Shown: positions 1 to 35,003 of the stretch, piece by piece
Numbering within the stretch: position 1 is the first letter of the stretch
Layout: the number at the start of each line of letters is the position of its first letter
Virus record (IMG/VR): IMGVR_UViG_3300027747_002447
Location: 1 to 35,003 of that record
DNA from: a virus
Reading direction: 5' to 3' (one strand)
Length of the DNA stretch: 35,003 bases
Made by a program: the position numbers and the translations under genes
The notes under the pieces: model-generated
Seen by the model: only the letters and a program-made list of their open reading frames with translations
Told to the model about the DNA's origin: nothing
Databases searched by the model: none

Positions 1-1
1 T

Positions 2-571
2 TGTAGATTAGATTTAGTAGGTGGAAATGCAGCATTAAATGACAATAAATTATTAATAAGATTTGCATCTGACTCGAACCATAGTTTAGAATATAATTCA
101 GGTTATAATGGACCCTTCTTATATGGTTATGCTGGAGCGGCATTAGGTTATAGAGGAACTGGTGTAATATGGACAAGTAATACAAACTATTATAACTACG
201 GGAATACAACGACATGGAACACCACTTCAGATAGAAGAGTTAAACAAAACATTAATGCTCTTACAAACGCTATTAATAAAATATCTCAATTAAACCCAGT
301 ATCGTTTGATTATACCGAAGAGTTTGCAACTAAAAGAAGTTGGGAAGATAAACAAAAGTTAAATAACATAGGATTTATAGCTCAAGAATATGAAAACGTA
401 TTCCCTGACGATGTGGATGAAAAAGAAGAAACAATAGGAGATGTAACATACGAAGATTTTAAGACTATTAATACCACTTCAATTGTTCCTTATTTAGTAA
501 AAGCAATCCAAGAACTAAAAATAGAAAACGACGCTCTAAAAGCAATTTTACAAAGAAACAACATTAACTAA
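2..571 (+). CDS. Tail fibre/spike C-terminal part with S74 intramolecular chaperone domain (5' end outside window)
   Basis: The reading frame is open from base 2 to the TAA at 569-571, so this is the 3' part of a longer gene. The translated piece has a Gly/Asn/Tyr-rich beta-type stretch (GYNGPFLYGYAG), then a typical peptidase S74 (chaperone of endosialidase) domain: SDRRVKQNI near nt 227, LNPVSFDYTEE, IGFIAQEYENVFPD, and a C-terminal helix (VPYLVKAIQELKIENDALK). In this family the domain drives trimerisation of beta-helical fibres and then cleaves itself off at the Ser of the SDRR-type motif, so the mature fibre would end near the codon at 227. The stop overlaps the next start (TAATG), suggesting translational coupling. 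What the fibre binds cannot be read because the N-terminal part is missing. Confidence 0.9.
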   Translation, partial: CRLDLVGGNAALNDNKLLIRFASDSNHSLEYNSGYNGPFLYGYAGAALGYRGTGVIWTSNTNYYNYGNTTTWNTTSDRRVKQNINALTNAINKISQLNPVSFDYTEEFATKRSWEDKQKLNNIGFIAQEYENVFPDDVDEKEETIGDVTYEDFKTINTTSIVPYLVKAIQELKIENDALKAILQRNNIN

Positions 572-741
572 TGATCACATACTTTCCAACGATAACCGGC
601 TCTCTAACCATCAACGGAGACATTACAGTAACAGGTAACAGTAGCATGTCGGCTTCAAACTCGCTGTCTAGTTCTTACGCTCAAACCGCCTCTTACGCAA
701 ACAACTTTATCGATAATATTTATACAAAACAAACAATATGA
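571..741 (+). CDS. Small fibre-like protein (56 aa)
   Basis: This short ORF starts at the ATG overlapping the stop of the S74 fibre gene, and its TGA overlaps the next ATG at 738, so it sits in a translationally coupled chain. It starts MITYFPTITGSLTINGDITV and continues with a Ser/Ala/Tyr-rich segment (SSSYAQTASYANNF). The N-terminal pattern (TGSLTING, then SMSASNSL) closely resembles the start of the 144-aa protein at 947 (TGSLTVNG, MSVSNSLTASN), so the two look like paralogous fibre modules, this one truncated. The SSSYAQTASYA type of repeat is, as far as I recall, common in tail-fibre proteins of Bacteroidetes phages. Possible roles are an accessory fibre piece or a remnant of fibre shuffling; no enzymatic motif is present. 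Confidence 0.7.
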   Translation: MITYFPTITGSLTINGDITVTGNSSMSASNSLSSSYAQTASYANNFIDNIYTKQTI

Positions 742-932
742 AATACATCGTTTTAATGCAATTCATTCCAGGTAACGACCAAATCTGGGTAGCAAGAATT
801 AACCCAGAAGATCCAATCTACGAGTTCGATACTTTAGAGGAGTGCGAGGCAAAAGCTGCAGAACTTCAAGCCGCAGACACCACAGGCAGACAATACAAAG
901 CGTCAGAAGAGCAATTGGGAGTTACTTACTAA
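738..932 (+). CDS. Hypothetical protein (64 aa)
   Basis: A small soluble acidic protein beginning MKYIVLMQFIPGNDQIW, followed by a Glu/Ala-rich helical segment (LEECEAKAAELQA). It has no signal peptide or membrane segment. Its ATG overlaps the stop of the preceding fibre-like ORF (ATGA), and a fibre-like gene follows 14 bases after its stop, so it is embedded in the fibre operon. The beta strand then helix layout (YIVLM..., strand with a Phe-Asp turn, helix) looks like a small alpha/beta domain found in many phage hypothetical proteins, but I cannot assign a family or function. Confidence 0.7.
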   Translation: MKYIVLMQFIPGNDQIWVARINPEDPIYEFDTLEECEAKAAELQAADTTGRQYKASEEQLGVTY

Positions 933-946
933 GAAATAAATAATAG

Positions 947-1381
947 ATGAAATTATACTCAGGTATCATAACCGGGTCTTTGACAGTAAACGGTAACATG
1001 AGCGTGTCGAATAGTTTGACCGCTTCTAACGCGCTTGTCACAGGCTCTATAAACATAAACGGATCAACTACAAACAACGTAATTGCAGTTACCGTTGCGT
1101 CTAGTACCGCGAGTTTAGATTTCAGTAAAGGCAGTTTTTTTACCGTGACATTGCCCGCCTCTGCCACTACTCACATAAGCGCTTCTAACTCAAAACCTGG
1201 AATTTCGACAGTAGTAGTAATTAGTACCGATACTTCAAATACGGTTACTTTCAATAGCGCAATAAAACAGCCTTCTTCCTCTTTGTATCAACCGTCTCCT
1301 TCGGGAAGTACGGACATACTCTCTTTCATAGCAGTCGACAATACCAAGATCTATTCCGTATCATTACAAAAAATGGTATAA
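947..1381 (+). CDS. Fibre-like structural protein (144 aa)
   Basis: The protein starts MKLYSGIITGSLTVNGNMSV, matching the N-terminus of the 56-aa ORF at 571. It continues as a Thr/Ser/Val-rich beta-structured protein with the pattern FFTVTLPASATTHISASN, VVVISTDTSNTVTF and SFIAVDNTKIYSVSLQK. This alternating hydrophobic/polar beta pattern with VTLP and DNTKIYSVS signatures is typical of tail fibre or adhesin head domains of Bacteroidetes phages (recollection, not searched). It has no Cys and no catalytic motif. Its stop overlaps the start of the Pro/Ser/Thr repeat gene (TAATG), implying co-translation with that probable adhesin. I infer a host-recognition or fibre-network role. Confidence 0.75.
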   Translation: MKLYSGIITGSLTVNGNMSVSNSLTASNALVTGSININGSTTNNVIAVTVASSTASLDFSKGSFFTVTLPASATTHISASNSKPGISTVVVISTDTSNTVTFNSAIKQPSSSLYQPSPSGSTDILSFIAVDNTKIYSVSLQKMV

Positions 1382-2748
1382 TGATAATTCAACCGTTTGC
1401 GATAAATCAAGTCGTTCCATCGCTGACTCCAAGTATTACAGTAACTCCGAGTATTTCTATAAGTGCAACTCCTAGTGTTTCAATTACTCCAAGCGTTTCT
1501 ATATCTGCAACTCCAAGTGTATCTGTAACTCCAAGCGTTTCTATATCTGCAACTCCAAGTGTTAGTGTTACACCAAGCGTTTCTATATCGGCTACTCCAA
1601 GTGTTTCGGTTACTCCAAGCATAACAGTGTCTGTTACTCCAAGCGTTTCTATTAGTGCAACTCCTAGTGTTAGTGTTACACCAAGCGTGTCAGTAACTCC
1701 AAGTGTATCGGTAACTCCTTCTATAAGCATTACTCCGAGCGTATCAGTGACTCCTAGCGTTACAGTATCCATAACTCCAAGTGTATCTATATCTGCAACT
1801 CCAAGTGTATCAGTTACTCCAAGTGTGACAGTATCAAGAACGCCTAGCGCTTCTGTTACTCCAAGTGTTTCTATATCGGCTACGCCTAGTATTTCAGTAA
1901 CGCCTAGTATATCAATAAGCTCAACTCCAAGTGTATCAGTTACGCCTAGTATATCAATAAGCTCAACTCCAAGTGTATCAGTTACTCCAAGTGTGACAGT
2001 ATCAAGAACGCCTAGCGCTTCTGTTACTCCAAGTGTTTCTATTAGTGCAACACCAAGTGTATCAGTAACTCCAAGTGTATCTGTTACAAGAACACCGAGT
2101 GCTTCTATTACTCCAAGCGTCTCAATAACTAGCACAACTAGTCCTTCAGTTACGCCATCTGTAACAGTTTCAGTAACGACATCTCCATCAGTTACTCCTT
2201 CTGTGAGTGTAACAAGAACTCCAAGTGCTTCAGTTACTCCATCAGCGTCTGTAACTAGTTCTCCTAGTCCTTCAGTTACTCCTAGTGTATCAGTAAGCAG
2301 TACTCCTTCAGTTTCAGTAACTCCTGCACCAAGTAATACACCAGCACCAAGCAACACACCGGCTCCAAGTAGTACACCAACTCCTAGTCCTACACCTCCT
2401 GCATCTCCAAGTCCTACTGTATTCTCAATAGGTTGGAGTTATAATAGATATGGAGGTGGAAGTGGATATATGTCAATTGTTGTTAACGGAACACAAGTAG
2501 TTTATACAACATCAAATGGAGCTTTAGGAACCATATATAATGTAGATTCTAGTTACTTAGTACAAACAGAAGTTGGTAGTGTAGCTGGATATGCTGCTAT
2601 AGCTCAAATTACTGTCAATGGTGGGGCTTCAGATTATCAATATAACTGTACTGAATATGGTGATGCACAAGTAGATTCATTTGTTTATATAGGCTCTGAT
2701 ACTTATATTACAGGTGTATCTGATAATTCAAATGTTGTTTGCCCTTAA
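1381..2748 (+). CDS. Ser/Thr-Pro repeat stalk protein with C-terminal globular domain, putative adhesin (455 aa)
   Basis: Residues about 14-345 are almost only Thr, Pro, Ser, Val, Ile and Ala in alternating 6- and 8-residue blocks (TPSVSV, TPSVSISA), giving a basic 14-aa (42-nt) unit that degenerates toward an APSNTPAPS segment. Residues about 350-455 form a different, Gly/Tyr-rich domain (GWSYNRYGGGSGYMSIVVNG) with two Cys (in YNCTEY and at the VVCP C-terminus). The layout is an extended stalk bearing a terminal domain, as in surface adhesins. Position directly after fibre genes supports a fibre or capsid-decorating adhesin; the C-terminal domain may be the binding head. The Ser/Thr density would also suit glycosylation, which is speculative. 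There is no signal peptide, as expected for a virion protein. Confidence 0.75.
   Translation: MIIQPFAINQVVPSLTPSITVTPSISISATPSVSITPSVSISATPSVSVTPSVSISATPSVSVTPSVSISATPSVSVTPSITVSVTPSVSISATPSVSVTPSVSVTPSVSVTPSISITPSVSVTPSVTVSITPSVSISATPSVSVTPSVTVSRTPSASVTPSVSISATPSISVTPSISISSTPSVSVTPSISISSTPSVSVTPSVTVSRTPSASVTPSVSISATPSVSVTPSVSVTRTPSASITPSVSITSTTSPSVTPSVTVSVTTSPSVTPSVSVTRTPSASVTPSASVTSSPSPSVTPSVSVSSTPSVSVTPAPSNTPAPSNTPAPSSTPTPSPTPPASPSPTVFSIGWSYNRYGGGSGYMSIVVNGTQVVYTTSNGALGTIYNVDSSYLVQTEVGSVAGYAAIAQITVNGGASDYQYNCTEYGDAQVDSFVYIGSDTYITGVSDNSNVVCP
1436..2390 (+). repeat. Degenerate 42-nt tandem repeat tract
   Basis: The tract encodes the TPSVSVTPSVSISA-type units. Synonymous codons vary widely between units (Ser as AGT, AGC, TCT, TCA, TCG; Thr as ACT, ACA, ACG), so most units are old and held by protein-level selection. 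Inside it a block is recent: bases 1796-1874 recur exactly at 1964-2042 (79 identical bases, offset 168 = four 42-nt units). Confidence 0.85.
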
Positions 2749-2767
2749 AAAATAAATTTTAAATTAT

Positions 2768-2998
2768 ATGAAAACATATTATAAAAACATTGCAGGAGAC
2801 GTCTACATGATGTTAGACAGTTCTAATTATCAAGTAGTTGAAGTCTACTATACAACAAATATAAGTAGTGGCAATAACGTTATAAAAGAGTCTTATTACA
2901 ACAAAAAAGTAACAGATTCACAGGACTCTATGAAGTGGAGTGCTTCTGACGAAGAGTCTTTTTTAGCAATTAAAAATTCAGTAATAGCTAGTTTATAG
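2768..2998 (+). CDS. Hypothetical protein (76 aa)
   Basis: A small protein starting MKTYYKNIAGDVYMMLDSSN, rich in Tyr and Ser with predicted beta strands (YQVVEVYYTT, NVIKESYYNKKV), ending in a short helix (EESFLAIKNSVIASL). It lies 19 bases after the repeat-adhesin gene without an obvious new promoter, so it probably ends the fibre operon. No motif, signal peptide or membrane segment is visible. It may be a small structural or fibre-assembly protein, but that rests on position only. Confidence 0.65.
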   Translation: MKTYYKNIAGDVYMMLDSSNYQVVEVYYTTNISSGNNVIKESYYNKKVTDSQDSMKWSASDEESFLAIKNSVIASL

Positions 2999-3030
2999 CG
3001 CTCTACTTAAAAGATTTTTTCGTAAATTCT

Positions 3031-3044
3031 TATATATTTATATA
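3031..3044 (+). promoter_or_regulatory. Candidate promoter element (TATATTTA type)
   Basis: TATATATTTATATA lies in the gap before the ORF at 3068, with TATATTTA about 35 bases from the ATG. It is one of a set of similar elements in nearly all longer intergenic gaps of this window. It resembles a Bacteroidetes -7 box (TAnnTTTG); its reverse complement resembles the T4 late promoter TATAAATA. Confidence 0.4.
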
Positions 3045-3067
3045 CAACAACCTAAAATTAAAAAAAT

Positions 3068-3373
3068 ATGTTATTCGGAATTGCAATCGTAGTAATAGCA
3101 GTAGTTATAGCTGTTATACTAAACAAATCAAAGATCTCTAAAGTGGCTCAAGAATTAGAATCTAAAGTACAAGACACCATCGAATCAGTTGAAGCAGCAG
3201 TTGCTCCAGCAGTAGAAGAGATTCAAGAAATTACTGCCAAGGCCTCAAAAGTATTACCAGCAAACGACTTAATCAAAAAAGTTGAAGAGGTAGAAAAGAA
3301 AGTGGCTGTAAAAACAAAAGCTGCGGCTAACAAAAAAGTGGCCAAGAAATCAGCAACAAAAAAATCTAAATAG
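3068..3373 (+). CDS. Membrane-anchored Lys/Ala-rich protein (101 aa)
   Basis: Residues 2-18 (LFGIAIVVIAVVIAVIL) form a strong N-terminal membrane segment. The middle is an acidic, probably coiled-coil helix (AQELESKVQDTIESVEAAVAPAVEEIQEI). The tail is a basic Lys/Ala run (KTKAAANKKVAKKSATKKSK) like histone H1 or nucleoid-binding tails. A basic tail anchored to the membrane could contact DNA or acidic envelope polymers; this is inference. A candidate promoter lies just upstream and the next gene follows after 3 bases, so the two are likely co-transcribed. I recognise no family. Confidence 0.7.
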   Translation: MLFGIAIVVIAVVIAVILNKSKISKVAQELESKVQDTIESVEAAVAPAVEEIQEITAKASKVLPANDLIKKVEEVEKKVAVKTKAAANKKVAKKSATKKSK

Positions 3374-3376
3374 TAT

Positions 3377-3838
3377 ATGGCAAAGACTGCTTTAAAGCTT
3401 TACGAGTTTTATAACCTTGAAGCTGAATTAAACGGAGTTACGAATCAACAGACCGGAGAGAAGACTTCCAAAGGCTTGTTGGCAGAAAAGTTAAAGTTGA
3501 CCACAAAATACTGGTTGACCGAATTGGCAAAGAAAGCCCTAGCAGAGAAAGAGTCTTGCGAGGCTATCAAACAAGACCTAATCAAGAAGCACGGCGAAGG
3601 CGACGAACAAGGAAACATTTCGATTCCTATGTACATCAATATCGTTAAAGACGATAGTGGCAACATCACTTCAGGAGAAAACAATCCTAAGTTCATAGAA
3701 TTTCAAAACGAATTCAATGCTCTTTTAAGCGAAGAGAAAGACTTGGAATACAAAGAATTCAAATTGGAAGACTTCGAAGACGTTAAAACTGAAGGCGCGT
3801 ACCCAATTTTCTTTAAGTTAGTAACCGTAGAAAATTAA
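3377..3838 (+). CDS. Hypothetical protein (153 aa)
   Basis: A soluble, charged, mostly helical protein starting MAKTALKLYEFYNLEAELNG. Residues 30-75 are Lys/Glu/Leu-rich (KLKLTTKYWLTELAKKALAE), then IPMYINIVKDDSGN and an acidic segment (EEKDLEYKEFKLEDFED), ending FFKLVTVEN. The sequence has one Cys and no recognisable motif. The start is 3 bases after the previous stop, and an intrinsic terminator follows 22 bases after the gene, so this closes a two-gene unit. Its place just before the sheath gene leaves a small tail or assembly role possible. Phage hypothetical proteins of this kind are common and I cannot assign a function. Confidence 0.75.
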   Translation: MAKTALKLYEFYNLEAELNGVTNQQTGEKTSKGLLAEKLKLTTKYWLTELAKKALAEKESCEAIKQDLIKKHGEGDEQGNISIPMYINIVKDDSGNITSGENNPKFIEFQNEFNALLSEEKDLEYKEFKLEDFEDVKTEGAYPIFFKLVTVEN

Positions 3839-3860
3839 TAATAAAAAATAAATTTAGTAA

Positions 3861-3890
3861 ATGGCCTGCAATTAGCGGGCCATATTTTTT
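3861..3890 (+). terminator. Intrinsic terminator
   Basis: ATGGCC at 3861-3866 pairs with GGCCAT at 3878-3883, extended inward by TGC/GCG with one wobble pair around an AATTA loop, followed by ATTTTTT. It closes the 3068-3838 unit, and a candidate promoter element follows immediately at about 3892. Confidence 0.8.
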
Positions 3891-3891
3891 A

Positions 3892-3901
3892 CATATTTAT
3901 A
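3892..3901 (+). promoter_or_regulatory. Candidate promoter element (ATATTTATA type)
   Basis: An ATATTTATA element sits directly after the terminator and about 20 bases before the ATG at 3914, whose context is AGTTATG. It belongs to the recurrent intergenic set; there is no experimental support. Confidence 0.35.
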
Positions 3902-3913
3902 GCAAAGATAGTT

Positions 3914-4153
3914 ATGGCAAATCAACTTACACCAGAAGAATTACAGCAAATAAATCTTATCAAAAATGACGCTTTAGAGATCGCGTCTTCTCTTGGACAA
4001 TTGCAATATCAAAAAATTACAATAGAATTAGAGCAAGAGGAACTAAAAGCAAAGATTAAGAGAATAAAGCAAAAAGAAAATGAAGTCTTCGAAGAAATCA
4101 GATCTAAATACGGAGATGTTTCCATTAATATAGAAACAGGAGAAATCAGTTAA
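3914..4153 (+). CDS. Coiled-coil hypothetical protein (79 aa)
   Basis: A small, almost wholly helical protein: MANQLTPEELQQINLIKNDA, then a heptad-like stretch (LGQLQYQKITIELEQEELKAKIKRIKQKENEVFEEI) and a short beta-like tail (GDVSINIETGEIS). The pattern is that of a homo-oligomeric coiled coil. It lies alone between a terminator/promoter pair and the tail sheath gene. Small coiled-coil proteins of this type (about 80 aa, ending in xINxxTGEIx) occur widely in T4-like phages without a known role, as far as I recall. A chaperone or scaffold role near tail genes is possible but unsupported. Confidence 0.75.
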   Translation: MANQLTPEELQQINLIKNDALEIASSLGQLQYQKITIELEQEELKAKIKRIKQKENEVFEEIRSKYGDVSINIETGEIS

Positions 4154-4173
4154 AGTGTTTTGAATCAAGTATT

Positions 4174-4183
4174 GATATTTATT
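4174..4183 (+). promoter_or_regulatory. Candidate promoter element before the sheath gene
   Basis: GATATTTATT lies 21-30 bases before the ATG at 4204. An upstream TTTG at 4159-4162 is too close for a classical -33/-7 pair, so the assignment rests only on the recurrence of the element. Confidence 0.3.
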
Positions 4184-4203
4184 ACTAGAAAAAAACGATA
4201 TAA

Positions 4204-5967
4204 ATGGCCGAAACACTTATTAGCCCAGGAGTATTCTTATCAGAAAACGACCTTTCGCAAATTACCCAAGGACCAGTACAAGCAGGCGCCGCATTATTAG
4301 GCCCTACAGTTACTGGACCAGTCAACATACCAACGTTAGTCACAACTTACTCTCAATACAAAGCTATTTTCGGAGCGGGATTCGTTTCTGGAGGAGCTGC
4401 TTACGAGTACTTAACTAGCATGGCTGCTTTGAACTATTTTGAACAAGGTGGAAATTCTTTGTTAATTACTAGAATCGCTTCAGGCTCTTTCACTCCAGCA
4501 ACAGCGAGTATTCAAGCTGCAGGAAACGTAATAGCTTTTACACTCGAAACGTTATCCTCAGGAGAAGTAATGAATAACAATAGTGCATCTTTATCTGGTA
4601 GTGCTGTAAACGGAGCATTAGTTTCAGGATCAAGCGCTAACGTAAGATGGGAAATTACATCAGTAGACACTGGATCTGGAATATTCAACATGATTATTAG
4701 ACGCGGTGATGACTATCAAAATAATAAATCTGTTCTTGAAACATGGAACGGTTTATCTTTAGACCCAAATCAATCAAACTATATTGCTTACACAATCGGT
4801 GATCAAGCTTACACAGTAGCAACCGACGATTTATCAAACGCTTACTTACAAACTACAGGTTCTTACCAAAACAGGAGCAGATACGTTAGAGTTAAGTCAG
4901 TCGATTTACCTACACCAGGCTATTTCAACTCTTACGGCCAAGTTCAATCTCAATACACAAGTTCTATGCCTTTGGTTGGATCAGGTTCTACTAACGGATC
5001 TTTCGGAAGTGCAACCGGTAAATCTATGGCTAGCTTAACTGGATCTAACTTCTTCGAAAACATTCCAAACGTAGCAAATAACTCAGCTCAACCAAGTACT
5101 AACATACAAGGTTTAAACGCACCGGACTATAACACAGCTATCAACTTATTGAGCAACAAAGACGCTTATCAATTTAACATTATATACGCTCCAGGTTTGA
5201 CCAACGTAAACGCGTCTAGTCAAATTAATAGCATTGTAAATTTAGCCCAAACTCGTGGAGACAACATTGCAGTAATTGATATGGTTGGTTACGGTCAATC
5301 CATCCCTACAGTTTTAGGTCAAGCGGCAGCATTCGATAACTCTTACGCGGCTACTTATTGGCCATGGGTACAAATCAGATCTCGTGAAACTGGTAAAGTT
5401 AACTTTGTTCCTGCTTCTACATTAGTACCGGCAATCTACGAATACAACGATAAGGTTTCTGCAGAATGGTTCGCACCAGCAGGTTTGAACAGAGGAGCGA
5501 TGACAACAGTATTACAACCTGAAAGAAGATTAACTTCTAACGATAGAGACAGACTATATCAAGGTTCTGTTAATCCTATCGCTACTTTCCCTGGAGTTGG
5601 TACGGTTATCTACGGTCAAAAGACTCTACAAGGTAAAGCTTCTGCTTTAGACAGAGTTAACGTTAGAAGATTGCTAATCGCTTTAAAATCTTATATCGGT
5701 CAAATTGGTCAAAATATCGTATTCGAACCAAATACGCAAGTTACTCGTAATAAATTCCTAAGTCAAGTTAACCCTTACTTAGAGTCAGTTCAACAAAGAC
5801 AAGGTTTATACGCATTCCAAGTAGTAATGGACGATAGTAATAACACTCCTGACGTAATCGATAGAAACCAATTAGTTGGATCTATCTACTTACAGCCAAC
5901 AAGAACAGCGGAATTTATTCAATTAGATTTCAACATCTTGCCTACAGGAGCAACATTTGGTCAATAA
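4204..5967 (+). CDS. Contractile tail sheath protein (T4 gp18-like)
   Basis: The 587-aa protein has the typical sheath N-terminus: SPGVFLSENDLSQI, QAGAALLGPTVTGP, then TYSQYKAIFG and the YEYLTSMAALNYFEQGG stretch, which in the family contributes the handle and inter-subunit connection. The C-terminal domain (about 430-587) shows RRLLIALKSYIGQIGQNIVFEPN, YAFQVVMDDSNNT and a last strand with EFIQLDFNILPTGA, the conserved sheath end that augments the neighbour's beta sheet. T4 gp18 is 659 aa; this protein is somewhat shorter, within the family range. The sheath polymerises around the tube and contracts on infection, which makes this a myovirus. A candidate promoter precedes it and the next gene starts 18 bases after its stop. 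Confidence 0.95.
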   Translation: MAETLISPGVFLSENDLSQITQGPVQAGAALLGPTVTGPVNIPTLVTTYSQYKAIFGAGFVSGGAAYEYLTSMAALNYFEQGGNSLLITRIASGSFTPATASIQAAGNVIAFTLETLSSGEVMNNNSASLSGSAVNGALVSGSSANVRWEITSVDTGSGIFNMIIRRGDDYQNNKSVLETWNGLSLDPNQSNYIAYTIGDQAYTVATDDLSNAYLQTTGSYQNRSRYVRVKSVDLPTPGYFNSYGQVQSQYTSSMPLVGSGSTNGSFGSATGKSMASLTGSNFFENIPNVANNSAQPSTNIQGLNAPDYNTAINLLSNKDAYQFNIIYAPGLTNVNASSQINSIVNLAQTRGDNIAVIDMVGYGQSIPTVLGQAAAFDNSYAATYWPWVQIRSRETGKVNFVPASTLVPAIYEYNDKVSAEWFAPAGLNRGAMTTVLQPERRLTSNDRDRLYQGSVNPIATFPGVGTVIYGQKTLQGKASALDRVNVRRLLIALKSYIGQIGQNIVFEPNTQVTRNKFLSQVNPYLESVQQRQGLYAFQVVMDDSNNTPDVIDRNQLVGSIYLQPTRTAEFIQLDFNILPTGATFGQ

Positions 5968-5985
5968 TAACAAACACAAAAGAAA

Positions 5986-6516
5986 ATGAACGATAATACA
6001 ATTATTAGAATTAAAGTACCAGCACGTTTATACGAGAGTGTAAAGGCGAAATTAATGGGCAAACAAGAAGCTTCTCCATTACAAAAATTGGAAGAAGCAA
6101 AAGCTAAGATCGAAAAAATGATTTCTGAAGCTAATAAAGTCGACGCTCAATACAAAAGCGATATGAAAACGAAGAAAGAAGCAGAAGCTAAGAAGAAAGA
6201 AGCTGAAGCCGAAGCTAAGAAGAAAAAAGCAGAAAGAGAAGACGCACAGTACAAAAGCGATATGAAAACGAAGAAAGAAGCAGAAGCTAAAAAGAAAGAA
6301 GCAGAAGCCGCAGCAGCAAAGAAAAAAGCAGAAAGAGAAGACGCTCAATACAAAAGCGATATGAAAACGAAGAAAGAAGCAGAAGCTAAAAAGAAAGAAG
6401 CAGAAGCCGCAGCAGCAAAGAAAAAAGCAGAAAGAGAAGACGCTCAATACAAAAGCGATATGAAGACGAAGAAAGAAGCCGAAGCTAAGAAGAAAAATAT
6501 TAAAAAAAACAATTAA
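5986..6516 (+). CDS. Lys/Glu/Ala tandem-repeat helical protein between sheath and tube (176 aa)
   Basis: Residues 1-52 look like a distinct N-terminal region (NTIIRIKVPARLYESVKAKL). From residue 53 on the protein is a 33-aa tandem repeat with start EDAQYKSDMKTKKEAEAK and end AAAAKKKAER: three full copies and a partial fourth, ending in a basic tail (KKNIKKNN). The composition predicts one long charged helix or coiled coil, like TolA or tail-fibre stalk helices. It is inserted between the sheath and tube genes, which are adjacent (18-19) in T4. Position and probable co-transcription suggest a virion or tail-assembly role, but the function is unknown. Confidence 0.8.
   Translation: MNDNTIIRIKVPARLYESVKAKLMGKQEASPLQKLEEAKAKIEKMISEANKVDAQYKSDMKTKKEAEAKKKEAEAEAKKKKAEREDAQYKSDMKTKKEAEAKKKEAEAAAAKKKAEREDAQYKSDMKTKKEAEAKKKEAEAAAAKKKAEREDAQYKSDMKTKKEAEAKKKNIKKNN
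6142..6516 (+). repeat. 99-nt tandem repeat (three full units plus a partial)
   Basis: Units begin at 6142, 6241, 6340 and 6439, exactly 99 nt apart. Units 6241-6339 and 6340-6438 differ at only two bases by eye, so one is a very recent duplication. The spacing keeps frame (33 codons), so copy number can change without breaking the protein. Confidence 0.95.
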
Positions 6517-6527
6517 ATTAAAATACT

Positions 6528-7013
6528 ATGCCAGTTCTGGATCCCAACGAGATCATGTTTACGTCGTTCGAACCCACAGTTTCTAACAGGTTCGTAATGT
6601 ACATAGACGGCATTCCTTCATATATGATCAAAAAAGCAGACGCTCCAGGCGTTACTTTAGAAGCGATCAAATTAGACCATATCAACGTTTACCGTAAGTT
6701 AAAAGGTAGAGCTGAGTGGAGAGATATGAGTTTGTCATTGTACAACCCAATTTCTCCTTCAGGCCAACAAGCCGTAATGGAGTGGGTGAGATTACACCAT
6801 GAATCGGTAACAGGAAGAGACGGTTACTCTGATTTCTACAAGAAAGATTTGAACCTATCTATCATCGGACCAGTTGGTGACGTTGTAAGCGAGTGGATCA
6901 TCAAAGGCGCTTTCATCAAAGAAGCAACTTTTGGTACCTACGATTGGTCTGCAACAGATCCTACGGAATTAACTCTAAGTATAGCAATGGATTATTGCAT
7001 CCTCAACTACTGA
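6528..7013 (+). CDS. Tail tube protein (T4 gp19-like)
   Basis: A 161-aa protein, close to T4 gp19 (163 aa). It starts with SFEPTVSNRFVMYIDGIPSYMIKKADAPG, the common tube signature in which the Asn-Arg-Phe strand opens the beta barrel, followed by YRKLKGRAEWRDMSLSLYNPISPSG, and it ends DPTELTLSIAMDYCILNY, the last barrel strand. Hexamer rings of this fold stack into the rigid inner tube through which DNA passes. The gene is followed within 25 bases by a strong terminator, so the sheath - repeat protein - tube unit ends here. Confidence 0.93.
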   Translation: MPVLDPNEIMFTSFEPTVSNRFVMYIDGIPSYMIKKADAPGVTLEAIKLDHINVYRKLKGRAEWRDMSLSLYNPISPSGQQAVMEWVRLHHESVTGRDGYSDFYKKDLNLSIIGPVGDVVSEWIIKGAFIKEATFGTYDWSATDPTELTLSIAMDYCILNY

Positions 7014-7035
7014 TGCTCAATTATTAGAATATTAG

Positions 7036-7068
7036 AAAGACCGCAACTAATCACTGCGGTCTTTTTTT
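7036..7068 (+). terminator. Strong intrinsic terminator after the tube gene
   Basis: AAAGACCGCA at 7036-7045 pairs fully with TGCGGTCTTT at 7055-7064 around a 9-base loop, and T's continue to 7068. It would insulate the abundant sheath/tube transcript from the baseplate genes, and a candidate promoter follows at 7091. Confidence 0.9.
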
Positions 7069-7090
7069 GTTTCATGAAATTTGAATGGTG

Positions 7091-7100
7091 TATATTTATA
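7091..7100 (+). promoter_or_regulatory. Candidate promoter element before the gp26-like gene
   Basis: TATATTTATA lies 18-27 bases before the ATG at 7118. A TTTG at about 7067-7070 lies about 20 bases upstream, compatible with a Bacteroidetes -33/-7 pair. The overlapping TATAAATA at 7097-7104 would instead match a T4-type late promoter in the gene's direction, so the class is uncertain. Confidence 0.45.
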
Positions 7101-7117
7101 AATAAAATATATAGTTT

Positions 7118-7879
7118 ATGGCAGAAAAATTTACGGTTCCCACCGAAATGATAGATCTTCCTTCGAAAGGTCTACTTTACCCAAAAGAAAATGCATTGTC
7201 TTCAGGCGTAGTCGAAATGAAATACATGACCGCTAGAGAAGAGGACATATTAACCAACGTGAACCTGTTACGTCAGGGCTTAGCTATTGAAAAGATGCTT
7301 AAGTCACTTATTGTAAGTCCTATAGCCTACGAGGATCTAACCCTAGGAGACAGGAATGCGCTTCTTATTGCGGCTAGAATTTTGGCTTACGGTAAGGACT
7401 ACAATTTGAGATACACAAATCCAAACACAGGTCAAGAGGAGACTATTGTTATTGATTTACAAAAATTAGTCTACAAAAAGGTAGATCTATCTTTATTTAG
7501 CAACAACAACGAAATCTCTTACGAATTGCCTTTCACCAAGAATACGGTTACTTTCAAAATTCTTACCATCGAAGACGACAAAAAAATAGACGAAGAAGCA
7601 AAAGGCATTAAAAAAGCTTTGGGTCAAGACGCAGGAATCAGTTTGAGATTAAAACATCAGCTAACATCTATTAACGGTGACAGATCTACAAAAACCATCA
7701 GAGATTTTATAGATTCAGGAGCTCTATTGTCAAGAGATTCGAATCCGCTAAGACAATTTATGGCTTCAGTTACTCCGGACATTAGCATGAAAACGACAGT
7801 TACCTTGAGCGACGGTACAGAAACTGAAATAGACGTTCCAATGTCTGCCGAGTTCTTTTTTCCCGGGAGCGGAATATAG
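7118..7879 (+). CDS. Baseplate hub subunit, T4 gp26-like (T4_baseplate family)
   Basis: The 253-aa protein opens with IDLPSKGLLYP, VVEMKYMTAREEDILTN and IEKMLKSLIVSPI...LTLGDRNALLIAARILAYG, the signature I associate with the T4 gp26 baseplate family (Pfam T4_baseplate). The middle has a small beta domain (YELPFTKNTVTFKILTIEDDKKID), and the end is EFFFPGSGI. The gene sits directly before a small ORF and the tape measure, the place where many tailed phages carry the two tail-assembly chaperones; a chaperone role for gp26-like proteins is an inference from that synteny. Near its 3' end there is a TTTTTTCCCGGG run that could permit frameshifting into the next ORF (see findings). Confidence 0.8.
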   Translation: MAEKFTVPTEMIDLPSKGLLYPKENALSSGVVEMKYMTAREEDILTNVNLLRQGLAIEKMLKSLIVSPIAYEDLTLGDRNALLIAARILAYGKDYNLRYTNPNTGQEETIVIDLQKLVYKKVDLSLFSNNNEISYELPFTKNTVTFKILTIEDDKKIDEEAKGIKKALGQDAGISLRLKHQLTSINGDRSTKTIRDFIDSGALLSRDSNPLRQFMASVTPDISMKTTVTLSDGTETEIDVPMSAEFFFPGSGI

Positions 7880-7889
7880 ACACACGTTT

Positions 7890-8147
7890 ATGACCGAAGT
7901 CTTCGAACTTACCTATCATGGTGGTGGAGGCTTTACCTATTCCGAGGTATGGAACATGGACGTGAATAAGAGGAGATTTAATCTTAAAAAAATCAACGCA
8001 TATCTAGAACGCGTAGAAGAGGTAAGAAACGATAAGAATAAGAAAATTACCGAAAAAACTGATCCCAATAAGATTAATATACCAGAATTCGCCAAATCAA
8101 AGCGAGAGGAGCCCACTTTTGTTTCCAAAGTAAAATCTAAGTCTTAA
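7890..8147 (+). CDS. Small baseplate hub assembly/tail chaperone-like protein (gp51-like)
   Basis: An 85-aa protein with FELTYHGGGGFTYSEVWNMDVNKRRFNLKKINAYLE, a pattern (aromatic-rich YHGG, VWNM, arginine-aromatic, long helix) that I recall from small gp51-like baseplate hub assembly proteins next to gp26 in T4-like phages. The tail is Lys-rich and probably disordered. The ATG has the usual local context GTTTATG. Its frame is open upstream from 7833 through the ATG, overlapping the end of the gp26-like gene in another frame, so a frameshifted fusion is possible. A tape-measure chaperone role is inferred from position. Confidence 0.6.
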   Translation: MTEVFELTYHGGGGFTYSEVWNMDVNKRRFNLKKINAYLERVEEVRNDKNKKITEKTDPNKINIPEFAKSKREEPTFVSKVKSKS

Positions 8148-8157
8148 TATTTATTTG
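8146..8157 (+). promoter_or_regulatory. Candidate promoter element before the tape measure gene
   Basis: AATATTTATTTG overlaps the stop of the preceding gene and lies 17-28 bases before the ATG at 8174. TTTG at 8118-8121 is about 25 bases upstream. This is a weak call based on recurrence. Confidence 0.3.
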
Positions 8158-8173
8158 TAGACAATAACTGTAC

Positions 8174-10420
8174 ATGGCAACACCCAATCAGACCAATCCT
8201 CCTGGAGCTCCTCAAAATGTAGACCCAAAGCAATTAGCTGCGGGTTTAAAGAAAATATTAGAAGATCAAGGGGACTATAATAACTTACTAAAAAATGCGC
8301 TTAGGGATTTGGGTCAAATGGATAGGGCCTATGCTAAAATAGAAGCCAGACTAGCTACGTTAAATAGCGATTCAATAAACGTAAAACAGGTTAATAGGGA
8401 CCTTTTACTTCTTAAACAGAAGGAGTATATTGAAGATAAAAAGCTAAAAGATTTACAAACCATCGCTTCAGATACAAGTAAAACCGTATTAGCAGAAGCT
8501 AAAAGAAAAACCGAGCAATCTGCAAAAAATGCAGCAATTCTTGGTCAGACTATAGATTACGAAGAAACGATGCTAAAATATCTTGAAAGAAAAGGTGATC
8601 AAGAGGCAATAATTCTGTATGCTCAAGAGAAAAAATTAGAAATAGCTGGAAAAGAAGTAGAAACGGGAAAAGCAATATTAAACAACGAAAAAGAGTTAAC
8701 AAAAAGTATAGGTATAACTGGCGCAGTGCTTAAAAATTTTTCAGAAAAACTCGGAGTTGGAAATGAGTTTTTTGAAGAAATGGTTCTTAACGCCAGAAAA
8801 CTTCAAGACGAAGGCAAGAAATTATCTTTTGGAGATAAATTAGGCTTATTAGGAAAAGCTGCAAAAGGAGGAATAAGCGAAGCTTTAAAAGATCCATTAA
8901 CTTTGTTGCCTCTTTTAGGAACTGCAGTGGGCGGTATAGGCGCAGCAATAGGAGGAATCGCTAGCGGATTAAAAATGGCGTTCGATTACATAGTAGAACT
9001 TCAAGACAAAACTGTTAAGTTCGCAAGAGGAATGGGCATTTCTACCGAAGAGGCTAGAAAGCTAAAGATGGAATATGCGAGTTTGAGTATTAGTAGCGGA
9101 GATTTATTTGTGAATTCTCAAAGAATGGTAGAAGCACAATTAGAAATGGTTGACGCTTTGGGAGTTACTAATAGACTTACTAACGAGCAATTAATGACCA
9201 GTATTAACTTAAAAGATATACCAGGTCTTGAATTAGAATCGAGAAAAGCAATTCTTGAATCTTCTATTCTTACCGGAAAATCTGCACAAGGAACTACTGA
9301 ATCAATTCTTTCTCAAGTTGGCGCTTTAAAAAATGCAACTGGTATAAGTTTTCAATACGAAAAAATACTTAAAGAAGCTTCCAGTTTTGGAGGCTATTTG
9401 GGACTTTCTTTCTCAAAATATCCAGAAAAATTAACCAAGTCTTTAGTCACTGTTAAATCAATGGGACTAGAATTGAAACAACTCGATTCTATGGCCAATT
9501 CATTTTTGGATTACGAATCTAGTATATCAAGCGAATTTGAAGCTCAATTACTTACCGGTAAAAATATAAATCTAGCTAAAGCCAGAGAGCTTTTCTTAAA
9601 TAACGATTTGGCAGCAGCAGCTCAAGAGATAACAAAACAAGTAGGAACTTCTGAAGAATTCTTAAAGCTTAATAGAATTTCCGCCGAAGCTTTGGCTAAG
9701 GGCTTTGGAATGTCTAGAGACGAATTGGGAAATATGCTTAAGCAACAAGAGCTATTAAGTAAATTAGGAGCAAGAGATCTTAAAGACGCACAAGCAAAAG
9801 TACAAGCTTTAAAAGCCCAAGGAAAAACGAAAGAAGAGATAATAAGATTGACAGGAGAAGAAGCCTATCAAAACTTAACAAACGCTTCACTGCAGGAAAA
9901 GATCGGAGCTTTCACGGAAAAAATACAACAATCTATAGCTGATTTTGTTGAAAAAAGTGGAATTATTGAAAAGATAGAAAGCTTTTTTGATTATCTATCA
10001 AAACCAGAAAATATTAGAAAACTAATAGAAGGCATGAGAGACTTTTTTGCAGGCGCAGTTGAATTCATAGGTAAAGCGGCTTATTATATTTTAGAAGGAT
10101 TGGATTATGTTGCTTTCGGTCAAATACCAAACGATTTTATAGAAAGTATTAAACAAGGATCCGAAAATATGGGAGCGCAAATTAGATCTTTGGGAGGAGA
10201 TTTAAGTGCTGTTACTGTTTCTGAAAAAGTGGCTAAAGGAACTATAGCAAATGGTAATAACACTATCGTTGAACCCGAAAGAACTCTTATAGGTGGAGGG
10301 AATAAAGGAGCACAATATCAAGTAATCCAGTTAGTCGTAGCCGGCAAAAAATTAGCGGAAGTAAATACTCAGGAAATGAATAGTACTTTCGGAAGCACAG
10401 ATGGTCAAACTGGAAAATAA
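8174..10420 (+). CDS. Tail tape measure protein (T4 gp29-like)
   Basis: The 748-aa protein follows the gp26/gp51-like pair, the canonical tape-measure position. Residues 1-190 are polar, Ala/Lys/Glu-rich and probably coiled coil. A Gly/Ala/Leu-rich hydrophobic segment follows at about 238-275 (LTLLPLLGTAVGGIGAAIGG...), as in tape measures thought to insert into the host membrane. The rest is helical, with an Ala/Gln-rich region and a second mildly hydrophobic region near 600-650. The C-terminus carries a beta-like QVIQLVVAGKKLAEVN segment, a pattern I recall from the ends of other T4-like tape measures. At about 0.15 nm per residue, the length predicts a tail tube of roughly 110 nm. Confidence 0.85.
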   Translation: MATPNQTNPPGAPQNVDPKQLAAGLKKILEDQGDYNNLLKNALRDLGQMDRAYAKIEARLATLNSDSINVKQVNRDLLLLKQKEYIEDKKLKDLQTIASDTSKTVLAEAKRKTEQSAKNAAILGQTIDYEETMLKYLERKGDQEAIILYAQEKKLEIAGKEVETGKAILNNEKELTKSIGITGAVLKNFSEKLGVGNEFFEEMVLNARKLQDEGKKLSFGDKLGLLGKAAKGGISEALKDPLTLLPLLGTAVGGIGAAIGGIASGLKMAFDYIVELQDKTVKFARGMGISTEEARKLKMEYASLSISSGDLFVNSQRMVEAQLEMVDALGVTNRLTNEQLMTSINLKDIPGLELESRKAILESSILTGKSAQGTTESILSQVGALKNATGISFQYEKILKEASSFGGYLGLSFSKYPEKLTKSLVTVKSMGLELKQLDSMANSFLDYESSISSEFEAQLLTGKNINLAKARELFLNNDLAAAAQEITKQVGTSEEFLKLNRISAEALAKGFGMSRDELGNMLKQQELLSKLGARDLKDAQAKVQALKAQGKTKEEIIRLTGEEAYQNLTNASLQEKIGAFTEKIQQSIADFVEKSGIIEKIESFFDYLSKPENIRKLIEGMRDFFAGAVEFIGKAAYYILEGLDYVAFGQIPNDFIESIKQGSENMGAQIRSLGGDLSAVTVSEKVAKGTIANGNNTIVEPERTLIGGGNKGAQYQVIQLVVAGKKLAEVNTQEMNSTFGSTDGQTGK

Positions 10421-10440
10421 ATTAAAGAAGACAAAATAAA

Positions 10441-12186
10441 ATGCCAACAACCTCTAATACATCAGGAAACACGATTACTCCATTGATAAGTCTAAGAACT
10501 AATTTAAAAAATTTAAAGTTCGGATCGGATCAACCTGGCGGAGGTTCTTCTGGACAACCTTTTCTAAAGACTCAAATTCCTCAAGATTTTTCTACTTCTA
10601 GCGATGTTAAAATGCCTTTGGCAATGCCTAGCGATTTAGTTGGTCCAATATTCAAACCAAATTCTACCGGAGGCGTTGATTATCCAATGAGAGGCAGTTT
10701 ACCCAATGGCGTCGTAACTTTGGACGGACAAAATTATACGGTGTCAAATCGTCTTGATTACAAAAGAATTAAAGCGTTTATTGAAAGCAAACCAAGGGGG
10801 AAAGCATTCATAGAAAAACAAAGAGGCTTACAATTATCGAATCCAAAAACTGAAACAGGGAATAGCTTATTTGGTCAATTCGATACTAGAATACTTCCTG
10901 GTTTAATAGAAAACACAAGAATATACAACGACGGTAGAAATACGTTAGAGCAAATAAAAAATCAAGGAAACGGAACTCATATAGTTAGAGCCGGATCAAC
11001 TCCTTACAACTATTTGGAGAAATACTATTCTGACATAGTGGGAGCTCAAAACCTTAACAATGAATACGCAAGTAATAGGTTGTTAATACTTCAGAAATTA
11101 AAAATGGTTTCAGAAAATGCAAGATTTAAGGTAGGATCACAAGCAAAAGAATTAGTTAATTTAAACATATCAAATAGACTGGGCATTTCTTACAACAATG
11201 ATTTACTTTTTCAATACTTAGGAGGCCCAGGATCAAGCTACGGTGAAGGTTCGACTATAATTAGAAGAGTGGACAATACAACTAACATAACCAATAAAAT
11301 GGTTATGAACTACGATCAGATCTTGATGAAATCTCAAGATGAAAGAGGCTTGAATTATAAAATATCGGATTTTAGAGCAGAAGCACCAGAAAAACCAGCA
11401 GGAGAAATTTGGGACTTTTCAAATAGTTTAGTAACAAAATTTTATGTTAGTCCTGGTAAGTACGTAGATAAAATGAATCTTGCGCTTCCTAAAATATTCA
11501 AAGATTCTAACGATCCTTTTTCAGAATCAGAAAAAGATATTATTAAATTCGGTTTTGAATGTATGGATAACGACAATCCTGGAGAATCTGTATTTTTATC
11601 GTTTAGAGCTTTTTTAAATGGTGGTATAACTGATAATCACGCAGCAGAATTGAACAGTTTTAAATACATGGGTAGAGGAGAAACTTTCTATACGTATCAA
11701 GGCTTCAATAGATCGATGAATTTTTCTTTTAGAATCGCAGTTGGATCTTCTCAAGAATTAGAACCACTTTACATTAAATTAAATAGATTGGTTTCTCAAG
11801 TGTATCCTGATTACTCTTCAAACAATTACATGAGAGCTCCTATGGTAAAATTAACAATAGGAGATTACATTTCAAGAATGCCAGGATTTTTGGAAAGCAT
11901 AAACATTACAATAGACGGAACTACGTCTTGGGAAATAGGCGATAATAAACAGTTGCCTCACGTAGTAGACGTTGCGCTAAGCTTCAAACCAATATACGAT
12001 AGTTTACCAAAAAGATCGACTGTTAAACAAGCCACGCCTTTAATAGGAAGCAAAAACTTTTACTCTCAAGGAAATTATAAAGTGGATTCTACAGATTTAT
12101 TAGACTATAGAGCTGCGGATATTGTAAACCTTCCTTTGACCATTAGTCCAACAAATATAAACGACGTTAATTCCTTCATAAGCTAG
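10441..12186 (+). CDS. Putative baseplate/tail-tube initiation protein (581 aa)
   Basis: The first 100 residues are Pro/Gly/Ser-rich and probably extended. The C-terminal part (about 350-520) has an ordered domain: FLSFRAFLNGGITDNH, then YMGRGETFYTYQGFNRSMNFSFRI, LNRLVSQVYPDY, MRAPMVKLTIGDYI, PGFLESINITIDGTTSWEI and VVDVALSFKPI. This beta-rich pattern with a kinked tube-like sheet resembles the tube-initiator proteins at the top of T4-type baseplates (gp48/gp54 group), and the gene lies between the tape measure and the wedge/hub genes. The name is an inference from fold pattern and position; sequence identity to T4 proteins is not obvious. The start at 10441 follows the tape measure stop by 20 bases. 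Confidence 0.5.
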   Translation: MPTTSNTSGNTITPLISLRTNLKNLKFGSDQPGGGSSGQPFLKTQIPQDFSTSSDVKMPLAMPSDLVGPIFKPNSTGGVDYPMRGSLPNGVVTLDGQNYTVSNRLDYKRIKAFIESKPRGKAFIEKQRGLQLSNPKTETGNSLFGQFDTRILPGLIENTRIYNDGRNTLEQIKNQGNGTHIVRAGSTPYNYLEKYYSDIVGAQNLNNEYASNRLLILQKLKMVSENARFKVGSQAKELVNLNISNRLGISYNNDLLFQYLGGPGSSYGEGSTIIRRVDNTTNITNKMVMNYDQILMKSQDERGLNYKISDFRAEAPEKPAGEIWDFSNSLVTKFYVSPGKYVDKMNLALPKIFKDSNDPFSESEKDIIKFGFECMDNDNPGESVFLSFRAFLNGGITDNHAAELNSFKYMGRGETFYTYQGFNRSMNFSFRIAVGSSQELEPLYIKLNRLVSQVYPDYSSNNYMRAPMVKLTIGDYISRMPGFLESINITIDGTTSWEIGDNKQLPHVVDVALSFKPIYDSLPKRSTVKQATPLIGSKNFYSQGNYKVDSTDLLDYRAADIVNLPLTISPTNINDVNSFIS

Positions 12187-12197
12187 CTTAATAAAAA

Positions 12198-12506
12198 ATG
12201 AGTAATAGATACCAAGACATACAAGTCGTAAAATACAATAACACAGGAAGTCAGTACTATACGAATAATCTTTATCCAGATGTTCCTTATTTGGAAGAAG
12301 ACAATTATGTAATTACAACCGTAGGAGACAGATTAGATTTGCTAGCTTTTGATTTTTATGGAGACGCAGAACTTTGGTGGGTAATAGCGTCTGCAAATTC
12401 ATTACCTGGAGATTCATTGGTACCTATACCTGGAACTCAATTAAGAATACCTATAGACGTTAGAGCAATAATTAACGGATACAGACAAATAAACGCAGTT
12501 AGATAA
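12198..12506 (+). CDS. Baseplate wedge protein with LysM-like domain (gp53-like)
   Basis: A 102-aa protein. Residues about 34-92 contain the LysM-type pattern DNYVITTVGDRLDLLAFDF, YGDAELWWVIASAN and PGTQLRIP, in which the domain helix pairs are followed by the conserved PxxLxIP strand. Small LysM-like proteins in baseplate loci are either T4 gp53-type wedge proteins or tail protein X/xkdP types that cap the tube below the tape measure. The last 10 residues are a short helix. It is 11 bases after the previous gene and 1 base before the hub gene, so it is surely co-expressed with the baseplate genes. Confidence 0.7.
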   Translation: MSNRYQDIQVVKYNNTGSQYYTNNLYPDVPYLEEDNYVITTVGDRLDLLAFDFYGDAELWWVIASANSLPGDSLVPIPGTQLRIPIDVRAIINGYRQINAVR

Positions 12507-12507
12507 T

Positions 12508-15500
12508 ATGGCGAACGGACCAGAATTAAGAATTTCTAATGTTTTGGGAACTCCAGTTTTTCAATGGGTTATAAATCAATTGGGAACTAGAGCAGAAAAC
12601 AATTCAAGAGATACACGAGACGATTCTAATTTGATCTATCTCGCTAATAAAACAGGGTGGTTTAGAATAGTATCTTCGGTTAAAATGCCCGCAACTATTA
12701 ACGATACTCAAGATGTTAATATACCAAATGTATTTAATGCTAAAAATTTTAATGGATCTTTTTCAACTAGAGCTACTTCTAAAACATACGAATATTTTAG
12801 AAAAAAGTATCCAGGCGATATAACAGACGAAGATTCTCTAGCAAAAAAATTCGTTCTTTTTGCAGGTACATCAGCTTACAAAAAATCTGAAACAGGAGAT
12901 GCTTTTAGCTATAAACTACAACAACCGGCTTACGGAATACTTGGAGATGAAGAAATAAAAAAGTACGGAAGAAGACCAATGCCAGGTATTACTTCAGTTC
13001 AAATAGATACTCAAGGCTCTTTAGGTTCTATAAGAGGCGCTAATATAAATTTTAAAGTTTGGGACAAAGATCAATTGGACGTAATAGATGCGCTGTACTT
13101 TAAATTGGGTTATACTATGCTTTTGGAGTGGGGCAATACATTCTATTACAAAACAGGAGAATCCGCGCTATCTAAAGGAGAAGATTCGCAAATAGATCCA
13201 TTCTCTAAGACGCGTAATTCTAAAGAAGAAATTAATTCACAAATACAAAATAACGTTAGACAATCAGAAGGCAATTACGATGGAATGTTGGGATTGGTAA
13301 CTAACTTTAATTTCACGTTCAATCAAGAAGGCGGTTACGATTGTACATTAAAAATACAGGCTTTAGGATCTTTGGGAGATAGTATTAAAATTAATCATTC
13401 TTCTGCGCTTCCTGCATTATACGTTAGAAAAGTAAAAAATACCTATAATTCGGAATATCAAAAAAAATTGGCTGACGCAGAAAAGCAAAAAAATCTAAGA
13501 CTTCAAGATCAGACAAAAGCATATCATGATTCAATAAACAAAGCAAACGAAGCTCTAGCAAAAATAACTAACGATCCATTAACTCTATTATTACTCAAAT
13601 ATGTTCCAGATGGAAGTTGGACAGGCGATGACGAAAATGGCAACTTAATATACCCTACTAAACACTCTATACCTGATTCTTCGGGTAGAGAGTCTGTAGG
13701 TATTTCTGTTTCTACAAATAAAGATGTTGTTTTTATACCATATAACTCAACAGGTCAAAAAATAGATAAGTATCTAGATGGAGCTCAAGGCGCTAATACT
13801 ATAGTAACTTTAGATAAAGACAGAATCGAATCAATTTTTTCCAACGAGATATCGGATTATAATACAAGAGAAAGAGAAAAGGGTGGTACTACAATTTATT
13901 TAGCCAATAATTTTTTCGACTATCTATATTTTAATGGAGGTACAAAATCTTATATAGGACTAAATCAAGAAGGTTCTAGGATATACGATATATTTTTTTC
14001 TAGTAATGCTAACAATAGCACTGTTGAAAATTCTCGTAATGCAGCGAATGCTCTTAAATTATCAAACTTATCTTTTAATGTAGTTGGAATATATTACATT
14101 GATAACGCAGACGCAATTAGTAAAAAAGATCGAGTAAATATACTATTATCTTTAGTAGATAATCCGTCTGTAAAATTACAGATACAAGACATTTCTTTAA
14201 TAAAAGACATATCGTACAAATCTGGTTTCCAATATACTAATTCTGGCGCGCTTCAAAAATCAATTAATGATAATAATGCTAAAATTCTAGAAATACAAAA
14301 ACAAACAGCGGAAAACTTTAAACAGACAGAACAAGATTTAAGTAAACAAAATTCAGAAGCAGCAACAAAACAAACAGAAGACGCTACAAATTATCAGTCG
14401 GCTTTAGAAATAATGCTTAAAATAATTCAATTGGAATCTTTTAACTATGCTCAAAGTAAGTCATTTTCTGACGTTATAAAATACAATTTAACTGACATTG
14501 ATACTGAAACAAAAGTTCGTTTTATTGATGAGCTATTTACAGAAGGCATATTTGAAGGCAAGATTCAAAAATTATTGGATAAAGTAAAAGAATTAGAATC
14601 GGCTAAAGCCGCTGCAGGTACTGATAAATCAAAATTGCAAAATCTAAATAAAAATTATACGAATCAAAATCAAGAAGAACAATTTTTGATTAACGCTGCT
14701 TTTGGATTCAATCATAATTTTATCGCAGGTATTTCTGATGTTGCCAGTACGCCTTTAGTAAGATACGAAAGCGTTAATGCAGAGGATCACACTCTTTTTA
14801 ATGCATATATTTTACCGCAAGATATAAAATCTAGAATAAATGAAGGAAGTATAGATCTTAATCATCCAGTATATATTCCTTTTGGACTTTTACTAATGAT
14901 GATTAATCATATTTGTTTAGTTTATGATGGCACATCAAAAAGTCAATTGACTCCTATAGTCTATGTGGACTATAATACAAATACTAATTTTTGTTTGACG
15001 AATGCAAAACAACTTTCCACAGACATAACAAAATTTTTGATTGGATATCAAGGCACAAATGAAAGCTATCAAGATCTTTTTGATCAAAACGTTTTAACTC
15101 ATGACAAAAAAACACTAATTAAAACAACAGATCAAACAAAAGATTCAGCGCAAATAAACATATTCGTACCTCAAGATGATGATCGTATTTCAGGAAAAAT
15201 ACCTGAATTTAAAACAGTAAATGGAAGTTCATATCAAGGCAGATTAATGAATGTTCTAGTGAATATAAACTACGCAACAAAGTTAGTCGCAGAATTCAGT
15301 TATAGAGATGGAACTAACTCAGTGTATCTAAAACAATTTTTGGAGCAGATCTTAGTCGATATGAATAAATCTTTGGGTAATTTTAATATATTAAGATTAT
15401 CTTATCACGATTCTTCTAATGCATTCGTTATAGTAGACGATCAACAAACAAAAGTGGCAGACGGAGAAATTCAATTAACTGCTCAAAACGCAAATATATC

Positions 15501-16677
15501 AGAACTTCCCATATTTGGAAAAAAATCTATAGCTAAATCTATAGAATTAAGAACAGACATAAGTAGTAAATTGGGCAGTATGATAGCTATATCGGCAAAC
15601 TCTGATCCAAGTAGGCAAGTTGGTCTTTCTAGAGACGCTAGTTCTTTTGGGTTCGTTAATACCGATTTTCAAGACAGATTTATTTCTATAGCTACGGACA
15701 TATACATGGATAAAAAACAACAGAATTCTATCAAGAATACTGCAATAGTTAATGAAGCAAAAATGTTTGACGAGTACATTAAATCGATATATAAATACGC
15801 TGATTCTTATGATGAAAGTAAAATAAGCTTTGCTACTAATTACTATATTCAAAAAATGAGTATATTAAAAAATAAAGAACTTGCTACGAGAGCTTCTGCA
15901 ATGATACCTGTTTCTTTGAATATTAGTTTGGACGGAATATCAGGTCTTCAAATGACTCAGTTATTTACAATAGGAGATAGTTTTTTACCTTACAATTATA
16001 CTAAACTAAAAGAAGGAAATCCTTTTACTAGTATAGGATTTGCAATAGTTGGTCTTACTCATACCATAGAAAACAATCAATGGACAACTTCTTTGAGAAC
16101 GAACATGTCTTATTTAAGAAATAATGTAAATGATTATGACGCGGATAAAACAAGAACTATTTATTCTACTGCAAAACCAATAGTGACTTCCGTTATTCAA
16201 AATAGTAATGTCCCTAGAGGTACAGGATTAAGCCCAAAAAATGCAAACGCAACTTCTCAATTTATTTTTGGATCTTCTGTAAGTTTAGGCGACTCTATAA
16301 AACAAAAAGCACACGGAGCTAGAGAGGCCTCTCAACAAGGTCAATGGCAAAGTGAAAATGCGTGGGACTTATTTACCAGTGCAAATACTCCAGTATACGC
16401 AATATTTGATGGCAATATTTCAAAAGTAAATTTCTACGAATCAGTGCCTTATATTTGGGGATACAGATTCACTTTAAATGCGAGAACTAACAACTCTTTT
16501 TATACACACTTAGATTCAGTGGTAGTAAAAGAGGGTCAGTCTGTTAAAAAAGGAGAGTTACTTGGCTATGTAGGACAGCCTCCAAGACCTGATTATTCAT
16601 GGGATCCACATTTACATATAGCGCTAGAAACAGGAGTAATATCTACTTATATAGATTCAAACGGTAAAATATTATGA
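12508..16677 (+). CDS. Giant baseplate hub protein with C-terminal M23 peptidase (tail lysin)
   Basis: The 1389-aa protein combines a hub-like N-terminal half (GSIRGANINFKVWDKDQLD, LGYTMLLEWGNTFYYKTG, GLVTNFNFTFNQEGGYDCTLK), a coiled-coil region at about 590-700, further hub-like domains (LNISLDGISGLQMTQLF...IVGLTHTIENNQWTTSL, about 1130-1220) and an M23 metallopeptidase domain at about 1270-1385. In M23, zinc is held by H-x3-D, and H-x-H is near the end. Here D1287 (NAWDLF), H1334 (YTHLDSV), H1368 and H1370 (DPHLHIALE) are present, but the first ligand position is Glu/Asn-like (SENAWD). It would sit at the tail tip and locally cleave peptidoglycan cross-links during penetration, replacing T4 gp27+gp5 in one chain. 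Activity is uncertain given the missing His. Confidence 0.8.
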   Translation: MANGPELRISNVLGTPVFQWVINQLGTRAENNSRDTRDDSNLIYLANKTGWFRIVSSVKMPATINDTQDVNIPNVFNAKNFNGSFSTRATSKTYEYFRKKYPGDITDEDSLAKKFVLFAGTSAYKKSETGDAFSYKLQQPAYGILGDEEIKKYGRRPMPGITSVQIDTQGSLGSIRGANINFKVWDKDQLDVIDALYFKLGYTMLLEWGNTFYYKTGESALSKGEDSQIDPFSKTRNSKEEINSQIQNNVRQSEGNYDGMLGLVTNFNFTFNQEGGYDCTLKIQALGSLGDSIKINHSSALPALYVRKVKNTYNSEYQKKLADAEKQKNLRLQDQTKAYHDSINKANEALAKITNDPLTLLLLKYVPDGSWTGDDENGNLIYPTKHSIPDSSGRESVGISVSTNKDVVFIPYNSTGQKIDKYLDGAQGANTIVTLDKDRIESIFSNEISDYNTREREKGGTTIYLANNFFDYLYFNGGTKSYIGLNQEGSRIYDIFFSSNANNSTVENSRNAANALKLSNLSFNVVGIYYIDNADAISKKDRVNILLSLVDNPSVKLQIQDISLIKDISYKSGFQYTNSGALQKSINDNNAKILEIQKQTAENFKQTEQDLSKQNSEAATKQTEDATNYQSALEIMLKIIQLESFNYAQSKSFSDVIKYNLTDIDTETKVRFIDELFTEGIFEGKIQKLLDKVKELESAKAAAGTDKSKLQNLNKNYTNQNQEEQFLINAAFGFNHNFIAGISDVASTPLVRYESVNAEDHTLFNAYILPQDIKSRINEGSIDLNHPVYIPFGLLLMMINHICLVYDGTSKSQLTPIVYVDYNTNTNFCLTNAKQLSTDITKFLIGYQGTNESYQDLFDQNVLTHDKKTLIKTTDQTKDSAQINIFVPQDDDRISGKIPEFKTVNGSSYQGRLMNVLVNINYATKLVAEFSYRDGTNSVYLKQFLEQILVDMNKSLGNFNILRLSYHDSSNAFVIVDDQQTKVADGEIQLTAQNANISELPIFGKKSIAKSIELRTDISSKLGSMIAISANSDPSRQVGLSRDASSFGFVNTDFQDRFISIATDIYMDKKQQNSIKNTAIVNEAKMFDEYIKSIYKYADSYDESKISFATNYYIQKMSILKNKELATRASAMIPVSLNISLDGISGLQMTQLFTIGDSFLPYNYTKLKEGNPFTSIGFAIVGLTHTIENNQWTTSLRTNMSYLRNNVNDYDADKTRTIYSTAKPIVTSVIQNSNVPRGTGLSPKNANATSQFIFGSSVSLGDSIKQKAHGAREASQQGQWQSENAWDLFTSANTPVYAIFDGNISKVNFYESVPYIWGYRFTLNARTNNSFYTHLDSVVVKEGQSVKKGELLGYVGQPPRPDYSWDPHLHIALETGVISTYIDSNGKIL

Positions 16678-17306
16678 TAAGATACTATCCATCTTTCGCT
16701 ACTAAGAACAATCAAATTACAAAAGGATCAGATTTTCTTTTGAATGATAAACCTTATTATGGCGATTTTTATTACGATAATAACGGCGATGCCTATACTG
16801 GAGTAGATCCAGTTCATGGCAGCAATATGCTTTTACAACCGATTAGAAAAAAGACTGTAGCTAATTCTATTATAGGCAACAAATTACCAAATACATTTTT
16901 AGAGGCTTTTCAAGTGGCTGAAAAAGAATTAGAATTAAACTTAACGAACTTACAACCCACTGCATATTACCCTCAACCCATAGATTCAGATTACCAAAAA
17001 GGGTACATCACAAGATACTTCGCCAAAAAAATAAATCAATCTGGGTACGTAGTAGAAATTTCTCCTGCCGAATACGTAGCTTTCACTAACGGCGAAGTTA
17101 GATACGATGTTTCTTTCTATCAAGTGACAAGCATACTTTGGAAAATAACTGGACCTCTAAATACTCAAAGACTATCCCAGTACGATATTAGAGCAGGAAT
17201 TATAGACACGAATAAAAGATTGACGGAAGCTACTGAGCCGAACTTTGTTGGAATAATTGTTTTTATAGGTGGTGATTATACTAAGTTTGCAAAACCCACT
17301 TCGTAG
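16674..17306 (+). CDS. Hypothetical tail/baseplate-associated protein (210 aa)
   Basis: The ATG overlaps the hub stop codon (ATGA), so translation is coupled to the hub gene. The protein is Tyr/Pro/Asn-rich with a mixed alpha/beta look: DFLLNDKPYYGDFYYDNNGDAYTG, YGNQLPNTFLE-like helix (FLEAFQVAEKELELN), ITRYFAKKINQSGYVVEISPAEY, and VSFYQVTSILWKITGPLN. The repeated GDFYYDNNGDAYTG pattern looks like a surface loop of a structural protein. No enzymatic motif is present. Coupling and position suggest a structural or hub-associated protein; I cannot name a family. Confidence 0.75.
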   Translation: MIRYYPSFATKNNQITKGSDFLLNDKPYYGDFYYDNNGDAYTGVDPVHGSNMLLQPIRKKTVANSIIGNKLPNTFLEAFQVAEKELELNLTNLQPTAYYPQPIDSDYQKGYITRYFAKKINQSGYVVEISPAEYVAFTNGEVRYDVSFYQVTSILWKITGPLNTQRLSQYDIRAGIIDTNKRLTEATEPNFVGIIVFIGGDYTKFAKPTS

Positions 17307-17308
17307 AT

Positions 17309-17328
17309 TAATTGAATACAATCAATTA
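17309..17328 (+). other. Short inverted repeat upstream of the polymerase-like gene
   Basis: TAATTG (17309-17314) and CAATTA (17323-17328) are separated by 8 bases, directly upstream of the TATATTTA element at 17336. It has no T-run, so it is more like an operator or a weak hairpin than a terminator, and in such AT-rich DNA it may be chance. Confidence 0.25.
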
Positions 17329-17335
17329 GATTGGT

Positions 17336-17343
17336 TATATTTA
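17336..17343 (+). promoter_or_regulatory. Candidate promoter element at the tail/replication boundary
   Basis: TATATTTA lies 24 bases before the ATG at 17360, with a TTG at 17312-17314 about 21 bases upstream, the best -33/-7-like spacing in the window. It lies at the switch from tail to replication genes. Confidence 0.45.
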
Positions 17344-17359
17344 GTTCAAATTAAAGGTT

Positions 17360-18661
17360 ATGTATTTCATTGTAGAGAATCTAGATCAGTTTAAAAAGCT
17401 GAGTGCGAAAGACGAGTGCTTCGTACAACTCGTAACGGGCAATGACAGAATTCACCCAAAATTAACTTACCCAAGTTTACTGTATTACAACGACGGTGAA
17501 AAAGGCTACATATTTCCATTCAAACACTCAGAGTCGTTTAGTTTAGATTTCGAAGAGATTCACTCTTTTCTTAAATTACACAAGAAAGTTTATTTATTGG
17601 ACAAGAAGTTTCATTCTTACTTCTTTGATCTACCAAACGCTATAGACTTACATTTCGTTAACTTGGATCAAACCAACGAATTCAACCAGTTCGACTGCGA
17701 TACTAACTTACACCACGATTTTTATTCTCGATATGGGCACCTTCCCATAATAAATGAGATCGTTCCCATTTCCAAACACTACCAAAGATGTCAGTGCTTG
17801 TACGATTACGTTAAAGGCTACTTCGATCTAGAAACAGACATACAAACGCAAGAGGACTTCATTAGCGCGTATAAATCAGTCGAGGAGAATCCAATAAAAG
17901 TCGACGTAAAGTGCTTAATAGATAAGTACCAGATTCACGATCAGAGCTACTCTATTAAAGGGGACAAGATGTATTCGTGTTACAACTTATACAATTTAAC
18001 AGGAAGACCAACGAACTCCTTCAATGGCATTAATTTCTTGGCCATTCCTAAAGAGAACGATTTTAGAAGCTGTTTTTTACCCAGCAATGACTTTCTTGTA
18101 GAGTTCGACTTCGACGCGTATCACTTGAGGTTAATAGCCAGATTGATAAATTTCGAGTGTCCAAAAGAATCTTTTCACGAGTATTTGGGAAAACAGTATT
18201 TTAACAAAGAGCGATTAACAGAGGATGAATATAGAGAATCAAAAACTATTACGTTTAAACAGCTTTACGGCGGAGTAGATAAAAAGTACAAACACATTCC
18301 ATTCTTTGCTAAAATGGAAGAGTTTACAGAAGAAGTTTGGAAGGCTTATAAAACTCAAAAAGGCTATAAGCTTCATACAGGCAGAGTTATAAGACCAGAA
18401 GACTCCATGACAAAGTATAAACTGTTTAACTACGTGGTACAAAATATGGAAACCTCAGAAAACATTTATAAGATACAAGAGATTCAGAAATACCTTAAAA
18501 CGGCAGAGACCAAGACCAAACTAATTTTGATCACTTACGATTCGTTCCTATTCGATTTTTCTAAAAAGGACGGAAAAAAGACCCTAGAGCAGATCAAAAC
18601 CATATTGGAAACAGGAGAAATGAAGGTAAAACACAAACATGGGACTAATTATGCATTCTAA
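17360..18661 (+). CDS. Short divergent family A DNA polymerase-like protein with degenerate exonuclease region (433 aa)
   Basis: Palm and finger motifs of family A polymerases are readable: the TGRPTNS motif (214-220), INFLAIPK, motif A VEFDFDAYHLRLIARL with catalytic D250, motif B with K295, F299, Y303-G304 (KTITFKQLYGG), GRVIRPED at 341-348, Q361, and motif C ITYDSFLFDF with D394. Departures: motif C is YDS instead of HDE, motif A has H255 where Glu is usual, and R754 of E. coli corresponds to Y291. The N-terminal ~100 aa align by eye with the exonuclease domain of the full-length polymerase in this window, but the DxE metal-binding motif is absent (VQLVTGNDR). The thumb region is shortened. 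Both carboxylates needed for nucleotidyl transfer remain, so a specialised or regulatory polymerase is possible; activity is not established. Confidence 0.75.
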   Translation: MYFIVENLDQFKKLSAKDECFVQLVTGNDRIHPKLTYPSLLYYNDGEKGYIFPFKHSESFSLDFEEIHSFLKLHKKVYLLDKKFHSYFFDLPNAIDLHFVNLDQTNEFNQFDCDTNLHHDFYSRYGHLPIINEIVPISKHYQRCQCLYDYVKGYFDLETDIQTQEDFISAYKSVEENPIKVDVKCLIDKYQIHDQSYSIKGDKMYSCYNLYNLTGRPTNSFNGINFLAIPKENDFRSCFLPSNDFLVEFDFDAYHLRLIARLINFECPKESFHEYLGKQYFNKERLTEDEYRESKTITFKQLYGGVDKKYKHIPFFAKMEEFTEEVWKAYKTQKGYKLHTGRVIRPEDSMTKYKLFNYVVQNMETSENIYKIQEIQKYLKTAETKTKLILITYDSFLFDFSKKDGKKTLEQIKTILETGEMKVKHKHGTNYAF

Positions 18662-18671
18662 ACTAATTACA

Positions 18672-18680
18672 AATATTTAT
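18672..18680 (+). promoter_or_regulatory. Candidate promoter element (AATATTTAT)
   Basis: AATATTTAT lies 12-21 bases before the ATG at 18693 (context GGTTATG) and belongs to the recurrent set. Confidence 0.35.
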
Positions 18681-18692
18681 TAAATAAAGGTT

Positions 18693-19121
18693 ATGACAGA
18701 AACAAACACAATAGAATTAACACAGGAATCGCTTATGAACAAGCTATTTTGTACCTTCGCCAAAAAAGATGCCCTAGACGAAAGGTTACAAGAAATAAAT
18801 AAAGAATACAAAATACTTTATAATAAAATATTCGTATTGGCTTCCCCAGAGTCTGACGAGTACATGTGCACCTACAATATCGAGATAGAAGGCCCTAATA
18901 CAAAGATCCTTCCAAATACTATCCTATTGCACAGAAAGAAAGAATCCAACACACTTTACACGATTAATGCACTTAATACTTTAATTAAGAGCCTGAATAA
19001 CGGAGTATTGGATAATAAATTTATGGTGAATTGGCCTGACTATAGGAACTCTATCTTATTGACACAAGGCGACGATTTAAGAAGGCTTAACACCTCTATC
19101 CACAAGATAGTTGCTGTTTAG
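18693..19121 (+). CDS. Hypothetical protein next to SSB (142 aa)
   Basis: A soluble protein starting MTETNTIELTQESLMNKLFC, then a helix (KKDALDERLQEINKEYKILY), a beta pair (DEYMCTYNIEIEG), ILLHRKKESNTLYTINALNTLIKSLN, and VNWPDYRNSILLTQGDDLRRL. The conserved-looking segment HRKKESNTLYTINALN and the YRNSILLT stretch appear in a family of phage proteins next to gp32-like SSBs, as far as I recall, though I cannot name it. It might be a replication or late-transcription accessory, since T4 genes flanking 32 (33, 59) have those roles; there is no sequence match I can demonstrate. Candidate promoters lie on both sides of the gene. Confidence 0.7.
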   Translation: MTETNTIELTQESLMNKLFCTFAKKDALDERLQEINKEYKILYNKIFVLASPESDEYMCTYNIEIEGPNTKILPNTILLHRKKESNTLYTINALNTLIKSLNNGVLDNKFMVNWPDYRNSILLTQGDDLRRLNTSIHKIVAV

Positions 19122-19161
19122 CTCACTGAAGAATAAATTTTTTTCTTTCGAATTTTTTTAG

Positions 19162-19180
19162 TATATTAGTTATATAAATA
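19162..19180 (+). promoter_or_regulatory. Candidate promoter region of the SSB gene
   Basis: TATATTAG at 19162-19169, and TATAAATA at 19173-19180 (T4-late-like), precede the ATG at 19191. The region upstream is T-rich. Which element is used cannot be decided from sequence. Confidence 0.4.
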
Positions 19181-19190
19181 AACAACAGTT

Positions 19191-20003
19191 ATGGATATTT
19201 CCCAATTAAAATCTAGGCTCGCTTCCCTACAAAATCCAAGAGGCGGACAGAAAAAGGACTTCAGTTTAACAATCTGGAAACCTACTGTAGGTAAACACTT
19301 AGTTCGTATTGTGCCATCCGCGTACAACAAATCGAACCCATTCAAGGAATTATTTTTCCACTACGGTATCAACAACAAGACAATGATTTCTCCGACTTCT
19401 TTTGGAGAAAAAGATCCAATCGTTGAATTCGCTCAAGGTTTAAGAAAGAGCGACGATTGGCAGTCAGCTAAGAAGTTCGAACCAAAATTACGCGTATTCG
19501 TTCCAGTCATCGTAAGAGGCGAAGAAGAAAAAGGCGTAAGACTATGGGAATTCGGCAAGCAAGTCTACATGGATTTGTTGGCAATCTTAGAAGACGAAGA
19601 CGTAGGGGATTTTACAGATCCTATTCAAGGTCACGACATTACAGTCGACACAGCTGGTAAAGAAACCACTGGATTAATGTACAACACTAGCACAGTAAGA
19701 GTTAGAACAAAAGTTACGCCGTTATCAGAAGATAGCAACAAAGTAAAGCTGTGGTTAACAACTCAACCCGAGCCAGATACATTGTTCAAGAGATACTCTT
19801 ACGAAGAGATGAAATCTGCTTTAGGCGCTCATTTGAATCCTGAAGAAGAGATCAAACAAGATGCCGATGTAGTAGTTGAAAAAACTCTTGAAACAGGAGA
19901 TTTACCTTGGGAAACAAAAGAAGAAGCTACTAAACCAGCTTTTACTTTAAACACAAGTAAGACAGAGATCGATTCTAAAATAGACGATTTGTTCAACTTT
20001 TAA
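19191..20003 (+). CDS. Single-stranded DNA-binding protein (T4 gp32-like)
   Basis: The 270-aa protein starts MDISQLKSRLASLQNPRGGQ (basic N-terminal segment like the gp32 cooperativity region), followed by the OB-fold core (TVGKHLVRIVPS..., SAKKFEPKLRVFVPVIVRGEE, GVRLWEFGKQVYMDLL) and an acidic C-terminal tail ending IDSKIDDLFNF, as used in gp32-type proteins to recruit partner proteins. T4 gp32 has a zinc knuckle of one His and three Cys. Here His57 remains (FFHYG), but the expected Cys positions are Ser67, Asp75 and Val78, and the protein has no Cys at all. It would coat single-stranded DNA at replication and recombination forks. A terminator follows, so it may be its own unit. Confidence 0.88.
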   Translation: MDISQLKSRLASLQNPRGGQKKDFSLTIWKPTVGKHLVRIVPSAYNKSNPFKELFFHYGINNKTMISPTSFGEKDPIVEFAQGLRKSDDWQSAKKFEPKLRVFVPVIVRGEEEKGVRLWEFGKQVYMDLLAILEDEDVGDFTDPIQGHDITVDTAGKETTGLMYNTSTVRVRTKVTPLSEDSNKVKLWLTTQPEPDTLFKRYSYEEMKSALGAHLNPEEEIKQDADVVVEKTLETGDLPWETKEEATKPAFTLNTSKTEIDSKIDDLFNF

Positions 20004-20021
20004 GAAACAATTTTAATTTAT

Positions 20022-20050
20022 AAGCCCTCACCTAAAAACGAGGGCTTTTT
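20022..20050 (+). terminator. Intrinsic terminator after the SSB gene
   Basis: AAGCCCTC at 20022-20029 pairs with GAGGGCTT at 20040-20047 around a 10-base loop, followed by TTT. The next gene starts only 12 bases later. Confidence 0.88.
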
Positions 20051-20061
20051 AAACTTTACCA

Positions 20062-21141
20062 ATGGCGAAGGCTACTAAAGAAGGGTTAAATAGCTCCATA
20101 TCAAAAGCTATCAAGACAGAATTTAATTTAGACAATTTTAAAAAGTCAAAGAATTTATCTTCTACTTCCATAAAATTTAAAGATCAAACGTGGATCCCTT
20201 TATCAAAATCGTTTCAAGACGCGTTACAAATTCCAGGCGTTCCAAAAGGTCACATTACTTTATTAAGAGGTCACTCTGATACTGGTAAAACAACCGCTTT
20301 ATTGGAAGCAGCAGTGAATGCTCAAAAGATGGGTATTCTACCTGTATTCATTATCACTGAGATGAAATGGAGTTGGGAACACGCCAAAGAAATGGGATTA
20401 CAATTTGAAGAAGTAGCAGACGAAGATGGCGTAGTAAATGATTACAAAGGCTTTTTCATATTCGTTGATAGAGAAAAGATGAATTGTATCGAAGACGTAT
20501 CGGCTTTTATCTTGGATATTTTAGACGAGCAAAAAGCTGGAAATTTACCTTACGATATCTGTTTCTTTTGGGATTCTGTAGGCTCCGTCCCATGCAGACT
20601 ATCAATTGAGTCAAACAAGAATAATAACGAGTGGAATGCAGGCGCAATGTCACAACAGTTTGGACAGTTCGTTAATCAGAAGATTGCATTATCAAGAAAA
20701 GAGAGTCAACCTTATACAAATTCATTCGTTGCAATCAATAAAGTTTGGGTCGCAAAGCCTGAAACTATCATGAGTCAACCAAAGATGAAGAATAAAGGTG
20801 GAGACACAATGTTCTTTGACGCTTCTCTTATTATCACTTTTGGAAACGTTACCAATGCAGGCACAAACAAAATAAAAGCTACCAAGAACGGTAAAGAAGT
20901 CGAGTTTGCAAAGAGAACAAAAATCTCTTGCGATAAGAATCACGTTACAGGAGTTACTGCTTTGAACAAGGTTATTATGACAAGCCACGGATTTATTGAC
21001 GACGATAAAAAAGCATTGGACAATTACAAGAAACAGTATTCTCATCAGTGGTTAAAAACATTGGGATCAAAAGACTTCGATGTAGTTGAAGAAGCAGACG
21101 AAGACATTAAAGACATATTTGATAGTTCAGAACATGAATAA
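20062..21141 (+). CDS. uvsX: RecA-like recombinase (T4 UvsX-like)
   Basis: A 359-aa RecA/UvsX ATPase core. Walker A is G70-HSDT-GKT77 in PKGHITLLRGHSDTGKTT, the probable catalytic Glu is E100 (FIITEMKW), and Walker B is DICFFWDSVG with D171. Later, NKVWVAKPE and KNKGGDTMFFDASLIITFG match the regions after the core in UvsX, including the filament and DNA-binding loops. The C-terminus is acidic (VVEEADEDIKDIFD). It would load on ssDNA coated by the SSB encoded just upstream and start strand invasion for recombination-dependent replication. The start follows the SSB terminator by 12 bases, and the stop overlaps the next gene's probable start by 8 bases. Confidence 0.92.
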   Translation: MAKATKEGLNSSISKAIKTEFNLDNFKKSKNLSSTSIKFKDQTWIPLSKSFQDALQIPGVPKGHITLLRGHSDTGKTTALLEAAVNAQKMGILPVFIITEMKWSWEHAKEMGLQFEEVADEDGVVNDYKGFFIFVDREKMNCIEDVSAFILDILDEQKAGNLPYDICFFWDSVGSVPCRLSIESNKNNNEWNAGAMSQQFGQFVNQKIALSRKESQPYTNSFVAINKVWVAKPETIMSQPKMKNKGGDTMFFDASLIITFGNVTNAGTNKIKATKNGKEVEFAKRTKISCDKNHVTGVTALNKVIMTSHGFIDDDKKALDNYKKQYSHQWLKTLGSKDFDVVEEADEDIKDIFDSSEHE

Positions 21142-22162
21142 AGATTACCAAAAGATATTTGATTCGCTTGGAAAGGAAGAAGTTGAAGAGAAAAAAGAAG
21201 ATCTAAAGGTAAACGATAGAATTTTAATTATCGATTCTTTGAACACTTTCTTAAGAGCGTTTACAGTTATACAACATTTTAATAAAAGTTTGAATCACGT
21301 TGGTGGATTAACAGGTTACCTAAGGTCGCTTGGTTTTGCCATCAACTTGATTCGACCTACCAGAGTGATTTTGGCGTTCGATGGCAAAGGTTCATCTACC
21401 AATAAACGTTATATCTACCCAGAGTACAAAGCTAACAGAGGCATACGCCGGGTCACTAATTGGGACGCTTTTGAGAATCAGGAACAAGAATCAGAAGCAA
21501 TCACAAATCAGTTGGTTAGATTAATAGATTATTTGAAGTGTTTGCCGGTAGATTTAATTTCAATAGACAAAATAGAAGCAGACGATGTTATCGGTTACAT
21601 CACTCAACAGATGGACACAGACTTTACAATAATGTCTTCAGATCGAGATTATTTACAGCTCGTATCAGAAAGAATTACTGTATATTCTCCTACGAAAAAA
21701 ATCTTCTACACTCCTAAAAAAGTCTTAGACGAGTACGGAGTTAGTAGCGAAAACTTTTTGAATTACAAAGTTTTGACAGGAGATTCTGGAGATAACGTTC
21801 CTGGAATTAAAGGCATCGGACCAAAGACGATAACAAAACTTTATCCAGAATTATCGAGCTACAATAAAATGACTTTAACAGAAGTTATAGAAAAAGCAAA
21901 AGAAGGAGATGGTAAAGCATTCATGAATATTAGAAATTTCGAACATCAACTAAAGATAAACGAAAAGCTAATGGATCTAACAAATCCCAACATACCAGAA
22001 GATTCTATTGTAGAAATACAAGAAATGTTGGCGAGTCCTAACAAGACTTATAGATCAAAGGAATTTATGGAAATTTATCACGAAGACGATCTAGGAAATT
22101 CGATAGCAAATCTCCAGTCGTGGTTACACAATCATTTTCACCAGTTATCAAAATATAAATAA
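21134..22162 (+). CDS. 5'-3' exonuclease / flap endonuclease (T4 RNase H-like)
   Basis: The frame is open from 21086, but the ATG at 21134 gives a protein starting MNKDYQKIFDSLGKEEVEEK with only an 8-base overlap with uvsX; this start is preferred (342 aa). The metal-binding acidic residues of FEN/T4 RNase H nucleases are in order: D34 (ILIIDSLNTF), D83 (VILAFDGKG), E148-D150-D151 (KIEADDVIG), D170 and D172 (MSSDRDYLQL), and D217 and D220 (LTGDSGDNVPG). The helix-3-turn-helix GDNVPGIKGIGPKT at 219-232 binds duplex DNA. It would remove RNA primers and flaps from lagging-strand fragments. Neighbours are UvsX and the replicative helicase, as expected for a replication operon. Confidence 0.92.
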   Translation: MNKDYQKIFDSLGKEEVEEKKEDLKVNDRILIIDSLNTFLRAFTVIQHFNKSLNHVGGLTGYLRSLGFAINLIRPTRVILAFDGKGSSTNKRYIYPEYKANRGIRRVTNWDAFENQEQESEAITNQLVRLIDYLKCLPVDLISIDKIEADDVIGYITQQMDTDFTIMSSDRDYLQLVSERITVYSPTKKIFYTPKKVLDEYGVSSENFLNYKVLTGDSGDNVPGIKGIGPKTITKLYPELSSYNKMTLTEVIEKAKEGDGKAFMNIRNFEHQLKINEKLMDLTNPNIPEDSIVEIQEMLASPNKTYRSKEFMEIYHEDDLGNSIANLQSWLHNHFHQLSKYK

Positions 22163-22165
22163 GTT

Positions 22166-23542
22166 ATGGCAGTTTTAAATCAACTTCAGCAGTACGGAAT
22201 CGGTTTTCAAATTAAGGTTTTATCTAGCTTATTAAAAGATAAAGAATTCCTACAAAATATAAACGACATCTTGGACGTAGAGATGTTCGATAATCCAGCG
22301 CACAAGTGGATTGTACAAGAGATATTAAGGTACTACTACAAGTATCACACAACGCCTTCGATGGAATCTTTACAGGTCGAAGTTAAGAAGATCGACAACG
22401 ACGTATTAAAGGTGAGTGTTATAGAACAATTAAAAGAGTCACTAAAGGCAACAGACGAAGACAGAGAATACGTAGAGAGCGAATTTTCTAACTTCTGTAA
22501 GAATCAACAGATGAAGAACGCGATCATGAATTCTGTTAGTCTTTTGGAAAAGGGGGAATTTGATCAGATTAGATCAATGATCGATACTGCGTTAAAGGCA
22601 GGACAGGACAAGAGAATAGGACACGAATACGAGAAGGACATGGAAACTCGATACAGAATGGAACAGCGTTCTCCTATCGCAACTCCATGGGCAAATCTAA
22701 ACGAATTGCTTATGGGAGGTTTGGGCGTAGGCGATCTAGGCATTATATTCGGAAATCCAGGTGGAGGTAAATCTTGGTTGCTAGTTAACTTGGGTGCAAT
22801 AGCGGTACAGATGGGGTTTACTGTAAATCACTACACATTGGAATTATCCGAAGACTACATTGGTAAAAGATACGATGCGCTGTTTACTGGCATAGACGTT
22901 CAGCAAATTCATTTGAACAGAGATAAGGTACAAACGGAGATCGACAAGCTTAAAGGCAAGTTAATTATCAAAGAATTTCCAATGGGTAAAACCACACCTA
23001 ACACCATAGAAAATCACATTCAAAAGTGTAGAGATTTAGGACATCCTCCAGATCTAGTCATTATAGACTACGTTGATTTGTTAAAGAGCAAAACAAGATC
23101 TATAGACCCAAAAGACGCAATAGACGATGTATACACTGCAGTCAAAGGTATGGCAAGAGAAATCAAAGTGCCAGTGTGGACAGTATCTCAAGTAAATAGA
23201 ATGGGAGCCAAGGACGACGTAATTGAAGGAGACAAGGCAGCAGGATCTTACAACAAGATGATGATTGCAGATTTTGCGATGTCCCTATCAAGAAAAAGGC
23301 AAGACAAGGTAAATGGCACAGGTAGAATGCACGTAATGAAAAATAGATATGGAGCAGACGGTATGACTTACGCTGCAAAGGTAAATACAAATTGTGGAAG
23401 GATCGAAATTAACAAAGACGAAATAAACGAAGACGATTTGACTTTCGATACTGGAAAACCAACTGGACATGGAAATAATGGAAGTTTTAGCGCAGACGAG
23501 AAAAATTATCTGTCTAAGAAATTCTTTGAGATGAACATATAA
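22166..23542 (+). CDS. Replicative DNA helicase (DnaB/T4 gp41-like)
   Basis: The 458-aa protein has an N-terminal helical domain (1-150: LQQYGIGFQIKVLSSLLKD, YYKYHTTPSMESLQ) and a RecA-type motor. Walker A is GNPGGGKS (196-203), the catalytic Glu is E227 (YTLELSE), Walker B is LVIIDYVDLL with D301, and VPVWTVSQVNR (motif with the sensor Gln) and an arginine-rich KNRYGADG region follow. This is the DnaB-family ring helicase that unwinds the fork 5' to 3'; no primase domain is fused, and none is seen in the window. The gene starts 3 bases after the FEN stop with context AGTTATG. Confidence 0.93.
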   Translation: MAVLNQLQQYGIGFQIKVLSSLLKDKEFLQNINDILDVEMFDNPAHKWIVQEILRYYYKYHTTPSMESLQVEVKKIDNDVLKVSVIEQLKESLKATDEDREYVESEFSNFCKNQQMKNAIMNSVSLLEKGEFDQIRSMIDTALKAGQDKRIGHEYEKDMETRYRMEQRSPIATPWANLNELLMGGLGVGDLGIIFGNPGGGKSWLLVNLGAIAVQMGFTVNHYTLELSEDYIGKRYDALFTGIDVQQIHLNRDKVQTEIDKLKGKLIIKEFPMGKTTPNTIENHIQKCRDLGHPPDLVIIDYVDLLKSKTRSIDPKDAIDDVYTAVKGMAREIKVPVWTVSQVNRMGAKDDVIEGDKAAGSYNKMMIADFAMSLSRKRQDKVNGTGRMHVMKNRYGADGMTYAAKVNTNCGRIEINKDEINEDDLTFDTGKPTGHGNNGSFSADEKNYLSKKFFEMNI

Positions 23543-23560
23543 ATTTATCTGAAAAAGGCC

Positions 23561-23570
23561 ATATTTATTA
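23561..23570 (+). promoter_or_regulatory. Candidate promoter element (ATATTTATTA)
   Basis: The element sits in the 44-base gap after the helicase gene, 17-26 bases before the ATG at 23587. It belongs to the recurrent set. Confidence 0.35.
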
Positions 23571-23586
23571 GTACAAAACGCACTTT

Positions 23587-23805
23587 ATGAATTTTTTAAT
23601 CGATTTATTCAAGAAAGCTACGAAAGGCGATAACTTTCGTACACCGGTAACTATAGAGAAATACGACGATGCTATTGCTCAATTAAACTCTTTAGGTTCT
23701 AACCAATACTCTAAGATATCTACTAATAAGATTTCTAGAATCGGTAAAACAAAATCAGCGTTGACCCAAGAGGTTGGAAATACCACTCCTCCAGGAACTA
23801 GATAG
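23587..23805 (+). CDS. Small basic hypothetical protein (72 aa)
   Basis: The protein starts MNFLIDLFKKATKGDNFRTP, then TIEKYDDAIAQLNSLGSNQYS and a Ser/Lys-rich C-terminal half (KISTNKISRIGKTKSALTQ). It is soluble and basic, with no motif. A candidate promoter precedes it. About 110 bases without a gene follow, up to the reductase gene. Function unknown. Confidence 0.6.
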   Translation: MNFLIDLFKKATKGDNFRTPVTIEKYDDAIAQLNSLGSNQYSKISTNKISRIGKTKSALTQEVGNTTPPGTR

Positions 23806-23916
23806 TACTAGTAAACACTTCTAACAATTTATTATAAGGGTTACGACAAAAAGTAAGGGTACAAAAATATGCTTACTGGCTAAATTATTTTTAAAACTTA
23901 AAAAAACAAAAGCGAA
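23806..23916 (+). other. AT-rich leader before the ribonucleotide reductase gene, no gene seen
   Basis: This 111-base gap contains two copies of a TAAGGGTTAC/GTAAGGGTAC-like element (about 23836 and 23853) and a run of A's before the ATG. It holds no convincing hairpin terminator and no recognisable cobalamin-riboswitch core, which would need about 200 bases. The paired AAGGGT motifs could be a regulator site, a guess only. Confidence 0.3.
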
Positions 23917-25942
<2,026 letters not shown>

Positions 25943-25965
25943 ATTAAATTAATAAAAAATAATCA

Positions 25966-26175
25966 ATGGTTATAGAAATCACAAAAGAGAATTTTTACTT
26001 GTGCATAATAGTCCTATGGGGCGTTATTCAAATAGTGCAATGGAGAAAAATACACAAATTAGAAAGTGTTTTAGAGTACGCTATAGAAAACATTCAAATT
26101 TTATCTATGGCCGCAGACCAGAAATTTAACAATTTAGAGAAAAAAATAGATGATGGAAAACAAACAAAGAAGTAA
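25966..26175 (+). CDS. Small single-pass membrane protein (69 aa)
   Basis: The protein MVIEITKENFYLCIIVLWGV continues through IQIVQWRKIHK, so residues about 10-26 form one membrane segment, followed by a probable coiled-coil helix (LESVLEYAIENIQILSMAADQKFNNLEKKI). Its 3' end overlaps the next gene by 26 bases, implying coupled translation. Together with the next two genes it forms a small cluster of membrane or envelope-directed proteins. Topology and role are unknown. Confidence 0.7.
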   Translation: MVIEITKENFYLCIIVLWGVIQIVQWRKIHKLESVLEYAIENIQILSMAADQKFNNLEKKIDDGKQTKK

Positions 26176-26341
26176 AGGTTTGGGAGATACTATAGCTAAA
26201 ATTACTCATTTTTTTAAATTGGATATATTAGCAGAAAAAATCGCTAAACTTTTTGGAAAAAAAGATTGCGGTTGTAAAAGAAGACAAGACAAACTAAACC
26301 AGATAGTACCATACAAAAAAAATAAAAATAATAAGTTATGA
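26150..26341 (+). CDS. Conserved small phage protein with CGC motif (63 aa)
   Basis: The protein has the pattern KGLGDTIAKITHFFKLDILAEKIAKLF, then DCGCKRRQDKLNQIVPYKK. This layout (GLGDTI, amphipathic helices, CGCxRRxxxLN, PY) is widespread in T4-like phages as a small uncharacterised protein, as far as I recall. The CGC pair could bind metal. Two ATG codons are adjacent (26150 and 26153); either may be used. It overlaps the preceding membrane protein by 26 bases, and its stop overlaps the next start (26338). Confidence 0.75.
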   Translation: MMENKQRSKGLGDTIAKITHFFKLDILAEKIAKLFGKKDCGCKRRQDKLNQIVPYKKNKNNKL

Positions 26342-27360
26342 AATTAGACAAGTTTCAACAACTCAAGATTAAGTTAGAAGTGCTTAAGCTTGAGAAGAAT
26401 TTTTTTGCATTAGACAGAGTGTTGTATTACTTCTCTTTCTTGGGCAACATTTTTTTAATCTACTTTGGATACTTTTTTATTAAGAGTATCGTAGATACAT
26501 TACCTCAACTATTTCCGTATCAATCACTATTTTTAACAGTGTTCATTGCGTTATTTTTAACCGGATACGAATTGACAAAGAGATTCGCGATAGAACAATT
26601 ATCGGTGTATTTTATCCAAGTTAGAAATTTTTTTACTTGGAATGCAATAGCCGGATCTTTGTGCGTTGCTTTCTTAATAGCAGGATCTTTTTACCTTTCT
26701 TTAAACGGAGCGCATAGATTAGTGGACTCTTCTGCTAAAATAGAAATCTCTATAGATAATAGCATTCAGATCAAGTCGGACTCAATTACAAAGTACTACG
26801 ACAAAGAAATTGAATACTATAGATCACAACCAGGAAGAACTAAAGCCGATCGTTTGTACAGAGACTCCATTGTTTCTGCGCTACAAACTAACAAAGACGC
26901 AAAAGTTAAAGACGTAGAAAGCAAGACACTGAGCAAATCTCAAAGCACTTTGTCAAAGAATAAAGAAAATGATACCGCATTCGTATTCATGACTTTTTTC
27001 TTAGAGTTTATTATAATTCTTGGTGTGACTTTTAATGCAGTATACACTTTAGGATCTTACGAAGAGACCAAAAAGCTCCTATCAACGCCCAAGTACAAAC
27101 AGGTAGAACTTAATCTTACTCTTTTAAAACTATACTACCAAAACGGAAAGAAGCTACCAGGAGATCCTGTGCTGTCTTTGAATAAGATGCTATCTTTAAT
27201 AAAGAACCAAAAAGTTAATTGTACACAAACTGACATAAGAAACTTTGTGGTGTATTGCACAGAATTGGACATTATCAAAGAGGTACGCGCAAGAAAGAAA
27301 GAGTACCAAGTAGATTACGCTGCGGCCAAAATGTTGATAGAGAACGAGTTAGTACTTTAA
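26338..27360 (+). CDS. Four-helix integral membrane protein with soluble loop (340 aa)
   Basis: Membrane segments are visible at about 29-50 (LYYFSFLGNIFLIYFGYFFI), 60-77, 100-121 (TWNAIAGSLCVAFLIAGSFY) and 214-237 (FVFMTFFLEFIIILGVTFNA). A ~90-residue polar, Lys/Ser/Asp-rich loop (125-210) with IDNSIQIKSDSITKYY lies between helices 3 and 4. The C-terminal ~100 residues look cytosolic and helical (LNLTLLKLYYQNGKKLPGDP...LSLIKNQKVNCTQTDIRNFV), with a helix-turn-helix-like feel. This is not a holin (too large). Candidate roles include superinfection exclusion or a host-envelope modulator; neither is proven. Its start is translationally coupled to the previous gene. Confidence 0.75.
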   Translation: MKLDKFQQLKIKLEVLKLEKNFFALDRVLYYFSFLGNIFLIYFGYFFIKSIVDTLPQLFPYQSLFLTVFIALFLTGYELTKRFAIEQLSVYFIQVRNFFTWNAIAGSLCVAFLIAGSFYLSLNGAHRLVDSSAKIEISIDNSIQIKSDSITKYYDKEIEYYRSQPGRTKADRLYRDSIVSALQTNKDAKVKDVESKTLSKSQSTLSKNKENDTAFVFMTFFLEFIIILGVTFNAVYTLGSYEETKKLLSTPKYKQVELNLTLLKLYYQNGKKLPGDPVLSLNKMLSLIKNQKVNCTQTDIRNFVVYCTELDIIKEVRARKKEYQVDYAAAKMLIENELVL

Positions 27361-27391
27361 TTTTACATTTTTCTAGATTCCCTAAATAGTG

Positions 27392-27399
27392 TATATTTG
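27392..27399 (+). promoter_or_regulatory. Exact TAnnTTTG match abutting the polymerase start
   Basis: TATATTTG matches the Bacteroidetes -7 consensus exactly, yet ends 3 bases before the ATG at 27403. If used it would give a leaderless mRNA or feed an internal start; otherwise it is coincidence. Confidence 0.3.
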
Positions 27400-27402
27400 A
27401 AT

Positions 27403-29712
27403 ATGCAAGAAAAAAGTTATGTATTAGTCGATACTTTCGACAAACTAAAAGACATGATCAATCATGTCAAAGACAAAGAGATTATTGCTTTCGATACCGA
27501 AACAAACTCTTTGAACACAAGACAAGGAACCATAATAGGTTTCTCAGTATCAGCAGAAATCGGTAAAGGCTATTATATGCCTACGGCGGTTTACGATAAA
27601 GAAACTAATTCTTTAGTAGACGCTATTATCGATGGTAAAAATTGTCAAGATCTAGCAAAACAATTCATATCAAAACTAGTCGGTAAAAAGTTAGTAATGC
27701 ATAACGCATCTTTCGATTGTCGATTCGTTAAGAACTTTTATGGAGTTGATTTATTGCCAAGTCTTTACGTAGATACCATTCTATTGGTACATACTGTAAA
27801 CGAAGAAGGCGCAGGATTTGCTTACGCTAGTCCATTCGGTTTAAAAAGCATCGCTCAATCTATTCAAAAAGAATTGGGTCTTGATGTGACAAAAGACGCA
27901 AACGAAGAACAAATAGAATTGAAAACTTCTATTAAAGAAAACGGAGGATCAATCACAAGAGAAAGCTACGAAATTTGGAAAGCGGACATAAACATACTCG
28001 CTAAGTACGCTGCAGCAGATACCGACCTAACATTAAGAGTGTACGAACACTTTATCAAAGAGCTTTACGATCAAAATCTTGATAAATTCTTTTTCGAAGA
28101 TGAGGTTATGCCTTTATATAGAGAAGTCACTATTCCTATGGAAGAAAGCGGAATTAGCTTGGACATAGAGACAATGAAGAAAGCCGACAAAGATATCACA
28201 GAAGAGATGAAGAAAAGATCTCACTCAGTAGTGTCTGAATTACTAAAAGACAGTAGAGTAAAAATGTGGGTATTGAACAAAGCAAAAGAAACTTACCCAG
28301 CAAATAACAAAGGTGCATTCGCTCAAATGGTTGTTGAAGAGTCTGGATTAGAATTGCCAAAATCAGAAAAGACAGGTAAGTACAACATCACAAAATCAGA
28401 AGTAGCAAGATTGCCTGAATCAGCAGCAAAACACTTTTTATTAAACGGCGCAGATGTGCTAGACGAAGACTTTTCTAACAAGATAAGTATGAAGATGTGG
28501 AGAGATGCAAACGATGGTAACTTTTTTAACATTCAATCCAAAGATCAATTGGGTGAAATTGCTTTTAGCGTTCTTGGATTCAAACCGCTATCTGAAACTA
28601 AAAAAGGAAAGGCTCAGTTCGACGAAGACATGTTGCAAGTTATTTCAGAAACACAAGAATGGGCAAAGAATTTAAGAATATACAATAAGTTACTCAAGAT
28701 CAAATCAACTTACATAGATAGATTCTTAAACGCTAGCGAAAATGGAATTTATTATTTTTATTACAAACAACACGGTACAGTATCAGGTCGTTATGGATCG
28801 GATGCTCAACAGTTACCAAGACCTAAAGAAGAAGGTGATGACGATCCAGTAATTATAGAATACACAAATTTAGTACGAGCATTCTTTGTTCCAAAAGAAG
28901 GCAACATATTTGTTGATTGCGATTATGAATCTTTGGAACCTCACGTATTCGCTGATGTGAGTGGTGACGAAGGCCTTAAGGACATTTTTAGAAACAATTG
29001 GGATTTTTATTCCACAATTGCTATCAAAACAGAAGGCCTTAATCAATATTCAGGAGATAAGAAAGCCGATAATTTTTTAAGAAAGCACGCGCCAAAGAAA
29101 AGAAACACTGCAAAAGCATATGCATTAGGTATTCCTTACGGTATGGGCGCTTACGCTTTAGGTAAAAATATCAACGTATCTACCAAAGAAGCGGATAAAT
29201 TGGTTAAAGGTTACTTAAGCGGATTTCCAGAACTAAATAAGTGGATGAAGCGATCAGAAATGGAAGCTAAAACTTTGGGATACGTTAAAACAAAAGTTGG
29301 TCGAGTAAGACACTTGCCAAAGGTGAAGGCCATATACGAAACTATTGGTGATGGTATATTGGACTGGAACTTTAAAAGAAAATTAGAATACGAATTCGGT
29401 AAAGATCAAGTAAAGAGCTTAAGCAGAGACTTCGTAAACGGTTTAAATAACGCAAAAAATGTACAAATACAGGGACTGTCTGCGTCTATCGTAAACAGAG
29501 CTGCGATGGAAATCAATAGAGAATTTAAGAAGAGAGGAATAAACGGCTGGGTGTGCGCCCAAATTCACGATCAGATAGTATGTGAAGTACCTGAAGCTGA
29601 TGCAGAAGTAGCAGCTAAGATTGTACAAGATAAAATGGAAAACACCACTAAATTAAGTATTGCGTTAAAGGCACCGCCATCGATAGCACATAATTTACGA
29701 GATGGTCACTAA
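27403..29712 (+). CDS. DNA polymerase, family A, with 3'-5' exonuclease
   Basis: The frame extends to a TTG at 27397, but the ATG at 27403 is used here (769 aa). Exonuclease motifs are intact: D31-x-E33 (IIAFDTETNSL), N101...D105 (MHNASFDCRF) and Y202-x3-D206 (YAAADTDL). Polymerase motifs: SGRYGS (461-466), motif A DCDYESLEPHVF with D507, motif B R567...K571-AYA-L575-GIP-Y579-G (E. coli R754, K758, F762, Y766), Q690, and motif C IHDQIVCEV with H722 and D723. Position 762 is Leu, a common variant in viral family A polymerases, and the motif C Glu is Gln (HDQ). This is the replicative polymerase, replacing the family B gp43 of T4. The downstream gap carries the chaperone cassette promoter region. 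Confidence 0.95.
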   Translation: MQEKSYVLVDTFDKLKDMINHVKDKEIIAFDTETNSLNTRQGTIIGFSVSAEIGKGYYMPTAVYDKETNSLVDAIIDGKNCQDLAKQFISKLVGKKLVMHNASFDCRFVKNFYGVDLLPSLYVDTILLVHTVNEEGAGFAYASPFGLKSIAQSIQKELGLDVTKDANEEQIELKTSIKENGGSITRESYEIWKADINILAKYAAADTDLTLRVYEHFIKELYDQNLDKFFFEDEVMPLYREVTIPMEESGISLDIETMKKADKDITEEMKKRSHSVVSELLKDSRVKMWVLNKAKETYPANNKGAFAQMVVEESGLELPKSEKTGKYNITKSEVARLPESAAKHFLLNGADVLDEDFSNKISMKMWRDANDGNFFNIQSKDQLGEIAFSVLGFKPLSETKKGKAQFDEDMLQVISETQEWAKNLRIYNKLLKIKSTYIDRFLNASENGIYYFYYKQHGTVSGRYGSDAQQLPRPKEEGDDDPVIIEYTNLVRAFFVPKEGNIFVDCDYESLEPHVFADVSGDEGLKDIFRNNWDFYSTIAIKTEGLNQYSGDKKADNFLRKHAPKKRNTAKAYALGIPYGMGAYALGKNINVSTKEADKLVKGYLSGFPELNKWMKRSEMEAKTLGYVKTKVGRVRHLPKVKAIYETIGDGILDWNFKRKLEYEFGKDQVKSLSRDFVNGLNNAKNVQIQGLSASIVNRAAMEINREFKKRGINGWVCAQIHDQIVCEVPEADAEVAAKIVQDKMENTTKLSIALKAPPSIAHNLRDGH

Positions 29713-29741
29713 AAACTAAAATTTTTTTATTTTTAAAAAGT

Positions 29742-29755
29742 TATATATATTTATA
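29742..29755 (+). promoter_or_regulatory. Candidate promoter of the chaperone cassette
   Basis: TATATATATTTATA lies in the 119-base gap before hsp20, upstream of the small upstream ORF and inverted-repeat arm, and matches the recurrent element. It is the only candidate promoter before the four-gene chaperone cluster. Confidence 0.45.
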
Positions 29756-29783
29756 GAAAATAAGGACCGGTAGGCCTTTAGTT

Positions 29784-29807
29784 ATGACCGTTAAATTTAA
29801 TAATTAA
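29784..29807 (+). CDS. Upstream mini-ORF (7 aa) in the hsp20 leader
   Basis: ATG at 29784 in the common local context AGTTATG opens a 7-codon ORF (MTVKFNN) ending TAA at 29805-29807, 24 bases before the hsp20 ATG. It could be a leader peptide controlling hsp20 translation, or a vestige of an earlier start. Its translation is unproven. Confidence 0.35.
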   Translation: MTVKFNN

Positions 29808-29819
29808 CCTAAAACACAC

Positions 29820-29827
29820 AGGAGGTG
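29820..29827 (+). promoter_or_regulatory. Strong Shine-Dalgarno site of hsp20
   Basis: AGGAGGTG lies with 6 bases between GGAGG and the ATG at 29832. This is the only strong Shine-Dalgarno site I found in the window, where other starts are preceded by AT-rich sequence or the AGTTATG context. It fixes the start of hsp20. Confidence 0.85.
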
Positions 29828-29831
29828 TAAA

Positions 29832-30272
29832 ATGACACAATTAGCACATTGGGGCGTCGATCCCTTTGATCTTCTATGGAAGAATCTATTCGACCAAAAT
29901 TCTAATTTCTCTACAATCGCAGAGAAAATCTCTTATCCACTAGACATTTACGAAAAACAAGACAGTATAGTATTCGAACTTGCAGCAGTAGGTTTGGACT
30001 ACGAAGACATTGATATCGAAGTGCAAGGCGATGTTCTTCGCATCAAGTATGCAAAATCAAAAGAGGAAGAACCAATAACAAATTTCATTCACAAAGGAAT
30101 CGCAAGAAGATCTTTCGATTTGGCTTGGAAAATTGCTTCCAAGTTCGATCTAACTTCTTTGGAAGCTACTATCGACAAAGGACTTTTAAAAATTGAAATT
30201 CCGATATCTCAAGAAAGCATGCCAAAGAAAATTCAAATCAAACCTAAGAATTTGCTTCAAGTAAAATCTTAA
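29832..30272 (+). CDS. Small heat shock protein (Hsp20/IbpA, alpha-crystallin domain)
   Basis: The 146-aa protein has a short N-terminal arm (HWGVDPFDLLWKNLF) and an alpha-crystallin domain from about 35: YPLDIYEKQDSIVFELAAVGL, DIDIEVQGDVLRIKYA, RRSFDLAWKI and the diagnostic LEATIDKGLLKIEIPI near the end, then a short C-terminal KIQIKPK extension (I-x-I type) that docks neighbouring subunits. sHsps hold unfolding proteins for refolding by other chaperones, here presumably including the GroEL/ES encoded just downstream. Hsp20 genes are common in marine T4-like phages. The gene is set apart by a strong Shine-Dalgarno, an upstream mini-ORF and a flanking inverted repeat. Confidence 0.93.
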   Translation: MTQLAHWGVDPFDLLWKNLFDQNSNFSTIAEKISYPLDIYEKQDSIVFELAAVGLDYEDIDIEVQGDVLRIKYAKSKEEEPITNFIHKGIARRSFDLAWKIASKFDLTSLEATIDKGLLKIEIPISQESMPKKIQIKPKNLLQVKS

Positions 30273-30298
30273 AATAAAAAGGCCTACCGCCCTTAGTT

Positions 30299-30499
30299 AT
30301 GTTTAGCATCTGCAAAAATTACATCAAAGTCAACGACGACCTATATCAAGTGGTAAAGCAAATACCAGAGGACAGGATAGATAATCCTGAAACAGAGGTC
30401 AATGCTATCAAAAATCGGTTAAGAGCTGACACTGCATTTAAAAAAGATGGAATGTTATATTTTTGTATTAAAATTGAAGAATTAGAAATAATAAATTAA
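30299..30499 (+). CDS. Small hypothetical protein between Hsp20 and GroES (66 aa)
   Basis: MFSICKNYIKVNDDLYQVVK, then IPEDRIDNPETEVNAIKNRLRADTAFKKDGMLYF and CIKIEELEIIN. It is a compact alpha/beta protein with two Cys and no known motif. The start has the AGTTATG context and the stop lies 4 bases before groES, so it is within the chaperone operon. It could be a substrate-specific adaptor for the phage chaperonin, but only position argues for that. Confidence 0.65.
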   Translation: MFSICKNYIKVNDDLYQVVKQIPEDRIDNPETEVNAIKNRLRADTAFKKDGMLYFCIKIEELEIIN

Positions 30500-30503
30500 A
30501 AAA

Positions 30504-30797
30504 ATGAGCAAACTAAAACCACTCAACGGTTTCTTAATATTAAGACCGATTGAAGAACAAGAACAAACTTACGGAAACATCGTAATTCCAGATTTAGGCA
30601 AAGAACGTCCTGAAATGGGTGAAGTAGTAGCGACTAGCGAAACTTACAATTGGCACACAGACACATTTGTTAAATCAGCTGTAAAAGAGGGACAAAAGGT
30701 TTTGATTCCTAAAATGGGATCTATGAAAATCACCATCGAAGGTGAAGATTATTTCATCGCAAAAGACACAGAAATCTTAGCTGTATTAAAAGACTAA
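30504..30797 (+). CDS. groES: Co-chaperonin GroES
   Basis: The 97-aa length is typical for GroES. KPLNGFLILRPIEEQEQTYGNIVIPDLGKERPEMGEVVA shows the fold start (LxxRxxxEE) and the mobile loop, whose tip (YGNIVIPD) docks onto GroEL (canonical GGIVL). The later segments VKEGQKVLIPK and IEGEDYFIAKDTEILAVLK are the roof and last strands. In T4, gp31 is a distant GroES substitute needed for folding the capsid protein; here the protein is a conventional GroES. It is followed 2 bases later by groEL, the usual bacterial gene order. Confidence 0.95.
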   Translation: MSKLKPLNGFLILRPIEEQEQTYGNIVIPDLGKERPEMGEVVATSETYNWHTDTFVKSAVKEGQKVLIPKMGSMKITIEGEDYFIAKDTEILAVLKD

Positions 30798-30799
30798 TT

Positions 30800-32425
30800 A
30801 TGAGTACAACAAAAAATATAAATGGAACAGAACTTAAAGAGAAGTTACTTTCCGGAATTGAGAAATTAAATCTAGCTGTCTCGTCTACATTAGGACCAGG
30901 CGGTAGAACAGTTTTAATCAGAGAGCAAAATGGCGAAGTTAAAGTAACCAAAGACGGCGTAACAGTAGCTAAAGCTTTTCATAAATTGGAAGACGATGTT
31001 GAAGACTTAGGCGCACAGTTAGTAAAGCAAGTTAGTATTAAATCCGCAGTTGAAGCTGGAGACGGTACGACTACTTCTACTTTATTGGCAACAGAAATGG
31101 TTAGAGAAGGTTTAAAAGAAATTCGTCAAGGTTCTAACGCAGTAGAGATTAAAAACTCAATCGATAAAACAGTCAAGCAAGTTATCGAATACATTAAGAA
31201 AATTGCTATTGATATCGATTCAGAAGAACAAGTAAAGCAAGTTGCGACTATTTCAGGTAATAACGATGTAGAAGTTGGTAATTTGATTGCTACTGCGATT
31301 GAAAAAGTAGGTCGCGAAGGTGTAGTTACAATCGAAGAATCAAAAAGTGGAGAAACCAGTTTAGAAATCGTTGAAGGTATGCAATTCGACAGAGGTTACA
31401 AATCTCCTTATTTCGTTACTAATAACACAACGATGCAGTCAGTATTAGAAGATCCTTACATTTTCTTGTACGACGGTAGAATCTCCTCAGCGCAAGAGCT
31501 TTTACAAGTTTTAACAAAAGCAAATTCAGAGAACAAACCATTGTTAATTATCGCAGAAGATATCGGAGAAGAAGCATTAGCTACTTTGATCGTTAATAAG
31601 ATGAGAGGCATCGTTCAAGTTTGTGCAGTTAAAGCACCAGACTTTGCAGAAAGAAAAACGTTGATCTTAGAAGACATCGCAATCTTAACAGGCGGTTCAG
31701 TAGCTTCTAAAGACAAAGGTCACAAATTGGAAAAATTAACTGGAGCTCAAATCAACGAATTCTTAGGTAGAGCTAGATTAGTTACAGTATCCAAAGACGA
31801 AACTACTATCATCGACGGTAAAGGCAATGAAACTGTAATCGAAGCAAGAGCAGAAGAAATTAAAGAGCAAATTGAAAAATCAACATCGTTCTACGAGAAA
31901 GAGAAATTACAAGAGAGATTAGGTAAATTGGTTGGAGGTGTTGCAATCATCAACGTAGGCGGTAATTCTGATATTGAAATTAAAGAAAAGAAAGACAGAG
32001 TAGAAGACGCTTTATACGCAACTAAGGCAGCGTTATCTGACGGTATCGTAGCAGGCGGAGGTTCGGCTTTATTCGAAGCGTCCATTCAACATCATGCACA
32101 AGATTCTATCCACGATGCAATTGCTTATGGAATTGTTCAGAAAGCGATTCAAGCTCCATTCAAGAAGATCTTAGAAAATGCAGGAGTTCAAGACTGGTAC
32201 AATAAGATTCCAAAAGAAGGCGAAGTATACGATGCCAAAAATCACAAGATAGTAAACGCGTTAGAAGCCGGCATTATCGATCCAGCCAAAGTGGTTATCA
32301 CCGCTCTTAGAAACGCGGCTTCAGTAGCAGGAACCATTCTAACTACCGAATCAGTTGTATTCGAAAAGAAAGAAAAAGAAGAAAAAACTCAAGACCCAAT
32401 GATGGGAATGGGCGGAATGATGTAA
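30800..32425 (+). CDS. groEL: Chaperonin GroEL (full length)
   Basis: The 541-aa chaperonin is essentially full length (E. coli 548). ATP-site residues are in place: LGPGGR (31-36), TKDGV with D52, GDGTTT (88 region), and RVEDAL with Asp, AGGGSALFEA. The apical substrate-binding stretch MQFDRGYKSPYFV keeps both Tyr and Phe, and EDIGEEALATLIVNKMRG is conserved. The C-terminus ends DPMMGMGGMM, the Gly-Met tail of bacterial GroEL. So it should form a working double ring with the GroES next door. Phage GroELs are rare, and a complete phage GroES/EL pair is rarer still. A terminator follows. Confidence 0.96.
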   Translation: MSTTKNINGTELKEKLLSGIEKLNLAVSSTLGPGGRTVLIREQNGEVKVTKDGVTVAKAFHKLEDDVEDLGAQLVKQVSIKSAVEAGDGTTTSTLLATEMVREGLKEIRQGSNAVEIKNSIDKTVKQVIEYIKKIAIDIDSEEQVKQVATISGNNDVEVGNLIATAIEKVGREGVVTIEESKSGETSLEIVEGMQFDRGYKSPYFVTNNTTMQSVLEDPYIFLYDGRISSAQELLQVLTKANSENKPLLIIAEDIGEEALATLIVNKMRGIVQVCAVKAPDFAERKTLILEDIAILTGGSVASKDKGHKLEKLTGAQINEFLGRARLVTVSKDETTIIDGKGNETVIEARAEEIKEQIEKSTSFYEKEKLQERLGKLVGGVAIINVGGNSDIEIKEKKDRVEDALYATKAALSDGIVAGGGSALFEASIQHHAQDSIHDAIAYGIVQKAIQAPFKKILENAGVQDWYNKIPKEGEVYDAKNHKIVNALEAGIIDPAKVVITALRNAASVAGTILTTESVVFEKKEKEEKTQDPMMGMGGMM

Positions 32426-32435
32426 TAAAATAAAG

Positions 32436-32458
32436 AGCCCTCTTCGGAGGGCTTCTTT
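32436..32458 (+). terminator. Intrinsic terminator with UUCG loop after groEL
   Basis: AGCCCTC at 32436-32442 and GAGGGCT at 32447-32453 enclose a TTCG tetraloop, followed by a T-rich tail. It ends the chaperone operon, and a candidate promoter begins at 32461. Confidence 0.88.
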
Positions 32459-32460
32459 AC

Positions 32461-32470
32461 GATATTTATT
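32461..32470 (+). promoter_or_regulatory. Candidate promoter element (GATATTTATT)
   Basis: The element lies immediately after the groEL terminator and 11-20 bases before the ATG at 32481; it belongs to the recurrent set. Confidence 0.4.
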
Positions 32471-32480
32471 TTAAAATCTA

Positions 32481-33002
32481 ATGATAAAATTAGCATATTT
32501 ACTAAAAGAAATAGGAGATACGTTATTAACGCCTTATACGTATACTAGAAAAACTACAAAAAGTAGACACCTAGTAGATAGCTTTAAAAGTGTATTTAAT
32601 TGGGTAACTGAAAATAACGTTAAATACGTAGCTTTTATAGATAAATCTAAAAACGAAGACAATAAATCTTGGAGATATACCGCGGATTTTGGTATAGGAA
32701 CAGCAAATAATCCAAATTTTAATGTATCAAGTAAAGATACAAAAACAGGTAATATTTTTAGAATCATGGCAACTATGACAGATATAATAAAAAAAGAAAT
32801 TGACATAGACGCAAAAGAAAACAGGTCTATAAAATATATAGATATATCTCCAACTGGAGAATCGAAAGCCAAAGATAATAGAAGACTTCATTTATACTCT
32901 GAATATATAAAAAAAAATATGCCTCCTGGATCTAAAATAACAATAACAGGACGTAAAATAAAAATCACTCTTCCTAAAACATCAAATAATCAGCCTTCTT
33001 AA
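32481..33002 (+). CDS. Hypothetical protein (173 aa)
   Basis: The start MIKLAYLLKEIGDTLLTPYT is followed by a beta region (NNVKYVAFIDKSKN, WRYTADFGIG), an NIFRIMATMTDIIKKEIDID helix and IKYIDISPTGESKAKDNRRLHLYSEYIKK, ending with basic IKITLPK. The pattern KGNIFRIMATxTxIIK...IxxSPxGESxxxxxRxxLYxxYIxK is one I recall from small uncharacterised phage proteins (often about 150-170 aa) that are common in T4-like genomes. The ~173-aa size is consistent. It is a single-gene unit: terminator and promoter before it, and a terminator hairpin overlapping its own stop after it. Function unknown. Confidence 0.75.
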   Translation: MIKLAYLLKEIGDTLLTPYTYTRKTTKSRHLVDSFKSVFNWVTENNVKYVAFIDKSKNEDNKSWRYTADFGIGTANNPNFNVSSKDTKTGNIFRIMATMTDIIKKEIDIDAKENRSIKYIDISPTGESKAKDNRRLHLYSEYIKKNMPPGSKITITGRKIKITLPKTSNNQPS

Positions 33003-33016
33003 TTGAGGGCTTTTTT
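32992..33016 (+). terminator. Intrinsic terminator overlapping the stop codon
   Basis: AGCCTTC at 32992-32998 pairs with GAGGGCT at 33005-33011 (one wobble) around a 6-base loop, then T's to 33016. The left arm and stop codon lie inside the coding end of the 32481 gene. Confidence 0.8.
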
Positions 33017-33058
33017 ATGTAACTTAAAAGATAGATTTTATAAGAAGTCAAAAAATTG

Positions 33059-33067
33059 TTATATTTA
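33059..33067 (+). promoter_or_regulatory. Candidate promoter element (TATATTTAA)
   Basis: TATATTTAA lies about 21-29 bases before the ATG at 33088 (context AGTTATG), after the terminator at 33016. It would drive the SGNH-like/PLP-like pair. Confidence 0.4.
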
Positions 33068-33087
33068 ATTAATTAAAAAATATAGTT

Positions 33088-34032
33088 ATGAAAATTGGAT
33101 TGGTATCAATTATGGGAAATGTAGGTTCAACACTCAATTCGCAAGGAGGGGGATATGGACTTATACAATCAAAAATGTTGAAAGACAACCATCCAAATGA
33201 TATTGTAGACGTAAATCCCAGTCCTAGCGATTGGGGTTCTTACGATCTCTTATACATTTGCGAAGGAGTTAATTTCGTTGAAGGCTCTTTTAATGTTCCT
33301 GGTGGACCTCAAAATATTCACACGGAAAAGATGAAAGCTATTTCAGAGTTCGAAGGAGAAATAAGATTCTCTAATAGTCAATTTGATTTCAATAAGTTCA
33401 ATCAAAGGCTAAAAGTAGAAGGACAATTTCCTGACACTAGCATGATAGCTTGGTACAATACTTTTTTATCTCACGGTTTACACAATAGAAAAGGCGTTAT
33501 TGGAGATTCTCATGCTTTATCGGTGTGGAAACCTGGACACTCTTTGGATTTTACTGCTGGTAGAACTTTACACGGATTTTTAAAAAGAGAAACGGTAGAA
33601 GCGATTAATAATAAATTTGACGAAGTTACTTTATACTTTGGCACTATCGATTTACGTTTTCACTTAATGAGACAAGAGAATCCACAACAAGCTACCGCAG
33701 ATCTATTCAACAGATACGTAGAATTCGCAAAACAATTAAAGAAAGCAACCTTAGTTGAACTATTGCCAGTAGAACACGAATCAAGAAAAATTCCTGGAAC
33801 CGGTTTATACAAGAAGCAACCATTCTTTGGTACAAGAGCAGAGAGAATGCAAGTAAGAGAAATCGCTAACGAAATCATTAACAATTCAGGATTAGAAGTA
33901 ATTCAGTGGCCAAAAGAATGGATCGACGAAGACGGAACTAAGATGCTCGATATTCTTGAAATGAAACAATCTGTGCATTTAAGACCAAAACATTATCCAT
34001 ACTTAAACGAAATACTAAATGTTTCTAAATAA
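33088..34032 (+). CDS. SGNH/GDSL-hydrolase-like protein of unknown substrate (314 aa)
   Basis: The N-terminus MKIGLVSIMGNVGSTLNSQG begins an alpha/beta protein. Two places look like SGNH hydrolase blocks: GVIGDSHALSV with Ser141 (block I GDS) and TLYFGTIDLRFHL at 182-193 (block III-like GTxDL). Near the end, SVHLRPKHYPYLNEIL (295-310) offers the His of block V, but the usual DxxH Asp is not clearly present. The N-terminal domain (about 1-130) is extra. If it is an SGNH enzyme it could act as an esterase or acyl hydrolase on sugars or phospholipids, but the active site is not complete by eye. It overlaps the next gene by 14 bases, so the two are co-translated. Confidence 0.5.
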   Translation: MKIGLVSIMGNVGSTLNSQGGGYGLIQSKMLKDNHPNDIVDVNPSPSDWGSYDLLYICEGVNFVEGSFNVPGGPQNIHTEKMKAISEFEGEIRFSNSQFDFNKFNQRLKVEGQFPDTSMIAWYNTFLSHGLHNRKGVIGDSHALSVWKPGHSLDFTAGRTLHGFLKRETVEAINNKFDEVTLYFGTIDLRFHLMRQENPQQATADLFNRYVEFAKQLKKATLVELLPVEHESRKIPGTGLYKKQPFFGTRAERMQVREIANEIINNSGLEVIQWPKEWIDEDGTKMLDILEMKQSVHLRPKHYPYLNEILNVSK

Positions 34033-34906
34033 AGCAACAGACGAATCTAATTTAGACATGTCAAATGGTAGGAACTTAGAGTACTACCTTGATATGACTA
34101 AAGATTACAAACACGATTTTACATTTAAAGTAAAACAGTACGATGGATTCAATGTAGTCGACGATGGTGAATTCCAATTCGGTACTAAAGCGAAAATGGC
34201 TGACTTCTTCATATCTCAAGTAAAAGAAGACGCTATGGTTTATGTTGCACCGAGAAAAGGTTATGCGCCGTATTCTCTTTGTCATTTAGCAAAGCGGTAC
34301 AATAAGAAATTATATCTAGTTATGCCAGCTTCCAAAGAGGCGTCCGATCACCAATTAGCTGCAATAGAAAATGGTGGAATTCCATTATTCGTAAAGATTC
34401 CAGCGATGCCAACAGCAAATATATGGGCAAAACAATTCGCAGACAGAGTGGGAGCAAAGTATCTGCCTTTCGGTTTAAAGCACGAATCTGTAGTAGCAGG
34501 CGGAGTTAGAATATTTTACGATAACTTTAAAGACACCGATATAGAAACTATGTGGTCGGTATTCTCTACTGGAGTTTTATCTCGCAGTTTACAGATCGCC
34601 TTACCAAAAACTAAATTTAATGCTGTTGCTGTTGCAAGAAACGTACAAGACGGAGAACTTGGTAGAGCTAAATTCTACACCCACGACAGAGCGTTCTTAA
34701 AGCCTTCAAGGATACAGACTCCTTTTGATTCTATACAAACATACGATGCCAAAGGTTGGGAACTCCTAAAGACTCATGGGCAGCAGGGAGATTGGTTTTG
34801 GAACGTAGCAGGCAATATGCCCAAAGCTGCATTAAAAGCGAGTGACATAGATTCAAGTCGCGAATGGGGAGACTTCAAAGATTTTAAGCAGTACTACAAA
34901 GATTAG
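34019..34906 (+). CDS. Fold-type II PLP-dependent enzyme-like protein (295 aa)
   Basis: Residues 50-120 resemble the PLP fold-type II core (ACC deaminase/D-cysteine desulfhydrase/threonine synthase class): GEFQFGTKAKMADFFISQVK, YVAPRKGYAPYSLCHLAKRYNKKLYLVMPAS, AAIENGGIPLFVKIP. In that class a Lys early in the domain (here K57 or K59) would bind PLP as an internal aldimine. A FGLKHESVVAGGVRI segment may be the phosphate/substrate region. The C-terminal part (MWSVFSTGVLSRSLQIAL, YTHDRAFLKPSR) is unlike typical family members. The family identity is a guess from a partial pattern. It overlaps the SGNH-like gene by 14 bases, so a shared pathway (modified base, sugar or amino acid) is plausible. 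Confidence 0.4.
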   Translation: MFLNKATDESNLDMSNGRNLEYYLDMTKDYKHDFTFKVKQYDGFNVVDDGEFQFGTKAKMADFFISQVKEDAMVYVAPRKGYAPYSLCHLAKRYNKKLYLVMPASKEASDHQLAAIENGGIPLFVKIPAMPTANIWAKQFADRVGAKYLPFGLKHESVVAGGVRIFYDNFKDTDIETMWSVFSTGVLSRSLQIALPKTKFNAVAVARNVQDGELGRAKFYTHDRAFLKPSRIQTPFDSIQTYDAKGWELLKTHGQQGDWFWNVAGNMPKAALKASDIDSSREWGDFKDFKQYYKD

Positions 34907-34930
34907 TTTTTCTATTAGCCCCTTATTTTT

Positions 34931-34938
34931 TATATTTA
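34931..34938 (+). promoter_or_regulatory. Candidate promoter element (TATATTTA)
   Basis: This recurrent element lies only 12 bases before the ATG at 34943, in the 36-base gap after the PLP-like gene. Confidence 0.3.
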
Positions 34939-34942
34939 CCTT

Positions 34943-35003
34943 ATGAATATACTAGAAGAAGCAAATAACATCGTATTCGAAAGAAACGAAGAAAAGGTAA
35001 ATA
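34943..35003 (+). CDS. Start of a phage gene resembling the DUF6378 group (3' end outside window)
   Basis: Only about 20 codons are present: MNILEEANNIVFERNEEKVN, cut by the window end. ILEEAxxIVxxRxEEKxN is a start I recall from small phage proteins (DUF6378) that in other phages continue with a YGPF stretch, possibly linked to nucleotide metabolism. The rest must be read to confirm. Confidence 0.5.
   Translation, partial: MNILEEANNIVFERNEEKVN

Follow-up and report, generated by a model that had tools for sequence, protein, structure and literature searches.

The reduced second family A polymerase encoded in the window (the whole stretch of 35,003 nucleotides that was analysed) is a member of the published divPolA1 family, in which it belongs to a subgroup other than that of Flavobacterium phage immuto, and the defining features that could be tested are present. 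We consider it rather likely that this 433-residue protein is an active accessory polymerase, predicted not to proofread, which works with a recombination and replication cassette encoded downstream of it. As its active site is altered in the same way in every relative read and one small gene nearly always follows it, divPolA1 is probably a working specialist enzyme rather than a broken copy. The features of the window are collected in Table 1.

Table 1. Features of the window discussed in the text, with their positions, strand and the basis of each assignment
Feature	Position	Strand	Basis
1389-aa tail-region protein	12508..16677		
divPolA1, 433-aa reduced family A polymerase	17360..18661	+	ORF, translation, conservation, AF2 model, PDB matches, immuto homology
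142-aa companion protein, no assigned function	18693..19121	+	linkage to divPolA1, AF2 model
gp32-like single-stranded DNA binding protein (SSB)	19191..20003	+	Pfam gp32 E 7e-10, PHROG SSB E 2e-19
UvsX/RecA-like recombinase	20062..21141	+	Pfam RecA E 1.6e-7, PHROG UvsX-like E 1.7e-15
5'-3' exonuclease, separate protein	21086..22162	+	Pfam 5_3_exonuc_N E 1.4e-28; start codon from ORF finder
DnaB-like replicative helicase	22166..23542	+	PHROG DnaB-like E 3.7e-77
Ribonucleotide reductase	23917..25767		
Regular full-length family A DNA polymerase, 769 aa	27403..29712	+	Pfam DNA_pol_A E 2e-63, DNA_pol_A_exo1 E 1e-15
GroEL	30800..32425		

The divPolA1 open reading frame is uninterrupted in both the ORF list and the translation, and its product consists of a vestigial exonuclease-like N-terminal domain, a short middle helical region, palm and fingers. 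Motif A is formed by D250, D252 and H255, motif B by Y291, K295, F299 and Y303, and motif C by Y393-D394-S395, with a further motif Q361-x2-E364-T365-x2-N368. The initial annotation had listed D250, H255, K295, F299, Y303 and D394 as polymerase residues, and each lies exactly where it was placed; the replacement of the motif A Glu (by H255) and the presence of YDS instead of HDE were likewise verified in the translation. The Pfam DNA_pol_A model covers residues 226–308, the palm and fingers part, at an E-value of 2.6e-7, which is below its curated cut-off. The window protein gave no match to a Pfam exonuclease model, to a PHROG or, by sequence, to the PDB. A profile of 57 relatives does reach Klenow (E 6e-4), with all motifs aligned: D250 pairs with D705, H255 with E710, Y291 with R754, K295 with K758, F299 with F762, Y303 with Y766, N357 with N845, Q361 with Q849, and Y393-D394-S395 with H881-D882-E883. 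The pairing itself is that of the profile alignment, and the Klenow residues carry E. coli numbering.

The AlphaFold2 (AF2) model, made from the family alignment, is a confident Pol I fold (pLDDT 93.3, pTM 0.91). The top matches by structure and by sequence are all DNA polymerases, and the structural ones all belong to family A (in Foldseek, apicoplast polymerase at E 1e-20 and Klenow at E 8e-19). With VIA-align, 400 of the 433 residues superpose on M. smegmatis Pol1 (Z 27.7, rmsd 3.8), and model residues 1–433 align at a similar score with residues 300–874 of Bst Pol I, the exonuclease-like domain included. We infer the placement of D250 and D394 from this whole-length superposition. The stretch from the N-terminal domain to the palm holds only two long helices (137–154 and 161–175), and the N-terminal part of the model sits where the exonuclease-like domain of Bst sits, a placement that rests on structure. 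The initial annotation had aligned this region with the exonuclease domain of the 769-residue polymerase, but sequence similarity to that polymerase was not recovered either by BLASTP (best E 1.1) or by profile comparisons. Within residues 1–130, D96 is the only acidic position conserved in more than 93% of 232 distinct divPolA1 proteins, so a multi-carboxylate exonuclease site cannot be conserved. As modelled, the 3'–5' exonuclease domain of divPolA1 is present but inactivated. The model and the motifs together uphold the description of the gene as a second, reduced polymerase of family A whose exonuclease-like domain is vestigial.

The regular polymerase of the window, reported earlier as a full-length family A enzyme and identified as such by Pfam, has both exonuclease and polymerase domains and shares 55% identity with the second PolA of Flavobacterium phage immuto 3-5A (immuto). 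In all 13 relatives compared, its motif C is HDQ, with Gln at the Glu883 position, and Leu stands at the F762 position. The window divPolA1 protein taken alone gave no significant match to this polymerase by BLASTP or in profile comparisons. At the level of groups, the divPolA1 profile matches bacterial Pol I over 213 columns (E 1.5e-7) and the regular-PolA group over 66 columns (E 0.006). When 65 polymerase domains were placed in a tree, divPolA1 fell into a single clade (SH-aLRT 100) and the regular PolA of phages into a second one (99), with such long stems to both that the branching order is not to be trusted. The sequence comparisons and the separate clades rule out a duplicate of the regular polymerase; of the two origins that had been left open, paralogue or separate lineage, the tree favours a separate clade and not a recent in-genome duplication. 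On long contigs, the regular partner is a family A polymerase in the window and immuto groups, and a family B polymerase in LR756508, a phage of 484 kb, and in the Mel-JY01 group; a family C partner was not found among 16 mostly small contigs. As the family of the main polymerase differs among these phages, divPolA1 appears to be kept irrespective of it. In LR756508.1, which is an uncultured phage, divPolA1 lies at ∼241.5 kb together with the 142-residue companion described below, and the PolB matches fall in two separate ORFs.

The family was named by Yutin et al. 2024 from 14 phages headed by immuto (PMC11348598), and in the literature searched the name divPolA1 appears nowhere but there and in the preprint of the paper. 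As described in its main text, from an analysis of genomes and structures, divPolA1 accompanies a regular PolA, PolB or PolC, and replication genes lie downstream of it; it has a truncated thumb and an inactivated exonuclease, and probably keeps DNA polymerase (DNAP) activity. The defining features given there include a genome of ∼155–190 kb and a regular DNAP near GroEL/GroES (PMC11348598). The window protein is 35% identical to immuto divPolA1 (immuto gene 1) over 99% of its length (E 3e-71), and we found the extra regular DNAP, the conserved palm Asp residues, the downstream replication genes and the regular PolA near GroEL, which lies ∼1.1 kb past it. The window is a 35-kb fragment, and divPolA1 relatives reach 136–174 kb. 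The family is far larger than the 14 phages of the main text: relatives were found on 390 viral stretches with the window protein as query, on 109 with the Microcystis phage protein and on 312 with the immuto protein, and a profile search found at least 583 IMG/VR contigs with divPolA1, although these sets may overlap. Searching viral contigs with the LR756508 protein yielded no relatives, and none were found in plasmids. A further copy lies with its companion on the 11-kb contig JAIOYD010000025.1, assigned by binning to a Rickettsiaceae MAG, which also encodes a Pol I of its own; this is probably a phage contig.

Whole-protein identity between groups of divPolA1 is only 27–37%. Across 232 distinct complete proteins, R216, D250, H255, K295, F299, Y303, Q361, E364, T365, N368, Y393 and D394 are nonetheless invariant, and N357 is invariant or nearly so. 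Among these are D250 and D394, which bind the metals, and R216, K295, F299, Y303, N357 and Q361, which contact nucleotide and template. Position 395, equivalent to Glu883, is Ala in 135 and Ser in 97 of these proteins; position 291, equivalent to Arg754, is Tyr in 225 and Arg in none; and position 252 is Asp in 223. A second set was collected via the companion gene, and not via divPolA1 patterns. In it, H255 (64/64) and D394 (65/65) are again fixed, as are D250, K295, F299 and Y303 (100% of 64–65 proteins), and position 395 is only Ser or Ala; positions 252 and 291 are more variable than in the larger set. The ratio dN/dS is 0.029–0.074 between the window gene and 22 close relatives, with dS saturated in places, and has a median of 0.072 over 535 closer pairs. 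divPolA1 is under strongly purifying selection, which argues against decay, and a decaying pseudogene is ruled out by these ratios (∼0.03–0.07) together with the residue invariance. The ratios, the many relatives, the Pfam match and the AF2 model also show that the reading frame did not arise by chance. The regulatory decoy suggested in the initial annotation is disfavoured on the same grounds, the core catalytic residues being invariant.

It could be argued that divPolA1 has no catalytic activity and serves as a structural or regulatory protein which holds primer-template, or the companion, in the replisome; its small size and the loss of the Glu710, Glu883 and Arg754 equivalents in all members read would fit. 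Dead polymerase homologues usually lose the catalytic Asp residues, however, and here neither these nor the main residues of the nucleotide pocket vary despite the low identity between groups, so that we regard a dead protein as quite unlikely. Moreover, the missing carboxylates have been shown not to be essential in the PolA of phage Tt72, which naturally has Ser at the motif C Glu position and yet is active (PMC9324360). In that enzyme the S616A mutant keeps 76% of activity, E389A (the Glu710 position) 35%, and either Asp mutant 4% (PMC9324360). Although the motif A and motif C Glu residues, features of active family A polymerases, are absent in all divPolA1 members, the lack of the motif C Glu need not abolish activity, given Tt72 PolA and the HDQ of the regular polymerase of the same phage; this Glu is not strictly defining in phages. 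Arg754 contacts the triphosphate in Klenow. With Glu710 and Glu883 changed, and Arg754 replaced by Tyr in most members, the efficiency of the enzyme could be very low.

Glu710 blocks ribonucleotides in Pol I. Together with Tyr766 it shapes the nascent base-pair pocket, Ala mutants of either residue being mutators (PMC4882331). The fixed His and its invariant Tyr partner in divPolA1 suggest that fidelity or the choice of sugar is changed, and not that function is lost. One reading of the His, which stands at the steric gate in every member read, is that divPolA1 uses ribonucleotides, either to make primers or to extend RNA. Single-subunit RNA polymerases also lack the steric-gate Glu, and their motif C is HDS. 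An RNA polymerase role was proposed by Yutin et al. for divPolA2, the other family, in their main text (PMC11348598). We nevertheless think ribonucleotide use very unlikely: F299, the F762 equivalent, is kept, the best matches by structure are DNA polymerases, and His, being bulky too, could still act as a gate. Nor is a primer maker missing, since the longest relatives of each group carry Toprim_2 primase-like ORFs of ∼310–333 residues (three of them below the family cut-off). These ORFs dispose of a missing primase as the explanation for the gene, and they disfavour the suggestion that divPolA1 serves as the sole primase.

Changed fidelity can also be read as a sign of a dedicated translesion or mutagenic-repair polymerase, without proofreading and with altered fingers contacts, recruited to stalled forks by the companion in a role like that of PolA2/APEX. 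The vestigial exonuclease-like domain and the change at a fidelity residue (the Glu710 position; PMC4882331) are consistent with this, as is the mutagenic-repair role proposed for PolA2/APEX, which is likewise a second PolA, found in bacteria, and whose exonuclease is eclipsed (PMC12926913). However, Y303, the Y766 equivalent, never varies, the linked genes serve replication and recombination with no damage-response gene among them, and the near-constant SSB, RecA and DnaB neighbours suggest a constitutive role. On this evidence a dedicated translesion polymerase seems unlikely, although translesion or repair synthesis, as suggested in the initial annotation, may still be among the tasks of divPolA1.

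The neighbourhood of divPolA1 is close to fixed. Downstream of it lie the 142-residue gene, SSB, recombinase, 5'–3' exonuclease (of the kind which in bacteria is fused to Pol I) and DnaB, in that order; among distinct loci with enough sequence, SSB was found in 113 of 115, the recombinase in 92 of 94, the exonuclease in 70 of 76 and the helicase in 55 of 58. divPolA1 had been described as next to SSB, which is not directly so, as the conserved 142-residue gene intervenes; in immuto and Mel-JY01, additional genes lie between the companion and SSB. Beyond the helicase, the ribonucleotide reductase of the window gives a weak match to a class II (B12-dependent) insertion-domain model, and the corresponding place in immuto is taken by separate genes for the alpha and beta subunits. 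On the other side of divPolA1, the 1389-residue tail-region protein has a metallo-endopeptidase-like C-terminal domain (residues 1284–1374).

The companion directly follows divPolA1 in 203 of 204 loci, with a median gap of 32 nt, and divPolA1 was present in all 60 of the loci found by the companion alone that had enough upstream sequence. The window companion is 60, 50 and 42% identical to those of immuto, LR756508 and Mel-JY01, and the corresponding values for divPolA1 are 35, 37 and 27%; by sequence identity, the companion is the more conserved of the two. Its AF2 model is a mixed alpha/beta structure (pLDDT 88.7), and its sequence gave no convincing family match. As to a known fold, Foldseek gave no match under E 0.001, and the best VIA-align score, to polyomavirus origin-binding domains (Z 5.1), is too weak for an assignment. 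Immuto, Mel-JY01 and LR756508 have a related tail sheath in common, so the link between companion and divPolA1 could reflect shared phage ancestry only. Such ancestry also weakens the specificity seen among phage records, where the companion finds six, an SSB search finds the same six plus seven others, and the upstream 210-residue gene finds only one.

We favour the view of divPolA1 as an active accessory polymerase of the cassette. Its processivity would be low, and it would make short stretches of DNA where the cassette acts, candidate tasks being gap filling, extension of recombination intermediates and damage bypass. The companion may help divPolA1 to bind DNA or another cassette protein, and bulk replication would be left to the regular polymerase, of family A or B depending on the phage. 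A bolder reading, to which we give little credence, is that divPolA1 and its companion form a new type of two-protein polymerase, in which the His gate, the Tyr at Arg754 and the Ala/Ser at Glu883 alter sugar selection. It might then, for example, make or extend RNA or mixed RNA–DNA primers on intermediates of recombination, and the companion would be an obligate subunit for DNA binding or processivity. The occurrence of the same altered site and the same companion alongside different main polymerases points to a replication or repair step that the main polymerase does not perform. The fixed His at the ribonucleotide-excluding position puts the focus on sugar selection, and the companion is a named candidate subunit.

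Compared with bacterial Pol I (Klenow, Bst, M. smegmatis), divPolA1 shares the fold and the aligned motifs A, B and C, but identity is only ∼14%, the 5'–3' exonuclease domain is absent, Glu710, Arg754, His881 and Glu883 are replaced by His, Tyr, Tyr and Ala/Ser, and, in the profile alignment, the region from motif B to motif C is shorter. The regular PolA of the same phage is likewise of family A, with both catalytic Asp residues and without the motif C Glu; unlike divPolA1, it has 769 residues with an exonuclease domain, keeps Glu710, Arg754 and His881, and has Leu at F762. divPolA2 of the barbaviruses, as described in the main text of Yutin et al., is also an additional divergent PolA beside a regular polymerase, with no exonuclease activity, but it has an unrelated N-terminal domain and a variable neighbourhood, whereas in divPolA1 the N-terminal domain is exonuclease-like and the neighbourhood is fixed (PMC11348598). 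PolA2/APEX of Actinobacteria, which we liken to divPolA1 by description, is another second PolA with an eclipsed exonuclease, but is cellular and has a clamp-binding motif (PMC12926913). Immuto divPolA1 shares with the window protein homology over the full length, the place upstream of SSB, recombinase, 5'–3' exonuclease and helicase, a regular polymerase near GroEL and the loss of the exonuclease site. What is added here to the main text of Yutin et al. (PMC11348598) is the active site with its fixed His and Ala/Ser, the Tyr that replaces Arg754, and the companion gene.
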